Positions 1-64,000 of a DNA stretch of 64,000 nucleotides are shown one piece after another. Position 1 is the first letter of the stretch. Every line of letters begins with the position of its first letter. The translations under genes and the position numbers were made by a program. Under the pieces are notes generated by a model that saw only the letters and a list, made by a program, of their open reading frames with translations, had not been told where the DNA came from and searched no databases. The stretch comes from Planctomycetota bacterium (GTDB lineage Bacteria > Planctomycetota > Phycisphaerae > UBA1845): positions 1 to 64,000 of the forward strand of contig JAUWWQ010000002.1 of assembly GCA_030616775.1 (NCBI GenBank). Direction: 5' to 3'.

Positions 1-147
1 AAGCGTCAAGGGCTCAGTGAGGGCGACAAGGTCACGGTCCTGGCCGTCTACCTGGAGTGGACTGAGTCCCGGTTACGCCGGGAATCGTCCGAACAAGAGA
101 CAGTAAAGCAGCGTCGCCGGCAAGCGTCGGCGGCGATAAGCGGGTAG
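1..147 (+). CDS. 3' end of an unidentified protein, cut by window start
   Basis: Frame 1 is open from the first base and stops at TAG 145-147, giving the last 48 residues of a protein. The segment GLSEGDKVTVLAVYLEW resembles the end of HlyD-type adaptor proteins, where a Gly-Leu-x-x-Gly-Asp-x-Val turn is common, and an export operon follows on the other strand. The tail is rich in Arg, Gln and Ser with no motif. The family call is an inference from one short stretch, and the frame could be open by chance. Confidence 0.35.
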   Translation, partial: KRQGLSEGDKVTVLAVYLEWTESRLRRESSEQETVKQRRRQASAAISG

Positions 148-510
148 AGCCCGCGAACAATTAACACCCCTTGTTGCGTCGAGCCCAAAGCTCCGGCTGG
201 GCTCACACAGGGGGTGTCTGTCATATACCCCCAGTGCAGAACCCACGTCGGCACTGCAGAACCTGCGCGTCCCTTAGACCGGTGAGGTTGTACCCACACC
301 CGTCTTCTACAGTTGTGTGGCGAGCTGGGCGAGTGGGTTCTTGTAAAACAAGAAGTTACAAGCGAGATGAGCCGTCACCAACTTTCATAACGCTGGTACA
401 TAAATCGGGGGCAGGCCAGCCGGGGGTACAAGTTCCGTACTGTTGGGATCTGTTGTATGGGGCAATGGGCGCCGTACCTGCCGCCGGCTTGCTGTGCTGC
501 GGCGCGGCGC
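148..510. other. intergenic, no gene seen
   Basis: No open frame here has a credible start or composition. The only structure is a 7-bp inverted repeat with a 3-nt loop at 338-354 (TTCTTGT aaa ACAAGAA). It lies in the 3' region shared by the two converging genes and could help end transcription, although no T-run follows. Confidence 0.4.
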
Positions 511-2241
511 TCAATCGAGACCGGTTGGCTCCCATATTACGCGGTCCTGCCCCAGCAGGGTGCCGGTCGCAACCGCGATGTCGACTTGCGCGATCTCATA
601 GGCGGCCAAGGCGCGTATCTCGCGCGAGCGTGCCCCGGCCAGGTGGGCGTCCGCCTCGAGCACCTCCGTGCTGGTGCGCAGGCCGACCTCGAATTGGCGT
701 TTTTCCGCCTTGAAGGTGTCTCCGGCGAGGATCACTTCCTGGCGGGCCGCAAGAATCCGCTGCCAGTTTTGCTCGAGCTGGTCCAGCGCATCGTAGACTT
801 CCTGACGGATCGCCAGACAACGCCGATCGCGCGTGGCGAGACGCTGGATACGCTGCAGAAGCGTGCGGCGCAACCGCGATCTGGCCGATTGGTTGCCGAT
901 GGGGACTTCTGCCGTCAAGCCAACCGAGTATTCGACAAACGAACCGTCGCCCACCTCACGAAACGCGTCGTTGAAGCTGCCCGCCAAGCCGTTAACGGTG
1001 TAGCTGTAATCGAGGGTGAACAGCGGCAGGGTGGCGTTGCGTTCAAAGTCAACCGTGCTGGCGTCGATGGCCAGTTGCAGCTCGAGTTCGAGCATCTCCA
1101 TCCGGTTGGCTACGGCGTACTCTGCCAGGGCGTTGGCGTCCAAGTCAAGGCGGACTGGATTCGGATCGGTAACGGGGATGAGGGACGTTGCCGAGTTCAT
1201 CGGCAGACTTTCGCGGTTCATGATGCGTTTGAGGTCTCGCTCGCACCGGCGGACCCCGGTATTGGCGATTATGATGGCCTCCAGCCGTGCGGCCACTCCC
1301 GACTCGGCGCGCATGATTTCGATTCTGGGGGCGTCGCCGGCCGCGACACGCCGCTGGGCTTGTTCCAATTGCTGCACGGCCGACTCATACTGGCGCTGCC
1401 GAACCTCCAGCTCCCGGCGCGCTGCGTAAAGCAGCCAGTACGCCCGATCGGCATTTGCGAGAATGCGAATCGCCTCAAGTCTGGTTCGCGCGTCGGCAAT
1501 ATCCTTCTGGTACTTTGCTACGCGGATTAAATGGGTGTTGCTCCGGATGCCGGCGCTTCGAAGCAGCGGCTGGCTTATCGAGAAACTCAGGCCGGCCTCA
1601 TAGAGAGGATTGATGACATCGACCAGGTCAGTGGACTGCGAATCGGTCTGCGTATCATCGTCAAACTTGCTAAAGGGAAGACTGACCGTCACCGTTCCGC
1701 CGGTGCGCAGTGGTATGCGAACGCCGGCATCGTACGATGTGGCCCGCCAGCGCAGCGCCGGGGCGTCGACAACGGTCGACCGCCCGTCGACACGATCCCA
1801 CCTTGCCGACCCGAACAACGATGGTTCAAAGCCGGCCTCCTCTTCGACAACGTATTCATCAGCAATCGACGGATTCACCAGCTCGACCTTGAGATCCAGG
1901 TTGTTGGCGAGTGCGGCCGCGCGGACTTCGGCGACGGGTAGGTTGATCACTGCAGCAGGTTCCTCGACCGCCATGGTGTGCTCGGCGGTCTCGGCGGCAG
2001 CTTCCTCGACGGATACCGGCGTTGACCGCGACAGCTCTGTGAGATCCACGGTATCGATCTCACGGAGGCCTTCGGGGGGCATACGATAGGCAGTGTAGTC
2101 ATCACGCGTGAACAGGCTCGTACAGGCGGTCAGCGACAACGCCATACATGCCGGGATCATCCGGTGAATCCGAATACTGCGTATTGGAACCATAATTGAT
2201 GGATTCACGGAATTACGAATCACAGAGGAGATTGGCACCAT
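511..2241 (-). CDS. TolC-family outer-membrane efflux lipoprotein
   Basis: Outer-membrane channel component of a tripartite exporter. The middle and C-terminal parts show the long alternating helices of the TolC/OEP family, with stretches such as EVRQRQYESAVQQLEQAQRR and a C-terminal half repeating the same pattern. The N-terminus carries a lipobox (MALSLTAC), so the mature protein is probably a lipidated channel like NodT or OprM. The ATG at 2241 is chosen because AGGAG lies 6-7 nt upstream; an ATG at 2193 would give a shorter signal peptide and a TTG at 2271 a longer one. It is the last gene of the operon, 45 bp after the permease, and completes the adaptor-ATPase-permease-channel set. Confidence 0.88.
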   Translation of the reverse strand: MVPISSVIRNSVNPSIMVPIRSIRIHRMIPACMALSLTACTSLFTRDDYTAYRMPPEGLREIDTVDLTELSRSTPVSVEEAAAETAEHTMAVEEPAAVINLPVAEVRAAALANNLDLKVELVNPSIADEYVVEEEAGFEPSLFGSARWDRVDGRSTVVDAPALRWRATSYDAGVRIPLRTGGTVTVSLPFSKFDDDTQTDSQSTDLVDVINPLYEAGLSFSISQPLLRSAGIRSNTHLIRVAKYQKDIADARTRLEAIRILANADRAYWLLYAARRELEVRQRQYESAVQQLEQAQRRVAAGDAPRIEIMRAESGVAARLEAIIIANTGVRRCERDLKRIMNRESLPMNSATSLIPVTDPNPVRLDLDANALAEYAVANRMEMLELELQLAIDASTVDFERNATLPLFTLDYSYTVNGLAGSFNDAFREVGDGSFVEYSVGLTAEVPIGNQSARSRLRRTLLQRIQRLATRDRRCLAIRQEVYDALDQLEQNWQRILAARQEVILAGDTFKAEKRQFEVGLRTSTEVLEADAHLAGARSREIRALAAYEIAQVDIAVATGTLLGQDRVIWEPTGLD

Positions 2242-2286
2242 ATTGGTCTCCTGGCTTGCCCATGCCACCAATGCTGACGGCTCTTT

Positions 2287-4746
2287 TCATTCATATCGCA
2301 ACGCCACCATCGGATCGACCTTCGTCGCCCGGCGAGCGGGGATGTAGGTAGCCAGTAGAGCAACAGCCGCCAGCACGATGGAGACGCCGACGAAGGTGAC
2401 CGGGTCGGTCGCGTTGATGTCATAGAGCAGCATTGAGAGCACGCGCGATGACGCGAACGAGACAACCAGCCCGATACCAAGTCCGATTGCCGTGAGGATG
2501 AATCCCTGGCGAAGCATGAGACGCAGCACATCGCTACTCTGGGCGCCCAGAGCCACGCGTATGCCGATCTCGCGCGTTCGCTGCCCGACGGTATAGGACA
2601 TCACCCCGTACAGGCCGACCGACGCCAGAAGCAGGGCCAGCGCGCCGAACAAGGTGAACAAAGCGGCCGCAAACCTGGCAGGAAGCAACGCGAAGCCGAT
2701 CCACTCGGACAGCACCCGCGTATCAGCGGGGGAAATGTTGGGGTCCAGCTCGCGGATCGCGGCGCGAACCGGCGGCAGAAGCGCCATGGGATCACCCCCC
2801 GCGCGAACGAGGAGATTCATATTCAGCTCGTGACTCTGAGTGAAGGGGCGGTACAGGAACGGGCGGGGGTCTTCACCGATGAACACGTACTTGATGGTCT
2901 TGGCGACGCCGACGATTTCCATGTACGGTCCGTCCAGTCCGACGGTGCTGATGCGTTTGCCGAGTGGGTCCTCTCCGGGCCAGGTTTGATCCGCGAACGC
3001 CTGGTTTACGACCACCACAGGGGGTGAGTCTGCGGTGTCGTGCTCGTTGAAATCGCGGCCGCGCAAAAGCGGGATACCGAGCGTCTTGAAATCACTAGCG
3101 CTGACGACACTCCTGAAGACGGAATCGACGTCATCCTTTCCGTCCGGGCCGGGCAGCGGCGGGCGACCTTCGATCCAGTACTCACTGGTGTTGATCGTGA
3201 GGCCCAGTGGCACGCATTGGTTGAGGCTGGCCGACTCGACGCCGGGCATCGCCCGCACACGGTCGAGGAGGTCTTCGTAGAACGCCTGCCCGGTGGCATC
3301 GTCGTAGTCGTGCATGGCGAAAGCAAGCGAGACCGCCAGGACATTCTCGTGGTCAAAGCCCGGATCGATCGATTTGGCGCTTAACAGGCTTCGGACAAAC
3401 AGTCCCGCACTGATCAACAGCACAAGTGATACGGCAACCTGCCCGATGACCAGGGCGCTGCGCAGGCGAGATCGCCTGATGCTCAGAGCGCTTGTGCCGG
3501 CATCGTCCTTCAGCGCGGGAACCACGTTCCCCTTTGTCGCCTGAAGCGCCGGTACCAGCCCGAAGACCACACCGGTCAGCAGGCAGGCAAGTACCGCAAA
3601 CCCTAGAACGCGTCCGTCAAGGCCGAAGTCCAACACCAACGACACGTTATAGGGCAGTTGAGGCTGAAGGGCGTTTATCACATCGATAGCCCAGGCGGCG
3701 ATAAGCACCCCTGCAGCGCCGCCGAGCAGCGCCAGGAGCATGCTCTCGGTGAGCAGTTGCCGGACGAGGCGCAGCCGGCTGGCACCCAGTGCCAGGCGGA
3801 TGGCGATCTCGCCGCGCCGTACCGTCGATCGGGCGAGCAGCAGATTGGCCACGTTGGCGCAGGCGATCAGCAAGATGAGTCCGACCATCGCCATGAGCAA
3901 AAGCGACAGCCCAACTGCTATGGGACGCGCCTCGGGCGGTAATCCGATCCCGCTGGGGCGGACGAGGAATGCGTGCTCGCCCTCATATCGTTCGGGATCG
4001 ACATCCGGCAGGTGCGCGGCGACCAGATCGAGGCGGGCCTGTGCCTGGGGAATGCTCACGTTTGGCTTGAGCCGCCCGATGAGGTGAAGCCAGCCGCTGT
4101 CTCGCTCCTCGAGCCCGCCTCCAAGCAGAAAGATCTGTTCCTGCATCATCATCGGGACCCAAAAATCGGGAGTGAAGACGGGGAACGCACCGACGAACCC
4201 CTCGGGTGTGATCCCAACGATCATGTACGGATGGCCGTTGAGTATGATCGTCTTACCGACGGCGTCGGGATCGCCGCCGTTTGCGCGCTGCCAGTACGGG
4301 TGACTCAGCACGGCTACGGGGTGTGCGCCGGGCGCTTGGTCATCTGTGGTATTTAGCAGGCGGCCGTGGATCGCCCTTGCCCCGAGCGCCGCAAAAAAAT
4401 TGCCGGAAACGATCTGGCCGAAGCGCAGCTCCGTGGCGTCCCCCCTGCCCACGCTTATCGGTGCGTAACTCCAGCAAGCCAACGCGTCGAACACATCGCA
4501 CCGATCGCGATACTCACGGTAGTCGGGGTATGAGAAGACCTGCTCCAACCCCCCCCGGTGGACCTCCACGAGACGATCGGTGTCAACAGACGGCAGCGGC
4601 CTGAACAGGATGCCGTTTATTAGGCTGAAGATTGCGGTGTTGACGCCGATGCCCAATGCCAACGTGACTACGATTACGATCGTGAATGCCGGATTCTTAA
4701 TCAGCATCCGCAGGCCGAAACGAATGTCCTGCCGGAGATTTAGCAT
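2287..4746 (-). CDS. MacB/FtsX-type ABC transporter permease (duplicated)
   Basis: Membrane subunit of a MacB-like exporter. At 819 residues it holds two MacB periplasmic-core plus FtsX units. Each has one N-terminal membrane helix (near residues 20-45 and 430-450), a large periplasmic domain, then three helices (about 285-400 and 690-800). The start MLNLRQDIRFGLRMLIKNPA and the repeated GLYGVMSY and GIRVALGA motifs are typical of the duplicated permeases common in Acidobacteria and Planctomycetota. There is no ATPase domain, so it depends on the preceding gene, whose TGA overlaps this ATG by one base (TGATG), which indicates translational coupling. Substrate unknown; lipid, peptide or drug export are all possible. 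Confidence 0.92.
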   Translation of the reverse strand: MLNLRQDIRFGLRMLIKNPAFTIVIVVTLALGIGVNTAIFSLINGILFRPLPSVDTDRLVEVHRGGLEQVFSYPDYREYRDRCDVFDALACWSYAPISVGRGDATELRFGQIVSGNFFAALGARAIHGRLLNTTDDQAPGAHPVAVLSHPYWQRANGGDPDAVGKTIILNGHPYMIVGITPEGFVGAFPVFTPDFWVPMMMQEQIFLLGGGLEERDSGWLHLIGRLKPNVSIPQAQARLDLVAAHLPDVDPERYEGEHAFLVRPSGIGLPPEARPIAVGLSLLLMAMVGLILLIACANVANLLLARSTVRRGEIAIRLALGASRLRLVRQLLTESMLLALLGGAAGVLIAAWAIDVINALQPQLPYNVSLVLDFGLDGRVLGFAVLACLLTGVVFGLVPALQATKGNVVPALKDDAGTSALSIRRSRLRSALVIGQVAVSLVLLISAGLFVRSLLSAKSIDPGFDHENVLAVSLAFAMHDYDDATGQAFYEDLLDRVRAMPGVESASLNQCVPLGLTINTSEYWIEGRPPLPGPDGKDDVDSVFRSVVSASDFKTLGIPLLRGRDFNEHDTADSPPVVVVNQAFADQTWPGEDPLGKRISTVGLDGPYMEIVGVAKTIKYVFIGEDPRPFLYRPFTQSHELNMNLLVRAGGDPMALLPPVRAAIRELDPNISPADTRVLSEWIGFALLPARFAAALFTLFGALALLLASVGLYGVMSYTVGQRTREIGIRVALGAQSSDVLRLMLRQGFILTAIGLGIGLVVSFASSRVLSMLLYDINATDPVTFVGVSIVLAAVALLATYIPARRATKVDPMVALRYE

Positions 4747-5447
4747 CAGGAGGTCTCCGTGCTCTCATCCACGATGCGGCCGTCGAAGAGGTGTACGGTG
4801 CGGTCGGCGTAGCGGGTGTAGCGTTCGTCGTGGGTGACCATGCAGATGGTCGTTCCGCCGCGATGGAGGTCGCGCAAAAGCTCCATCACCGCTTCGCCGT
4901 TGCGGGAATCGAGGTTGCCGGTCGGCTCATCAGCCAGAAGGATCAGCGGATTTCCCACCAGTGCCCGGGCCACCGCGACACGCTGCTGCTGTCCGCCGGA
5001 CAGTTGCGCCGGGTAGTGCTTCATCCGATGGGCCATTCCGACCTTCTCCAGGGCTTCTCGTGCCTGCTTCTTCCTGTCAGCGCCGGGCATGCTTCGGTAG
5101 GTCAGGGGGAGCTCCACGTTCTCGAACACGTCCAGATCACCGATGAGGTTGAAGCTCTGGAAGATGAAGCCCACCTGTTGGTTGCGGATGCGAGCCCGCT
5201 CGGATGGGGAGAGGTCCGCCACCGGCTGATTGCTCAGCGTGTAAGTGCCTTCAGTTGGGGAGTCCAATAAGCCGAGGATGGAGAGGAGGGTGGATTTGCC
5301 GCACCCCGACGGCCCGGCAATCGACACATATTCCCCCTTCGCAATCTCAAGGTGAATGCCACTAAGGGCATGGGTCTCCACTTCATCGGTGAAAAACACT
5401 TTGCTCAAACCCCCGAGCTGAATCAGCGTAACGTTCGATTCCATCAT
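4746..5447 (-). CDS. ABC transporter ATP-binding protein, MacB/LolD type
   Basis: Energises the neighbouring permease. All core motifs are present: Walker A GPSGCGKST, signature LSGGQQQRVAVARA, Walker B LLADEPTGNLD and the H-loop in MVTHDERY. The NQQVGFIFQSFNLI segment is typical of the MacB/LolD/FtsE subgroup. Two starts are possible: the ATG pair at 5447/5444 with GGAGA 4-8 nt upstream, and an ATG at 5507 with a weaker site. The downstream pair is preferred because it puts the first beta strand near residue 8 as in relatives. The second gene of a four-gene operon, 153 bp after the adaptor and overlapping the permease by one base. Confidence 0.92.
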   Translation of the reverse strand: MMESNVTLIQLGGLSKVFFTDEVETHALSGIHLEIAKGEYVSIAGPSGCGKSTLLSILGLLDSPTEGTYTLSNQPVADLSPSERARIRNQQVGFIFQSFNLIGDLDVFENVELPLTYRSMPGADRKKQAREALEKVGMAHRMKHYPAQLSGGQQQRVAVARALVGNPLILLADEPTGNLDSRNGEAVMELLRDLHRGGTTICMVTHDERYTRYADRTVHLFDGRIVDESTETS

Positions 5448-5600
5448 TGCTTCTCCATGCGGCACACCGCCTGCCGGGTGAGCCAATGTTTCCGGGGATT
5501 CAGCCATGTTTGTGTGTGCTCCAATCTTAAACCGACCGTCGAGTTCACCTGGTGATCAGCCTTGGGTCAGTGAACGACTGATGGCTGACCGCTGACGGCT

Positions 5601-6854
5601 TCATCGCACACAAACTCGATCGACCGCATCCCATCGGGACATGTCCGACAGGACAACCTGGTCTCCAACTTCCAGTCCCTTGACAATCTCAACCGTGTTC
5701 ACCGAGCTGCAACCCAACTCGACCTGGACGCGGACTGCAGTCTGCCCGTCGACCGTAAGTTTGAACAGACCGACCGTGCTGTACGCCTGGCCGTACACCG
5801 GGCGTCCGACATACAGCACGTTGTCCAAACGCTCGATCTCAATCGTGCCGACCACCGTCAAGTCTGGTCGGGCACCCTTGGGCAGCTTTCCTTCGAGTGA
5901 TACATCAACCGCCACCGTCCCTTCCTGGACTGCCGGGTCGATGCGGACGACTCGTCCGGCAATTACCCCGTTGCGCGTGTCGATCGAGGCGACCTGCCCC
6001 GGCTGCACGTCACGGGCCTGTGTCTCCGGGATCCGGACGACCACCTTGAGTGTCCGCACGTCGGTGACCTTGGCGAGAATGGCGTCACGGGCCACGCGCT
6101 GCCCAACCTCGACCGGTAGTTGTTCCAGCACGCCCTCGGTTCCTGCCTGAACCCGCAGTGAGTCAACTTGGACGCGTTTCAGCTCGTAAATCGCCTGCAC
6201 CTGCTCGATCCGCGCCTGCTGGGCCGCCAGTCGTGCTTCCTGCGACGCGTTCCAGGTCTCCAGGCGTTTCCGCTCCAGTTCGTTCAGCTTGGTGAGTTCC
6301 TTGACACGCGCCTCGGACAACTTCAACCGTTGCTCCGAGATCAGCCCGTTGCCGTGCAGTTCCTTGTCCACCTCCTCCTGCAACAAGGCTTCGCGATAGT
6401 CCGCTTCAAGTCGGGCAACACTGGCCTGCAACGCCAGAAGCTCGTTTTGCAGCGTGACCTCTAGCGCCGCGAGCTCTGCCTGAGCCAATTTCGTCTGCCA
6501 CTGGGCGTTGACCGCATCCAATTCAAGCTCGGGATTGCTCAACTCCAGCAAGACGGTGTCCGCCTTAACCATGGCTCCTGGCAAGACCAGGATGCGTTCC
6601 ACCCGGCCGGCGGTAGCGGCGGGAATCCACCAGATCACTTCCGGTACCAGACTGCCGGTCCCGCGGACCTGCCGCAGCATCTGGCCGCGTCGCACCGTGT
6701 CCAGCCATACCGATGCCCGCTCCACCGTCGGCGCCGCCGGTTCTAGCCGCGATAACCCCCACGTGATCGCCGCCACGGCGCATACACCAACCACAACCAC
6801 AATCGCGCGGCGTAGCTTTCGGCGGCGAGCGACATCCTTCCGTGGAACATCCAT
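5601..6854 (-). CDS. HlyD/MacA-type periplasmic adaptor (membrane fusion) protein
   Basis: Links the inner-membrane ABC exporter to the TolC-like channel. A single N-terminal membrane anchor (AIVVVVGVCAVAAITWGLS, about residues 17-35) is followed by a lipoyl/barrel-sandwich half (GRVERILVLPGAMVKADTVL), a long alpha hairpin rich in Glu, Gln, Leu and Arg (about 125-240), the returning half-motif (EGVLEQLPVEVGQRVARDA) and a beta-barrel plus membrane-proximal domain ending in GLEVGDQVVLSD. ATG 6854 is chosen because AGAGGTGG lies 5 nt upstream and the residues that follow form an anchor; an upstream ATG at 6977 would add 41 residues of poor composition. First gene of the export operon. Confidence 0.9.
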   Translation of the reverse strand: MDVPRKDVARRRKLRRAIVVVVGVCAVAAITWGLSRLEPAAPTVERASVWLDTVRRGQMLRQVRGTGSLVPEVIWWIPAATAGRVERILVLPGAMVKADTVLLELSNPELELDAVNAQWQTKLAQAELAALEVTLQNELLALQASVARLEADYREALLQEEVDKELHGNGLISEQRLKLSEARVKELTKLNELERKRLETWNASQEARLAAQQARIEQVQAIYELKRVQVDSLRVQAGTEGVLEQLPVEVGQRVARDAILAKVTDVRTLKVVVRIPETQARDVQPGQVASIDTRNGVIAGRVVRIDPAVQEGTVAVDVSLEGKLPKGARPDLTVVGTIEIERLDNVLYVGRPVYGQAYSTVGLFKLTVDGQTAVRVQVELGCSSVNTVEIVKGLEVGDQVVLSDMSRWDAVDRVCVR

Positions 6855-6992
6855 AATCCACCTCTTTCGTCCTTGTAATCTTCGCAAATACGGTGCCAGT
6901 ATTCGCTCGACGTGCAACTCCCTGCAAAATCCACGAGAGAAATCCTGACTAACACGACGACCCGATTCAGTGGGCATGCGCTGTTCGGAGTG

Positions 6993-7029
6993 TGCCCACT
7001 CTTGGGATCGGCGATCCCAAAATCGGGCA
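6993..7029. promoter_or_regulatory. symmetric two-block palindrome upstream of the export operon
   Basis: A perfect 8-bp inverted repeat with a 3-nt spacer (TTGGGATC ggc GATCCCAA, 7002-7020) is flanked at equal distance by a second pair, TGCCC (6993-6997) and GGGCA (7025-7029), all sharing one axis at 7011. It lies about 140 bp upstream of the adaptor start and about 310 bp upstream of the divergent gene at 7343. It could be an operator or a stem-loop; no regulator gene lies beside it and no clear promoter was found next to it. Confidence 0.4.
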
Positions 7030-7342
7030 TACTACGACCGTTGCAGTGTATAAGCTATGGAAAACCTGCGTTAGCTGGTGCCGTCAGGCTGACTGTCTTG
7101 GGGACTTCTCGATTGGTAGGTGTAGGCCCGATCGACACCCAGGCCCATCCCTGTTGAACCTCACTGATCTCGTGATGCATCATGCCCGGTCAAGCCTGCC
7201 TTGTCGGTGCGAACAGCCTCGCGAAACCGAAGGACACTCTAAACTGCCCGACTTGAGTGTGTCCAGGTATCGGACGCTGGATTGATCGGTTAAACTTCCT
7301 CTCGCGCGGCGAGATCACAAGCCAGCGTACGGAGTAGCTACG

Positions 7343-7927
7343 GTGCGAAGAAAACGCGTGTGCTGGATAATCGGATTGACGATCGTGGTCGCTGTAGCGC
7401 TATGCGCCGTCTTCACGGGTGGGATCGCCATCTCAAACAGGGATTGGTTCGGCGGACAGCGCAACATCGTCCTCGTCGACGGTCTGAAATCCGATGTTTG
7501 TCTGGCGCCACGAAACACGCAGCTCAGTATCCCCTTCCTTCTTCACTACTTCGGTGGCGGCAGCCCCTTCAGCCTGCGTCTTCAGATTTGGGACAGAAGC
7601 AAGCAGTATGTGGCCATTGAGATCACCGAGATCCGAGTCACCTATTCGGATGGTGACAGCTTTCGCAAGACAAGCAAATGGTCAAGGGCGCTGAAACCGT
7701 ACACTCAGTACAACAGGTCGTCATCCGGGATAATCCAGACAGAGATGTTTATGCTCAGCGATCACATCAGCAATCTGGTCGGCAAGCATGCGGATGTCAC
7801 AGTGACAATGACGGGCCATCTCACAAAATCGAATGGTGAAGAAGTCCATTTCTCGGCATCAGAGGATTTCAAGGCTCGATCCGATTTCGACATAAGCACA
7901 TTTTGGGAGGTGATGGCAGACGTTTGA
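7343..7927 (+). CDS. membrane-anchored or secreted protein of unknown function
   Basis: Starts at a GTG with GGAG about 8 nt upstream. The N-terminus MRRKRVCWIIGLTIVVAVAL gives two basic clusters then a hydrophobic helix to about residue 31, so the protein is exported or anchored with a roughly 165-residue domain outside. That domain alternates polar and hydrophobic residues (SLRLQIWDRSKQYVAIEITE, HADVTVTMTGHLTK), which suggests a beta-sandwich. I do not recognise a family. It stands alone between the divergent export operon and the converging kinase gene, and its moderate codon bias supports a real gene. Confidence 0.6.
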   Translation: MRRKRVCWIIGLTIVVAVALCAVFTGGIAISNRDWFGGQRNIVLVDGLKSDVCLAPRNTQLSIPFLLHYFGGGSPFSLRLQIWDRSKQYVAIEITEIRVTYSDGDSFRKTSKWSRALKPYTQYNRSSSGIIQTEMFMLSDHISNLVGKHADVTVTMTGHLTKSNGEEVHFSASEDFKARSDFDISTFWEVMADV

Positions 7928-8205
7928 GTGCAGTCGTTTGGCGGCCTGAGCCTGACCTCACGAGTCAAGTGATTGTGTAGCTGTTCTGCCACGCTATGTA
8001 GAGCATGAGATGGTTGTACAGACCCGCAAGCGTCTTCGTCGTGTCCCATGTGCTTCTCCCCAGCCTTGACAAGTCCTTCCGTAAAGTGGCGAACAGGTGG
8101 TTCAGCTTGAACATCGGGTCGAAGCCGCGCGGGCAGGGGTGGTCGTCGTTGCCGAGACTCAGTCGCTGGTCAGTCTCTCATTGTCGCGGTTGGCAGCGTA
8201 CGGCT

Positions 8206-9642
8206 TTACGCATCCTGCCCGTGTGAGACTGTGTTCTCTTCGCGGAAGATGGCTCCCAAGTCTACCCGGGCCTTCAGGTGGGCGAGCATGGCCCGCAACC
8301 CGTAGATGCATTTGATCAGCCAAGTATTGGATGGTCGTGACCGCATGTATCGCCGTCGGATCAATTCGCCGTACAAGCTTGCACCGCGGCGGAAGTAATC
8401 CCTATCACCAAAGTCAAACGGGCCCTCGTGCACAACGGGCTCCCACGCCCAGTCGGCCCACTGTCCATACATCTTCAGCCGTGTATCGTCAGCCGCTTGT
8501 TTCGGAGTCAGATCGCCGCCGCGGACGTAGGTTTTGCGCACTGCTTCAGGCGATGATCCGAGGTAAGCCCGCTCCGCGTCAGCCAGGCACTCGATGTCCT
8601 CGTCGCTCTGGAAGTGGCAACTGCCAAAGTCGATGAACCCGAGGCGGCCGTCGGGCATGAACAGGTAATTCCCCGGTTGTGGGTCGGCATACACGAATTT
8701 CTTTGAATACTGCACCCGGAGTACGCTGACGCAAATCTTGTGGCCGAATTGGTCGCGTAGCTCCTGTGACGGATCGGTGGAAAGAAACTTCTCCAGGTGC
8801 AGGCCGCCGACGTACTCCATCGTGAGCACGCGTCGGGTCGAGACCTCCGGAAAAACCCGAGGTACCACGATGCCGTCATCTTCAGTGAACGCCGACCGGG
8901 CAATTCGCAGATTCTCCGCTTCCTGCTCGTAGTCCGTCTCCAGATCAAGCATGTGGCGGATGTCCTCGAACTGTGCCTTGAGGTTGTCCCAATCACCGCT
9001 GAGGCGCATGGGGGTAAGCAAGGCCAACAGGTTGCGGAAGTCATCGCGAATCGTCCGACCAATGTTAGGATACTGAACCTTGATCGCCACAAGCTGATCC
9101 GTGCCCTTAAGCCGAGCACGGTGCACCTGTCCAAGCGAAGCAGCGGCGAATGCACGCGTCTCGAACTGGTCGAAGACGTCTTCCGGGTCGCCCCCGAGCT
9201 CGCTGCGAACGAACTCGCGCAGTAGCGAAAAGTGCATCGGTGGGGCTTCGAAGTGCAAGTGGCCCAGTACATCGGCGAATTGCTCCGGTGCCACATCCGG
9301 ATGGGTGGCCATGATCTGCCCGGCCTTCATGATGGCTCCGCGCAGATAGCTCATGCCACCCAGCAGCTTGAGGGCAGCCTTCAGATGTGTTTCATTCAGC
9401 GTGCGCTGGCGTTTGTCGGCACTGGCGTAGCCGCCGCGGAGCCACCAGGCGAAGTAGGCAGCCGCGATCTTCGCCTGGAGGGTGCCCAGCACCCAGAGGC
9501 GATTGAGCCGCCCGATCGGCACCTGTTTGTGCGACAGCTCTTGGAGCAACCCCTGAAACGCTGCGTTTGGAGCGACAGCTTCGTCAGGTTCGACAGGCAG
9601 CGCGTCGATCAGTTCAGCGATTCTGGGTGACATCGACGACAT
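8206..9642 (-). CDS. AarF/ABC1/UbiB-family atypical kinase
   Basis: Belongs to the ABC1/ADCK/UbiB kinase-like family, whose members support quinone or lipid metabolism. Diagnostic elements are present in order: the KxGQ motif (IMKAGQIMA), an Ala-rich nucleotide loop (AAASLGQVH), the catalytic lysine in VAIKVQYP, the catalytic loop DPQPGN and the metal-binding DFG in GFIDFGSC. ATG 9642 has GGGAGG 6 nt upstream, inside the end of the TetR gene, so the two overlap by 29 bp and are probably translated together. Because it sits behind its own repressor, expression is probably induced by the TetR ligand. Lipid, quinone or stress roles are all open. Confidence 0.88.
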   Translation of the reverse strand: MSSMSPRIAELIDALPVEPDEAVAPNAAFQGLLQELSHKQVPIGRLNRLWVLGTLQAKIAAAYFAWWLRGGYASADKRQRTLNETHLKAALKLLGGMSYLRGAIMKAGQIMATHPDVAPEQFADVLGHLHFEAPPMHFSLLREFVRSELGGDPEDVFDQFETRAFAAASLGQVHRARLKGTDQLVAIKVQYPNIGRTIRDDFRNLLALLTPMRLSGDWDNLKAQFEDIRHMLDLETDYEQEAENLRIARSAFTEDDGIVVPRVFPEVSTRRVLTMEYVGGLHLEKFLSTDPSQELRDQFGHKICVSVLRVQYSKKFVYADPQPGNYLFMPDGRLGFIDFGSCHFQSDEDIECLADAERAYLGSSPEAVRKTYVRGGDLTPKQAADDTRLKMYGQWADWAWEPVVHEGPFDFGDRDYFRRGASLYGELIRRRYMRSRPSNTWLIKCIYGLRAMLAHLKARVDLGAIFREENTVSHGQDA

Positions 9643-10264
9643 CGGTAACCTCCCTTCCATTCTCAGACTCCGGCGAGAGCGACCCGACAAACAGCCGCAT
9701 CGACTCGTCGAGAACCACCAGCGTGTCTTCCCTGTTGGGGGATTCGTCAGCGGCCCAAAACGAAAGAACGCCCAGATAGAGCGTCCAGTACAGATGCATG
9801 GTCATAACGCTTGGAGTTCGGATCGTGGGCGGGCCATGCGACGCGATCAGTTCCTGCACGGTCTCGAGGTGGCTGACGCGAAATTCCTGGGCCTGCTCGC
9901 AAACGGGCTCTCTGGCAAACGGGCTCAGGGCCGTTTCCAGGACCTCACCGACGTAGTTACGGTGCGGGGCAAGATGGCGAAGCCCCACCGCGACATGTGC
10001 GAAGAGTGCTTCGTCGAGGGTCTCATCACCCCGGAGCCGGCCCTCAAACTCCGTGCCGGCCTCTTGCAGAGCCTCATCAACGATGGTCATTGCCAGGGCT
10101 TCCTTGGTGGGGAAGTAGTTGAACATGGTCCCGGCAGCAATCCCGGCCGCCTCGGCGATGTCGCGTGTCGTGGTTTGCTCGAACCCCTTGTCATTAAAGA
10201 GGTTACGAGCACCCTCAACGATCCGCCGCCGGGTCTCTCGCTTCTTTTCAGCCGTGACTCTCAT
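9614..10264 (-). CDS. TetR/AcrR-family transcriptional regulator
   Basis: The N-terminal helix-turn-helix is clear: RRRIVEGARNLFNDKGFEQ, then TTRDIAEAAGIAAGTMFNYF with the typical FPTKEAL end (about residues 10-55). The remaining 160 residues form a variable helical ligand domain that I cannot match to a known effector. Start at ATG 10264, with AGGGGCGG about 9 nt upstream. It is the first gene of a two-gene unit with the ABC1 kinase. Two matching palindromes flank its own promoter, so autorepression with co-control of the kinase is likely. Confidence 0.9.
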   Translation of the reverse strand: MRVTAEKKRETRRRIVEGARNLFNDKGFEQTTTRDIAEAAGIAAGTMFNYFPTKEALAMTIVDEALQEAGTEFEGRLRGDETLDEALFAHVAVGLRHLAPHRNYVGEVLETALSPFAREPVCEQAQEFRVSHLETVQELIASHGPPTIRTPSVMTMHLYWTLYLGVLSFWAADESPNREDTLVVLDESMRLFVGSLSPESENGREVTDVVDVTQNR

Positions 10265-10292
10265 GTCAATCCGCCCCTGGCATCACGCTATT

Positions 10293-10310
10293 TTATGAGC
10301 GCACTCATAA
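10293..10310. promoter_or_regulatory. operator-like palindrome 1 for the TetR gene
   Basis: Perfect 7-bp arms with a 4-bp spacer: TTATGAG CGCA CTCATAA. It starts at the -10 box of the TetR promoter and covers the expected transcription start, so a bound repressor would block initiation. Its core TGAG-N4-CTCA recurs at 10346. Confidence 0.65.
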
Positions 10311-10337
10311 TATAGCCCACACCAGGACCCTTGTCAA
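10309..10337 (-). promoter_or_regulatory. sigma70-type promoter of tetR-aarF
   Basis: On the minus strand TTGACA (10337-10332) is followed by exactly 17 nt and TATATT (10314-10309). This is the consensus -35, optimal spacing, and a 5-of-6 type -10. The TetR start codon lies about 40 nt downstream of the expected transcription start. Confidence 0.75.
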
Positions 10338-10345
10338 GAAAAAAA

Positions 10346-10357
10346 TGAGCGTGCTCA
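10346..10357. promoter_or_regulatory. operator-like palindrome 2 for the TetR gene
   Basis: TGAG CGTG CTCA, the same core as site 1 with two spacer changes. It lies just upstream of the -35 box. The centres of the two sites are 50 bp apart, close to five helical turns, which would allow two repressor dimers on one face of the DNA. Confidence 0.55.
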
Positions 10358-10750
10358 GAATAAAGTTGCGGACAGGCCGAATCCGGGGAGGGAGTGCGCG
10401 CAAGCCGCTCAATCGCCCGCCGAGGATGCATCAGGCGTTTGCGTCATCCGGCGATGATGGCGTCTCTCATCTTCTTAAGAACGACAAAGGGCCCGACGAA
10501 TTGGAATCGTTCGCTCGATCTACACCTCGCCTCCGAGCGGGACTGCGTTCGGTTGCTGCGAATGCTTCGGTCGCGGTGGTTCCTTAGACTGATTGACCCA
10601 CATTGACCGCGTGCGTGTCTAGCTTTTTGCGTTCGAATTCCGGCGTGCGTGTGATACCGTTCTTCAGCGTCGTCTCAAACCTTATTGGCCGCGTCCGCAT
10701 GTCACTGTTTTCGTGCCGTTCGTATCGAGCGTTGTTCGTGCGTTCGGACC
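10358..10750. other. intergenic, no gene seen
   Basis: About 390 bp between the divergent TetR promoter and the end of the TPR gene. Open frames here are short, rich in Arg and Ser, and lack ribosome-binding sites. No repeat or hairpin stood out. Confidence 0.4.
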
Positions 10751-11986
10751 CTATTGTAGCGCCTTGATCCGTTGTCTCGCGGTTTGGATTCTGACCAGGT
10801 TTTGGGGATCAGGCGGAGCGAGGTCGAGAAACTTACGATACGCCGCCAACGCTTCTGCGCTACGTCCCGCTTGGTCACACAGGGCCGCCTTGCCGAAATA
10901 GGCATCCGCGTAGGTGGGGTCCAGGGCAATGGCTTTATCCATATCCTCGAGGGCGCGGCTAATCGGAGGGCGGCCCAGCGAGAGCGAGGACCTCATCTTT
11001 GCGGCGTGGGCGGCCCCACGGTTGTAGTAGGCGATCGCGTGTCTTGGATTCAGGGCAATGGTTCTGTCAAAGTCTGCAATCGCCCGCCCATACTGCTGCT
11101 TGAAATAGTAGGCGAGCCCACGGCTGGCGTAACCCTCAGCATTATTCGGCTCCAGGGCGATAAAGCTACTGTGATCCGTAATCGCACGGTCGTACTGCTG
11201 CGTGACCATGTAAGCGTTCCCGCGGTTGTGGTAGACGGTCGCGTTTTCCGGGTCCAGCGCGATGGCCTTGTCGAAGTCCGCGATGGCCTGCCCATACTGC
11301 TGCTTCAACAGGTAAGCGAGCCCACGGCTATTGTAGGCAACCGCGACTTTGGGGTCCAGGGCAATAGCTTTGTCGAAATCCAGAATGGCGCGGGTGTACT
11401 GCTGTGTTTTAAGGAAAGCGCTCCCGCGGAGGTCGTAGGCGCTCGCGTCTTCCGGATCTAGGGCAATGGCTCTGCCATAGTCCGCAAGGGCACGATCGTG
11501 TTGTCCCAAGAGTTGGTGAGCGAGTCCGCGGCCCACATAGGCGCCCATGTAGTTTGGATCCAGGGCAATCGCTTTGTCGTAGTCTGCAATGGCGCGGTCG
11601 TATTGCTGCTTGAAGAGGTATGCGCCTCCGCGGTAATGGTACGAAGGGGCGTGGTTCGGATCGAGTTTCAACGCCTCTCCATACACCTCGATTACGCTGT
11701 CCAACTGGCCACCGAAATCGGGTGGGTCATCTTTAGCATCGAGATCAACTATGAAGGGCTTCTCTACGGCATCGCTCAGGGCTCGGGCCTCTTCGAATAA
11801 ACGTCGGGCTTCTTGTTTCCGGCTATCATCAGACGCGGTCAGCGCGTCTTGACTAGCCTCAACACCGCTGCCGGCCACGGTATCTCGGACCGATTCGCGA
11901 GCAGGTTTGCGGGGCCCGGTCGCGGTGCATCCGGCGCAGAGGATCCAGAACATTACGAGCAATCGAGAGGGAGCTGATAGCTTCAT
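10751..11986 (-). CDS. TPR-repeat lipoprotein
   Basis: An exported lipoprotein: MKLSAPSRLLVMFWILCAGC ends in a lipobox with the modified Cys at residue 20. After a linker (about 20-95) come eight to nine consecutive tetratricopeptide repeats to about residue 395, with a strongly repeated consensus of the form QQYxRAIADxDKAIALDPxx. One repeat near residue 320 has a short insertion before SRALEDMDKAIALDP. TPR arrays act as protein-binding scaffolds; no enzymatic domain is present. The start has AGGAGG 8 nt upstream. Lone minus-strand gene. Confidence 0.9.
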   Translation of the reverse strand: MKLSAPSRLLVMFWILCAGCTATGPRKPARESVRDTVAGSGVEASQDALTASDDSRKQEARRLFEEARALSDAVEKPFIVDLDAKDDPPDFGGQLDSVIEVYGEALKLDPNHAPSYHYRGGAYLFKQQYDRAIADYDKAIALDPNYMGAYVGRGLAHQLLGQHDRALADYGRAIALDPEDASAYDLRGSAFLKTQQYTRAILDFDKAIALDPKVAVAYNSRGLAYLLKQQYGQAIADFDKAIALDPENATVYHNRGNAYMVTQQYDRAITDHSSFIALEPNNAEGYASRGLAYYFKQQYGRAIADFDRTIALNPRHAIAYYNRGAAHAAKMRSSLSLGRPPISRALEDMDKAIALDPTYADAYFGKAALCDQAGRSAEALAAYRKFLDLAPPDPQNLVRIQTARQRIKALQ

Positions 11987-12640
11987 CAGTGAAGCCTCCT
12001 AGCTTCGCAGTACTCTTGCGCTTCCTTCCGCCTCTCGTACAAGCGTTAGCCGACATGTCCTTGGTGGCGCGCCGCCCCAATGAGTGGAGCTACCAACGGC
12101 CCATGGTAACGGATTCGGCGTCTCCGATTCACCAACATTTCTCATTTGGCCGCTGCATGCATGACGCTCGCGGCCGGACCAGGAATCGTACCCTAACGAA
12201 CTGCGGAGTCACAAGTGTTTTCCATCCTATAAGCCGGTTTCTCACGGGTATTCGCCGCGTTTTCGGGTGGCGCGATCAGGCGGTGCTTTATCAGTAGGAG
12301 GGATCGTACGTTCACCTGACTGTCTCCGTTTATCATGTTGTCATCGACGTCTACTTCGCCGCCGTGCCATTGCAATTGAGACCGACTGCTACCTGTCGCC
12401 GTTTTGGGTACACCTGCCGGGGGAAGCCCGAGCGAAGTGAGAATCATACTGCGTGTCATCTTGTCTCACAAGTTCGTCGCTCCATAGTGTGTCGCAGTCC
12501 TTCAGGCTTTGGCACTTGTTGCAGCCCCGCGCATCGAGCTACGGTGGCGTGTCGGCTGCAACGCTGATTCGCCTGGGAGGCACCGGCACGCGAGTCTATG
12601 GAAGTTGCCGGACCGAAGACTGCGCTGACAATTGGCCCCG
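11987..12640. other. intergenic, no convincing gene
   Basis: About 650 bp upstream of the TPR gene. Frames such as 12193-12459 (minus) lack a ribosome-binding site and any recognisable pattern. I see no tRNA-like or terminator-like structure. Confidence 0.35.
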
Positions 12641-12856
12641 CTACGGCTGCAGTGTGTCATCTTTGGAGTCCGAGGCGGAGCGAGAACCTGGGCGTAAAGA
12701 GGGCGTTGCTGCGTAAGTGCTGTCGTAGGCCCGGCAGAAAGGGCAGCGCCGCTCGATCCGGGCCGCCAAACGGGCGTACGCCGACGCTGGATACCGCCGT
12801 CTCAAGATACACAGCGGGCAACACCGACATACTTGGGCCAGGATCTTCGTCCACAT
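12641..12856 (-). CDS. small cysteine-rich (zinc-ribbon-like) protein
   Basis: A 71-residue frame starting MWTKILAQVCRCCPLC. It contains a CxCCxxC cluster near residues 10-16 and a CPFC near residue 38, separated by a basic helix (RLAARIERR). Two CxxC-type knuckles at this spacing suggest one bound zinc. The tail is low in complexity. ATG 12856 has a purine-rich stretch upstream (GGGGGAA); the same frame extends further upstream without better evidence. The cysteine pairing is the only support, and I do not recognise a named family. Confidence 0.42.
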   Translation of the reverse strand: MWTKILAQVCRCCPLCILRRRYPASAYARLAARIERRCPFCRAYDSTYAATPSLRPGSRSASDSKDDTLQP

Positions 12857-13075
12857 TGCGGGTTCCCCCGGGGCCGCGCCGCCATGTCGGTCCCACGCTT
12901 CAGTCTCGCCGATTGCGTGGGATCTGGGAACGCGCCCCAGTGCACGCGACGCCGCAGATGCATGTTCCCGATGCATCGCCGCACCATTCCCCACATATGA
13001 TGACCGCGCTGCGCGCCGTCAGATCATTCGATGCCTGATGGGAAGACCCTGCCCGAGGGCCTAATCCCGAACCGC

Positions 13076-13255
13076 TCACCCCGACTTCGGCGAGCATGTG
13101 TCCGCCTTGCCCCGCCCGCTCGCAAACATGGAGAGCTTCCGCGACAGCTTCGGCTTGCCGCACCTGGGGCACTTCCGCGGATCGCGCTTGCCCGGCGCCA
13201 ACAGCACCTCATGCAAATAGCCACAGGCCTGACACTCGTACTCGAATATCGGCAT
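13076..13255 (-). CDS. FmdB-family zinc-ribbon protein
   Basis: A 59-residue protein starting MPIFEYECQACGYLHEVL, the hallmark of the FmdB/YvrJ-type putative regulatory zinc ribbon. The CxxC pairs CQAC and CPRC bind one zinc. The start is the Met of MPIFEYEC as in all relatives, although the frame extends 12 residues upstream. The family's role is unproven; it is named after a gene linked to formamidase expression. Lone minus-strand gene. Confidence 0.85.
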   Translation of the reverse strand: MPIFEYECQACGYLHEVLLAPGKRDPRKCPRCGKPKLSRKLSMFASGRGKADTCSPKSG

Positions 13256-13417
13256 GACACACCTTATCAGGGGCCGTTCCCCATGTATCAAAACTCAACC
13301 GAACATGCTACCCAAACGAGCCGCTCGGCTCAAGCGAAAACGGCCTCTCTCCCGTGAATCCCGCCCATTTGTCCGGGTCCCTCGCCTTGTTAGGTGCCTG
13401 TTACGCGTGACTCCCAT

Positions 13418-14338
13418 TTATGGTAAACCCTTTTCTGCGTTGGCCAATAAGACAATATTCGCGGCAGTTAAGTGGAGCATGTACGACGCGAGCGACTCGG
13501 GAACGGTTATTACAGACGCGCCCTGCCCATGACCGCCAAGCTTGTTGCGAACCGTGGGCACACCACTTTCGAGGATCGTACGGACGTTGCTCAACTGCGT
13601 TTGCATGAAAGGCGGAAACAGACCATTACTGAGACAGACATTGATTAAAGCCTTGGCCGTATCGCCTTTGTTGTACTGCCATCCACGACCATCGCAAATC
13701 GCCTTCATCGTGCTTTCGAACGCCTTCAGGCATTCGTTCAAGCATTCCTTGTAGCGGCCGTGGCGGTAATGCTCGTGTCCCTTGAGAAACTCCTCATTCG
13801 CTCCTTGGAATATTTCATCGGAGAGGAGAACAAGTGCTGGCTTGACCACTTCTTTGTGCAGGAGCTTCGAATCGACTCGGATGATCTCGCCCGATACGTA
13901 TTCGTAGCCCACGCCGTGTTCGCGAAACCTGTGGTTGATCTCGTGGATCACCTCGTCCGGATCACGCGTGTGGCGAAAGATACCGCGATATTCATCTCGG
14001 TTGTTCCGAACACGTTTGTCAATCGCGCGAAGGCAGAGTTCGACGATATCGATCACACGCTCCGTGTCGGCAGTTTGGAGGAGCGTATTGGCGATTCTAC
14101 TCCAGTTGATTTCTCCGCGTTTTCCGAGAGAGAATACGCCGTATTCACGGCATAACATCTGGTAGATTTCGGTATATAGCTGTTCCGAATAGTCGTTTTC
14201 GGGTGATCCGATTCCGTCTTGGAGGTTTTGAACGAGCTGCACACGCAGTGGATGTGCAATGTCGTCGTAGGTGAACACGTCCGGCGCATCGCCGCGTAGG
14301 TGTTTCTGACGTTTCGAGTAAAGGTCTGAGATCGCCAT
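13418..14338 (-). CDS. STM4504/CBY_0614-family protein with AbiJ-like N-terminus (putative phage defence)
   Basis: The N-terminus MAISDLYSKRQKHLRG followed by DVFTYDDIAHPLRVQLVQ matches, from memory, the STM4504/CBY_0614 family, which carries the AbiJ N-terminal domain 4 linked to abortive infection. The C-terminal half (from about residue 195) has the pattern of the associated helical domain: HYRHGRYKECLNECLKAFES, then GDTAKALINVCL and VRNKLGGHGQG, a layout shared with HEPN-like abortive-infection proteins. The R-N-K-x-x-x-H segment near residue 283 could be an RNase-type motif. ATG 14338 has AAGGGAA upstream. It stands alone at the edge of a region rich in toxin-antitoxin genes. Confidence 0.7.
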   Translation of the reverse strand: MAISDLYSKRQKHLRGDAPDVFTYDDIAHPLRVQLVQNLQDGIGSPENDYSEQLYTEIYQMLCREYGVFSLGKRGEINWSRIANTLLQTADTERVIDIVELCLRAIDKRVRNNRDEYRGIFRHTRDPDEVIHEINHRFREHGVGYEYVSGEIIRVDSKLLHKEVVKPALVLLSDEIFQGANEEFLKGHEHYRHGRYKECLNECLKAFESTMKAICDGRGWQYNKGDTAKALINVCLSNGLFPPFMQTQLSNVRTILESGVPTVRNKLGGHGQGASVITVPESLASYMLHLTAANIVLLANAEKGLP

Positions 14339-14453
14339 GTGATTCCCTTCGCCCAGGCGCCTAACAGTAATTAGATTCATCCGCATAAGACGCACGTTGT
14401 CTGCGTCCAAAGATTATAACACACTGTGGCGATATCCAAGAGTCCTGCGATAA

Positions 14454-14780
14454 CCCCTCTTCGTTCAACCAGATGCGTGCCTTGGCGGCAGATCTTGTGG
14501 CGTTCCCGGCACGGTAGCCAGCTGGAGCGGCTCGCCGGACGACGTTGGCCCGCCCGATGACGGGGACACACCGAGAAACGGGGATACGCCCGATGACGAC
14601 GATGAGCCCGCTAGCGGCGGGAGGCAGGAGGAGCGCCTGCGACCGGATGATCTCACCTATGAGGGCGCTTTCCGGTTGCCCGAGGATTTCAACTGGGGGG
14701 CTCTTGGACTTTCATTCTATCCCGATGGTGACGGCGGCGCCGGCTCGCTGTTGGTGACCGGGTTCGAGCAGGTCCAAGGA
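14454..14780 (+). pseudogene. decayed N-terminal fragment of an exported protein
   Basis: Frame 3 is open from after a TAA at 14451 and encodes a Pro/Asp/Gly-rich linker (PDDVGPPDDGDTP) leading into DLTYEGAFRLPEDFNWGALG and YPDGDGGAGSLLVTGFE. This looks like the start of the mature part of a secreted protein with a linker behind a lipoprotein signal. The frame has no ATG or signal peptide, and the homologous part ends abruptly near 14780 where transposase-like sequence begins in the same frame. I therefore call it a remnant that lost both ends. Confidence 0.5.
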
Positions 14781-15026
14781 TGGTGTCCGCGGACTGTAGA
14801 GCGACAGGCTCCGATGGCCCTGATCGTGCAAACCTTGGTCAAGGCCTGGTACCTGCGATATGGCGCGGTGGCCACGAGCGCCCAACCGAAGGGACCCGAG
14901 GTGTGTGGTTGGCTGCCGGACAAGGACCATCCGTCATATCTCGACATGTTGGCCACCCTGCGCCGGGCTCTGTGGGCCCATCGAATAAACATAAACTCGA
15001 CCCTCAAGGACCGAGTGCGCGAATAA
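14781..15026 (+). mobile_element. C-terminal fragment of a DDE-type transposase
   Basis: In frame with the preceding fragment, the sequence reads TVERQAPMALIVQTLVKAWY and then a WLPDKDHPSYLDMLATLRRA stretch. The pattern W-x-x-x-K-x-x-P-S-x-x-D-M-L-x-x-L-R-R is typical of the C-terminal end of DDE transposases of the IS701-like kind; the family call is from memory. The frame stops at TAA 15024. The -1 frame continues with MEQAAIHALRGSVKW, which may be the real end after a frameshift. No terminal inverted repeats are visible, so this is an insertion-sequence scar. Confidence 0.5.
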
Positions 15027-15137
15027 TGGAACAGGCTGCAATTCACGCTCTGCGCGGCAGCGTAAAATGGCTAAACCGTACAATAAACGAGAGTGCTCTG
15101 GACAAGGTGAAGCGGGCCGGGTGAGTGGACGGTTCGG

Positions 15138-15683
15138 CTAGCGCGTGCCCGAACGGTTGGCTCCTGCGGGCAGTCTACTGTAACTGATAATGCACTCGTC
15201 GGTCAGATGGTCGCCGAGCGGCGAAGTATATGTGACCGCCAGGACATACTTGTCGGCCGGCGGAATCTTGGCAGGATCGATACCGAGCTGGAACTCGTAC
15301 ATCTGCGTTAGGGCGTTCCAATAAGTTCGCTGCTCGTGGGCGGTGGTGAGCTCGATGTCCCAGTGCTCCAGCCGCCGCCCTTTCTGGTCCGCACTGGCGG
15401 GAACATACTCATACAGCTCGACCCGCACCCGGCCGGCGATCATGAGCCCCGGGTTGTCCAGAGCATTGACAGCCTGGATCAAAAGCTCGATACCATCGGG
15501 CGTGGCATCGTCATCAAAGCTCTTTACGCGGGTGAACGGCTCGACGATCTCGACCCTACTGGGCATCAGCAGGGCGAGCATCTCCCGCTGGGCAGCGTCG
15601 TCCAGGGCGCGAGGTGGCGCCGCACAGCCGTTGAAGCCGGCCAGCAGCATCAGACCTAACCATACGAAGCGGAAGTGTCTCAT
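15138..15683 (-). CDS. lipoprotein of unknown function
   Basis: MRHFRFVWLGLMLLAGFNGC gives a signal peptide with a lipobox-like end (Cys at residue 20). The mature part, about 160 residues, has an alternating beta pattern (AGRVRVELYEYVP, DKYVLAVTYTSPLG) and ends in a basic tail. It lacks catalytic motifs. ATG 15683 is chosen for the signal peptide; no strong Shine-Dalgarno site is visible. It lies back to back with the lipoprotein gene at 15796, separated by about 110 bp that should hold both promoters. Confidence 0.68.
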   Translation of the reverse strand: MRHFRFVWLGLMLLAGFNGCAAPPRALDDAAQREMLALLMPSRVEIVEPFTRVKSFDDDATPDGIELLIQAVNALDNPGLMIAGRVRVELYEYVPASADQKGRRLEHWDIELTTAHEQRTYWNALTQMYEFQLGIDPAKIPPADKYVLAVTYTSPLGDHLTDECIISYSRLPAGANRSGTR

Positions 15684-15795
15684 CACGGGGATTCGATTCT
15701 CGGAAACTTCCCTATCAGGGCACCGCACAACCAGCTCGCGAGTATCGGGGTTTAGCGGCCATTGTCAACCGGTAGGTCGCTCTTCGGATCGGCTG

Positions 15796-16872
15796 GTGAT
15801 CCTGCCGGTAGTTGCGCTGGGTCTTGGGCTGGCGCTCGCAACCGGAGGCTGTGCGACGATGACGCCCCCGCCGGCTACTCCTTATCTGATCGCGGTACGA
15901 TACGATGTGGAGCCTCGCTTTGTCGGTTCTGAGCATCCTGCGGCCGTCAGCACGATTCGACGCGATTTCCAAGCCATCGCGGAGCTGGGCTTCAACGGCG
16001 TGGTGTTCCGTCATGTTGAGGATGCGGACCGTCTTGCGATGTTGGACATCGCCCGCGGCACCGGCCTAAAGGCGTTCATCCCCGATCGCCACTTCGAGCG
16101 TTATGTATCGACGGGTCTGTTGCCGGCCGGTTGCGCCGACGTCCCCGAACTCGTGCGAACTCTCCCGCGCAAGCTGACCGACCATTCCGCCCTCAAGGCG
16201 TTGGCGGTAAGCGCAGGTAATGGGACCGATGCCACCCGCCGTGCCGCAACCCTTGCTGCGTCTCTGCGCGTCCAGCGATTGAGGTGCGTATTGCTGGGAA
16301 GGAACTCGCCGCCTGCAGATACGGAAGGGCTCGCGATGATCGATGCCGCGGTCCTGGACGCCGACCGGGAGGGCTCGCTGTTGCAGCGACTTCTTGCCCA
16401 GTTTCACGCAGGTCTAAGCGACGGCTTCACCAGGGGCCTGGTGGTTGATCGCTTTGGCCCGCTACCGGGATCCCGGTCGGTGATGGCCCCACCGGGAGAG
16501 CCTTTCAGCCCGGCCCAGGCAGCAGCAATCGACGCCCTGGTAGCCCGGGCGCGTCAATGGGGCCCGAGGCTCTGTCGGTTTGCTGCTCAGCCGGTGGTAA
16601 GCGCGGCTATCGAAGAGGCCCACGTGCAGATCACAGCGTTGATCAGGGACCGGCGGCGGTACGTATTAGTATCCAACGCCGGTGACGATGTTTATGCACG
16701 TGGGGAGGTTGTACTGCCCGAATTGATCGGAGGTGCGCCGGCCGACCGTGCCGTCGAGGTCCTTCCGTCGACCGATCGCATAGCCGGACGCGTCGTGGAT
16801 GCACAGCGCGGACGCGTTACGCTCTCGGTCTCTCTGAGGCCCGGCGACGCTGCTCTGTTTGAAATCTTTTGA
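15796..16872 (+). CDS. probable lipoprotein with TIM-barrel-like domain
   Basis: The product has a hydrophobic N-terminus ending in a lipobox (ALATGGC), then a domain that looks like the first strands of a TIM-barrel glycosidase: PYLIAVRYDVEPRFVG, DFQAIAELGFNGVVFRH, then ARGTGLKAFIPDRHFERYV. The C-terminal 80 residues form a beta-rich module (RRRYVLVSNAGDDVYARGEV) as in glycosidase C-domains. The start is uncertain. GTG 15796 is the only standard start codon in frame just before the signal, but it gives a signal without a basic N-region. The frame stays open upstream, antisense to the neighbouring gene. Confidence 0.62.
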   Translation: MILPVVALGLGLALATGGCATMTPPPATPYLIAVRYDVEPRFVGSEHPAAVSTIRRDFQAIAELGFNGVVFRHVEDADRLAMLDIARGTGLKAFIPDRHFERYVSTGLLPAGCADVPELVRTLPRKLTDHSALKALAVSAGNGTDATRRAATLAASLRVQRLRCVLLGRNSPPADTEGLAMIDAAVLDADREGSLLQRLLAQFHAGLSDGFTRGLVVDRFGPLPGSRSVMAPPGEPFSPAQAAAIDALVARARQWGPRLCRFAAQPVVSAAIEEAHVQITALIRDRRRYVLVSNAGDDVYARGEVVLPELIGGAPADRAVEVLPSTDRIAGRVVDAQRGRVTLSVSLRPGDAALFEIF

Positions 16873-17055
16873 CTTACCCGATAGGCTTCGGTTTTTGCCG
16901 GCGCGAAAGCAGTCGTGGTGTCGGCTTGCGATTAGTGGTTAGCAGTGAGCGATCAGCAATCAGCAGCCAGTAACCAACGATAACGAGTTTTTGCGGCTAT
17001 CTTCACGCCGATGCCCGGTGGCTGAGTGCCGAAAGTTGATGGGTGGATTCCGCAG

Positions 17056-18000
17056 ATGGCCAACATCCTGATAACCGGTGGTGCCGGGTTCATCGGATCG
17101 CACCTGGCGACAGCATTTGTAGAACGAGGGCACCAGGTGCGCGTTCTGGATGATTTCTCCACCGGGCACCGCGACAACCTGGCCCATCTTGGCGACCGGT
17201 TGGAGCTGGTCGAGGGTGACATCCGCGATCCAGCCCGGTGCCTCGAGGCCTGTCGGGATATTGACTTCGTGTTTCATCAAGCGGCTGTCCCCTCGGTGCC
17301 CAAGTCAGTCGACGACCCACAGACCAGCCACGACGCCAACATCAACGGCACGTTCAACATTCTGCGAGCCGCCGTGGAGCAAAACGTCCGGCGGGTCATC
17401 TATGCGGGGAGTAGCTCGGCCTACGGCGATACCCCGCACTCTCCGAAGTACGAGGGCCTAAAGCCCGAACCGCTCAGTCCCTACGCGGTACAGAAGTGCG
17501 CAGGCGAGGAGTATGCCCGGGCCTTCTTCGAATGCTGGGGACTCGAAACCATCTCCCTTCGATACTTTAATGTCTTCGGAGCCAGGCAGGATCCGAAGAG
17601 TCAGTACGCGGCGGCGATCCCGGCCTTTGTGACCGCAATCCTGCGTGGCGAGCCGCCGACGGTTTACGGCGACGGTGAGCAAACCCGCGACTTCAGCCAC
17701 GTCGACAACGTCGTGCATGCCAATATATTGGCAATGGACGTGAGCAAGACGCATGGCGAGGTGGTGAACGTGGCATGCGGCAACGGGATCAGCGTGAATC
17801 AGGTGATCGCCGCGGTTAACAGGCTTCTCGGAACGGATGTGAAACCGCGCTACGTCGCACCACGGTCCGGTGACGTGCGGCACTCGTGTGCGGATATCAC
17901 GCTCGCGAGGAAGTTGCTCGGCTTCGAGCCGCTGGTGAGTTTTGAGGAAGGCCTCCGCCGGGCAATTGACTACTATCGGGAGAAAAGTCGAAACGACTAA
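17056..18000 (+). CDS. NAD-dependent sugar-nucleotide epimerase/dehydratase (extended SDR)
   Basis: MANILITGGAGFIGSHLA gives the Rossmann GxxGxxG motif (residues 8-14). The catalytic YxxxK is in SPYAVQKCAGEEYA (about residue 143), and LRYFNVFGARQDPKSQYAA is typical of UDP-N-acetylglucosamine or UDP-glucose 4-epimerases of the WbpP/TviC kind. At 314 residues it is full length. It probably supplies a sugar nucleotide for surface polysaccharide. ATG 17056 is preferred over GTG 17026 because the Rossmann strand begins directly. The gene runs into a large inverted repeat before mazG. The exact substrate cannot be read from the sequence. Confidence 0.88.
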   Translation: MANILITGGAGFIGSHLATAFVERGHQVRVLDDFSTGHRDNLAHLGDRLELVEGDIRDPARCLEACRDIDFVFHQAAVPSVPKSVDDPQTSHDANINGTFNILRAAVEQNVRRVIYAGSSSAYGDTPHSPKYEGLKPEPLSPYAVQKCAGEEYARAFFECWGLETISLRYFNVFGARQDPKSQYAAAIPAFVTAILRGEPPTVYGDGEQTRDFSHVDNVVHANILAMDVSKTHGEVVNVACGNGISVNQVIAAVNRLLGTDVKPRYVAPRSGDVRHSCADITLARKLLGFEPLVSFEEGLRRAIDYYREKSRND

Positions 18001-18011
18001 GGGAAAAGTCG

Positions 18012-18095
18012 AAACGTCTAAACGTCAAAAGGGAGGCTCAGGCCCTGCAAGATTCCTAGATTTCGACTTTTCGACTTTTCGACGTTTAGACGTTT
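18012..18095. repeat. 15-bp perfect inverted repeat with iterated AAGTCGAAA motif
   Basis: AAACGTCTAAACGTC (18012-18026) pairs perfectly with GACGTTTAGACGTTT (18081-18095). Around it AAAAGTCGAAACG occurs twice in tandem (17983 and 18004) and its complement TTTCGACTTTTCGACTTTTC lies at 18061-18080. It fills the gap between the epimerase and mazG, whose start codon is 7 nt from the right arm. It could terminate transcription, sequester the mazG start, or be a mobile repeat. Confidence 0.6.
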
Positions 18096-18101
18096 GTGGT
18101 G

Positions 18102-18395
18102 ATGACACTCGACGACTTACAGGCTCTGATCGACAAGATGTACAGCGACAAGGATCGCGAGCGGGGCACCGCCGCCACGTTCCTTTGGCTCAGCGAGGAA
18201 ATCGGCGAGCTGGCCGCCGCCCTGCGCGAGGGTACCCAGGAGCAGAAGGAGGCCGAGTTTGCCGACGTGGTGGCCTGGCTGGTCACCCTGGCCAACATCA
18301 ACGACGTGGATCTGACCAAGGCCTTGGAGGCCAAATACGGCAAGGGCTGCCCCGGCTGCGGCCACCTGGTCTGCACCTGCAACGCAAAACCTTGA
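18102..18395 (+). CDS. MazG-like nucleotide pyrophosphohydrolase
   Basis: A short all-alpha NTP pyrophosphohydrolase that would hydrolyse nucleoside triphosphates to monophosphates and pyrophosphate. The metal-binding motif is visible as EEIGELAAAL followed by EFADVVAWLVTLAN (an ExxE...ExxD pattern). An unusual C-terminal tail, GCPGCGHLVCTC, adds four Cys that may bind zinc. The start is the ATG after two GTG codons (GTGGTGATG), which lies immediately behind a large inverted repeat. MazG-type enzymes clean up nucleotide pools and occur in phage-related and stress contexts. Confidence 0.82.
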   Translation: MTLDDLQALIDKMYSDKDRERGTAATFLWLSEEIGELAAALREGTQEQKEAEFADVVAWLVTLANINDVDLTKALEAKYGKGCPGCGHLVCTCNAKP

Positions 18396-18530
18396 AGAAC
18401 CGCGTGTGATCCGCATCAGAGGAAGTGATGGTCCAAACCTTGCCGCTGAAGGACATGGGCCACCCGTCTGCTGTCACCGCAGGCGACCTGCCGAAGGCAC
18501 GGTGCGGACCACCCAATCTTGATGCGCTTG

Positions 18531-18729
18531 TCAGGCTGCTACGTGTTCGAATGAGAAGTGCGGAATATCTGCCCGGTCCTTCGCGTGCTCGACAGTAATT
18601 GCACAGATATTTCCGTCCTTGTCCAGATCAAGAAGCGTGTTCTCATCCAGGTCCTTTGTTTCGGCAACCTTATGTAACCCGGAACTCGATATAGAGCGTG
18701 TCTGTGTCTTGAAAGTATTTTATTTTCAT
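18531..18729 (-). pseudogene. DUF2283-family gene broken by a frameshift
   Basis: The minus strand from ATG 18729 reads MKIKYFQDTDTLYIEFR, the hallmark start of DUF2283 proteins, then hits TAA after CGG GTT ACA. One base further on, the frame resumes with VAETKDLDENTLLDLDKDG and continues to HFSFEHVAA and TGA at 18531. Removing one base near 18672 would restore a normal protein of about 65 residues. GGAG lies 9 nt upstream of the ATG. It follows hepT on the same strand, 49 bp downstream. Either a recent mutation or a sequencing error. Confidence 0.75.
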
Positions 18730-18778
18730 GGCGTAAAGCTCCGATCAAAGAAGGCGTTGTGCACGGTCTGTCCGACTG

Positions 18779-19126
18779 TCAACTCGCACTCTCACGCCGC
18801 AGCATCTCATCAATCTGACGACGCAGGAAGGGTGTTTTGTTCAGCGCAACGTCCCAAATGATATCGTAATCCACTCCGAAGTAACGGTGAACCACCTTAT
18901 CTCTCATTCCCGCCATCGCGCGCCACTCTACATCAGGATAACGTTGCTTCATCTGAGGCGGCACTTTCTTCGCGGCCTCTCCTATGATCTCGATGCTGCG
19001 TACAAACGCTCGCTTTGCTGTCTCATCGTTAAGAAACTGCTCTTGGCTCAAGACATTGGTCTGCTCCGCGAGATACTCTATTTCATCTAGAATATGTCGG
19101 AGATATTCAAGCGGCGACAGAGACAT
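18779..19126 (-). CDS. hepT: HepT-like ribonuclease toxin (DUF86)
   Basis: HEPN-fold toxin of the HepT-MntA type VII toxin-antitoxin system. The key Rx4HxY motif appears as RDKVVHRY around residue 76, with the preceding helix EIIGEAAKKVP typical of the family. At 115 residues it is full length. Its start lies within the end of the nucleotidyltransferase gene (20-bp overlap), so the two proteins are coupled. Known partners AMPylate the HepT tyrosine to silence it; Y83 (in RDKVVHRY) is the expected target here. A broken DUF2283 gene follows. Confidence 0.88.
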   Translation of the reverse strand: MSLSPLEYLRHILDEIEYLAEQTNVLSQEQFLNDETAKRAFVRSIEIIGEAAKKVPPQMKQRYPDVEWRAMAGMRDKVVHRYFGVDYDIIWDVALNKTPFLRRQIDEMLRRESAS

Positions 19127-19424
19127 ACTCCACTTCCTTTAGTATGTAGGGACCTATGTGAGGGCTCAGCGCTTCAGGTGTGAGCAGCTCCACATTGCGC
19201 CCCAGCAGATCTTCCAACAAGAATGAGAGCCGTATGAAATGGTCAAAAGTCTTCTGGCCGGGCTCGAATTCGGCCAGCATATCCACATCACTGTCCGCCC
19301 TCTGCTGACCACGAACAAACGATCCGAATAGTCCCAGCCGTTTCACACCAAGGGCTCGAAGCTGAGTCTGATTCTCGCCCAGGATCCTGACGATCTCTTC
19401 TTTTGTCTGCACGGCGGTAGTCAT
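19107..19424 (-). CDS. mntA: MntA-like minimal nucleotidyltransferase antitoxin
   Basis: Minimal nucleotidyltransferase fold with the motif GSFVRGQQRADSDVD, in which GS-x10-DxD binds nucleotide and metal. This is the antitoxin that AMPylates HepT. ATG 19424 gives 105 residues; a TTG at 19442 is possible. It comes first in a two-gene minus-strand unit and overlaps hepT by 20 bp. The C-terminal EALSPHIGPYILKEVEYV is typical of MntA proteins. Confidence 0.88.
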   Translation of the reverse strand: MTTAVQTKEEIVRILGENQTQLRALGVKRLGLFGSFVRGQQRADSDVDMLAEFEPGQKTFDHFIRLSFLLEDLLGRNVELLTPEALSPHIGPYILKEVEYVSVAA

Positions 19425-19558
19425 CACAGCTATCCACTCCAATTTGTGAATTTCACTTCCGCATCCTTCGTCAGACCCTACCCGGCTTCGTGAGCGTCAT
19501 CTTCCTCTCCTTGAAAGCGCCTACGCGTGAACCGTCCCACCCGCCGTTCATAGGTCTG

Positions 19559-21031
19559 TCACTTTATCTTCCTCGCGGTAAGGAAGGGACCGTCTTGATC
19601 CCACTGCTGCAAATCGCCCTTGCTGTTGATCAGATAATACTCACCATTGCCGCGATCAGGATTGTAGTCAAATCTTCTACCTCGAGGCGAAGATGTTTCA
19701 ACAAGCTCGGCCGTCCCGGCACTGCCATCCGTGTACTTGTTTTCCATAAACAGCTTTCCGTCCTTCCGAAATATTGTGATCCTGTTAGCGAACCCCCTTT
19801 CCTGGAGCCAACTGCCGATTATTTCTCGCGACGGATCATTGGGCTGCTGTTTCAGAGCTTGCTCTTGTTCCAGTGTGATGCGGAGAATGCGCACTTCCAA
19901 GCCTGTATTGAAATGGGTCGTGGCCCATGCCCCCGCATCGACCTTCATGTCCGGGAGATAGTATGCGATGAAGGTGCGCTCGTAGGTCCGTGAGTCTTGC
20001 GACTTCAGCTCGAGCGCAAGAGCGTGAAGGGTTTCCTTGGATACTTTCTTGTTCAGCCGGACATCAAGGCTACGCTTGATGCCGGGCACCACGTGGGAGC
20101 TGACGATCGAGTAGGTGACATCTGCAGGGATTCTCGGAGGGGCCACAGGCGCTTCGCGTCTTCTCGGTCGATGAGAGGGCGTTTGCGCCGGGACCCTCGA
20201 TTCGCGTTCGCGAATGAAATCCTCCAATTCTTTGAGACTATCCACATACGCAGATTTTGATTGGCGGTACTCCTCTTCTTTCGCGAACGCCACATCGTGA
20301 AACATGGAACGAACATCGCCGAGCGGGACGGCGAGATAAAGGCGCGCTTCTAAGCTCTCGATGTTATCAACACACTTTTGAAACGCCTCTAAGTCGGATC
20401 GGAATTGGCGGGCAAACGCGCGCCATTCTCGAAAGTCCGCAAGGTTGTTCTGGTCGTCCAACAATCGTTTGCTCTTGGTTTTCTTTAATCGAGAGAACAG
20501 TTCTTTGATCTGTGTGGTGAGATCCCCATACTGTTCCAAGTCGTTTTTCAATCGTGCCGTCTGGGTTTCGGCGGCGTCCTCACCGCCAACGGAGAACTTC
20601 TTTTCGGCGTTGACGGTGTTTCCGAAGGTGCCCTTGTCAGCCAGTGGACCTTTGAGATTCTGACCGCTGTCGCCGATTACTCGGCGAACGGCTTCTGGCT
20701 GATAGCGTGCATATGGCATTGTCACGCTTGCAAGGTATTGTCCGTCTTTGAGGCCCGAAAGCGGACCGAGGAGTTCGGATTCGTATGTGCCGTCAGACAG
20801 GACCTTGGCCTTGGTCTGACAGGGTGGTTCCCACCTCAGTTCATCCTGAACGCTAATCATCAGGAACGTATCGGGCGGTAGATTAGTCTTCCCACGGACG
20901 ATCACGCGCCTGTTAGTTTGGATTTCGGGTTGCACCGATAGCGAAACCACGCGTTCTTGGGCCAAGCAGTCGCGGTGCAGTGCAAGCAGGATCGAGAAAC
21001 CGGCAGCAGTCGTTGCAACATGTCTGATCAT
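19559..21031 (-). CDS. exported protein of unknown function with coiled-coil centre
   Basis: Start MIRHVATTAAGFSILLALHR followed by a likely cleavage site (CLAQE), so the protein is secreted or periplasmic. Residues 30-110 look like a beta-sandwich (VSLSVQPEIQTNRRVIVRGK). The centre (about 130-270) is charged and helical (QTARLKNDLEQYGDLTTQIK), followed by a Pro/Arg-rich linker (SHRPRRREAPVAPPRIP). The C-terminal 180 residues include ELKSQDSRTYERTFIAYYLP and TTHFNTGLEVRI, a pattern seen in other planctomycete proteins of unknown role. I do not recognise a named domain. A lone gene between two toxin-antitoxin modules. Confidence 0.68.
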   Translation of the reverse strand: MIRHVATTAAGFSILLALHRDCLAQERVVSLSVQPEIQTNRRVIVRGKTNLPPDTFLMISVQDELRWEPPCQTKAKVLSDGTYESELLGPLSGLKDGQYLASVTMPYARYQPEAVRRVIGDSGQNLKGPLADKGTFGNTVNAEKKFSVGGEDAAETQTARLKNDLEQYGDLTTQIKELFSRLKKTKSKRLLDDQNNLADFREWRAFARQFRSDLEAFQKCVDNIESLEARLYLAVPLGDVRSMFHDVAFAKEEEYRQSKSAYVDSLKELEDFIRERESRVPAQTPSHRPRRREAPVAPPRIPADVTYSIVSSHVVPGIKRSLDVRLNKKVSKETLHALALELKSQDSRTYERTFIAYYLPDMKVDAGAWATTHFNTGLEVRILRITLEQEQALKQQPNDPSREIIGSWLQERGFANRITIFRKDGKLFMENKYTDGSAGTAELVETSSPRGRRFDYNPDRGNGEYYLINSKGDLQQWDQDGPFLTARKIK

Positions 21032-21101
21032 GGCAAGGTACTCACATTTGTGGCATAACAATGCTTATATTGGTCCGCATAACACCCTCTGGAACACGGG
21101 C

Positions 21102-21221
21102 GGGTGGCCCAAGTCTTCAGACTCGGGGGCTCGATTCGATCGGGACACGAAGGTGAGCAATCAGCCTGACCTCGCGCCCGGAAGCAATCTTTCCGGCAGG
21201 TCCACACGACCTGGGCCACCC
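21102..21221 (+). repeat. left copy of a direct repeat flanking hicBA, with terminal inverted repeats
   Basis: A 120-bp unit bounded by a perfect 10-bp inverted repeat, GGGTGGCCCA (21102-21111) and TGGGCCACCC (21212-21221). Its first 40 bases are nearly repeated at 21744 (shared CTTCAGACT and GGGGCTCGATTCGATCGG). The second copy has the same orientation. No coding potential is visible. Confidence 0.65.
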
Positions 21222-21263
21222 GGCCCCGCGTCACAATTAAGCCGCCGAAGGCCGATCTCGCGA

Positions 21264-21485
21264 TCACAGCAGGGCGACGAACTCATCAACAGTCATGCCC
21301 GCCGAGCGGATCAACGCTCGAAGCGTGCCTGGCGCAATTTCGCGGTGTTGGGGAACCGATAAACTGACGTTGCATCCCGGTTTGAGCATCACCACATGGC
21401 TACCACGCTGGCGATCCTGCCTCCATCCGGCTTTTTCAAACGCGCGCACTACTTTCGCGCCAGAAATCACCGGTAGCTGAGTCAT
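21264..21485 (-). CDS. hicA: HicA-type mRNA interferase toxin
   Basis: A 73-residue double-stranded RNA-binding-like toxin that cleaves mRNA. The family pattern is clear: SGAKVVRAFEKAGWR, then RGSHVVM with the catalytic histidine in GSH, then SVPQHREIAPGTLRALIRSA. Its ATG overlaps the hicB stop by one base (TGATG), so it is translationally coupled to the antitoxin. The order is antitoxin first, then toxin. Both genes lie between two direct repeats. Confidence 0.92.
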   Translation of the reverse strand: MTQLPVISGAKVVRAFEKAGWRQDRQRGSHVVMLKPGCNVSLSVPQHREIAPGTLRALIRSAGMTVDEFVALL

Positions 21486-21691
21486 CAGGCTTTAACCTCG
21501 ACCTCCCGGGTAGCCACGGTGAGCGGCATTCCGTTGGCGGCCCGTGCTTCCAGGCACGCCTCGATGGCCTCGCGAATATTGGCCAGAGCTTCGGCCTCCG
21601 TCTTTCCTTGCGAGACACAGCCCGGAATCGCGGGACACTCCGCGACGATCATGCCGGTTTCATCACGGTCAAGATTGACGATGAATTTCAT
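21485..21691 (-). CDS. hicB: HicB-type antitoxin
   Basis: A 68-residue HicB protein with the partial RNase H-like fold: MKFIVNLDRDETGMIVAECP then IPGCVSQGKTEAEALANI and a helical tail EAIEACLEARAANG. It neutralises HicA. The C-terminus is short and shows no obvious DNA-binding domain. GGGAGGCGG lies about 8 nt upstream of ATG 21691. First gene of the pair. Confidence 0.92.
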   Translation of the reverse strand: MKFIVNLDRDETGMIVAECPAIPGCVSQGKTEAEALANIREAIEACLEARAANGMPLTVATREVEVKA

Positions 21692-21743
21692 GGATTACCG
21701 CCTCCCGCTGATTCTATGCCAGGTGGTCCGTCTCGTCGAGGAT

Positions 21744-21860
21744 GGGTGGCCCAGCTCTTCAGACTTGGGGGCTCGATTCGATCGGAGACCTCCTTTCATA
21801 CTACGCCGCCGCACCATCAGAAGCAATCATTCCCCCGGATCCACAGGACCTGGGCACGCG
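21744..21860 (+). repeat. right copy of the direct repeat flanking hicBA
   Basis: Begins with the same GGGTGGCCCA, continues with CTTCAGACTtGGGGGCTCG and ATTCGATCGG, and later shares AGAAGCAATC, CCGG and GACCTGGGC with the left copy. The right end is degenerate (TGGGCACGCG instead of TGGGCCACCC). The two copies are 642 bp apart, start to start, and enclose only hicBA. Confidence 0.6.
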
Positions 21861-21947
21861 GGACCCTTGGTCGCCCATCATCCGATGTCACAGCACGGCC
21901 ATGACGGTGTTGCTGGATTGGCCCTGACCGGCTTTGTTGACGGCGGA

Positions 21948-22014
21948 TGGCATGGGCAAGCGGCAGCTTGCCCGTGCAAACGGCTCTCACGGGCAAACAA
22001 GTTTGCCCATGCCA
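21948..22014. repeat. REP-doublet-like element A (two hairpins in an outer inverted repeat)
   Basis: Outer arms TGGCATGGGCAA (21948-21959) and TTGCCCATGCCA (22003-22014) are perfect. Inside are two hairpins, GGGCAAGC ggca GCTTGCCC (21954-21973) and GGGCAAAC aa GTTTGCCC (21991-22008). The same layout with different bases recurs at 37084 and 41583. Confidence 0.65.
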
Positions 22015-22146
22015 CTCGAATTGGCATGCACCCGTCCGGGCGCACTGGAATCCACCGTCTTGCCCTACCATCCTGCTAACCGGGCGGGTATCATATCGAG
22101 CCGGGCCGTTACGCCTATGCCGACTTCGAGATAAGATGAGGGCGAG

Positions 22147-23760
22147 ATGGTCGAGCTGATCATTACACTCTCCGACGGGCGCGAGATCCGGCGCGCTCTT
22201 GGGGCTCGTCCCATAGTCATCGGCCGGGACAGCAGTTGCGAGATCCCTCTTGACGACCCCAGCGCCTCGCGGCGTCACGCCCGGTTCGCACCGACAGCTC
22301 ACGGCTACCTGGTCGAGGACCTGGGCAGCAAGAACGGAACGCTGGTCAACGGTGACACCTGTACCTCCAAGCTTCTGAAGAACGGTGATCAGGTTCAGAT
22401 CGGATCCACCGTGGCTGTTTACACCGAGTCGGCGGGATCGACGGCCGGCTCCGTCGTGATCGCGGAGGACGCGACCGTAAGCCACGCCACCCGCTACATC
22501 AGCCGGGAGAGGCGACTGACCCTCTCGCAACAGCGCCTGCAAATGATCTATGAACTCAGCGAGCGGCTCACCACGCTGCAAAGCCGGGACAGCCTGCTCG
22601 AAAACGCGATGGACATCTGCTTCGAGACCTTGAGTTTTGAACGTGGGGCTATCGGCGTACGCCGGCGCGTCCCACACGGGCTTGACTGGCCTGTGGTGCG
22701 CAACTTGCGCGGTGCGGAAGGCGAACTGACCATCAGCCGCACGCTGCTGGTCCGGGCTCTCGAGCATGGCGAGCGGGCCATCTTCAACGAAGACGATACC
22801 GCCACGACCGATCCTACCGTGAGCATGGTGCAACATGGAATCCGCTCGGCGATGTGTGTACCCCTGATCCATCAGGATGAAATCCTGGGAGTAATATATG
22901 GCGATCAGGTCAGCACCTCAGCCTCGTATACGGGCGAAGACATCGACTTCCTAGCCGGGATCGCTCAGCAAGTCAGCATCGGGCTGGTCAACTGCCGGCT
23001 TGCCGAAGACCACCAGCAGATGATTCGTCTCAATCACGACATCGACCTGGCTCGCACGATTCAGACTGAGTTGTTCCCCACCGACTTGCCGGACCGTCCG
23101 GAACTGAAGATTGCCGCACTTAATGAGCCTGGCGACCGCGTCAGCGGGGACTATTACGACGTGATCGAGACCAAGGACGGCCGTGTCTGGTGCATCATGG
23201 CTGATGTAACCGGTGAGGGAGTTGCGGCGGCGTTGCTTATGGCCAATCTGCAAGCGGCTGTCCGCGTGACCATTGAAGAGACTGACGATCCCGGAATGCT
23301 CCTTCGGCGCTGGAACCAGGTGATCTGGCGCAATACCGACTCCTCCAAGTTCATCACCTGCTTGCTGGCCCTTCTCGATCCGAAATCCCACCGAATCCAC
23401 TTTGCCAGCGCCGGACACCATCTCCCGCTGATCATTCGGGCCTCGCAGCCCCATCCGGAAAGGTTGACCGGCGAGGCGGGGTATCCCCTGGGCATCATGG
23501 AAGAGGTGGAGTACCCGACGACGGCAGCCGAGCTCGGCCCCGAGCCATTTGCACTCTTTTGCTACACCGACGGGGTCATCGAAGCCATGAACAACGACCG
23601 CCAGCAGTTTGGGGCCGATCGCTTGCTTCAAACGCTGAGCGGCGTTGGCCAGCTCAACCCGCATCCATTGGTGAAACACGTCCGCGAGCATGTCACGGGC
23701 TTCGTCGCAGGTGCCAAGCAGAGCGACGACATTACCATGCTGGCAGCACTGGTGAGCTAA
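22147..23760 (+). CDS. FHA-GAF-PP2C (SpoIIE/RsbU-type) serine/threonine phosphatase
   Basis: A cytoplasmic signalling phosphatase. Residues 1-95 form an FHA domain that binds phosphothreonine (RPIVIGRDSSCEIPLDD, ASRRHARF, LGSKNGTLVNG). Residues 130-280 form a GAF-type sensor (RGAIGVRRR, SAMCVPLIHQDEILGVIYGD). Residues 300-537 form a PPM phosphatase of the RsbU/SpoIIE group, with metal-binding Asp residues in SGDYYDVI, MADVTGEGVAAALLMA, CYTDGVIEA and QSDDITMLA. It probably dephosphorylates an anti-sigma antagonist or another partner of the cell's Ser/Thr kinases. ATG 22147 has GAGGGCGAG upstream. Confidence 0.9.
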   Translation: MVELIITLSDGREIRRALGARPIVIGRDSSCEIPLDDPSASRRHARFAPTAHGYLVEDLGSKNGTLVNGDTCTSKLLKNGDQVQIGSTVAVYTESAGSTAGSVVIAEDATVSHATRYISRERRLTLSQQRLQMIYELSERLTTLQSRDSLLENAMDICFETLSFERGAIGVRRRVPHGLDWPVVRNLRGAEGELTISRTLLVRALEHGERAIFNEDDTATTDPTVSMVQHGIRSAMCVPLIHQDEILGVIYGDQVSTSASYTGEDIDFLAGIAQQVSIGLVNCRLAEDHQQMIRLNHDIDLARTIQTELFPTDLPDRPELKIAALNEPGDRVSGDYYDVIETKDGRVWCIMADVTGEGVAAALLMANLQAAVRVTIEETDDPGMLLRRWNQVIWRNTDSSKFITCLLALLDPKSHRIHFASAGHHLPLIIRASQPHPERLTGEAGYPLGIMEEVEYPTTAAELGPEPFALFCYTDGVIEAMNNDRQQFGADRLLQTLSGVGQLNPHPLVKHVREHVTGFVAGAKQSDDITMLAALVS

Positions 23761-23967
23761 ACTGGGGCCAACCGCCGACCACACTTGTCACCCCGTCTTC
23801 GGCATCGCATTCTGTTATCGGACAAATGTGCACGACCACCTGTTCTGCTGCCGCCAAGCAAAAGAGCGCACGCTACTGTGCCGATAACTACACGGACGCT
23901 TCGCCGCGTCTGCTCGGATGAACACAGGGTCCGCTCAGTGGGCCAATCGAAAAGGGAACAGCAATCC

Positions 23968-23984
23968 GGTCCGCATGGCGGACC
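23968..23984. promoter_or_regulatory. 7-bp hairpin before the FG-GAP lipoprotein gene
   Basis: GGTCCGC atg GCGGACC is perfect with a 3-nt loop and ends 18 nt before the ATG at 24003, just before a GAGGGAA ribosome-binding site. It could affect translation initiation; no T-run follows, so a terminator is unlikely. Confidence 0.35.
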
Positions 23985-24002
23985 TTACCGAGGGAATGGT
24001 CC

Positions 24003-25625
24003 ATGAACTCTTGGCTACATAAACCCATGAAACCCTTGGGACCTCTGGCGCTGGCAACGATATCGATCACGACTGGGCTGGCGGCTTTGGCCGGCTGCCT
24101 GGGTGATTACACCAATCTCGTTGGCGGCGGCGGTGCCGGTGACTTTCTCGCCACAGGCCGGACGTTGAGCTCCTTCACCGCAATTCAGGTCGATCCACGA
24201 AGTGAAGACTCCGCCGGGCCGCAGTTTGTCGTGGCTGACGACCTTAACGGTGACGGTCTGATGGACCTGGTCTCGGCGTGGAACGAAACGCAACCCGTTC
24301 AGATTCACCTGCAGCGGCGTACCTCGTCCGGGGGTATGAGCTTTGAGACGGTGACGCTCGCCGGGAACATCCCCGTCGTGTCGGTCGCTGGGTTGGTGGT
24401 GGCCGACTTCGATCAAGACGGTCGGTTGGACATTGCCGTGCTGATCAAGGAGACGTTGCTCACCGGTGCAGGCTGTCTGGGGCCTGGCCTAGCCGACGGG
24501 GATGCCTCACACAACAAGGGGGTTATCCTGATGTACTTCCCGCCGGACGATCCAGAGCAAATTAACCAGGCGCTTGCCTGGCAGGACCGGCATGTGAAGT
24601 CCTCATTCCTGCTGGGGACGAAGGGAAGCTCGGCCCCTCCGGAACAGTATGGTTTCACCAGCATGGCCATCGGCGACATGGACGGCGACGGCGATATGGA
24701 CATCGTGGTTGCGTGGAACCCAGCCTGCAACGAGCCGCCCGAAGTGCTGTTGTTCACCAACGACGGTCCCGGTTCCGTACGGAGCGGGGTCTGGCCCGTC
24801 CAGGCGATTCCGGACCCATTCCAGTGCACCACCGTTGTCCAACCCGAGATGTGCGTGCCGATTAAGGATGTCGCCTTGGGCGACATCGATCGCGACGGCG
24901 ATCTGGACATCGTCGTTACCTTCCCCGAGGCGGGGTCGATGAACGTCAGGTGGTACCGAAACCCGACGCTCCCGGCGCTTGACCAGGACGGTCTCTGCTA
25001 CCTTCACGACGGCTCTTGGAATGTCGGTACGGTCGGTCAGGTTGAGCCCCGCGCGGGTTTCACCCGGATCGGCGACGCGGATATCATTCGCCTGGGCGAC
25101 ATCGATCAGGACGGCATCGTCGATGTCGTGGTGCGATCGACGGGTGGCCGGGTGATCCAATGGCTCAAGGGACCGGAGTGTCCAACGACGCCTACCGCGC
25201 CGGACCTGACGGATCCTTTCCGCAATATCCCCTGGCAGATCTACACCTTGGCGGAGTTTACTGAACGGTCGCCCGAAGCACTGGCCCTTGGCGATCTGAA
25301 CTCCGACGGGCAGCTTGAAGTCATCGCCTCAGCCAGTGGTGGCTTGGCCTGGTTCGACTCCCAGGCGGCGCCCAGTGTGTATGACCAGTGGATCGAGAAC
25401 CTGATTATCGACGACCAAGCACCGGGCAGCTCGGGTGGCAGCCTGGCCACCACCGATCCTAACGTAGAACCTCAAGAGAATGCCGGGATGACGTTCATCA
25501 ACTCGATTGTGGTTGTTGATCTGGACGGCGACGGGGCAAACGACTTGGTGGCGACACTCGACCGCAGCGGGTTGAGTGGCCTGACCAACGACGCCTTAGC
25601 GTGGTTCCGCAACACCAATCCCTAG
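24003..25625 (+). CDS. FG-GAP/VCBS-repeat lipoprotein
   Basis: Signal peptide ending in a lipobox (GLAALAGC, Cys at residue 32) places it in the envelope. The 500-residue mature part is a beta-propeller built from FG-GAP/VCBS repeats with calcium-binding loops: VADDLNGDGLMDLVS, VADFDQDGRLDIAVL, IGDMDGDGDMDIVV, LGDIDRDGDLDIVV, LGDIDQDGIVDVVV and VVDLDGDGANDLVA. Such propellers bind ligands or cell-surface partners. No catalytic module is present. It stands alone between two signalling genes. Confidence 0.9.
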   Translation: MNSWLHKPMKPLGPLALATISITTGLAALAGCLGDYTNLVGGGGAGDFLATGRTLSSFTAIQVDPRSEDSAGPQFVVADDLNGDGLMDLVSAWNETQPVQIHLQRRTSSGGMSFETVTLAGNIPVVSVAGLVVADFDQDGRLDIAVLIKETLLTGAGCLGPGLADGDASHNKGVILMYFPPDDPEQINQALAWQDRHVKSSFLLGTKGSSAPPEQYGFTSMAIGDMDGDGDMDIVVAWNPACNEPPEVLLFTNDGPGSVRSGVWPVQAIPDPFQCTTVVQPEMCVPIKDVALGDIDRDGDLDIVVTFPEAGSMNVRWYRNPTLPALDQDGLCYLHDGSWNVGTVGQVEPRAGFTRIGDADIIRLGDIDQDGIVDVVVRSTGGRVIQWLKGPECPTTPTAPDLTDPFRNIPWQIYTLAEFTERSPEALALGDLNSDGQLEVIASASGGLAWFDSQAAPSVYDQWIENLIIDDQAPGSSGGSLATTDPNVEPQENAGMTFINSIVVVDLDGDGANDLVATLDRSGLSGLTNDALAWFRNTNP

Positions 25626-25701
25626 GCTCGCTAACCGAATCGTACGTGAAGTAGCATCGAGTAACGGTTGTGCCGGTTAAGGTCCGGTTGCCGGCTGCTT
25701 C

Positions 25702-25971
25702 TTGCGTAGCGCCGCCTTCGCTAAAGGGCACCACCGTGACTTGGCCATGTGCGTGGAAGATGTCGACAAAGTCTTCCAGCAGGCGATCGACGCGGATGCG
25801 ACAGTCTCAATGCCGGTCGCGTACATGTTCTGGGGCGACCGGTACGGCAAGGTAACCGACCCGTTCGAGCATGAGTGGGGAATCGCTACACATAATCAGG
25901 ATCTGGCACCGGAGCAGATTGCGGAGAATGCGAAGGAGTTCTTCGCTAATATGGATAAATGCCAGAGCTAA
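25702..25971 (+). pseudogene. C-terminal remnant of a VOC (glyoxalase/PhnB-like) protein
   Basis: The frame encodes CVEDVDKVFQQAIDADATVS followed by MFWGDRYGKVTDPFEHEWGI and ATHNQDLAPEQI, which is the C-terminal half of PhnB-like VOC proteins. The N-terminal half is absent; the frame before residue 15 (TTG start at 25702) looks random and no ribosome-binding site exists. I therefore treat it as a truncated relic; a short functional protein is unlikely because the fold needs both halves. Confidence 0.65.
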
Positions 25972-26299
25972 GGCACCGCTTTACCGTGCGGGTGGTGGTG
26001 CCAAGCTCAAGCGCGGTATCTGTTTTATCAGTGCCCGATAAGCCTCTGTCCGGGATCCCGCCACCGGGCGAGAATCCGATAATTGTAGAGGGGTGCGCTC
26101 AGGCGAGTGGCGTCCCACGCAACCGAGCCAGGGATCACAACACTGCTTAACCAGATGTCGGGGCTAACAGAGGTCGGGCTACCCGAAGGCCGATCAAGTT
26201 GCTAGTTGGTTTCGCCATTGCCAAGCGAAGAGGCCGGCCCCTCCGTGCGCGTCCATGTCGCGGTAGACAAGTCGGCTGCAGAGACAGGCTGCGCGTGAA
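25972..26299. other. intergenic, no gene seen
   Basis: About 330 bp upstream of the hybrid kinase. No frame has a credible start, and I see no strong hairpin. It should hold the kinase promoter, which I could not locate with confidence. Confidence 0.35.
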
Positions 26300-29200
26300 G
26301 TGGAGTTAACCCGCACAACGGTCCATAAAGGACTCCAAGCTAGGGCCATCGCCTTCTCCGTCGTGTTAGTGCTGGGGACGGTGGGGGTCCTCGCAGCCGC
26401 TCTCATACACCACAACTACTGTGACTCGATTCGAGCTTTGACGGAAAAGGCAGTCCTGCACGCCCGATCAATCAGTAAGAGATCGGCGCCCCATCTTCTG
26501 CCGAGCAACATAAGAGCACTGGAAAGCATCATTCTAGGTACAGCAGGTGCGAATGAGCTCCAGGTCGCCCAGGTTATCGACACCCACGGCAATGTCCTAG
26601 CTGTCTTCCAGCGCAACGACAAGTTCATTCCAGAGGTACCCGTAGACCTGTTGTCCCCAATTGACGGTCAGGTCGATCGAGATACTATGTGCATTGCCCA
26701 CTCTCCCGAGCAGCTTCTCATCGTTGTCCCCATCTGGCCGCACCCAACCAGACTCGACCTCGGCCCAACCGAATCGCAGGAAACCAGTAGCCAGATCGAA
26801 GATGCTCCCATCGGGTTCGTCCGTCTTGTCTACGGTTTGGAAGAGGTGCGGGCGGAGCTGGCAGGACATGTGTTGTCCAGTATCGGGATTGCCATAACCG
26901 TGATCGTCGTGGGTATCGGTTTCACCATCGTGATGGTCAGGCAACTCCTGGCGCCGGTGAAACATCTGGCCACCGTTGCCACCGCAATTGCCGAAGGAGA
27001 CATGAGCAAACGTGCCAGCGAGGACGCCGTCGGGGAGATCGGCGTCCTGGCGCGCTCGTTCAATCACATGGCCGACCGGCTCCAGGAGAGTTATGCATCC
27101 ATCGAGCGCAAGATTACAGAGCGGACGGCAGAGCTGGAGGCACAGCGTCACGACCTTAGAACGGAGGTGGGGGAGCGCAAGCGGACGGATGAGGCCCTGT
27201 GTGAGTCAGAGGAGCGCTACCGGGCGATATTCGAGCAAGCGGCCATCTCGATCTTTCTCGTGGATGCCGAGACCGCGGCACTAACGGACTTCAACAGGCG
27301 AGCTCACCAAAGTCTGGGCTATTCCCGCGAAGAGTTTCAAATACTGGTGGTCTCCGACATTGAGGCCACTGAAGATGCCGAGGAGGTCGCCCGGCATATT
27401 CAGAAGACTATCAGGGGCACGGGAGATACATTCGAAGCGAAACATAGGACAAAGGATGGGCAGGTCCGGGACGTTCTTGTCAGCGCCAGACCCATCACCA
27501 TTCGCGGGAAGACGTTCATCCACTCGATAACCTGCGACATTACCGACCGCAAGCGGGCCGAAGAGGCCCTGCGTAATAGTGAGGAGCGCCTCCGAACGGT
27601 GATCAACGCCAGCAAAGACGCAATGATCGCCGTTGGGGAAAACGGGCTGATAACCCTATTCAACCCTGCAGCCGAGCACATGTTCCGACGGGCAGCGCAG
27701 GAGATGCTCGGCCGACCGCTGGACTGCTTGATGCCCGAGGAGTATCACGATCTCCACCGTCAGTACGTTGCGGGCTACTTCACGGCAGGCGAACCACACG
27801 GCGCCGTCGGCAAGACCGTTGAGCTACCTGCACTACGAGCCGACGGTCAGCAATTTCAGATGGAACTGTCTCTTTCGATAGGTCAGCATGGAGGTAAACG
27901 TTTCGCCCTGGCGCTCATCCGCGACGTCACCGACCGCAAACGGGCAGAGACGGAGTTGGAACAGGCCAAGGAGGCTGCGGAGGCAGCCAACAGGGCCAAA
28001 AGTGCATTTTTGGCCAATATCAGCCACGAAATTCGCACCCCGATGAACGGCATCATCGGGATGACGGAACTGGCACTGGCAACAAATCTCAATAAGGAGC
28101 AACACGAGTATCTGGACACCGTGCTGCGATGTGGGAACTCTCTTCTGCGTCTTCTCAACGACGTCCTGGACCTGTCCAAGATCGAGGCCGGCAAGCTGGT
28201 AATCGAGACGACCGACCTTGACGTTGTCGAGCTTGTTGAGAGCGTCGCGGACATGCTGGCCATTCGGGCCGCTGCCAAAAGGTTGGAGCTGATCTGTGAC
28301 ATCGATCCTGGCGTACCCCGCTTCTTGCGGGGAGATCCGGTACGCCTGCGTCAAGTCCTTGTCAATCTGGTAGGAAACGCAGTGAAGTTCACCAGGGAAG
28401 GTGAGGTGATCGTTGGCGCCAAGGTCGAGCACGAGGCCGGCAACGACGTGTCCCTGGGGTTCCGGGTGTCGGACACGGGCATCGGTATTCCCGAACATCG
28501 GCAGCAGGCTATTTTCGAGACCTTCATTCAGGGCGACGGTACCACCGCGCGACAATACGGCGGTACCGGGCTTGGGCTGGCGATCTCCAGGCAGATAGTC
28601 AAACTCCTCGACGGCGAAGTCTCCGTGGAGAGCGAGCCGGGGAAAGGCAGTACATTCCATTTCACCGTGCCGCTCAAACGGGTGGAGACTCCGGGCCAAC
28701 ATCCGACGATGCTACCGGAGCAGCCGGATGGCCTACGCGGGCGGCGCATCCTCGTCGTCGACGATAACGCGACCGTCCGCCGTGTCCTCCAGGTAACGCT
28801 TAGATCATGGGGATGTGACACCGTTCTCGCTGCAGCCGGATCGGAAGCACTCGAACTGGCCAAAACCGCCTGCGCCGCCGGCCACCCATTCGTGGACGTC
28901 CACATGCCCGAGATGAGCGGCGTGGAGGTGGGGCGCGCTCTTCGAGATGACACACGCCACGGGCAGCCTCAGATTATTTTCCTCAGCTCACTGGGAAGCC
29001 GGCCCAAATTGGACGTAGACATCCAATCACAGTGCGTCGCCAATCTGACCAAACCGATCAAGCAGGGACCGCTCGTGCAGGCACTGTTCGCTGCTCTGAC
29101 ACGAACTGACACCGCGCGAGGAACGACGCGTGAGGCCGCAGCTCCTGCGGATACTGGCAAGCGCCGATGCCGCACTTGCGTGCTGTTAGTCGAAAACCAC

Positions 29201-29956
29201 CCGGCAAGCTCCAAGGCAGTGGAAGGGATTCTTGAAAGCCTTGACTGCAACGTGACTACCGCGTCGAACGGGCGCGCCGCGATCAAAATATTGGAGCAAG
29301 AGTCCTTCGATCTGATCTTCATGGACGTTCAAATGCCGGAGATGGATGGTCTGGAAGCTACCAGGCGCCTTCGCAAGCAAGATCGTTTCAAAGACGTTCC
29401 GATAATCGCCATGACTGGCCATGCAATGACGGAGGATCGTGCACGCTGTCTGACTGCCGGAATGGACGATTACCTTACCAAGCCAGTAAGCGCGGAGGCA
29501 ATCCAGAATGCAGTCCGCCAGTGGAGCACCAAGCGCCGCCCCGCTGTGTCAAACACAGATTCGAGCGACAACCTTCCGATATTTTCTCAGAAGCGTACTG
29601 ATGATGACAGGGTGTTGGCAAGCCCAATCGACATCGAACAGGCTTTGGAGAATTTGGCCGGCGACCGGGAGCTACTCATGGAGGTCCTTGACACTTTCAT
29701 GGAGACGATCCCCAAGATCCTCGAGGACCTGCACAACGCCGTCAGCAACGGGGATGCATCCCGGTTGGCAGCCGCGGCACATAGCCTGAAGGGGGCGGCT
29801 GCGAACGTCTGCGCCGAACCGATACGCCAAACCGCTCGGCGACTGGAAGAGCTGAGTCGGTGGAACGAGCTGCGAGATGTCGATCGTGTCCTGGCCGACC
29901 TGCACGAACATGTCGGCCGATTGCGCACTTTCGCTGAGAAGGTGCAACAGGAATAG
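26300..29956 (+). CDS. hybrid sensor histidine kinase (HAMP-PAS-PAS-HisKA-HATPase-REC-REC-HPt)
   Basis: Membrane-bound sensor with helices near residues 14-37 and 192-213, between which lies a sensor domain outside the membrane. It continues with HAMP (about 213-265), two PAS domains (about 300-415 and 425-555), HisKA with phospho-His 576 in [12 protein letters not shown], and HATPase ([25 protein letters not shown]). Two receivers (about 815-930 and 960-1075) and an HPt domain ([12 protein letters not shown], about 1160) complete the relay. Receiver 1 appears to lack about four residues before its phospho-Asp ([11 protein letters not shown]). Receiver 2 has EN where an acidic pair is normal (LLVENHP). 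GTG start. Nine base pairs before the next gene, its likely partner. Confidence 0.93.
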
Positions 29957-29965
29957 GAGCCGGAT

Positions 29966-32629
29966 TTGGACAAGCCCTGCCGAATTCTGGTGGTTGACGA
30001 CAATCCCACCAATGTGGCAATTCTGGTCAAGTCGCTGCAGAAGGCCGGGCACGAAGTGCTGGCCGCGGAGGACGGATTCGCCGCGGTTGACCTGGCCACC
30101 TCGCAACAGCCCGACCTCATCCTCTTAGACATGATGTTGCCCAAGAGAGACGGGTTGGCAGTGTGCAGGATACTGAAGTCGCAGGAGGTGACAGCCTCGA
30201 TCCCGGTCATCTTCGTGACGGCTGTCTCGGAACCCGACCGGATGCTCAAAGCATTTGAGATCGGCGGATCCGACTATGTGACTAAACCGTTTAAGACGGC
30301 GGAAGTTTTGGCCCGCGTGTCCGTGCACGCACAGCTTCACCAAGCCGAAGCCACGCTGGTTCAGAAGAACCAACAGACCGAAAAGCTCGCCAATGACCTC
30401 GCCCAAGCGAACGTGCAACTGGCCCGTCTGAGCCGGACCGATCCACTGACCGAGTTGCTAAACCGCCGGGCCTGGGAAGAGGCCGCCAGACGGGAACATG
30501 ATCGCTTCCACAGACACGGCAATCCCTACAGTGTCCTGATGATTGATGTGGACCACTTTAAGTGTTTCAACGATTCTCAAGGGCACCAGGCAGGTGATGA
30601 TTGTCTTCGGAGGGTGGCCGCGTCGATCGCCTCGGCGTGCCGGCGCCTCGATGTTGTGGGACGCTATGGCGGCGAAGAGTTCGTCGTACTGGCACCGGAG
30701 ACCGTCGCAGAGGCGGCGCTAAAGCTGGCCGAGCGGATCCGAAAGGTCATCTGGGGACTGGGCATTCCGCACCCGGCCAGCGCTGTCGGAGAGAGGGTCA
30801 CAGTCAGCATTGGGGTCGCGACTACAGACAGCGGATCTTGGGAGAACGTCCTCAGTAGAGCCGACGATGCCCTCTATGTGGCCAAACGGGCCGGGCGGAA
30901 CATGGTCTACGCCGACCACCGACTCGGACCCACAACCAGTATGCCCATCGGAGCGAGACCAACCACCAAGCTCACCGGAGAATCCTCTCTGGTCCCCGAG
31001 GAAGACGCCACAGTCCTGGTTGCCGACGATGACGCCACCAGCCGGACACTCTTTCGGACCGCCCTTAAGCGCAAAGGGTATCGGGTCTGCGAAGCGTCAA
31101 ACGGACGAGAAACCCTCACCGAGGTCGCTGAACAGAGGCCCGACGTCGTCATTATGGACGTAATGATGCCGGAGATCGACGGGTTGGAGTGCACTAGGCG
31201 GATTCGTGCGAACCCGGAGACCCAGGACATCCCCATCATTATGATCAGTGCCGGAAGTAGTGGATGTGACGTGCTGGCCGGTCTGGAGGCCGGCGCTGAC
31301 GAATATCTCACCAAACCCCTCCAAATCAGCGAGTTGACGCTACGGGTTCGTTCGATGGTTTGCCTGCGGCGTGAGCGGAAGGATCTGCTCTACAGCTACG
31401 AGCTTCGTGGAGAGCAAACCCGGATTCTACAGTGTTTGCTCGATTTCAGCCAGTCGGTCTCTACCTCGCTTGAGCTTGATGAGATCCTCGACCATGCCCT
31501 TGCGGCTGCCGCGGAGGTTACCAGTAGTCGTCGCATCTCGGTCATGCTTCCTGATCCCGATTATCGATTCCTCACGATTGCCAAGTGTGTGGGGATGGAC
31601 GAGGATCTGGCCAGTACCGTCAGGGTTCCAATCGGGGAAATGATTGCGGGTCATGTATTCGCATCGCGGCGGGCCATTGTCATCAACAATGAACAGGAGG
31701 CGGCGTTCCAGCACGGCGCATTCGATTCACACTTCTTTGCCGCTACCCCGCTGGTGTCGGCCCCACTACGTAGGGGCCGTACCATAGTAGGTGTTCTCAA
31801 CGTGACCGAGCGCTTCGGGCAACGTCCATTCGAGCCCCGCGATTTGGAGTACATCGACCTGATCGCCAATATCACGGGTTCTGCGGTCCACGGTATGTTA
31901 AGCCGCAGGGCCCGCGACCAGGCTCGCGATGGGATAATGGTGGCGCTGGTCAGAATGGCTGAGCACCGTGGCGATCAGACCGGCAGGCATGTGGATCGGA
32001 TGACGCGGTGCTGTCTGATCCTGGCAGAAGAGCTCCGCAGCAAGCCCGCTTTGCGCGACCAGATTGATGACATCTTCCTCCACAATCTTGAATGTGCGGT
32101 CCCGCTTCATGACATCGGGAAGGTGGCGATTCCGGACCAGATTCTGCTCAAACCGGGTCGGCTAACTCCGGAAGAAACTCAGATCATGCGCTCCCACGCC
32201 GACATCGGCGCCGATACCATACAATCCGTCGCCCAGCGCACACCGGGAGCCGGCTTTCTCACGATGGCTGCGGAAATCGCCCGTGCCCATCACGAGTGGT
32301 ATGACGGCTCGGGATATCCCAAGGGGCTAGGTGGTGACGCCATTCCGCTACCCGCTCGTATCGTAGCGCTTGCCGACGTATACGACGCTCTAACCACCAA
32401 CCGGGTTTACAAAGAGGCCATCCCTCACGACAAGGCCGTTAACATCATTGCCGATCTGTCCGAGACGCAGTTCGATCCGGCCGTGGTGGGGGCGTTTCTT
32501 GCCCGCCAAAGCGATTTCGCCAGGCTGGCTGCCGAACCCACCAGCGAACCGGACCAGCCGGCCGGCCAACAACACCAACAGCAACCGAACGACCACACAT
32601 TGGTCACAGCCACCGACCGCCCGCGGTAG
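29966..32629 (+). CDS. REC-GGDEF-REC-GAF-HD-GYP cyclic di-GMP response regulator
   Basis: An 887-residue cytoplasmic output protein. Receiver 1 (about 5-120) has DD and LLDMMLP. GGDEF (about 150-315) carries the active-site GGEEF preceded by an RRLD inhibitory I-site, so it should be a feedback-regulated diguanylate cyclase. Receiver 2 (about 345-460) has IMDVMMPEIDG. A GAF-type sensor (about 480-640) precedes HD-GYP (about 650-840) with HDIGKVAIPD and HHEWYDGSGYPKG, so it should be a phosphodiesterase. A TTG start with AGGAG about 7 nt upstream follows the kinase by 9 bp; the kinase HPt is its probable phosphodonor. Synthesis and breakdown modules in one chain imply switching. Confidence 0.92.
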   Translation: MDKPCRILVVDDNPTNVAILVKSLQKAGHEVLAAEDGFAAVDLATSQQPDLILLDMMLPKRDGLAVCRILKSQEVTASIPVIFVTAVSEPDRMLKAFEIGGSDYVTKPFKTAEVLARVSVHAQLHQAEATLVQKNQQTEKLANDLAQANVQLARLSRTDPLTELLNRRAWEEAARREHDRFHRHGNPYSVLMIDVDHFKCFNDSQGHQAGDDCLRRVAASIASACRRLDVVGRYGGEEFVVLAPETVAEAALKLAERIRKVIWGLGIPHPASAVGERVTVSIGVATTDSGSWENVLSRADDALYVAKRAGRNMVYADHRLGPTTSMPIGARPTTKLTGESSLVPEEDATVLVADDDATSRTLFRTALKRKGYRVCEASNGRETLTEVAEQRPDVVIMDVMMPEIDGLECTRRIRANPETQDIPIIMISAGSSGCDVLAGLEAGADEYLTKPLQISELTLRVRSMVCLRRERKDLLYSYELRGEQTRILQCLLDFSQSVSTSLELDEILDHALAAAAEVTSSRRISVMLPDPDYRFLTIAKCVGMDEDLASTVRVPIGEMIAGHVFASRRAIVINNEQEAAFQHGAFDSHFFAATPLVSAPLRRGRTIVGVLNVTERFGQRPFEPRDLEYIDLIANITGSAVHGMLSRRARDQARDGIMVALVRMAEHRGDQTGRHVDRMTRCCLILAEELRSKPALRDQIDDIFLHNLECAVPLHDIGKVAIPDQILLKPGRLTPEETQIMRSHADIGADTIQSVAQRTPGAGFLTMAAEIARAHHEWYDGSGYPKGLGGDAIPLPARIVALADVYDALTTNRVYKEAIPHDKAVNIIADLSETQFDPAVVGAFLARQSDFARLAAEPTSEPDQPAGQQHQQQPNDHTLVTATDRPR

Positions 32630-32635
32630 GGTAGG

Positions 32636-32881
32636 TCATCGACCCACCTGTTTCTCTCTGCCCGACGTCGTGTGCCACTGGTCCCGATGTACATCGGGAC
32701 CCGCCAGTGCATTTTGACGGGCAACACCTATACCTTCTCGCTCGCACGTTTCCCGACTCCGGTTAAAGAGTATCTTCCCAACCGTAAGCAGTGCCAGCAC
32801 CATGACGATCAGTCCCCATTGGGAAACAGTCGGAATCGGGTCGTTGGCAGCGATGTAACCGGCCGCAAAGCTACCGCGCAA
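32636..32881 (-). pseudogene. orphan IPTL-CTERM sorting tail
   Basis: The frame contains IPTVSQWGLIVMVLALLTVG followed by KILFNRSRETCERE: the IPTL-CTERM motif, one membrane helix and a basic end, which mark exported proteins processed by an exosortase-like system. Nothing that could be sorted precedes it. A TAG lies in frame just upstream and no ribosome-binding site is seen, so the body of the protein is gone. Residues after the basic cluster are an unusual extension. Confidence 0.55.
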
Positions 32882-33107
32882 CGCTCTGGAGACGTACTAC
32901 ATCAGGCGCGTCTCGGCACCGTCAAGCGAAAAACGAAAAAAAACGCGCTAGGCGCGAGTCTGCCGAACCGCCGATTAAGTCTGACAGAAGCCGTCGTTTC
33001 AGCTAATCGGGTAGCGGGCGCAACTGGCGGAAGGGGCATGGAGCGTTTATAGAACCGCTGGGCGCGGGCGGTGACGGGTTCCTGCGGATACGGTGGGCGA
33101 AGGGCGG

Positions 33108-33197
33108 CGGGCTATGGCCGGCACGGGGGCCGGCCGCTACGGTAGAAACGAACGGGCTACGGCCGGCACGGGGGCCGGCCGCTACGGAAGAAATGAG
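33108..33197. repeat. two tandem 45-bp units, each with a GC hairpin
   Basis: Unit 1 (33108-33152) and unit 2 (33153-33197) differ at few positions. Each contains GGCCGGC acggg GGCCGGCC flanked by CTAYGG and CTACGG, then a GAA-rich spacer. It lies between converging or divergent gene ends, just upstream of the PLP-enzyme start. No coding potential. Confidence 0.65.
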
Positions 33198-33235
33198 AAT
33201 GCTCTAATGTTCTGGTACCAGGTTGGGAGGTGATC

Positions 33236-34531
33236 ATGTCTTACACGAGACGAGGTTTTGTGAAGCAGGCGGCCGGGGCGGCCCTTGCCTATGCGATGCT
33301 GCGCGATGACGCCATCGAGCGGGTTCGGGCGGCTGTCAGAGACGCAGGGAGTGCATCGCCCGAGGAGATTGCCGGTAATGAAGACTTCTGGTTTCAGGTG
33401 CAACGGGCATACGACGTTGACCGCTCGATCATCAACTTGAACAACGGCGGTGTGGCCCCGTCGCCGCGATCGGTGATGGACGCCATGCGGCGGCACCAGG
33501 CCTTTACCAACCACGCCCCGTCCAGGCATCTGTGGACGGTGCTTGATCCCCAAGTGGAGACGGTGCGGTCCCGGATCGCCAAGGTCTTCGGCTGCGACCC
33601 CGAAGAAATCGCCATCACGCGGAATACGAGCGAGGCAATGGAGATTTGCCTGTATGGCCTCGATCTACAGCCCGGCGACGAAGTGCTTACCACCAGTCAC
33701 GACTACCCGCGCATGCTCAACACGCTCAAGCAGCGTGAGCTGCGCGAGGGGATCGTGCTGAAGACATTCGACATTCCCACCCCGCCGACCCGACTATCCG
33801 AACTGGTCGATCTGTTTGAGCAAAACATCACACCGAAGACGAAAGTGATCCTCCTATGCCACATCACTTTTCTCACCGGCCAGATCTTTCCCGTAAAAGA
33901 GATTGTGCACCTGGCCCGGCCGCGGGGGATCGAGGTGATCGTTGACGGCGCTCATTCATTCGCGCACTTTGCGTTCAAGCATTCCGACCTGGACTGTGAC
34001 TACTTCGGCACCAGTCTGCATAAGTGGCTAAGTGCGCCGATCGGGACGGGGTTTCTGTACGTGCGTAAATCGAAGATTGCCAATCTCTGGCCGCTGATGG
34101 CGGCGCCGGACCCGAAGAGCGACGATATTCGCAAGTTCGAGGAGATCGGCACGCACCCGACGGCACCGCGTCTGGCTATTGCCGAGGCGCTTAACTTCTA
34201 TGAAGGGATCGGCCCGGAGCGTAAGGAGGCCCGGCTTCGCTATCTGCGCAATCGCTGGGCGAAGCGGCTGATGGGTCAGCCCGGTGTCACAATCCGTACC
34301 AGTCTCGATCCGAATCAATCATGCGGCATCGGAACGGTCAGTATCGAAGGCGTCGACAATGCAGAGTTGGCCAATCACCTGTTTCGCAAGCATCGGATTG
34401 TGATCACAACGATCAAGCATGAGGACTTTGGCGGAATCCGGATCACACCCAATACCTACACGACGCTGCGCGAGATGGATATCTTCTGCGAAGCGATGGA
34501 AGAGGTGATCAAGAACGGCCTCCCATCATAG
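33236..34531 (+). CDS. Tat-exported aminotransferase class V (PLP) enzyme
   Basis: A fold-type I PLP enzyme of the isopenicillin N epimerase/cysteine desulfurase-like group. The PLP lysine is K263 in SLHKWLSAPIGTGFLY, preceded by the Asp/His pair in VDGAHSFAHF. The N-terminus TRRGFVKQAAGAALAYA is a twin-arginine signal (RRxFxK), so the enzyme is folded and then exported. ATG 33236 has GGGAGG 5 nt upstream. Relatives with the same signal occur in planctomycetes and act on unknown amino compounds. It is followed by a GT39-like gene after 38 bp. Confidence 0.88.
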   Translation: MSYTRRGFVKQAAGAALAYAMLRDDAIERVRAAVRDAGSASPEEIAGNEDFWFQVQRAYDVDRSIINLNNGGVAPSPRSVMDAMRRHQAFTNHAPSRHLWTVLDPQVETVRSRIAKVFGCDPEEIAITRNTSEAMEICLYGLDLQPGDEVLTTSHDYPRMLNTLKQRELREGIVLKTFDIPTPPTRLSELVDLFEQNITPKTKVILLCHITFLTGQIFPVKEIVHLARPRGIEVIVDGAHSFAHFAFKHSDLDCDYFGTSLHKWLSAPIGTGFLYVRKSKIANLWPLMAAPDPKSDDIRKFEEIGTHPTAPRLAIAEALNFYEGIGPERKEARLRYLRNRWAKRLMGQPGVTIRTSLDPNQSCGIGTVSIEGVDNAELANHLFRKHRIVITTIKHEDFGGIRITPNTYTTLREMDIFCEAMEEVIKNGLPS

Positions 34532-34569
34532 GAAATGCAAAGTCCCAGGGGGAAAGCGGGACGAAGTAA

Positions 34570-36192
34570 ATGGACACGCAGTCCGGAGATCAACTGCAGG
34601 CAAACGAGTCTTCCACGCTTGGTGAAATCGAGCATGACTCAATTCGCGCAAGACCGCCGCTGGGACGAACGCTGCTAGTTCTAACTGTGGCATGGGCTGT
34701 CATCTTCACCGCCGCAGGTACCTGGTCTGCATACTGGTCCGATCTGCGCAACGACCAATACCAGCTCATCTACCTTGGCCAACGTGTCTACGACGGTGAC
34801 CGCATGTACGTCGACTGCTGGGAGAACAAGCCGCCCGGCATTGCCTGGATCAACGCCCTGGGCGTTGCGGCAAGCCGCGGCGGGCAGCTCGGAGCATGGC
34901 TGCTGCCCGGCCTGACGATGCTGTTGTCCCTGGCCGTGTTTGGCTACGCGCTGGCCCGGACACTCAGCGTGATAGCCGCGTGCGGGACCGTGCTCATCGC
35001 GGCGGTCGTGTGGAGTCTGCGACTCTACGATACACCTTCCATCAATCCGGATTTCTATTCCTCGATGTTCGAGCTGACGGCGTGCTCTCTGTGGTTAGTG
35101 TCTTTGGACACAACCCGTGGCGGTCGTCGCTTCTGGCTGGGGATAGGGGCCGGGCTGGTTTGGGCTGCCGCCGCTACCGTCAAGCAAACCGGAATCGCGG
35201 GATTGCTGGCGGTGTCGGTCGTTGCGATCGTACTGATCGTGTCTAAGCGGGGTGATAAGCGGCGTTGGGTAACCACGGACGCGTGGGCTTGGATTGGGGT
35301 CGTTTTCGGGTTAGTTATAGTGGCAGCCGTGCTCGCCTATCGCCAGACGTTCGGCGCCGCATGGGAAGCGATGTTTACATTCAACCGTGGGTTGTTCAAT
35401 CTGGAGGGCGTCGCCACTACGGTTACATCGTGGTCACGCCTACGCGCCGGACTCAGTCCCGTCCAGCTCGCCCTTTGGCTGGGACTCGTCGGCGTGATCG
35501 CCACACTGCACAGCAGCAGGGCCAACCATCTGACACGGGCGGTAATAGGTGCGATGCTCCTGTGGTGGGCGGGGCATGTGCTGTTGGCACTGCTTGGCCC
35601 CAGCCGGTCGATGCGCTACTGGCAGGCGACTTTTCCAGCCATGCTCTGGCTTGCCGGCGCGGGTATCTATCACTTCGAGGACATTTTCCGGCGGCTGGAG
35701 AAGGGTTACCGCAGCGCTCTTGTCGTCGTCTGTGTGACGGTTGTGGTTCTACTGGGTCGGCCGCTGGCGGAGCACTACCAACACGGTTTGGCCACCTCGC
35801 ATCTGGCATACGCTGCAGAAGAGACTCAGCGCGATCGCCTCGACACTGTGGGGAGACAAATCCAGGATGTCGTTCCTGAGGAAGAGGCGATCTACGTCTG
35901 GGCGTACGATGCGGGCGTTTATCTATACGCCAATCGACCCGCCGCCAGCCGGTTCACATACCCGCGTTCAGCGGAGCAGATTGGTGAGATCCTGTTTGAT
36001 CTTGCAGGCCGAAAGCCTTATCTCCTGCTGATTCCCGGAGGCAACTCCCCGGAATTCGACCGGTGGTGTGACAACCTCTGTCATCAACAGCTAGACGAGA
36101 TCCTCGCTCGATATGAGATGAGAACAGTCATTGGCCGCTACCAGGCCTGGGTTCGGCTGGAGGCACACGGTGAATCCCCACCAGCACCCTGA
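34570..36192 (+). CDS. GT39/PMT-type membrane glycosyltransferase
   Basis: An integral membrane protein of 540 residues with about ten helices and the pattern of dolichyl-phosphate-mannose-type glycosyltransferases: an N-terminal loop with LRNDQYQLIYLGQRVYDGD followed by VDCWENKPPGIAWINALG, where acidic residues in the first external loop are catalytic in the family. The C-terminal 110 residues form a soluble domain (VPEEEAIYVWAYDAGVYLYA). It likely transfers a lipid-linked sugar to an envelope acceptor. No ribosome-binding site stands out. It is probably co-transcribed with the PLP gene. Confidence 0.82.
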   Translation: MDTQSGDQLQANESSTLGEIEHDSIRARPPLGRTLLVLTVAWAVIFTAAGTWSAYWSDLRNDQYQLIYLGQRVYDGDRMYVDCWENKPPGIAWINALGVAASRGGQLGAWLLPGLTMLLSLAVFGYALARTLSVIAACGTVLIAAVVWSLRLYDTPSINPDFYSSMFELTACSLWLVSLDTTRGGRRFWLGIGAGLVWAAAATVKQTGIAGLLAVSVVAIVLIVSKRGDKRRWVTTDAWAWIGVVFGLVIVAAVLAYRQTFGAAWEAMFTFNRGLFNLEGVATTVTSWSRLRAGLSPVQLALWLGLVGVIATLHSSRANHLTRAVIGAMLLWWAGHVLLALLGPSRSMRYWQATFPAMLWLAGAGIYHFEDIFRRLEKGYRSALVVVCVTVVVLLGRPLAEHYQHGLATSHLAYAAEETQRDRLDTVGRQIQDVVPEEEAIYVWAYDAGVYLYANRPAASRFTYPRSAEQIGEILFDLAGRKPYLLLIPGGNSPEFDRWCDNLCHQQLDEILARYEMRTVIGRYQAWVRLEAHGESPPAP

Positions 36193-36276
36193 GCGAAAAG
36201 ATCTGCAAACACACAAGTGCGCTAAACGGGAACCGTGCAGTAATTGGCAGATGAGTTGCTGCAGCGGAGACTCCCG

Positions 36277-37080
36277 ATGCCTGACTTAGACCTGGCCATT
36301 ACTCGAGCAGTGTCTCGTGAGATCACCCACTGCGCACTGACGTTCATCGAGCGTGAGCCGATCGACTACGATCTGGCCGTTGAGCAGCATGAACGGTACT
36401 GCGCCCTGCTCCGCGAGTGTGGACTTGAAGTCATCGTGCTGCCGGCTGACAGCCGGTATCCAGACTGCACGTTCGTCGAGGATACAGCCGTGGTCTTCGA
36501 CGAAGTTGCGATTATTACCCGGATGGGTACAACGGCGCGGCAAGGCGAAGAGACGGCTATGGAACCGGTCTTGGCCCAATACCGCCCCATTGTGAAGGTG
36601 CAGCCACCGGCTACTATCGACGGCGGGGACGTCCTGCGACTTGACCGAACCGTGTTTGTGGGGCTCTCGCCGAGGACGAATGTCGCCGGCGTCGATGCCT
36701 TTCGTCGGATCCTTGCGGGGTACGGTTATCGCGTAAGGCCGGTCCAGGTGACCGGTTGTCTGCACTTGAAGAGTGCTTGCACCGCGATTGACGACGAAAC
36801 CGTCCTGGCCAATCCCCAGTGGGCGGACCTCGAACCGTTCAGTGACGTGCGTATCATCCCCATCCCCGAAGACGAGCCTCGTGCTGCGGAAGTCCTACGC
36901 CTCAACAACGTTGTCTGCATGCACGACGGCTTCCCGCGCACGCGCGCTCTGGTCGAATCGCTAAATGTAACGGTTCACACGGTGAACCTGTCGGAGTTCG
37001 TCAAAGCCGAAGCAGGCCCCACATGCCTCAGCATTCTGCTGTCGCGCACCGTCCTCGCGGGAGGCAAGGTACACACCTAG
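36277..37080 (+). CDS. dimethylarginine dimethylaminohydrolase/arginine deiminase-like enzyme
   Basis: Amidinotransferase-fold hydrolase that probably converts dimethylarginine or a related guanidine to citrulline and an amine. The substrate loop FVEDTAVVF, GGDVLRLD, catalytic His163 (GCLHLKSA) and the nucleophile Cys250 (AGPTCLSILL) match the DDAH pattern, and total length (267 residues) fits. ATG 36277 has GGAGA 7 nt upstream; a TTG at 36244 is less likely. It ends 3 bp before a hairpin doublet (37084) that may terminate it and the converging gene. Confidence 0.88.
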   Translation: MPDLDLAITRAVSREITHCALTFIEREPIDYDLAVEQHERYCALLRECGLEVIVLPADSRYPDCTFVEDTAVVFDEVAIITRMGTTARQGEETAMEPVLAQYRPIVKVQPPATIDGGDVLRLDRTVFVGLSPRTNVAGVDAFRRILAGYGYRVRPVQVTGCLHLKSACTAIDDETVLANPQWADLEPFSDVRIIPIPEDEPRAAEVLRLNNVVCMHDGFPRTRALVESLNVTVHTVNLSEFVKAEAGPTCLSILLSRTVLAGGKVHT

Positions 37081-37083
37081 TGA

Positions 37084-37148
37084 ATACGCTCGTGCGAGAA
37101 TCCTTTCTCGCACGAATGGGCCGAGAAGGGATTCTCGGCAGAGCGTAT
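37084..37148. repeat. REP-doublet-like element B / possible bidirectional terminator
   Basis: Outer arms ATACGCTC (37084-37091) and GAGCGTAT (37141-37148) enclose two hairpins: CGTGCGAGAA tcct TTCTCGCACG (37091-37114) and GCCGAGAA ggga TTCTCGGC (37120-37139). The hairpins are near reverse complements of each other, so the unit is a palindrome of palindromes and can fold as a three-way junction. It separates two converging genes. Confidence 0.75.
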
Positions 37149-37174
37149 AGTCGTATTACTTGTGAAACACGGTA

Positions 37175-37732
37175 CTAGCGTTCGCGCTTGCCCGTGCCCT
37201 TGAACTCCATCTTGCCCATAGGGCCGCTTTCCTTCCAAGACCACTCGTAGGTGGTATCACTGGTGAAGGTGAGCATTCCGCTGCCGCGTGTTGTGGCCCC
37301 TTGGGCGTTCACGCCAGTCCCCTTGAAACGCATGGTGTCACCGTCCGGCTTGAACCAGGCCCAGCCTTGCATGGAATCGCCCCAATCGGTGTACGATGAA
37401 GTTCGGTATTTCTTGGCCTTGGGGTCCCACGTCCAGTACTCGACGTAGCTCATTCGTTGGCCCTCGCCCATCTCGTGCCAACCTTCACTCCTGAGGAACA
37501 TTCCGCCCAGGGTCCATTCGGACTTGCCCTCACCGGCGTACGACTCGGGCATCTCCTCCGGTGACGGCGAGACCATCTCAGCCGTTCCGGTCCACGTACC
37601 GAGCAGCCGGGACAGCTTGGCCATCTCCGGTGGTACACCGGGCTTTTCAGGCGATTCCGTGGACCACTGGGGCTGGGCACAACCGCCGATGAGCCCCAGC
37701 GTGCACAGCGCAAGTAAAAGGCGTCGATACAT
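37175..37732 (-). CDS. lipoprotein with DUF1579-like beta-barrel
   Basis: MYRRLLLALCTLGLIGGC is a signal peptide with a lipobox (Cys at residue 18). The mature part, LSRLLGTWTGTAEMVSPSPE then EGKSEWTLGGMFLRSEGWHE, YTDWGDSMQGW and GVNAQGATTRGSGMLTF, matches the lipocalin-like DUF1579 pattern, which suggests small-molecule binding, but no ligand is known. AGGAGA lies 6 nt upstream of the ATG. Converges with the DDAH gene. Confidence 0.78.
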   Translation of the reverse strand: MYRRLLLALCTLGLIGGCAQPQWSTESPEKPGVPPEMAKLSRLLGTWTGTAEMVSPSPEEMPESYAGEGKSEWTLGGMFLRSEGWHEMGEGQRMSYVEYWTWDPKAKKYRTSSYTDWGDSMQGWAWFKPDGDTMRFKGTGVNAQGATTRGSGMLTFTSDTTYEWSWKESGPMGKMEFKGTGKRER

Positions 37733-38071
37733 GGTTTTCTCCTTGTTTGTGAGTTAAACGGACCGCGAACAATATTGCGCCAATCCGTACATTTGATCGG
37801 GTGATCTAGGTGCTGTCAAACGCCCACGCATAGCCCAACGTACCCCTGACCTGGCGACGTTCGTATTACCGGGCTAGCAATCTTCCTGTCCAAATCCGGT
37901 CGATCGCTGTTCCAGGCCATCCGGAGTGCCCGGAGTCTGGATGACCCAATCGGATTCCGCACAGCGATTACTCGTAATCGGCGTCAGATGCAGTTGCCAG
38001 TCCAGACCGGTGCCTCCGTTCCGATGTCGCGGCGTTGCATCACGGTGGTTTCTCGACTAGCCTGCCCGGCC

Positions 38072-39871
38072 ATGATGAGCGTACGGCTTTCGATCATACG
38101 ATCGTGTGTCCCTCGGTTCGCACTTGTCCTTGTCTTCGTCACGGCCGCCGGCGGATGCCGGATGCGCGGATCGCAGCGACTCACGCCTCCCACACAGGTC
38201 GACCGCCTCATACAGGCTTATCCCGAACTGAAGAGCGGCCGCTTCGCCGTTGTCGCTGATTTCGAGGACCCTAAACACATGGAGCTGGTCCAGTTGATCA
38301 GGGTCTCGGACCAGGCCAGGTGCGTGCTCAACCACGAACGCGGGCGAGCGGAGACGGGTCTTACCTGCCTGGAGTTTGGCACCGGATCCCCCGATGACGC
38401 TATCGTCATCAATAACGAAGCCGCTGCCCACTGGTATTTGAAGCGAGATTGGCGGCCCTACGACCTGCTTATAATGAGCATCCAGTCTCCCAAACGGAGC
38501 CTGGCTGCGGAAATCACTGTCGCCGCTGGCCCACCGCAGACGCGACTTGCAGCACATGCGTCTATTCCGCTCGAGCGCGGGTGGAATGTCATTCGATTGG
38601 ACCTGGCGGAAATCGGCGAGCGCATACCCCTGGACGACATCCAAGAAATCCGGTTCTCAGTCACCGGATTCTCGAAGCCGGTCGACCTTTGTCTGGATGA
38701 CATCCTGCTGACTGGCAACCGCGAAGATCTCTTCGGCGATTCGACGAACCGCGAGGCCGGACTCTACGTGCAGCGGGTCGGCCGGCGATGGAAGATCGGG
38801 GCAGGGCGGCCGGGAGCGGATTTCGAACTGACCTTCGCCAACGGCCAGATTGTCGAATGGTACAACCTCGCCGCCGACCCTTACCGCTTGCGGAACCTGG
38901 TACGGGGAGCGGCCCTGGGGCCGAGTCCTGTGGTAGTCGGTCCTTCCGGAGCGCACGACCACGACTTTACCAGGTTCGGCGGCGCCGTTGCGGTAAGCTC
39001 GAAAATTGTGGAGATGAACGCAGTCCGCGCCGTTGTCGTCGCCGAATGGCGTTTCGTCGAGGATCCTGAATCGGCCAAAGGGGCGCTCGACCATCGGCCA
39101 TTCCAGCGCTGGGTGTATACGATCTATCCAACCGGGCAGATGTACGTGGCTGTCACTGCCACCTCGGCCGTCAAGTCCTGGTCCCCGCATCTGGGTCTTG
39201 CGGTCACGCTCTCCACAACACCCGAAGATGACCTCCAGACCTTTGTGCCCACACAAGCTGAAGAGTCAGAAGGAGGGCGCCCGCCCATCTATGGAACTGT
39301 TCGCAGCAAGGGAAGCGATGCCCTTCTTCTGTACGTGCTCGATGACTCGGACAAGAAAGTACGGATCACTGAGTCAACCGCCGACACCGACAGTGCATCC
39401 ACCGTAGCGGATCACATATCGCTAGTGGCAGTGGCCGAGGGTGCTGCAAAAGATGTTCAGGCATGGTCATGTCATATTCTGCTCGGCACGGATGGTGAGG
39501 TTGCCTACGAGGAGGCGTTGGCCCGGGCCGTGGATTATGCCAACCCAGCGGCACTGCGAATGGAGCTTGGGTCTATCATGCCCGTCGGTGGGGAGCACGG
39601 TGATAAAGACGGATTCGACCCGGCGACCGGTTGCTACATGATCGCCCCGGACCAAGGCGACGTGCGTTTTGTCATCGACGGGCGCCAGCAACCTCGTATT
39701 TCGCCCGTTTTTCAGATCATCGGCACCGAGGACCGTAAGGCCTGGGTCTATGTCGACCATCTGATCTTCGACCAGATCGGTCATGATGCCCAGGGCAACC
39801 TGATCTTTCAGCTTCCCGAGGTCATCCGTAAACCGACGATGGTGGAAGTCATTCCTGCGCCGGCCGGGTGA
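38072..39871 (+). CDS. large lipoprotein, sugar-binding-like, unknown function
   Basis: MMSVRLSIIRSCVPRFALVL leads to a lipobox-like AAGGC, so the protein is probably anchored in the envelope. Residues 45-220 look like a carbohydrate-binding beta-sandwich (GRFAVVADFEDPKHMEL, WNVIRLDLAEIGERIPLDDI then EIRFSVTGFSKPVDLCLDDI), a pattern typical of CBM-like domains. The rest is beta-rich (VEWYNLAADPYRLRNLVR, HRPFQRWVYTIYPTGQMYV) with no known active site. The ATG pair 38072/38075 is chosen for the signal peptide; the frame is open further upstream. Lone gene; function inferred only from fold-like patterns. Confidence 0.7.
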   Translation: MMSVRLSIIRSCVPRFALVLVFVTAAGGCRMRGSQRLTPPTQVDRLIQAYPELKSGRFAVVADFEDPKHMELVQLIRVSDQARCVLNHERGRAETGLTCLEFGTGSPDDAIVINNEAAAHWYLKRDWRPYDLLIMSIQSPKRSLAAEITVAAGPPQTRLAAHASIPLERGWNVIRLDLAEIGERIPLDDIQEIRFSVTGFSKPVDLCLDDILLTGNREDLFGDSTNREAGLYVQRVGRRWKIGAGRPGADFELTFANGQIVEWYNLAADPYRLRNLVRGAALGPSPVVVGPSGAHDHDFTRFGGAVAVSSKIVEMNAVRAVVVAEWRFVEDPESAKGALDHRPFQRWVYTIYPTGQMYVAVTATSAVKSWSPHLGLAVTLSTTPEDDLQTFVPTQAEESEGGRPPIYGTVRSKGSDALLLYVLDDSDKKVRITESTADTDSASTVADHISLVAVAEGAAKDVQAWSCHILLGTDGEVAYEEALARAVDYANPAALRMELGSIMPVGGEHGDKDGFDPATGCYMIAPDQGDVRFVIDGRQQPRISPVFQIIGTEDRKAWVYVDHLIFDQIGHDAQGNLIFQLPEVIRKPTMVEVIPAPAG

Positions 39872-40078
39872 GCATCACCCAAGGGATAGGGACAATCACA
39901 TCGATCCTGGGTTCAACAGCCCTTAAGCAACCTTCTCCCACAAGGTTTGACTCGCCTGATGACGACAAGCGTGCGACACTTGTCCACGTCGTTGATCGCC
40001 ACCCTATAAGACGAGGCGGCAGTCGGAATGTTGGTTCCGCGTCAGGTGGTTCAGGGCCGTTGTCGGCAAGATGCCTCG

Positions 40079-41002
40079 CTACGGCCCGTTGAAGAACGTC
40101 ATGAATATGGCATAGTCTGCCAGATCCACGTCGCCGTCCCCGTCCAAGTCGCCGGGAATAGTGCCTTCCTCTTGGCAGGTTGCGGAACAGCCGTCGCCGT
40201 CGACGTTATTGCCGTCGTCGCACTCCTCGCCCGGGTCGACGTGGCCGTCACCGCAGGACGGGGCCAACTGGATCTCCCAGTACATGATCATCTCGTCGAC
40301 GCCGTACCCGGCGATATCCCCGCCTCCCAGGCCGACGACTCCGACCCCGGAGACGCCGTTGGCATCGCTGTCATGGAGGGACAGTTCGAAGCAGCCCAGA
40401 ACCGTTCCTGCATCCACCACGCAGAAGCCGGAGTCAACGACGGTGAACCCGGGATTCGGAGTCCAGTTGATCTTATCCGTGCCCGGGGCGGTAGTGCCCA
40501 CGTCAAAACGCCATTCTTGGAAGATAAGGTTGTCGGGTGAGAGGCTGTCCGCTGGCACGATGTCCGAGCCGTCCACGGTAAAGTAGTTGACCTGGAGTAA
40601 GTTGGTCCCCGGCACCCCGGGGCCAAAGTCGGTCCCCACGATCCGCATATCCACACCGGAGATCAGGTTAGCGCCGGCGCTCTCCTCGCCCGTGCCGAAG
40701 GTGTGGTTGTCCGGGAGATCGTCGACGAACCAGGCAGTCGCGGCGTCCTGGGCGAGCCCGGCCGCGTCGTATGTATCACCGGTCGCGTCGCGCAAACCCG
40801 CGATCGGGGGATACAGATCCCGGACGCTGATCACGCCGAGGTGGAGCGTCTTCAGCGGCGCGACGCCGAGGACCGCAGCGGTGTGGACGCTCGCTGGGAC
40901 CGGCGTATTCCTGACCTGGTGGCCAAAAACCGGCAGCAGCAAACATCCGAGCCCCACACAGGCCAGCCCGACCACGGTCCATTGCATTCTGTTGTTGGAC
41001 AT
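40079..41002 (-). CDS. exported protein with DUF4215 repeat and dockerin-like C-terminus
   Basis: After a signal peptide (VVGLACVGLGCLLLPVFG) a beta-rich domain of about 215 residues is followed by a DUF4215 cysteine-rich repeat (CGDGHVDPGEECDDGNNVDG then DGCSATC) and a final calcium-binding dockerin-like motif (GDLDGDGDVDLADYAIFMTF). In Planctomycetota this tail is common on secreted proteins and may anchor them to surface partners. ATG 41002 has AGAGGAGAGGGAAAG just upstream. The central domain (DSGFCVVDAGTVLGCFELSL) has no recognised family. Confidence 0.85.
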   Translation of the reverse strand: MSNNRMQWTVVGLACVGLGCLLLPVFGHQVRNTPVPASVHTAAVLGVAPLKTLHLGVISVRDLYPPIAGLRDATGDTYDAAGLAQDAATAWFVDDLPDNHTFGTGEESAGANLISGVDMRIVGTDFGPGVPGTNLLQVNYFTVDGSDIVPADSLSPDNLIFQEWRFDVGTTAPGTDKINWTPNPGFTVVDSGFCVVDAGTVLGCFELSLHDSDANGVSGVGVVGLGGGDIAGYGVDEMIMYWEIQLAPSCGDGHVDPGEECDDGNNVDGDGCSATCQEEGTIPGDLDGDGDVDLADYAIFMTFFNGP

Positions 41003-41406
41003 GTCTTTCCCTCTCCTCTTTCCCTCTCCGATAGTCGCAAGCGCAAGGCAACGCGGGGAAGTCCAGCCGTCCCACAACGTCCTGGGATGCTTCAGTCATT
41101 CCCCAGTCACCATTGGCAACCAACTCCGATTGACCACTGATGTCACCGGGCGCGGTCGATACTCCCGACACGGCCAGCTTGCCATATGGTCTACTGTTCC
41201 CGCAGTTTATCGTAGACCGCCACTCCGTAAGGTTCTATCCGAGAGCAGGGGGATCCTTGGCCTGGACACCACCGTCCGCATAAACCATGCGTTTCCAGTC
41301 CTCTGTGCCTCACTCCTGTCAACCGAGATTTCCCATCTGCTGTCTCGGTGGGCACAATTCCAACCCGCAGGGCAGCCGCGCTTACATGAAAAGCGGACCC
41401 TCCTCG

Positions 41407-41437
41407 CGGTCCCGACTCGTCGGGAGAATCGGGACCG
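41407..41437. terminator. GC-rich stem with alternative inner hairpin
   Basis: CGGTCCCGA (41407-41415) pairs with TCGGGACCG (41429-41437); an alternative hairpin TCCCGA ctcg TCGGGA (41410-41425) competes for the left arm. It lies in the 700-bp gap between the minus-strand genes ending at 41710 and starting at 41002. No T-run follows, so a factor-dependent or structural role is as likely as termination. Confidence 0.35.
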
Positions 41438-41582
41438 AGGCTAGCTTATCGACAGCATGTGTCTGTACGTTAGCCTGTCGGACCTGCGGAGCGAAGCGCA
41501 GCAGGGCCGTGGTCTTGAACAACCCGATCTGACGCAATGTCGAGGAAATCGTGAAATGTACAGACGGGCAACCCACGGCAGG

Positions 41583-41653
41583 GTGCCACTGCTCTGCGAG
41601 CAGTGTAATGTCGGCGAACCTATGGCCACGCACTGCTGACACAGCAGTGGCAC
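41583..41653. repeat. REP-doublet-like element C
   Basis: Outer arms GTGCCACTGCT (41583-41593) and AGCAGTGGCAC (41643-41653) are perfect. They overlap two hairpins, CACTGCT ctgcg AGCAGTG (41587-41605) and CACTGCT gacac AGCAGTG (41631-41649). It lies just downstream of the glycosyltransferase gene end at 41710. I recall this arm sequence as common in planctomycete genomes; that needs checking. Confidence 0.7.
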
Positions 41654-41709
41654 ACACGTACACGAGTAGCCCACGGCCTGGCTTGGCCAGACCGTACCAC
41701 CCATTGCTA

Positions 41710-43584
41710 TCACCGTCCGGATGCTTCAAGCAGCAGGATGCCGAACTGGTCGGTTTGGAGGGGCGTGGCGCCGATGAGGCTGATCGGGTGGTAGTTTTCG
41801 CGGATCCACTCGTATAGCTTCTGGCCGTAGTCACGGCCGAAAAAGCGTGGGCCGTATTCGGAAGTGTCCTTGTGCACGAGGACTACGTAATCAGGTGGAC
41901 GTGCCTGAAACGCGGCTAACATGCGCTCTTCGCCGAAGACCATCAGCTCCGGCGGCATGAAGTTGACGTAAGGCGTCGGGTTTATACGTCGCGTAAGATA
42001 GTTGATCATCACGCCCTCAGGTAACACAACCAGCGTGGCATCAGGTGGCACTCGCGCTTGGATCTCACCAAGCATGGTGTTGACCGCGTGGCTGCGCTCA
42101 TCCGCCCGGAACAAGTCCGCACCACTGGCTACGGGATACGTCTTTGAGTTGTACACTTCGTGCGAGCGCTGAACGTGTACAAACACGGCTACGATCAGCA
42201 CCGCCAAGACCGCGCCGCGAAAGACCCATGCGTACCCGCCTCGATTCGCGATAAATGCCGGAATCCATTCGACCAGGGCCACGACGATCAGCAACGTGGC
42301 CGGCATCGCCAACGCGAAACCGTAATGATATAGACGAGTGTTGAGCACCATTTTGCTGAGCAGCGCCAATGCGAAAACGCTCAGTATGCAGGTCAGCATG
42401 AGGCGCGAGCGTGCTTCGCTGTCCCCGCCGCGTCTTATGACCTTCACGAAGGAAATGACGCAAATCACCCCGACGAACACAGGCCACGGCATGGCGAGCT
42501 TGCGCCATTCGATCTCGTGCAGGTTCCACAATAGCACCGCGGCCACGCCCAACGAGACTATCAACGCAACGGTCAGGCGATACGCGCCCGGCCTGCGGAG
42601 AAACATGCTCAAAACACCGATCGGCAAGAAAAGGACCAGGTAACCGCCGATCCAAGCCAGCATCAATTTCAGGTTCGCGCCGGCATCGAGCAGCCCCATG
42701 CCTTTGCGGTAAAAATCCATCGAGACAAGGTCGCTGCCGAGCAGAGACGACCACGAACCGGCCATAGCGTGCAGGGCCTCACTTGCAGGTATGGCCGTGG
42801 ATAACAACACCAGCGCAATTGCCGGTGGCAAAAGAACCGAAGCAATGAACATAGCCAGCAGTTGAACTGTCCTCCGGCGGCCGGGACGCTCGATCCAAAT
42901 GATCAGACCCAGTCCGACGGCCACGGCCAGCGCCCCAGCCAAAAAGACCTCCACTTTCGTCAGAAATGTCAGTCCCACCGCCAGGCCCGCACCGGCCACC
43001 CATAACAACCGGCGACGCCGATGATATGTCGACAGACACGTGATTGCAGTGGTGCACAGGATGAGGCCGTGGGTCAGCTCATGTGAATACGGGCAAACGA
43101 AATTGTAGTTCCCGACCGAAATGAGCTGACCGAATGCGAATACCGTCACAAGGGTCAGGCATGCGCAGGACGCCGCCAGCCTGCCACTAATCCTATTAAA
43201 CAGGTGAAAGACAAGCCCGACCAACACAGCCAGCAGACAAATGTTGCACAGAGCCAGCGTCAGGATGCTGACACCAAATATACGAAACCACAGTGCATTC
43301 AGATACGGCGATAGCGGCCCGTTAAGGTATGCAATATCGGCATAGAGGACCTTGCCCTGGGCAAGTTGCCAGGGGACGTACAGCTCGCGGCCAAAGTCGA
43401 CCAGGACGTCGGGCCAGGCCCGCCAACTCCAATAAAGCATGACGAAACCGGCCACGACGATGGCGGCTGGTCCGGCCCAACGCCGGATCGCGGACACAGT
43501 GTTGTCAGCGGGCGCACCTGCCCTAGGCGGACCCGCTTCCGACAACCGCCCCTGTGGCCTAGACCGCTGTTCCTTGCTTTCCAT
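41710..43584 (-). CDS. GT39-like membrane glycosyltransferase
   Basis: A 624-residue membrane protein with about eleven helices. After a hydrophilic N-terminus the first external loop has VDFGRELYVPWQLAQGKVLY followed by ADIAYLNGPLSPYLNAL, where an acidic residue typical of GT39/ArnT-like enzymes sits. The C-terminal 120 residues are soluble and alpha/beta (ARVPPDATLVVLPEGVMINY, PDYVVLVHKDTSEYGPRFFG). It probably glycosylates an envelope polymer or protein. It is followed downstream by element C. Upstream, on the same strand, lies a second glycosyltransferase-like gene. Confidence 0.82.
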   Translation of the reverse strand: MESKEQRSRPQGRLSEAGPPRAGAPADNTVSAIRRWAGPAAIVVAGFVMLYWSWRAWPDVLVDFGRELYVPWQLAQGKVLYADIAYLNGPLSPYLNALWFRIFGVSILTLALCNICLLAVLVGLVFHLFNRISGRLAASCACLTLVTVFAFGQLISVGNYNFVCPYSHELTHGLILCTTAITCLSTYHRRRRLLWVAGAGLAVGLTFLTKVEVFLAGALAVAVGLGLIIWIERPGRRRTVQLLAMFIASVLLPPAIALVLLSTAIPASEALHAMAGSWSSLLGSDLVSMDFYRKGMGLLDAGANLKLMLAWIGGYLVLFLPIGVLSMFLRRPGAYRLTVALIVSLGVAAVLLWNLHEIEWRKLAMPWPVFVGVICVISFVKVIRRGGDSEARSRLMLTCILSVFALALLSKMVLNTRLYHYGFALAMPATLLIVVALVEWIPAFIANRGGYAWVFRGAVLAVLIVAVFVHVQRSHEVYNSKTYPVASGADLFRADERSHAVNTMLGEIQARVPPDATLVVLPEGVMINYLTRRINPTPYVNFMPPELMVFGEERMLAAFQARPPDYVVLVHKDTSEYGPRFFGRDYGQKLYEWIRENYHPISLIGATPLQTDQFGILLLEASGR

Positions 43585-43661
43585 CAGCGATTACCTGTGT
43601 GCGTAGCAACATAGAAGGCCGCACCGACGCCGTAGCGGCGCTGTGTGCTGTCCGTCCGCCC

Positions 43662-45263
43662 CTACGGCCCCGCCGGCGCAATCTCCCCTCGTTCCAGTAT
43701 GAAATAGTGTTCCAATCCGGGGATATCGGACCCGACTCGCCGGTATGCTCTCGCGATTCCGGGCACGCTCATGATCTCCTGTACGTGCAACCACGGTCGG
43801 TACGTAACGATGTAGCGAGGCTCAAAACGGTCCACGAGTTACAGAACCCATTGGGGTGATCCTTCAGGCAATGGGCGAGCAATACCCTGTTCCAGGAGCC
43901 GGCTGCGATCCTCATTACGGGCGCGAAGCGCCGCCGGTGAGTTGATACCCGAGCTGTCGATGATGAACTGCTCGGGGAGTGCATACGCCAAAGCTCCCAC
44001 CTCGCCGACGAGCACTGCGTCACCCGGCTGGCACCGTTGTCCAAGCAGATCGCCTATCCGCAGATACACCGGGACTCGCCCAAATTGTGCCTGGTTTCTG
44101 GCATACCAGGTTGGGCTCTCGCTGATAAGCAGAATGCCCAAAATCAGCAAAATGGCCGGGGCTGATCGGCGCTCCACCCACGGCCGCCAAGGAGACGCTT
44201 CGGCCATACCGTTGGACACAACTCGGATCAATCCTTCAACGCAATAAGCGGCCAGCACCAGCAGCCCGGGAAGCAACGGAGTCACGTACCAGGGAAACAA
44301 AGACATGATTCGCGAGGCGGATAGGCCGGCCAGGTACAAGAGCATCCAGACGGCCACAAGGACAAGAGTTGATCGCCTCACCACGGCGAACACGATTCCG
44401 CCGACCGCCAATCCACAGACCAGCTTCATCGGCACTCCGAAACTCAGCCGGCGCAGGTTGGTCAACAAGATGTGCCCCGGCGTGTCCGGGTGAATGAGCT
44501 GTTTGGCCGGTATCGACTGGGGGATCCATCCGTCATAGGTGACGGCCGCGTAGATCAGCCACGGGAGTGTCACCAACCCGGCGGCCAAGAGAGGCCGCCA
44601 GATCTTACGCGGTCGATGACATAGTATGACACCGACGGCCATCAGTACAACCAGTGCGCCGTCGGGTCGCAGCAAGAATGCGACGCCTCCCAACACTCCC
44701 GCTGAGGCATACCGGCCTTTGAGGATCATTAGAATCCCGCCGTATACTGCCGCCATGCTTACAGCGGTCTCCATCCCAGAGTTGGCAGCGATGGCTAGGT
44801 CGGGGTGAAACGCCAGGCACAAGCCCAGGGCCAGGCAGGCCAACGGCTGCATGACGCGGGCCGCCAGTATTTGGGTGATGATCACAACGGCCATGCCCGA
44901 AACCAGGCCTACCCACCGGGCTGCCAAGGGGACTTCTAGCCCGATGAGCTTCAGAAACGCGAGCAGAACGGCCAGAAGCGGCGACGTGGTCCCCAGAACC
45001 GCTTCGCCGCGGTTGAAGACCAGACCCTCCCCCGTGGCAAGGTTTTCCGCGTAACGAAACGTGATATAGGCATCATCAATCAGAAATGGACCGTGAATCA
45101 ACGCTACACACAGCGCTGTGACCGCGGGAATGATATATGCCAACAGACTCAGCCGGCGTTTGCCCCGAGTTCCACCTTCGACAGATAGAAGCGTTCCAGA
45201 GTCGTGACTCACGGATTGAAGTTGGTCGCCTGCTGCCACCGTTCGCTGTGCCTTTGTTGTCAA
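43662..45263 (-). pseudogene. GT39/AftB-like membrane glycosyltransferase with in-frame stop
   Basis: The main frame (45263-43839) encodes a membrane protein with the family loop FLIDDAYITFRYAENLATGE and LVFNRGEAVLGTTSPLLAV, as in lipid-linked sugar glycosyltransferases. It ends in TAA at 43839-43841 after SPQWVL. The same frame then reads LVDRFEPRYIVTYRPWLHVQ and IARAYRRVGSDIPGLEHYFI, the usual C-terminal domain of such proteins, to TAG at 43662. One nonsense codon thus removes 58 codons. It could be a recent mutation, a base error, or readthrough. TTG start, with AGAAGG just upstream. Confidence 0.72.
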
Positions 45264-45384
45264 ACCTTCTTTTCGCGCTCAGGTTCGGGGATCATACTTG
45301 CATCAATCGGGATACCCAAGCTACGGATACGTAGACGGCCGCGCGTCAGTGGTAGTGCGCCGCCCAGCGGCATATCATAGCCGC

Positions 45385-47379
45385 ATGCTCTCGAGCTCGA
45401 AGCAATCCGCAGGATCGCAATTGTCGAACCTTCGTCCCTCAACGCGTAGTAATGGCCGGTTCTCCGGTCTTGTGGCCGGCCTGCTGCTGGTTTCGATGAC
45501 GGTCCTCGTTTACGCCCCGGTCTACCACGGCGGGTTCATCTGGGACGACGATGATTATGTCTACGAAAACCCGCTCCTGCCGGCGCCGGACGGCCTTAAA
45601 CGCATCTGGACGACCGGGGAGAGTCCGCAGTACTACCCCCTGGTATTCACCACGTTTTGGCTCGAATATCGACTCTGGGGATCGCAGGCCGGTGGTTACC
45701 ACATCATCAACGTGCTGCTGCACGCCATCAACGCCGTGCTGGTCTGGCGGCTGTTGCGGCGGATGGGTTTCGGCGGTGCCTACATCGTAGCGGTCATCTT
45801 CGCCCTGCATCCGGTCCACGTGGAATCGGTGGCCTGGATCACGGAGCGGAAGAACGTGCTGTCCGGCCTGTGTTACCTGCTGTCTGTGGGAAGCTATCTA
45901 AGGTTCGAGGCGACCCAACGGTGGCGCTGGTATGCCGCGGCGCTTACGTTGTTCGTGCTGGGCCTTCTCTCCAAGACCGTAGTCTGCACGCTGCCGGCAG
46001 CGCTGCTCTTGCTGCGATGGTGGCGGCAAGAGCCGATCGGCCTAAAGAACGTGCTTCTGCTAGTCCCCTTCGCGTTGGCAGGCGGGATCATGGGTACCGC
46101 TACGGCGGTGTACGAGCACTACAACGTGCTGCACGGCGCCTATGGGGCGCATTGGGCGCTGTCGATGCCCGAGCGTGTGATCGTAGCCGGCCGGGCAGTG
46201 TGGTTTTACGCCGGCAAGCTGCTCTGGCCTTCTCCGCTGGTATTCAACTATCCGCGTTGGCAGATCAACGCGGCTGACGCACTGCAGTGGGTCTGGCCCC
46301 TTGCAACCGTTCTGGCCGCAGCCGGGCTCTGGGTGACACAAAAGCGTTGGGGCAGGGGGCTCACCGTCGCCGCCTGCTTTACCGCTATAACCCTGTCACC
46401 GGCATTGGGCTTTGTTAATGTGGCCCCGATGAGGTTCTCCTTCGTCGCCGATCACTTCCAGTACCTTGCGAGTCTGGGTGTGATTGCCGCGGCTGTTGGC
46501 GTTGCAGGGTTTCTGATCCGTCTGGTCAAGGGCTTCGAGACACCGGCGCGCCTGAGCACCGCTCGTCTGTTCAGCGGAGTGCTGACAGCCGTTGTTGTCG
46601 CCGCCCTGGGTACACTCACCTATCGGCAGACCTTCCTGTATCGAGACGTAGAGGACTTGTGGCGTCATACGATACAGCACAATCCGGGCAGTTGGCTGGC
46701 CCGAGGAAACCTCGGCGTGCTGCTGCGAGAACGTGGAGAGTTGGATGAAGCCGGCGACCAGTTCGAATACATGCTTGCCCATTGCGTTCCCTGGCCGGAG
46801 CCGCAGGCACAGGCCCACACCAACATTGGTCACATTCATCGGCTTCGGGGCGATTACGGCCAGGCGATTCACCATTATGAGCAGGCCCTTGCGGCGATGC
46901 CCAACAAGTATGAGGCCCGGTTCAGTCTGGCCGTCACTCACTACACCATTGGCAACTACCAAGACGCGGAGAGTCAGTATCGTCGCTACTTGAACGACAA
47001 CCCGGAATACGCCCGAGCATACTTCAACCTCGCCCTGGCATTGGATGCACAGGGGCAGCCAATAGAGGCTGAGAAGCACTACCTCCAAGCCCTCCGCCAC
47101 GATCCGCACCTCGCCCCTGCTCACGGCAAGTTGGCCCAGCTCTACCAGGAACAGTGGCGGGCCGAGAAAACCATCACCCATTACAGAACCGCCCTGCAAA
47201 TCAGCCCCGGTTCCGCGGACCTTCGTATCCTCTTTGCGGACTATCTGCTGGGCGCCGGGCGCAAGGACGAAGCCTTGAAGGTTCTACAGACCGGGCTGCG
47301 TCTTGATCCACAGTCTGATCAACTCAAATCCGCACTCGCCGATCTGGACGAGACAGAAGCCGAGTCCGAACCGGACTGA
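45385..47379 (+). CDS. multi-span membrane protein with C-terminal TPR array (TMTC-like)
   Basis: The N-terminal half (about residues 20-430) has ten to eleven helices with FIWDDDDYVYENPLL and PYYPLVFTTFWLEYRLWG-like loops that resemble GT39/PMT enzymes. The TPR array covers about 435-655 (YEQALAAMPNKYEARFSLA, QGQPIEAEKHYLQALRHDPH). This layout matches eukaryotic TMTC O-mannosyltransferases and their bacterial relatives. The Asp cluster in the first loop is a candidate catalytic site. ATG 45385 is preferred; the frame is open 29 codons upstream. Divergent from the glycosyltransferase at 45263, with about 120 bp between starts. Confidence 0.85.
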   Translation: MLSSSKQSAGSQLSNLRPSTRSNGRFSGLVAGLLLVSMTVLVYAPVYHGGFIWDDDDYVYENPLLPAPDGLKRIWTTGESPQYYPLVFTTFWLEYRLWGSQAGGYHIINVLLHAINAVLVWRLLRRMGFGGAYIVAVIFALHPVHVESVAWITERKNVLSGLCYLLSVGSYLRFEATQRWRWYAAALTLFVLGLLSKTVVCTLPAALLLLRWWRQEPIGLKNVLLLVPFALAGGIMGTATAVYEHYNVLHGAYGAHWALSMPERVIVAGRAVWFYAGKLLWPSPLVFNYPRWQINAADALQWVWPLATVLAAAGLWVTQKRWGRGLTVAACFTAITLSPALGFVNVAPMRFSFVADHFQYLASLGVIAAAVGVAGFLIRLVKGFETPARLSTARLFSGVLTAVVVAALGTLTYRQTFLYRDVEDLWRHTIQHNPGSWLARGNLGVLLRERGELDEAGDQFEYMLAHCVPWPEPQAQAHTNIGHIHRLRGDYGQAIHHYEQALAAMPNKYEARFSLAVTHYTIGNYQDAESQYRRYLNDNPEYARAYFNLALALDAQGQPIEAEKHYLQALRHDPHLAPAHGKLAQLYQEQWRAEKTITHYRTALQISPGSADLRILFADYLLGAGRKDEALKVLQTGLRLDPQSDQLKSALADLDETEAESEPD

Positions 47380-47474
47380 GCGGGAGGACATGGAGCACAG
47401 CACCGTCATCTTCCGCGATGAGGCGGCCCCGACGACACGCCATGCATGCGGGGGATTACCCCAGTTGTCCAATT

Positions 47475-48410
47475 CTAAATATTGGCGCCAGCCTCGTTGC
47501 TTGCCTGAGGAACCGGTTCGGTTTCCGTCGGGGAAGGTGACGGCAACACTTCGGTTGCAGCGCAATAGAACGCCATTTGCGTCGCGAAGAACGAGAGTCT
47601 CATCCAGATGCGGCTTACGATGAAGATTTGTTGGACGACGAAGAGGCTCACCATTGACGTGGTGGTCGCGTTGGAAAACTGGTTTTCCACGATCAGGTAG
47701 ATGGCGAACAAGATGCCGACAATCACCAGATTGAAATAGAACAGTGTAACGGTTCGCAAGAACCGGCGAAATGAAAACCCGAATGCGACGCAGGCGGCAA
47801 CAATTACGCTGCGGCGGCCGTCGACGACCGTACGAATCTTGGCGTAATCGAAAACCATGATGATCAGCGAGACGAACACAAGTACGAAGGTCACAGCAAG
47901 AGCACGCCATAAGAAGGAGGCAACGTCGGTGGTCGAATCCTTCCGCAGATTGTCTACCAATCCATCGAGCCACAACTTGTAACCCGCCAGCACCAGTCCG
48001 ACGACGACGGCCAGTAGCACGAACAGCCGGAGGTACCGCCAGAAATACCTGCTTGCGCTATAGAAGAAACGCCGCAACGACACCCGACGCTCCGCCGCCA
48101 GCGATGCAACAATTCCACCTGTCAGAAAGATGTTTATGAACAAATAGAGAATGCCGAGTCCCACAGCCGAAAACGCCAGTGACTTTAGCGCCGATGAATG
48201 CTGCGCCCAGAAGTCGACGAACAAGTCAATCTGAAACCCGGACACGAACTCATCAGCCAGATCAGTGCGACTGATCTCACTTACAAGCTTGCGAAGGGGG
48301 AACAACAGCACGGCCGCAAACACCAGATTGGCCAGGTATAGCCACACGATAAGTCGCTTGTGGAACCAGATTCTGGCCGTTCCGTCTTTGAATGCAATCC
48401 AGGGTGACAT
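47475..48410 (-). CDS. integral membrane protein of unknown function
   Basis: 311 residues with about six helices (WLYLANLVFAAVLLFPL, LGILYLFINIFLTGGIV, LFVLLAVVVGLVLAGY, VTFVLVFVSLIIMVF, LVIVGILFAIYLIV). Charged loops separate them and the tail is Pro/Ser/Glu-rich. I do not recognise a family. AGGAG lies 7 nt upstream of the ATG. It follows the M1 peptidase after 34 bp on the same strand and is probably co-transcribed with it, which hints at a shared process at the envelope. Confidence 0.75.
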   Translation of the reverse strand: MSPWIAFKDGTARIWFHKRLIVWLYLANLVFAAVLLFPLRKLVSEISRTDLADEFVSGFQIDLFVDFWAQHSSALKSLAFSAVGLGILYLFINIFLTGGIVASLAAERRVSLRRFFYSASRYFWRYLRLFVLLAVVVGLVLAGYKLWLDGLVDNLRKDSTTDVASFLWRALAVTFVLVFVSLIIMVFDYAKIRTVVDGRRSVIVAACVAFGFSFRRFLRTVTLFYFNLVIVGILFAIYLIVENQFSNATTTSMVSLFVVQQIFIVSRIWMRLSFFATQMAFYCAATEVLPSPSPTETEPVPQASNEAGANI

Positions 48411-48444
48411 CGTGCTCTCCTACGCTCCAGTAGTGATCTTCCCC

Positions 48445-50562
48445 TTAGCCAAATATACTGAACAACTGCAGAAGCGACTGCATCCAGAAGAAGCCCTTCA
48501 GTGTGTACTTGTTGATAACCTCCTTGTTCTCTTCGATATGGAGGCTGTTATTGAGCAGATCCACATCGAGCGGCACCTTGCGGTCGGGATCAATGGCGGC
48601 CCGAACGACCTTGGCCGGTCGAGTGAATTGGAAGGTCTTTACCCGCCCCTGCCCGTTCCAGGTTTCTCGTACGATCGTACCGTCGGAGAACTCGACCAGG
48701 ATTTCCATAGGGAAGACCACTTCGCCGACGCGGCGGAAGACAACCGTACTCTGATGAGGCTTACTCTCCTCGTCCTGCTCCCCCTCTTCTTCGTCTTCTC
48801 CCTCGTCTTCGCCTTTCTCGGGAGCTTCAAACTCGTACTGTGAAAGACCCTCGTCAAACTCGTCAACGGGAACGTTGGCGATGGAGGCCACGGCGTAATC
48901 GAGCGAGGTGGGTTGCTCGATGATCTGATCAAAGAACCAGTCGAGATTCTCACCGGCCACCTCATTGGCAACGGCGAGGAAATCGTCTCGGCAGGGATGG
49001 CGGAACTTCCATCGATCGAAATAGGTTCGCATGATCCGGTCGAAACGCTCGCGACCCAGATAGTTCTCCAAGGTCTTGAGCATGAGGCTTGCTTTGTTAT
49101 ATGCCATATTGATCCCGATGACTCGGTGCCAGTGGGCAAACGTTGGCTCGGCGATCGAGCCGTCGTTTTTGCTTCGGGATAGAGCAAGCCCGGCGCGCGA
49201 AAGGCCCGCATTGCTTGCCGACGCGCCCCACCAGTTGAACATCGAGGTATTCTCGCCGAAAAGATCGGCCAAGATGCGGTTTTCACTATAAACCGTAAGC
49301 CCTTCGTCGAGCCACGCCTCCTCGAACTCATTGCTGGCGACCATGCCGTACCAGAACTGATGCATGAATTCGTGGATTGTCACCATCTCGACGATGCGCA
49401 GGCCGTCCCCGAAAAGCTGCTCCGCCCACCAGACTGTCCCGCCGGTGAACAGCGTGGGATATTCCATCCCGCCAGCCCCGCTTGCCGCCCTGGGATCCAC
49501 TACGGTGATGTTCGGGTAAGGATAAGCACCCGGCCCGAGCCAGCGGTCGACATAATCGAGCGTGTTCTTCGTCGATTCGATGTATTTGTCAACGACGCTT
49601 CCGTGCCCAGGCTGGTAAAGCAGACGGATGTCAACCTCGTGTCCGTCAGCGGGGCTACGCCACACATCCGTGGCTTCATGAAACTGCGCATCCGCCACCC
49701 AGGCGAACTCGTGAACATCCTCAGCGTGGGCAACGACGGTCTTTGTGCCGTCACCGTTGCTGCGCTGATCGAGCATCAGCCCCGTGGTACCGACGACGTA
49801 CTTTTCCGGCAAAGTGATTTCCACGTCGTAGACACCGAAGTCGGCGTAGAACTCCGTAGCTATATGGAACTGATGGCAGTTCCAGCGGCCGCGCGGAGCA
49901 TCGGCCGGTACGAATCGCACCCCCGGCGGTTCATAAACACCGATCTTGGGAAACCAGTGGACCATCATAAAGAAGTCATCGTGCCACCAACCGGTTCGGA
50001 TCTTGCACTTGGGGATTCTGCTCTGGAACGCAAGCTGGATCCGCGCCGATTCACCAGGCGGAATGGCATTGGTCAACGGCACGCGAATGACCGTCTCATC
50101 GTCCGTGTTGTCGTCGTCGGGTTGGAAAAAGGCGATTCGTTCAGTAACGTCCTCGCCGTCAACTTCCATGCGCGTGATCCTGATCCAACCCCAGACATCG
50201 TCATCACCCTTCGCCCACGGAGACTCCCCGGGCTCGCTGCTGTCCGAGCTTGCCGCTCGGCTGTGGAGCCATTCGCGCAAGAAGGTGGACTTGGCATTCT
50301 TGAAGGCGTTGGCGTAGAGGTGGAACTGCAGTTCATCAACGTGGTCATCCGATGGGTTGTTCCAGGTGAGGATCATGTTCCCGTCAAGGTGTTTCTTCTG
50401 GTCGTCAAGGGTTACCTTGATGTTATAATTAGCGATCCGCGAGCTGAGCGGCTTCTCGAAGATGACCGTCTGACCTGTGGTGAGTGAGGTGGTTGCTACA
50501 AAAACCACGCACAATAGCATCGACCTGGAAAGCCTTTGAAGTCCGACTTGGTGAGAATTCAT
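48445..50562 (-). CDS. exported M1-family metallopeptidase
   Basis: A gluzincin aminopeptidase-like protein. Zinc ligands are HEFMH (about residue 396) and the Glu in EEAWLDEGLTVYSE 19 residues later; the substrate-side motif is AASGAGGMEYPTLFTGG in place of GAMEN. A signal peptide (MLLCVVFVATTSLTTGQ) sends it out of the cytoplasm. An acidic low-complexity loop (EKGEDEGEDEEEGEQDEES, about residue 610) interrupts the C-terminal domain. AAGGAGG lies about 8 nt upstream of the ATG. It probably trims peptides in the periplasm; exact substrate unknown. Confidence 0.92.
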   Translation of the reverse strand: MNSHQVGLQRLSRSMLLCVVFVATTSLTTGQTVIFEKPLSSRIANYNIKVTLDDQKKHLDGNMILTWNNPSDDHVDELQFHLYANAFKNAKSTFLREWLHSRAASSDSSEPGESPWAKGDDDVWGWIRITRMEVDGEDVTERIAFFQPDDDNTDDETVIRVPLTNAIPPGESARIQLAFQSRIPKCKIRTGWWHDDFFMMVHWFPKIGVYEPPGVRFVPADAPRGRWNCHQFHIATEFYADFGVYDVEITLPEKYVVGTTGLMLDQRSNGDGTKTVVAHAEDVHEFAWVADAQFHEATDVWRSPADGHEVDIRLLYQPGHGSVVDKYIESTKNTLDYVDRWLGPGAYPYPNITVVDPRAASGAGGMEYPTLFTGGTVWWAEQLFGDGLRIVEMVTIHEFMHQFWYGMVASNEFEEAWLDEGLTVYSENRILADLFGENTSMFNWWGASASNAGLSRAGLALSRSKNDGSIAEPTFAHWHRVIGINMAYNKASLMLKTLENYLGRERFDRIMRTYFDRWKFRHPCRDDFLAVANEVAGENLDWFFDQIIEQPTSLDYAVASIANVPVDEFDEGLSQYEFEAPEKGEDEGEDEEEGEQDEESKPHQSTVVFRRVGEVVFPMEILVEFSDGTIVRETWNGQGRVKTFQFTRPAKVVRAAIDPDRKVPLDVDLLNNSLHIEENKEVINKYTLKGFFWMQSLLQLFSIFG

Positions 50563-50716
50563 CTGGAGGTCCTCCTTAATCCGATAGCGCCGGGATCAGC
50601 CTGCCGCAGCTCCACGGGTAGCTCTCGCGATCACCGGATATACTCATTTTCGGTGATAACCAGAGGATATTTGGCAACGCTTGCGTGCCTGTCGCTGGAA
50701 AGCGGCGGACACCCGC

Positions 50717-51361
50717 TCATCTATCGAGCTTTACGCTGACAGCCACCCCATCGCCGATCGGAAGCCAGACGGTCTGCAGCCCGGGATGGTCCTGCAGGGC
50801 TTCGTTGTAAAGGCCCAAAGCATACTGCCACCGTTTGGCCTCCTCCGGGATCTGCATTACCGGAAACAGCACGTCATCCGTAACCAGCAGCCCCTGCGGT
50901 TCGAGCAACTCGACGAGGCGGGGCAACATCTTCAAGTAGTCGTCCTTGTTCCCGTCTTGCAAGATCAATCCGAACGATTCGGTGAGGTCGGCGATCACTT
51001 CGTTGGCATCATTAATCACCACCTCGATGACGTCGGCCAGCCCGGCCTCAGAGATGTTTTGTCGGGCGGCTTCCGCCAGTTGTGGGTCAATTTCAACCGT
51101 GGTCAATGTTCCGCCGACCCGCTGAAGAGCCCGCCCCATGGCGATGGCCGAATAGCCCGTGGACGTGCCGATCTCCAGGGCGCGGCGGGGACGCAGGGCG
51201 TAGATCAACACATCGACCAGTTGAGCAACCCAGGGGCCGATGGTGGGTCGTGTCGGCGGAGCGGCGTGACCGGCCTGTTCGAGCTTGTGAATCTCCTCAG
51301 GCAGCAGATCCTCGAGGTATTCCTGCGCGCTATGCCAATCAAAGGGTGGCCGCTGGCTCAT
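50717..51361 (-). CDS. class I SAM-dependent O-methyltransferase (caffeoyl-CoA OMT type)
   Basis: A 214-residue methyltransferase with the SAM motif EIGTSTGYSAIAMGRAL, acidic residue at TVEIDPQ and the family-typical LLVTDDVLFPV. Homologues methylate catechol-type hydroxyls or tRNA/metabolites; the substrate is unclear. No ribosome-binding site stands out upstream of ATG 51361. It lies between the peptidase and pgpA, all on the minus strand, with gaps of 154 and about 220 bp that make a single operon unlikely. Confidence 0.9.
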   Translation of the reverse strand: MSQRPPFDWHSAQEYLEDLLPEEIHKLEQAGHAAPPTRPTIGPWVAQLVDVLIYALRPRRALEIGTSTGYSAIAMGRALQRVGGTLTTVEIDPQLAEAARQNISEAGLADVIEVVINDANEVIADLTESFGLILQDGNKDDYLKMLPRLVELLEPQGLLVTDDVLFPVMQIPEEAKRWQYALGLYNEALQDHPGLQTVWLPIGDGVAVSVKLDR

Positions 51362-51578
51362 AAGGTCGCTCGTTATGCCTACACCTAAAGCTTACCAAAG
51401 GATTCTCAGGGCCGGTTATCGTGGGATTTGCTTATAAGGTCTTAACAGCTATGTCAAGCTGACCGGTTCATTGATTGCGATTGATCGTAAACGCCTGAGC
51501 CGCAGCATTTAGCCCGCGCGGCGTTGCGTTCCTCAAGTCAACGCGAACTTTGCCGCCGCAGAAAAAAACGAGAATGCC

Positions 51579-52073
51579 TTAGCCCATTACACCGCACAAG
51601 TCCGGGCGCAAGTAAACGGCTATGTGCAGGATCGCACAGGTGTACAGCCCGGCGGCGATGTCGTCGCCGACGACGCCCCAACCGCTGGGCCAGTGCTTCT
51701 CAATCCAGTTGGCTGGTGGAATCTTGATGACGTCAATCGTGCGCTCAAGCACAAAGGCGAGGATGGCCAGTTGCCACGTGAAGGGCACAAACGCCACCGC
51801 GACCAAGAAGCCTGCCACCTCGTCCCAAACCAGTGTTCGGGAGTCCTTCTCGGCGAGGATCCGATCGCCGGTCGCGTGAAGCCATACGGCCGCCATCGTG
51901 ACCGTGAGGGTGGCCGTAACGTACGCGATCCACGGCCAATCATGCATGAGCCAAAAGAGCGGTATCCCGACCACTCCCACCGTGATCGTACCAGAAGCAG
52001 GCAAGTGACCAAGCGGACCGATCGATCCGATCATCAGAACGGTCCGTTCCCATTGCCCGGCGGAAGCCTTCAC
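51579..52073 (-). CDS. pgpA: phosphatidylglycerophosphatase A
   Basis: Membrane enzyme that removes phosphate from phosphatidylglycerophosphate to give phosphatidylglycerol. The family motif is GDRILAEKDSRTLVWDEVAG (Asp/Glu pairs), followed by HWPSGWGVVGDDIAAGLYT; three to four membrane helices surround these. The start is uncertain: GTG 52073 gives the family's usual N-terminal length, ATG 52034 is shorter, TTG 52109 longer. Phosphatidylglycerol synthesis is general housekeeping. It is followed upstream by a 570-bp gap before the divergent DUF1573 gene. Confidence 0.88.
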   Translation of the reverse strand: MKASAGQWERTVLMIGSIGPLGHLPASGTITVGVVGIPLFWLMHDWPWIAYVTATLTVTMAAVWLHATGDRILAEKDSRTLVWDEVAGFLVAVAFVPFTWQLAILAFVLERTIDVIKIPPANWIEKHWPSGWGVVGDDIAAGLYTCAILHIAVYLRPDLCGVMG

Positions 52074-52458
52074 GCTTGTTATAGTGGCACGGCCGGGCAC
52101 GCACCGCAATCACAAATAAGGTGTGGAGGTGGAAGAAACAGGGTGGATTGCGGGTAGATGGCCCCGATGGCAGCGCCGGTCCGCGGCGGCGGCTTTCTAG
52201 GAGTGTTTCCTCTGTGTGCGTGCCTTGCAGAGTAACAAGCGGCGGCATTTCCTCTCGGTCCGCATCGCGGATTGGCCCGATGGGCGGGGAAGCCGACCCG
52301 ATACGTCGCGGCGGTGCGGTGTGGGGCGCAATAAGTGTCCACCGAGCGTATCGAACGCGGCCCGGCATCGTGCCCGGGGGACCTCCGAAGGCTGTGAGAA
52401 TCGTCAGCCACCACTGGCGAGCTGACAGTAACGTCATAGTAACAATTTGGTTAACGGC
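52074..52458. other. intergenic before the DUF1573-thioredoxin leader, no gene seen
   Basis: About 385 bp between the pgpA start and the candidate promoter of the divergent gene. Frames here are short or Arg/Ser-rich with no ribosome-binding site. It should hold the pgpA promoter, which I could not pick out. Confidence 0.35.
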
Positions 52459-52487
52459 TTGCTTTGATGGACAGAGAAGGGTTATAA
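52459..52487 (+). promoter_or_regulatory. candidate promoter for the DUF1573-thioredoxin gene
   Basis: TTGCTT (52459-52464), 17 nt spacer, TTATAA (52482-52487). Transcription would start near 52494 and leave a leader of about 145 nt before the ATG at 52640. The leader is GC-rich with several short palindromes and ends in a terminator-like hairpin. The call rests on the box pair alone. Confidence 0.35.
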
Positions 52488-52581
52488 ACACCGATCCCGT
52501 AGGGCAACGGATAGGCCGTTACCGTGGAGCCAATCCCAGGTCGTTCCGCGTTTCGGTCCGTCTATGCGAGTAGTAGGGCAA

Positions 52582-52620
52582 GCCGGTCCTTACGTAAGAC
52601 CGGCATCATCGTGTTTTTTT
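52582..52620 (+). terminator. terminator-like hairpin in the leader of the DUF1573-thioredoxin gene
   Basis: GCCGGTC CTTACGTAAG ACCGGC (52582-52604): GCCGGT pairs with ACCGGC, and the central CTTACGTAAG is self-complementary with a one-base bulge. Eight T follow at 52613-52620. The gene's ribosome-binding site (GGAGAAGGG) starts at once after, and ATG 52640 is 19 nt beyond the T-run. It could be the terminator of an upstream transcript or an attenuator. Confidence 0.6.
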
Positions 52621-52639
52621 GGAGAAGGGATAACGAATC

Positions 52640-55378
52640 ATGACTGCCAAGTTCAATTACCACTCAAATGGGAGACGGCGTTTCAACATCAACGGGTGGT
52701 GGCCCGCCAGGCCAGGGCGGACTGCCAGAGCCGTGTCTGGTTTTCTGGCCGTGGCCGTCGCGCTCACATGTACGCTGCAGGCGTTTGCGGTGAAGCCGCC
52801 GCCGAAGAAGTATGGAGAGGCAAAGAAAGGGGAAGACGTCCCGACGGCCGTGAAACGCGAGCGGGTCAAGTTGATCGGTGCCGAGAGTGTACCCCCCAAG
52901 AAGGACGCCGCCGCCACGACTCTTGAGGCCAAAGGACCCCGACCGGTCATCAAGGTCGAAACCCCCGTCCACGACTTCGGGACGGTGTGGGTCGGGCCGA
53001 AGCTGCAGCACACCTACATCATCAAGAACGAGGGGAAGAAGACGCTCAAAATCGAGAATATCAGGCCGGCCTGCGGATGTACCATCACCGGGAAGTATCC
53101 CACGACAATCGCGCCGGGTGAATCGGGCGAGTTCCCGTTCTCGACGGACAGCACCAGGTTGCGTGGCAAGTTTGAGAAAGGCATCACCATTATTTCCAAT
53201 GACCCCGTCATGCCAAATCTCCGACTGAAGTTGCGCGGTGAAGTGAAGAGGTATGTGGAGATGGTCCCGCCGAACGTGTATTTCGGCAAAATCTCCAAGC
53301 CTGAGGCGCAGACCCGGGTGCTTCAGATCACGAACAACGCCGACAAGCCACTGGAGATAGAGCTGGCTAAACTTCCGAAAGGCAATATCGATGCCAAACT
53401 GGTCACCACAACGCCAGGGCAAGCCTACGAGCTGCATGTCACCGCGACACCGCCCTTTAATACCGGCATACTCTATAAGCGGATCTCCCTGAAGACAAAC
53501 ATGGAGGCACAGAAAACACTCAACGTCGACGTGCGCGGAAGCATCCCCGCACGGCTCGAGGTGAATCCCAGCATCTTGAATGTCAGCGCCCCCCGGGGCC
53601 AGGTGAGAGACTTGCAGGTGTCGACGCGGACCATCAAGTTCACCAACTACGGCGATACGCCGGTTAGACTGCTTGAGGCGACCGTTGATGATCCGAGTAT
53701 CAAGCTCAAGGTCATCGAGCAGCGCGAGGGCAAGAGATATAGCGTCGAGGTCCAGTTCCCTCCCGGCTACAACGTGCCGTCCAGGGGACGCACCATTACG
53801 CTGAAGACGGACGATAAGGCGAGGGCAAGCATTGCCGTGCCGGTCAAGAGCCTCGCGTCGCGAGAGAAGAAAGCGCAGCGCAAGCCGCAACAAAGACAAA
53901 GACCGGCGGAGATGATGGTCGGAACGCAGGCACCTGCCTTCAACGTTACAACTACCGAGGGTAAGTCGTTGTCCAGTGCGGATCTCTCCGGAAAGATCAC
54001 CGTCCTCGACTTCTTCGCCGTGAACTGCGGCTTCTGCAAGAAGCAAATTCCCAGGCTGGAGACGATTCGCAAGGAATACGAATCGAAGGGTGTTCGCTTT
54101 GCCACCGTTAGCCAGACAATGCGGGGAAAGAAGTACACCAACGACGAAGTCATCGACACGATCAAGGGACTCGGTTTTGGCGGTGAGATTGTGGCCGATC
54201 CAGACAACACCGTCGGGCCGCTCTTTAAGGCCACCAGCTTCCCAACGATGGTCGTCATCGGAAAGACCGGAAAAATCGAGGCGGTCAACATCGGAAATAT
54301 CGGGGATCTGGAATCGCGCCTGAAGGGACAGCTAGGTGCACTCCTTGCCGGCAGGCCAGTACCGAAGCCCGAGGCGGTTGCCAAGAGGCCCGAGCGGCAA
54401 CGGCCCGAGCGTAAGCGAGCTGACGAGCTGGTCGGCAAATCGGCTCCTGCGTTCTCCATCGATACCCTGGAGGGCAAAACGGTGTCGAACGGCGAGTTCG
54501 GGAACAGCGCGGTCACCGTGCTGGACTTCGTCGCCCCGAACTGCGGCTACTGCAAAAAGCAGATCCCTCGCGTGGAAAAGATCCGGCAGACCTACGCCGA
54601 TAAGGGCGTGCGGTTCGTCAGTGTCGTCCAGACGATGCGCAAGAGGTACACAGCCGACGAGGTCGTCGCCTCGATGGACGAGCTCGGGGCGAAGCTGGAG
54701 ATTGCCCATGACCCTGAGAACAAGATCGGTCGAATGTTCAACGCCGGCGGCTTCCCCACGATGGTCGTAGTTGGAAAGAGCGGCAAGGTTGAGGCCGTCA
54801 ACGTTGGGAACATCGGTGACCTGGAGAAGCGACTGACAGGCCAACTCGACGCCCTGATCGCCGGTAAGCCTGTGCCGAAGTTCGCCTCCGCCCAGCCGCA
54901 AAAACGCAGACGCCCTGCCGAGGACATGGCCGGCAAGCCCACTCCCGAATTCTCGTTGACCACCCTCGATGGTAAGGCCGTCTCCAGTGACGAATTCAAG
55001 AATCATCCGGCGACGGTCCTCAACTTCTTCGCTCCCAACTGCGGCTTCTGCAAGAGGCAGATTCCGAACGTGGAGAAGGTGCGCAAAGAGTACGAGGCAA
55101 AGGGTGTACGCTTCGTGAACGTTGCCCAGAAGATGAGGAAAGACTACACCGAGGCCGAAATCGTTGATGTGCTGACAGGGGTCGGCTCCGGTCTGGAGCT
55201 GACTATCGGCGACTTCGCCGACAACAAGATAGGGAGACAGTTTCAGGCGGTCAGCTATCCCACCATGTTTGTGGTGGGCAAGGATGGCAAGATTGCCAAC
55301 GTCAATATCGGTGCCAAGCAGAATCTGGACACGCTGCTCAAGGGGCAATTGGATACCTTGCTGAAAGGTAAACCGTAA
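52640..55378 (+). CDS. exported DUF1573 protein with three tandem thioredoxin/TlpA domains
   Basis: A 912-residue envelope protein. The signal peptide has a long basic N-region and GFLAVAVALTCTLQAFA (about 34-50). A DUF1573 Ig-like domain (about 103-200) carries CGC at 145-147, and more Ig-like beta domains follow to about 400. Three redoxin domains then sit in a row with active sites C463-C466 (NCGFCKKQ), C635-C638 (NCGYCKKQ) and C801-C804 (NCGFCKRQ), each with a cis-Pro (FPTM or YPTM). Basic linkers separate them. All three look catalytically intact. It probably reduces or forms disulfides of periplasmic proteins. GGAGAAGGG precedes the ATG. Confidence 0.93.
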   Translation: MTAKFNYHSNGRRRFNINGWWPARPGRTARAVSGFLAVAVALTCTLQAFAVKPPPKKYGEAKKGEDVPTAVKRERVKLIGAESVPPKKDAAATTLEAKGPRPVIKVETPVHDFGTVWVGPKLQHTYIIKNEGKKTLKIENIRPACGCTITGKYPTTIAPGESGEFPFSTDSTRLRGKFEKGITIISNDPVMPNLRLKLRGEVKRYVEMVPPNVYFGKISKPEAQTRVLQITNNADKPLEIELAKLPKGNIDAKLVTTTPGQAYELHVTATPPFNTGILYKRISLKTNMEAQKTLNVDVRGSIPARLEVNPSILNVSAPRGQVRDLQVSTRTIKFTNYGDTPVRLLEATVDDPSIKLKVIEQREGKRYSVEVQFPPGYNVPSRGRTITLKTDDKARASIAVPVKSLASREKKAQRKPQQRQRPAEMMVGTQAPAFNVTTTEGKSLSSADLSGKITVLDFFAVNCGFCKKQIPRLETIRKEYESKGVRFATVSQTMRGKKYTNDEVIDTIKGLGFGGEIVADPDNTVGPLFKATSFPTMVVIGKTGKIEAVNIGNIGDLESRLKGQLGALLAGRPVPKPEAVAKRPERQRPERKRADELVGKSAPAFSIDTLEGKTVSNGEFGNSAVTVLDFVAPNCGYCKKQIPRVEKIRQTYADKGVRFVSVVQTMRKRYTADEVVASMDELGAKLEIAHDPENKIGRMFNAGGFPTMVVVGKSGKVEAVNVGNIGDLEKRLTGQLDALIAGKPVPKFASAQPQKRRRPAEDMAGKPTPEFSLTTLDGKAVSSDEFKNHPATVLNFFAPNCGFCKRQIPNVEKVRKEYEAKGVRFVNVAQKMRKDYTEAEIVDVLTGVGSGLELTIGDFADNKIGRQFQAVSYPTMFVVGKDGKIANVNIGAKQNLDTLLKGQLDTLLKGKP

Positions 55379-55474
55379 AGTCCGCGCCCGCAGGCAAGGA
55401 CGCCTGTGCCGCCACCGAGACGACGGGCTCATCCTGATTGTTTGCTCGTTGTCAACCGGCGCCGCCACGACACT

Positions 55475-55546
55475 AGACGCCCCGTTGGCCCGGGAGGTCA
55501 GCATGATGCGACTGACTCCCCGGCTGACGGGGCGTCTCCTTTTATT
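55475..55546 (+). terminator. long stacked-hairpin terminator
   Basis: Stem AGACGCCCCGT (55475-55485) with ACGGGGCGTCT (55527-55537), then CCTTTTATT. Inside the loop, CCGGGAG and GTCAG pair with CTCCCCGG and CTGAC, so a three-part rod can form. It lies about 95 bp after the DUF1573-thioredoxin stop and about 240 bp before the helicase gene. Confidence 0.6.
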
Positions 55547-55786
55547 GAACCCTCTTCTCTCGACACGCCAGGGCGTTGCTGGCCAGTAATCTCCACCACC
55601 TCGGCGATACGCCTGCACTCCACTAGGTCGGCACTGCGGCGCAAGCTGCACACGCGCTAAGCTGCAGCGAATATCGCCGATTTGCAGGGAGGGGGAGCCG
55701 CCACCCGTCTCCAGCCTCCGCGCGGGCTAGACCCGCTGGCTCGCGGAGTGGACGGTGTCTGATTGAACGGCTATAGAAGGGGGGCG

Positions 55787-57982
55787 ATGCGAAGCCGCGC
55801 GGAAGCTACAAGTGAAGACCTTTTTGCGGACCTGAGCAAACCGCAGCGCGAAGCCGTCGTTCATACGGATGGACCGTTGCTGATCCTGGCCGGACCCGGC
55901 AGCGGCAAGACGCGCGTGGTGACCCGTCGGGCGGCCCATCTGGCCCGCACCGTTGCCCGCCCTTCAGACATCCTGGCGATCACCTTCACCAACAAGGCTG
56001 CGAGGGAAATGCGAGAGCGGATTGAAGCGCTGGGTGTGGGCGAGGACATGACGGTCTGCACGTTCCATGCCCTGTGCGCCAAGCTGCTTCGGCAGTATCA
56101 CGATCGGGCGGGTGTACCGCGCAACTTCACCATCTTCGATCGCGAGGACCGCCGCAAGCTGATCAAACAGGCCATCGAGGAGTGCGACCTCTCGACCGAC
56201 AACTGGTCCCCCTCCAGCGTCGACCACGAAATCAGCCTGGCCAAGAACGACATGCTGACGCCCCAAGCGTACCAGGAGTGGGCTCCGACTTGGCGGGAAG
56301 AGGAGATCAGGCGTATCTATGAGAAGTACGAAAAGCTGCTTGCCAAGATGGGCGGGCTGGACTTCGACGATCTGCTCATGCGCACAGCGGTGCTCCTTGA
56401 GCGCGACCAAGAGCTGTGCGACGAGCTTGAAGATCGCTATCGATACGTCCTGATCGACGAATACCAGGACACCAACGCCGCACAGTACAAGATCGCACGG
56501 CGGCTTACCGAGAAGCGGCGGAACATCTGCGCGACCGGCGACCCGGACCAGTCGATCTACGGATGGCGCGGGGCGAATATCGAAAACATCCTTCGCTTCG
56601 AGCACGACTATCCGAGCGCGAAGGTCGTGCGCCTCGAACAAAACTACCGATCGACAAGGCGAGTTCTATCGGCGGCGGATGCCCTCATAGCCGGCAATGT
56701 AAGTCGAAAAGAAAAGGCCCTATGGACCGATAACGACGATGGTGTTTCCGTCCGTGTGTTCGAGCTCGAAACCGCCAAAGCCGAGGCGGAGACGATCGCT
56801 CACGACATCACAAGGCAAGTGCAGTCCGGTGTGAGTCTCAACGAGATCGCCGTGTTCTACCGGGTCAACTCGCTCAGCCGGGTGATCGAGGAGGCATTGC
56901 TGAGAGAGGGGATCGCCTACCAGATTGCTCGCGGGGTCGAGTTCTACAACCGCAAGGAGATCAAGGATGTGCTGGCCTATCTTCGGGTGTTGGTCAACCC
57001 GGCTGACGAGGTGTCGCTGCTGCGAGTCATCAACACGCCACCGCGGGGGATCGGCGCGACCACGGTCCAGCGCCTGACCGAGCAGGCTAAGGCAGCCGGA
57101 CAATCCATCTATGACCTTATCACCAGCGGAGGTGATCTGTCGAAGCTGGGCCGATCAGCCGGCAGGGTTGACGAGTTTCGGGAACTACTGGCCAGGCTGG
57201 CACCGGCCTTGGAGCGATCAGCACCAGATGCGTTAAAGTTCGTGATCAGTCACTCGGGTTTGCAGGCCCACTACGCTCAAGCCGCCGAGACCGATGATGC
57301 ACCTGCTCGGAACATAGATGAGTTGGTCATGGCCGCCGCCGAATACCACGCCGACCACCCGGATGCGACGGTGCTCGACTGGCTCGAGCACACCGCCCTG
57401 GTGAGCGACGTGGATTCGGTTCGCAACGGCACGGGGGCGATTACGCTGATGACCCTACATGCTGCAAAAGGGCTGGAGTTTGCCGTCGTGTACATCGTCG
57501 GGCTCGAACGGGGGATACTGCCGTTCCGGCGGACCGAAGAAGTGTACTCCGACGAAGAGGAGGAGCGGCGGCTGTTATTTGTCGGGATGACACGGGCCAA
57601 GGCACATCTGACGCTCTCTCACGCCCGATATCGCATGCTGCGGGGCTCATCCGAACGGACCACCCGCAGCCCGTTTCTCGACGAACTGCCACAGGATCAG
57701 ATAGAATGGAGCCAGGTTGGCATTTCGCCGGCGCGGCGTCGGCCGGCGAGTGACAGTGACGGATTGCCGGACGACATCGAGGAATGGACGATCGGCACGC
57801 TTGTTGAGCATCCGGTGTATGGCCTCGGTCAGGTAATGTCGATTCACCGAAGCGCAGGACTCACATATGTCAGCGTGCAGTTCAAGAATGGTTCACGACG
57901 ATCGTTGGTGCTGGAGTTCGTGCCGCTTCGGCGGGTCGATTTTGATGACGTCGGTGATGTGCACGGTTCTGTAGGAATCTGA
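55787..57982 (+). CDS. pcrA: UvrD/PcrA-type superfamily 1 DNA helicase
   Basis: ATP-dependent 3'-5' helicase for repair and replication-conflict clearance. All SF1 motifs are visible: Walker A AGPGSGKTRVVTRRAAHL, TFTNKAAREM, Walker B LIDEYQDTN, GDPDQSIYGWRGA, LEQNYRS, and late motifs TLHAAKGLEF and VGMTRAK. At 731 residues it is normal length, with a C-terminal 40-residue module (LVEHPVYGLGQVMSIHR) like the PcrA RNA-polymerase-binding end. ATG 55787 has AGAAGGGGGG just upstream. It is followed by manC after 2 bp. Confidence 0.95.
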   Translation: MRSRAEATSEDLFADLSKPQREAVVHTDGPLLILAGPGSGKTRVVTRRAAHLARTVARPSDILAITFTNKAAREMRERIEALGVGEDMTVCTFHALCAKLLRQYHDRAGVPRNFTIFDREDRRKLIKQAIEECDLSTDNWSPSSVDHEISLAKNDMLTPQAYQEWAPTWREEEIRRIYEKYEKLLAKMGGLDFDDLLMRTAVLLERDQELCDELEDRYRYVLIDEYQDTNAAQYKIARRLTEKRRNICATGDPDQSIYGWRGANIENILRFEHDYPSAKVVRLEQNYRSTRRVLSAADALIAGNVSRKEKALWTDNDDGVSVRVFELETAKAEAETIAHDITRQVQSGVSLNEIAVFYRVNSLSRVIEEALLREGIAYQIARGVEFYNRKEIKDVLAYLRVLVNPADEVSLLRVINTPPRGIGATTVQRLTEQAKAAGQSIYDLITSGGDLSKLGRSAGRVDEFRELLARLAPALERSAPDALKFVISHSGLQAHYAQAAETDDAPARNIDELVMAAAEYHADHPDATVLDWLEHTALVSDVDSVRNGTGAITLMTLHAAKGLEFAVVYIVGLERGILPFRRTEEVYSDEEEERRLLFVGMTRAKAHLTLSHARYRMLRGSSERTTRSPFLDELPQDQIEWSQVGISPARRRPASDSDGLPDDIEEWTIGTLVEHPVYGLGQVMSIHRSAGLTYVSVQFKNGSRRSLVLEFVPLRRVDFDDVGDVHGSVGI

Positions 57983-57984
57983 CC

Positions 57985-59055
57985 ATGCGACACGCAGTGA
58001 TCATGGCCGGTGGAGCGGGCGTACGGCTTTGGCCGCTCAGTCGCCAGAACCGTCCGAAGCAGGTCTTACGGCTTTTCAGCGGGGCCAGCCTGCTACGCCA
58101 ATCGTACGAGCGCGTGGCGGCGATGCTCGAGCCCCAGCAGATTCACGTCATCACCAATCATTCCCATTTACCGATCGTCTCGAAGGAGCTGCCCGAGCTG
58201 CCGGCGGCCAACCTTATCGGCGAACCGGTCGGCCGCGACACCGCCAACGCCGTCGGGCTGGCCGCTGCGGTCCTCGCCAAACGCGATTCCGATGCAGTGA
58301 TCGGCATCTTCACCGCAGACCACATTATTACTCCGACGGACCGCTTTTGCGCCACGGTCGAGCAGGCCTTCCAAACCGCAGAGCAACGCCCCGACGCCCT
58401 GGTTACGATGGGGATCAAGCCGACCCGGCCCGACACCAACTACGGTTACGTCTTGCGGGGAGAACGCATCGCCGAGGGGCTTTTCCAGGTCAGGAAGTTC
58501 ACCGAAAAGCCCAGCGTCGCCGAGGCCATGAAATACTTGTCTAGCGGGGAGTACTACTGGAACAGCGGTATGTTCATGTGGAAGGCGACGACCATCCTCG
58601 ACCAGCTCGAGAAGCATCTGCCCGAGTCGCATAAAGCCATTTGCGAAATCGCCGACGTTTGGGAGACCGAACAGCGGCAGCAGAAGCTGGAGAGTGTGTA
58701 TCCGAAGCTGATGAAAATCAGCATTGACTTCGCCGTCATGGAACGGGCGGATCACGTGGTGGTCGTTGAGATGAGCTGCCATTGGGTGGATGTCGGTTCC
58801 TGGCCGGCCATTGAGTTGGTCATCAACGCCGATGGTGACGAGAACGTGTCAGCGTGTGGTCGTGTGATCCACCTCGGCTCGCGGGGTAACATCGTGATTT
58901 CGGAAGAAAAGCACCTGATCGCCACGGTCGGGGTCGAGGACCTGGTCATCGTTCATTCGCCCGACGCCACGCTGATCTGCAAGAAATGCGACGCCACGGG
59001 GATTAAAGAGCTGGTCGACAACGTCCGCAGCGAATATGGCGAAGAATACCTGTAG
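57985..59055 (+). CDS. manC: mannose-1-phosphate guanylyltransferase
   Basis: Makes GDP-mannose from mannose-1-phosphate and GTP. The N-terminal nucleotidyl-transfer domain begins with AVIMAGGAGVRLWPLSRQ (Gly-rich loop with the Arg), followed by EPVGRDTANAVGLAA, DHIITP, FTEKPSVAEA, WNSGMFMWKA and CHWVDVGSWPAI. It has the short C-terminal beta-helix but no phosphomannose isomerase domain. The start lies 2 bp after the helicase stop with an AGGA site, so the two are co-transcribed. GDP-mannose feeds the glycosyltransferases seen elsewhere in the window. Confidence 0.95.
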   Translation: MRHAVIMAGGAGVRLWPLSRQNRPKQVLRLFSGASLLRQSYERVAAMLEPQQIHVITNHSHLPIVSKELPELPAANLIGEPVGRDTANAVGLAAAVLAKRDSDAVIGIFTADHIITPTDRFCATVEQAFQTAEQRPDALVTMGIKPTRPDTNYGYVLRGERIAEGLFQVRKFTEKPSVAEAMKYLSSGEYYWNSGMFMWKATTILDQLEKHLPESHKAICEIADVWETEQRQQKLESVYPKLMKISIDFAVMERADHVVVVEMSCHWVDVGSWPAIELVINADGDENVSACGRVIHLGSRGNIVISEEKHLIATVGVEDLVIVHSPDATLICKKCDATGIKELVDNVRSEYGEEYL

Positions 59056-59190
59056 ACGGTCCTGTTTCGGGCATGTACAGGAGTGATCATTGGCGTCGGC
59101 GCAAGCCTTCCTCTTTCAGAACTCGAATCGCAAGCGATCGGGGAATTGGGAGCGCGTGCTCCCGCTTGGAGGTTCAATCGGTAGGTCGTC

Positions 59191-59640
59191 ATGCCGCGTT
59201 TCATGGGGATTGACTACGGCACCAAGCGTATCGGCCTGGCTGTCGGCGATACCGACGCCGGGGTCGCGTCGCCGGTGGAGACAATCGAAGCCCGCGGCGG
59301 TGTCACGGATCAAGTCCGTGCCGTCGGGAGTACGGCTCGAGAGTATCAAGTCGATGCGTTTGTCATCGGACTGCCCCTCAATATGGACGGCACGGAGGGC
59401 GACCAGGCGAAGGTTACGCGGAAGTTCGGCGAAGCGCTGACCCGCACCACGGGCAAACCCGTGCATTACTGGGACGAACGCCTCTCTTCGCGCCATGCTC
59501 AAGAGCTTCTTCGATCTGCCGGGCTTACGCACAAGAAGCGGCGGGCCGTTGAGGATTCCATCGCCGCCCAGGTCATCCTGCAAGGCTTTCTCGATGCCCG
59601 TGGTCAAGACGAGGGCACAAACTCAGCCACTGAGCAGTAA
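59191..59640 (+). CDS. ruvX: RuvX/YqgF RNase H-fold nuclease
   Basis: Putative Holliday-junction resolvase involved in pre-16S rRNA processing. Signature residues are FMGIDYGTKRIGLAVGD (catalytic Asp), VIGLPLNMDGTEGDQA, DERLSSRHAQELL and AVEDSIAAQVILQGFL. At 149 residues it is full length. GTAGGTCGTC precedes ATG 59191. It is probably a third member of the helicase-manC unit after a 135-bp gap, although a separate promoter is possible. Confidence 0.93.
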   Translation: MPRFMGIDYGTKRIGLAVGDTDAGVASPVETIEARGGVTDQVRAVGSTAREYQVDAFVIGLPLNMDGTEGDQAKVTRKFGEALTRTTGKPVHYWDERLSSRHAQELLRSAGLTHKKRRAVEDSIAAQVILQGFLDARGQDEGTNSATEQ

Positions 59641-59805
59641 CCGGCAAAGCCGCGGGCGGCTTTCCCTCGGTGCCGGACTGCCTGAGCAACACGTCTCGTG
59701 GGACCTTGGCGAGTTGACCGGTCGGGCCTGTGCTCAGTAGGCCGCTTCCTAACCCGGGTTGCTCAGCCCGCCGATAAGAAGACCGCAGGGTATGGACCTG
59801 CTCTT

Positions 59806-62493
59806 ATGGAGATGTTACGCGCGCCATCCAGCCGATCGGTTCTCACGGTAGGCACCCTCGCGGCAGCGATCGGGCTCACACAGACCCTGCGCGCATTGCC
59901 TGCCGTCGGTCCTGTGCTTTCGCCGACACGTATCGTTCACCGCTTCGACTTTGACGAGCGCGCCGCGGGCAACCTCGAGGACGTGCCCAAGTATTGGGAG
60001 CCACTTCGAGCCAATGGCTTCCCGCACTTTGCATATGGTACCTTTGACTTTGGAACAGGGAGGCTTGCTCCCCCATCATTTCACTTGGTCAGCGAAGGGC
60101 GTAATGTCGCGTACCAATATAACGGGCCGGAAACACGTGTGCGCGCCAACACGGATTACCGGATCGAGGGATACATCCGGGCCGACCGGCTGACGTATGC
60201 CCGGACGTGCCTTAGCGCTCATTTCATCGACAAGCACGGCCGGCCCATCCCTGAAACCCTGGTCCGTTCGCGTTACGTCGGAGCCCCGGGTGACGGTGAC
60301 GGATGGGTGAAAGTTGAACTCTACCTCGCAGCCGCGCCCCGGCAGGCCCATTCGATTAGCCTGGTCGCATGGGTCCTGCAAAAGCCTCTATGGAGCACGT
60401 CAGTGCCGTATCGACGTCACATCCCCAGGACCGACGTTCGCGGTGGGGCCTGGTTCGACGACATCACGATCTATGCACTGCCGCGTGTTCAGATCACAAC
60501 CGGCGCCCCCGGCAACGTTATGGCACCGGGAGACACACAGGAATTGCGCGTTGTCCTGGCGGACGACGACCCTACGCTTGCGGGCTTGCTGTCGATCAGG
60601 GCGGCGGATGGCGCTCTGGTCGAGACACATCCGGTGTCGGTTACGATTGGCACGAGTGCAGGGTCGGTCCGATTTCCCGTAGACCATCTGCCTCCCGGGC
60701 TCTATCACGCCCGATTGGATGTATTCGCGGATGACGCCCCGATCAGTTCCCGGCGCGCGACGTTCGCTCGTTTGAGCCGGCTGCACCGAAGACCTGAGGC
60801 CCTGGCACGGTCATTCGGTGTGGTTGTTAATCCACGGTTTCGAAGCAATCCCGAGACAGAACTCAGGTTGCTGCAACATCTGGCGGTTCGGTCAGTAAAG
60901 CTGCCCGTCTGGATGGGCCTGGCGGAAGATCCACCGATGGCCGGGCAACGTCGGGCCACAGACCGGTTCCTGCAGGAGCTGGTCAAGAGCGGCTTTGCCC
61001 TGACGGCTGTCTTCCGTGGCCCACCCAGTCCGATTGCCCGTAGCGACGGCCGGATCGCGCGCCCGCTGATCGAGTTGCTGTCCGGCGACCCAATGGCGTG
61101 GAAGGAGCATCTGGCAGCCGTGGTGGCGCCCAATGCCGGCGCGTTTCGGTGGTGGCAGATGGGTCCTGATCCACAACCGGTGCACTGGCTGCCGGCTCCG
61201 CAAGAGCAACTGACACTGGCGGTAACTCAGTTGCGCGACGCCATCCGCCCCTTCACGACCATGCCGCGCTTGTCAGTCCCAGCCACAACGGCTGTTGAGC
61301 CGCCCGCGCGAAAGCTGCCCGTCGAGCAGATTGCGTTGGCGATCGGTGGTGAGATCCAGCCAGACCGGTTCGCGTCGCAGATCGACTACTTTCGAAAGAT
61401 CGGTTACCAGAAAGTGTCTACATACGTGGAGCCGCTTCCTGCGAATCAATACCGCCGACTTCCGTGGTTGGCGGATTGGGCGCAGCGTGTCATAACAGCC
61501 CGGCATTCCGGCGCCGACACCGTGTTTGTGCCGCAAACGTGGTCTGTGCGCGAAACGGTGGAGGGTCAGATAACTGAACCGACGGAGCCGTACCTGGTCC
61601 TGCGCACCATTGCGGGCCTGCTGGCGGACGCCGCCCCGGGTCAGCGCCTGCGCCTGGCGGAGAGCGTGCATTGTCTTGCCTTCCATGACGAGGAATCGAC
61701 CATTCTGGCTTTGTGGGACCCGCAGGCACCGCCAAGCGGAACGCAGTACGCGATTCAACTGGGACATGCCGACCGCCAGATTGATCTCTGGGGCCACCCG
61801 ACACCGCTTACGCGCGACGACTCCCGGCGGCAGGTCGTGCGCCTGACGCCGATGCCCGTATTGGTTCCGGGGGTCGAGCGATGGCTCATTGATCTGCGTA
61901 CGTCGTTCGCGCTTACCCCCGGGCATGTCGAGTCCGGCACCGAACTGATGCGCCACCGTGTCGAGATGACCCACAGTGGCGAGGGGCCGGTTTCCGGTCA
62001 CGTTGTCCTGGACCCACCCGACTCGTGGGAGGTCTCACCTCGCTATTTCAGCTTCAGTCTAATGCCCCAACGTGTTGGCAGCCATGCAGTGGAAGTGCGT
62101 TACCCCCACAACGAGCCTGTCGGCGAGAAGGTGATCGTGGCCAAGGTGACCCTGTCAGATGGGCCGTATTACCTCCAAATTCCCATGCCTGTCAAGATCG
62201 GTGTAACGGATTTGGAGGTCTGGGGGCAGGCGGTGGTGGCCGGGAATAAACTCGTACTTCGTGAAGTCGTTACCAATCGCTCCTCCGAAGTGCTGAGCTT
62301 TCGGGGATCAGCCAGTGTCCCGGGCCGCGAGCGCCAATACCGCCCGATCTCCAACCTCCGACCCGGCGACACCCAAGCCGTCGAATACCGCTTCAGTGAT
62401 GGGGACGCTCTGATTGGGCGGAACGCCCGCCTCGTGTTGCGGGAAGTCGACGACGGCCCGCGCACTCACAACCTGGAACTGAGGATTCCCTGA
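59806..62493 (+). CDS. large exported protein, carbohydrate-related-like, unknown function
   Basis: Starts MEMLRAPSSRSVLTVGTL with a hydrophobic segment (AAAIGLTQTLRALPAVG), so probably exported. Residues 40-230 look like a carbohydrate-binding beta-sandwich (GFPHFAYGTFDFGTGRL, ANTDYRIEGYIRADRLTY). The centre (about 380-700) has TIM-barrel-like alternation (LQELVKSGFALTAVFRG). The C-terminal 250 residues (DSWEVSPRYFSFSLMPQ, PHNEPVGEKVIVAKVTLSD) resemble the NEW3 domain that follows some glycosidases. No catalytic pair could be assigned. ATG 59806 is chosen for the signal; the frame opens at 59698. Confidence 0.72.
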   Translation: MEMLRAPSSRSVLTVGTLAAAIGLTQTLRALPAVGPVLSPTRIVHRFDFDERAAGNLEDVPKYWEPLRANGFPHFAYGTFDFGTGRLAPPSFHLVSEGRNVAYQYNGPETRVRANTDYRIEGYIRADRLTYARTCLSAHFIDKHGRPIPETLVRSRYVGAPGDGDGWVKVELYLAAAPRQAHSISLVAWVLQKPLWSTSVPYRRHIPRTDVRGGAWFDDITIYALPRVQITTGAPGNVMAPGDTQELRVVLADDDPTLAGLLSIRAADGALVETHPVSVTIGTSAGSVRFPVDHLPPGLYHARLDVFADDAPISSRRATFARLSRLHRRPEALARSFGVVVNPRFRSNPETELRLLQHLAVRSVKLPVWMGLAEDPPMAGQRRATDRFLQELVKSGFALTAVFRGPPSPIARSDGRIARPLIELLSGDPMAWKEHLAAVVAPNAGAFRWWQMGPDPQPVHWLPAPQEQLTLAVTQLRDAIRPFTTMPRLSVPATTAVEPPARKLPVEQIALAIGGEIQPDRFASQIDYFRKIGYQKVSTYVEPLPANQYRRLPWLADWAQRVITARHSGADTVFVPQTWSVRETVEGQITEPTEPYLVLRTIAGLLADAAPGQRLRLAESVHCLAFHDEESTILALWDPQAPPSGTQYAIQLGHADRQIDLWGHPTPLTRDDSRRQVVRLTPMPVLVPGVERWLIDLRTSFALTPGHVESGTELMRHRVEMTHSGEGPVSGHVVLDPPDSWEVSPRYFSFSLMPQRVGSHAVEVRYPHNEPVGEKVIVAKVTLSDGPYYLQIPMPVKIGVTDLEVWGQAVVAGNKLVLREVVTNRSSEVLSFRGSASVPGRERQYRPISNLRPGDTQAVEYRFSDGDALIGRNARLVLREVDDGPRTHNLELRIP

Positions 62494-62660
62494 GCGCTCC
62501 TGCGGCACGACCCTTTGTAGTCTGCAGCGGCGCCGGGATCGCTTGCCGACCGGACGCTTCCCAGGCAACGTTTGCGTCGATACAATTTGTCGCGTGAGGG
62601 GGCGGCCACAGGGTTTGCTGCCGCTATGGGGACGCGTAGGCGGCACTCGGAGATTGCCAA

Positions 62661-64000
62661 GTGGTTAAGCGGTTTACTTGCATTGTTTTATTGCAGTATG
62701 CCATACCTATGGCGGCTGGGCAGTTGCCGCCCATTCCCGACAGGACCGATACCGATGCCAAGGCCGGACCATCGTTGTTTGTGGCCCAGCGGGTGCAAAA
62801 CATCGGCACCGTGCTTGAAGGCGACAAGCCGATAGTGCAGTGGCGGCTGGAAAACCGCGGTAAGGCCGATCTGATCATCGAACAGACTCGTTCGAGTTGC
62901 GGATGCGCCGTGGTCAAGCTGACCGACAAGGAGAAGACCATCCCTCCAGGCAGGCCGCTCGATCTGAAGGTTGAGTTCAACAGCCAGGGTCGGCGCGGTA
63001 TTCAATCCAACTCGGTTACCATCTTCAGCAACGACCCCGTTGAGCCCAATCTGAAACTGGAATTCAAGGCAAATGTGCAGTTTCTTTACGAGATGAAGCC
63101 GTCCGGTCTGGTGAACCTTCGTGCAGTTCAACGCGGCAAGGTGGCGGAGAGGGCCATCGAGATCTACCCCGGCCCGAATCGCAAGGTCGTCAAGATCCTC
63201 GATCTGCAGGTGCCCGACGATTCCCCGTTGAGCTTTCACCATGAACCGTTCGTTGCCGGCAGCGGCACCGGTCAACGGATTCGCATGACCGCAAGAGAAC
63301 ACGTCTCATTAGGCACACTCACCGCCCAAGCGAACATGAAACTGAGCATCGACGGCATCGAGCGACAGCGGACCGTCTCGATCCGCGGCGAGGTGGTCGG
63401 TGACTTGACCTGGCACCCCAAGACGGTCAACGCCACACGTCAGGTTTCGCAACCGGGAAAGCGTTTTGCCCCGATTACGATTCGTTCGATGGACAAAATG
63501 CGTTTTGACATTCTGGAGGCAGAAGCCGGATCGCTCTTCGATGTCACCTTCGAGCCCTCTAAGAACGGGCCGAAGGGCATTCAATACTCGGTGTTTCTCA
63601 CCTTACGCGACGACGCCCCGCCCGGCCCCTTTGGCACGCTGCTGGAAGTGCGGACCAGTTCATTGGATCAACCGCTGGTGCGTGTGCCGGTTTTTGGCGT
63701 CGTCGCCAAGCCGATCGAGGCGGAACCACCGATGATCCTTCTGCGTCAAGACGGCACGCCGGTTGGAACTCACCGGCGGGTCAGGCTCCGGGTTCTGCCG
63801 CAACTAAAGTTGGAGGTCTCCGACATAATCTGTAGCAACGATGCGGTCGTTGCCACGCTCGACCGGGAAGCGAGTTCTCGCTACCAGCATCTGCGTTACC
63901 TGGACGTGAAGCTGAAGGACCGGCTTCCGATCGGCACGCACCAGGCGGTGTTGGCCATGACCACCAACATCGAAGGAGTTCAGCGGTTGGAGATCCCCGT
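62661..64000 (+). CDS. exported DUF1573-domain protein, 3' part beyond window
   Basis: Starts at GTG 62661 (VVKRFTCIVLLQYAIPMAAG is a signal peptide) with GGAG 9 nt upstream. A DUF1573 Ig-like domain follows, with SSCGCAVVKLTDKEKTIPPG near residues 80-100 and VTIFSNDPVEPNLKLEFKAN. Further Ig-like beta repeats run to the window end without a stop. It has no thioredoxin domain in the part seen. It is the same family as the protein at 52640 and shares the CGC motif. Encoded 167 bp after the large exported protein, so perhaps co-transcribed. Confidence 0.88.
   Translation, partial: MVKRFTCIVLLQYAIPMAAGQLPPIPDRTDTDAKAGPSLFVAQRVQNIGTVLEGDKPIVQWRLENRGKADLIIEQTRSSCGCAVVKLTDKEKTIPPGRPLDLKVEFNSQGRRGIQSNSVTIFSNDPVEPNLKLEFKANVQFLYEMKPSGLVNLRAVQRGKVAERAIEIYPGPNRKVVKILDLQVPDDSPLSFHHEPFVAGSGTGQRIRMTAREHVSLGTLTAQANMKLSIDGIERQRTVSIRGEVVGDLTWHPKTVNATRQVSQPGKRFAPITIRSMDKMRFDILEAEAGSLFDVTFEPSKNGPKGIQYSVFLTLRDDAPPGPFGTLLEVRTSSLDQPLVRVPVFGVVAKPIEAEPPMILLRQDGTPVGTHRRVRLRVLPQLKLEVSDIICSNDAVVATLDREASSRYQHLRYLDVKLKDRLPIGTHQAVLAMTTNIEGVQRLEIP

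Follow-up and report, generated by a model that had tools for sequence, protein, structure and literature searches.

A DUF1573 domain with a CGC motif, two further Ig-like domains and three intact redoxin domains are joined in one presumably exported chain, encoded by a gene in the window, by which we mean the whole stretch of 64,000 nucleotides that was analysed. We put it at about even odds (roughly 0.5) that this protein acts in the periplasm as a multi-headed thiol-disulfide oxidoreductase or isomerase, in which the heads would work largely independently, as in ERp46, and the CGC motif would provide a further reactive dithiol. A search of the PMC literature found no description of a DUF1573 plus tandem redoxin architecture.

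The gene is one unbroken ATG-to-stop open reading frame (Table 1). A Pfam profile search confirmed the DUF1573 domain with its CGC motif and the three redoxins that the initial annotation had read from the letters: PF07610 matched with 101.3 bits against a gathering score of 26.1 (best stretch residues 104-202), and three stretches exceeded the cut-off as AhpC-TSA/Redoxin (PF00578, E 1.5e-45; PF08534, E 3.8e-43). Two doubts had been raised there, namely that fewer than three redoxin domains might be found and that one CxxC might be a sequencing artefact in a close relative; they are answered by these three stretches and by the conservation of the CxxC motifs among the relatives. The CxxC positions given there (463, 635 and 801) are exact, and the cis-Pro loops are intact, reading FPT in redoxins 1 and 2 (534-536 and 705-707) and YPT in redoxin 3 (873-875). 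Together with the flanking Asn, the active sites are NCGFC, NCGYC and NCGFC. The mature chain contains eight cysteines, all within the one CGC and the three CxxC motifs, and the sole other cysteine of the reading frame, residue 44, falls within the signal peptide. Read by eye, this peptide consists of a basic region and a hydrophobic stretch, with cleavage expected after LQAFA and no lipobox, and on this reading the 912-residue protein would be periplasmic. Two further profiles scored below their cut-offs: NF041425, the OS_HP2 (seleno)protein profile, with 82.8 bits (curated cut-off 100) and the NCBIfam PDI-domain profile with 77.4 bits (cut-off 107.2). The three redoxins share only 53-58% pairwise identity as protein and 61-64% as DNA, which marks them as old duplicates and not as an assembly repeat; the DNA identity, together with the same architecture in other assemblies, rules out an assembly or sequencing artefact.

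Table 1. Positions of the gene, its domains and motifs, and neighbouring or related genes (window coordinates unless a contig is named).
Feature	Position	Strand	Basis or remark
Whole gene, DUF1573-Ig-Ig-(redoxin)3	52640..55378	+	912 aa; Pfam, AlphaFold2 model
Signal peptide, residues 1-50	52640..52789	+	by eye from sequence
Ig-like domain 1 = DUF1573, residues 99-203	52934..53248	+	PF07610, E 3.2e-29; high-pLDDT beta-sandwich
CGC motif, Cys145/Cys147 (residues 145-147)	53072..53080	+	sequence; first Cys aligns with in-frame TGA of paralogues
Ig-like domain 2, residues 206-302	53255..53545	+	weak DUF1573 match; AlphaFold2 model
Ig-like domain 3, residues 306-405	53555..53854	+	AlphaFold2 model
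Basic linker, residues 406-423	53855..53908	+	sequence; low-pLDDT core 407-418
Redoxin 1, residues 424-582	53909..54385	+	Pfam, sequence, model
Redoxin 1 CGFC active site, residues 463-466	54026..54037	+	sequence
Redoxin 2, residues 595-752	54422..54895	+	domain tree: nearest kin is domain 3 of L001
Redoxin 2 CGYC active site, residues 635-638	54542..54553	+	sequence
Redoxin 3, residues 761-912	54920..55375	+	domain tree: orthologous C-terminal clade, support 100/99
Redoxin 3 CGFC active site, residues 801-804	55040..55051	+	sequence
pgpA (phosphatidylglycerophosphatase A), divergent neighbour	51579..52109	-	adjacent at 12 of the 21 related loci
selA and selB, adjacent	L052:6112-9637, contig C45 of the same genome		

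An AlphaFold2 model, built from an alignment of 15 sequences, shows three Ig-like beta-sandwiches and three redoxins at about the residues listed in Table 1, mostly with pLDDT values of 85-94. Disordered stretches lie at residues 407-418, 578-589 and 750-756 of the model; the linkers are basic and predicted to be disordered, and with a pTM of 0.35 the domains have no confidently predicted fixed arrangement. In Foldseek searches the heads matched ResA and its relatives, with TMt values of 0.82-0.91 (about 0.9) for the ResA entries, and the Ig arm matched HYDIN/ASH-type Ig proteins of cilia, which is a likeness of fold and not a functional kinship. Based on this model, three ResA-fold heads with CGFC or CGYC sites would be attached by basic, flexible linkers to an arm made up of three Ig-like domains. 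Each head would probably exchange disulfides with clients on its own, and the presence of several heads on one chain may concentrate active sites locally, as in eukaryotic ERp46/TXNDC5. In ERp46, three flexibly linked equivalent heads act independently and at nearly equal rates (PMC10866363). Like this enzyme and other multi-thioredoxin PDIs, the window protein has at least three catalytic heads on long flexible linkers in one exported chain (PMC10866363), but its heads are of the redoxin/ResA subtype instead of the PDI type, its non-catalytic domains are different, and it is bacterial. It may therefore resemble ERp46 in the way it works while standing outside the ERp46 family.

The architecture recurs in Planctomycetota, where a scan of contigs found 21 loci with a DUF1573-redoxin protein. 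Relatives occur in 72 of 347 genomes of the class, all but one from the window's own order; a phylum-wide draw of 392 genomes, apparently poor in close kin, gave the window's own genome as the sole match at E <= 1e-25. At least three redoxins are present in 19 non-redundant proteins of a Phycisphaerae clade, the window protein included, with 3 to 6 tandem heads: six proteins have three heads, seven have four, four have five and one has six, whereas the remaining one ends at a contig edge within its third, and since nearly all sequences are metagenome-assembled, assembly collapse may distort some of these counts. The proteins with at least three heads form one clade (support 96) with one two-head protein (L069) nested inside, in a quick tree of the N-terminal part that omitted three of the 19 and has many weak branches. 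Many relatives are single-headed, and a separate lineage with WCG[FY]C sites duplicated independently to two heads. The closest relative, L001 (metagenome-assembled contig CP070827, labelled chromosome), is 77% identical in the best-matching redoxin segment and has the same architecture, but with four redoxins. In the 19 proteins every CxxC is intact (75 of 75 redoxins).

The motifs of the heads differ from those of typical reductases. Over 71 domains (L001-L021 and the window protein) we counted NCGFC 43 times, NCGYC 24 times and NCPHC four times, and CxPC is absent from all 75 heads of the proteins with at least three, in which only CGFC, CGYC and CPHC occur. The motifs of three other redoxins encoded in this genome are WCAPC, WCGPC and WCPPC, with Trp before the first Cys at the place where the heads have Asn. 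At the position of Glu80 in ResA, which follows the second Cys by three residues, at least 95% of the domains have Gln and none has Glu. Most CcmG/ResA-type reductants have a Pro in the dipeptide (PMC5909903), and the window heads carry neither this mark of the ResA/CcmG subgroup (as in CEPC or CVPC) nor the Glu after the second Cys. Known isomerases, in turn, have CGYC, CPYC, CIHC or CGHC and require at least two catalytic domains (PMC6450060). Isomerases and oxidases can have Tyr or His as the second residue of the dipeptide (CGYC in DsbC, CGYC/CPYC in ScsC, CGHC in alpha-DsbA2; PMC6450060), and the Tyr has been described as characteristic of dimeric isomerases, a hallmark of them (PMC5909903). 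This DsbC/ScsC dipeptide (Gly or Pro, then Tyr or His) is present as CGYC in redoxin 2, while redoxins 1 and 3 have Phe in second place; CGFC is absent from the isomerase motifs characterised in the cited literature (PMC6450060, PMC5909903). Thr before the cis-Pro marks DsbC-type isomerases (PMC6450060), and this residue is Phe or Tyr in all three window heads. Natural CPHC heads occur in L012, L015 and L016, the same motif that has been engineered into ResA (PDB 3c71). Judged by these motifs, the evidence leans towards oxidation or isomerisation and does not settle the direction; disulfide formation or shuffling would be more likely than a strong reduction of the ResA/TlpA type. The multi-client disulfide enzyme that the initial annotation had considered fits the intact CxxC sites, the isomerase/oxidase-type dipeptides and the linkers predicted to be flexible.

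We regard it as possible, if rather unlikely, that the chain is instead an array of TlpA/ResA-type reductases, in which heads reduced by DsbD would reduce apocytochromes, copper-site proteins or the CGC, and more heads would mean more capacity. The fold and the closest solved relatives are indeed those of ResA/TlpA/DsbE, the genome encodes DsbD, N-terminal domain included, and the residue before the cis-Pro is hydrophobic, as in ResA and TlpA (PMC5909903). The missing CxPC, the Asn in place of Trp and the Gln in place of Glu80 argue against it, and the neighbours of the window gene include no recognised gene for cytochrome maturation. Compared with the known systems, the heads share with ResA/TlpA/DsbE-CcmG (PF00578, PF08534; PDB 4nmu, 1st9) the fold (TM about 0.9), export, CxxC and cis-Pro-Thr; the proteins with at least three heads differ in carrying 3-6 of them per chain, fused to DUF1573 and an Ig arm, and the heads in having CG[FY]C or CPHC and not CxPC, Asn before the first Cys and Gln for Glu80. 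With DsbC/ScsC, the window protein has in common the CGYC of redoxin 2 and a working unit that contains more than one catalytic domain. The bacterial disulfide isomerases described in PMC6450060 gain two or three active sites through oligomerisation, whereas the window protein is a tandem fusion, without the DsbC dimerisation domain and with Phe/Tyr-cis-Pro and not Thr-cis-Pro.

Redox partners are encoded elsewhere in the genome. Besides DsbD, it contains a VKOR-DsbA fusion (L035, contig C24), whose DsbA-like site is CSEC and which is likely the periplasmic oxidant; since both are present, electrons could flow either way, and the heads may draw their redox power from DsbD (reducing), from VKOR-DsbA (oxidising) or from both. 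A conserved operon with a redox partner was not found in the related loci. The conserved neighbour is the divergent pgpA, which marks a conserved locus and has no known redox link, and the downstream genes pcrA-manC-ruvX recur only in the closest relative. Further along the plus strand of the window, a 931-residue protein (59698-62490) has no Pfam match at E <= 1e-6, and a second DUF1573 protein with SCGCA (62709-64000, putative start) shows no redoxin in its visible part and runs off the window end.

The CGC motif of the DUF1573 domain is kept in every protein with at least three redoxins in which this domain was seen. At the column of its first Cys, six paralogues have an in-frame TGA (L032 in the same genome and L125-L129 in other genomes of the same order), and among 23 aligned paralogues every TGA inside the DUF1573 domain sits at this position. 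We take this TGA as a presumptive selenocysteine codon. The redoxin-less paralogue L032 (contig C95:624-1727, minus strand) reads RGG-TGA-GT, with Thr for the second Cys, and is a probable selenoprotein; together with L127 it represents a variant without the second Cys. Both SelA and SelB are encoded in the genome, with 580.8 bits (cut-off 267.9) for the former and 360.4 bits (cut-off 242.25) for the latter. No tRNA-Sec was found near selAB, and among the 150 of 725 Rfam candidates that were scored the best matches were ordinary tRNAs. A SECIS-like hairpin is predicted 3' of the TGA in L032, with a stability not above that of shuffled sequences (z -0.75).

When Cys and Sec replace each other at a given position, this is routinely taken as evidence that the thiol is reactive. 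The TGA of the paralogues at the first Cys of CGC thus indicates that the DUF1573 domain itself is probably redox-active, and by this alignment Cys145 of the window protein is likely, not certain, to be reactive as well. The CGC would then probably be a further reactive dithiol that trades electrons with the heads or with clients. A role of DUF1573 as tether or client binder, as had been suggested initially, is therefore probably incomplete: the retained CGC and the paralogue TGA at its first Cys point to a redox site. DUF1573 with a UGC motif is listed among the selenoproteins by two reviews (PMC9312934, PMC13188914), and Cys-X-Cys has been investigated as a protein disulfide isomerase mimic (Woycechowsky and Raines 2003, as cited in PMC6132022). 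The window protein matches PF07610 over its full length and has its CGC at the UGC selenocysteine site listed for OS_HP2 (NF041425); it differs from OS_HP2 in its fused tandem redoxins, in the score below the cut-off and in having Cys and not Sec.

The duplication followed by divergence that the initial annotation had proposed was borne out by a tree of 70 single redoxin domains, which places the duplications further back and shows a more dynamic history than was envisaged there. One clade (100/99) unites the C-terminal domains of all 16 complete multi-head proteins with three single-head proteins only, and the first domains mostly cluster together. The middle domains tend to group by protein, as seen for domains 2-5 of the six-head protein L002, 2-4 of L009 and 2 and 4 of L003, and window domain 2 corresponds to domain 3 of L001, which has one extra. 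With ends that are mostly orthologous between species and middles that tend to group by protein, the array gains and loses heads in its middle part and retains both ends. The C-terminal heads form a subtype in which NIGAK replaces NxGN, and this leaves room for a specialised end, which might, for example, be a docking head for a membrane partner. A bolder and more doubtful extension of our reading is that head number expands and contracts, accordion-fashion, with the conserved N-terminal module on one side and the conserved C-terminal head on the other, and that DUF1573 is a new, selenocysteine-exchangeable redox domain working with the heads.

The conserved ends also bear on the internal electron relay of the initial annotation, read here as electrons hopping from head to head between a membrane partner and the DUF1573 CGC. 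The distinct C-terminal head, with NIGAK and 16 complete domains in one clade, suggests specialised ends, and the CGC looks reactive too. In addition, neither the CGC nor the first redoxin's CxxC survives in L072, L075, L083 and L096, which form one f2 clade, and the last CxxC is kept in three of the four; this co-loss is suggestive in this one clade only, amounts to one or two independent pairs and carries no statistical weight. The number of middle heads, however, varies freely from 1 to 4, the near-identical, nearly equivalent active sites provide no evident potential gradient, the linkers are disordered and the pTM is low, so that the relay found no specific support and appears improbable. 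Very improbable is an envelope protein with a mainly structural or adhesive role, in which the redoxin repeats would multiply with catalysis not under selection: the Ig arm does resemble HYDIN/ASH scaffolds and copy number is plastic, but all CxxC sites of the proteins with at least three heads are intact amid 40-50% sequence divergence, and sister lineages do lose CxxC, which makes this retention meaningful.

By analogy, the multi-headed thiol-disulfide enzyme that we favour suggests that the clade parallels, in bacteria, the multi-domain disulfide enzymes found in the secretory pathway of eukaryotes. Its 3-6 fused heads, natural copy-number variants and swaps from CGFC to CPHC offer a ready series on the value of extra heads, and DUF1573, a domain of unknown function, gains a testable role, since the same position is Cys here and TGA in paralogues, both within this genome and elsewhere in the order. 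Among further relatives, L094, L106, L107, L108 and L111 have a redoxin in which the first Cys is kept and the second is replaced by Ser, giving a monothiol CxxS site.
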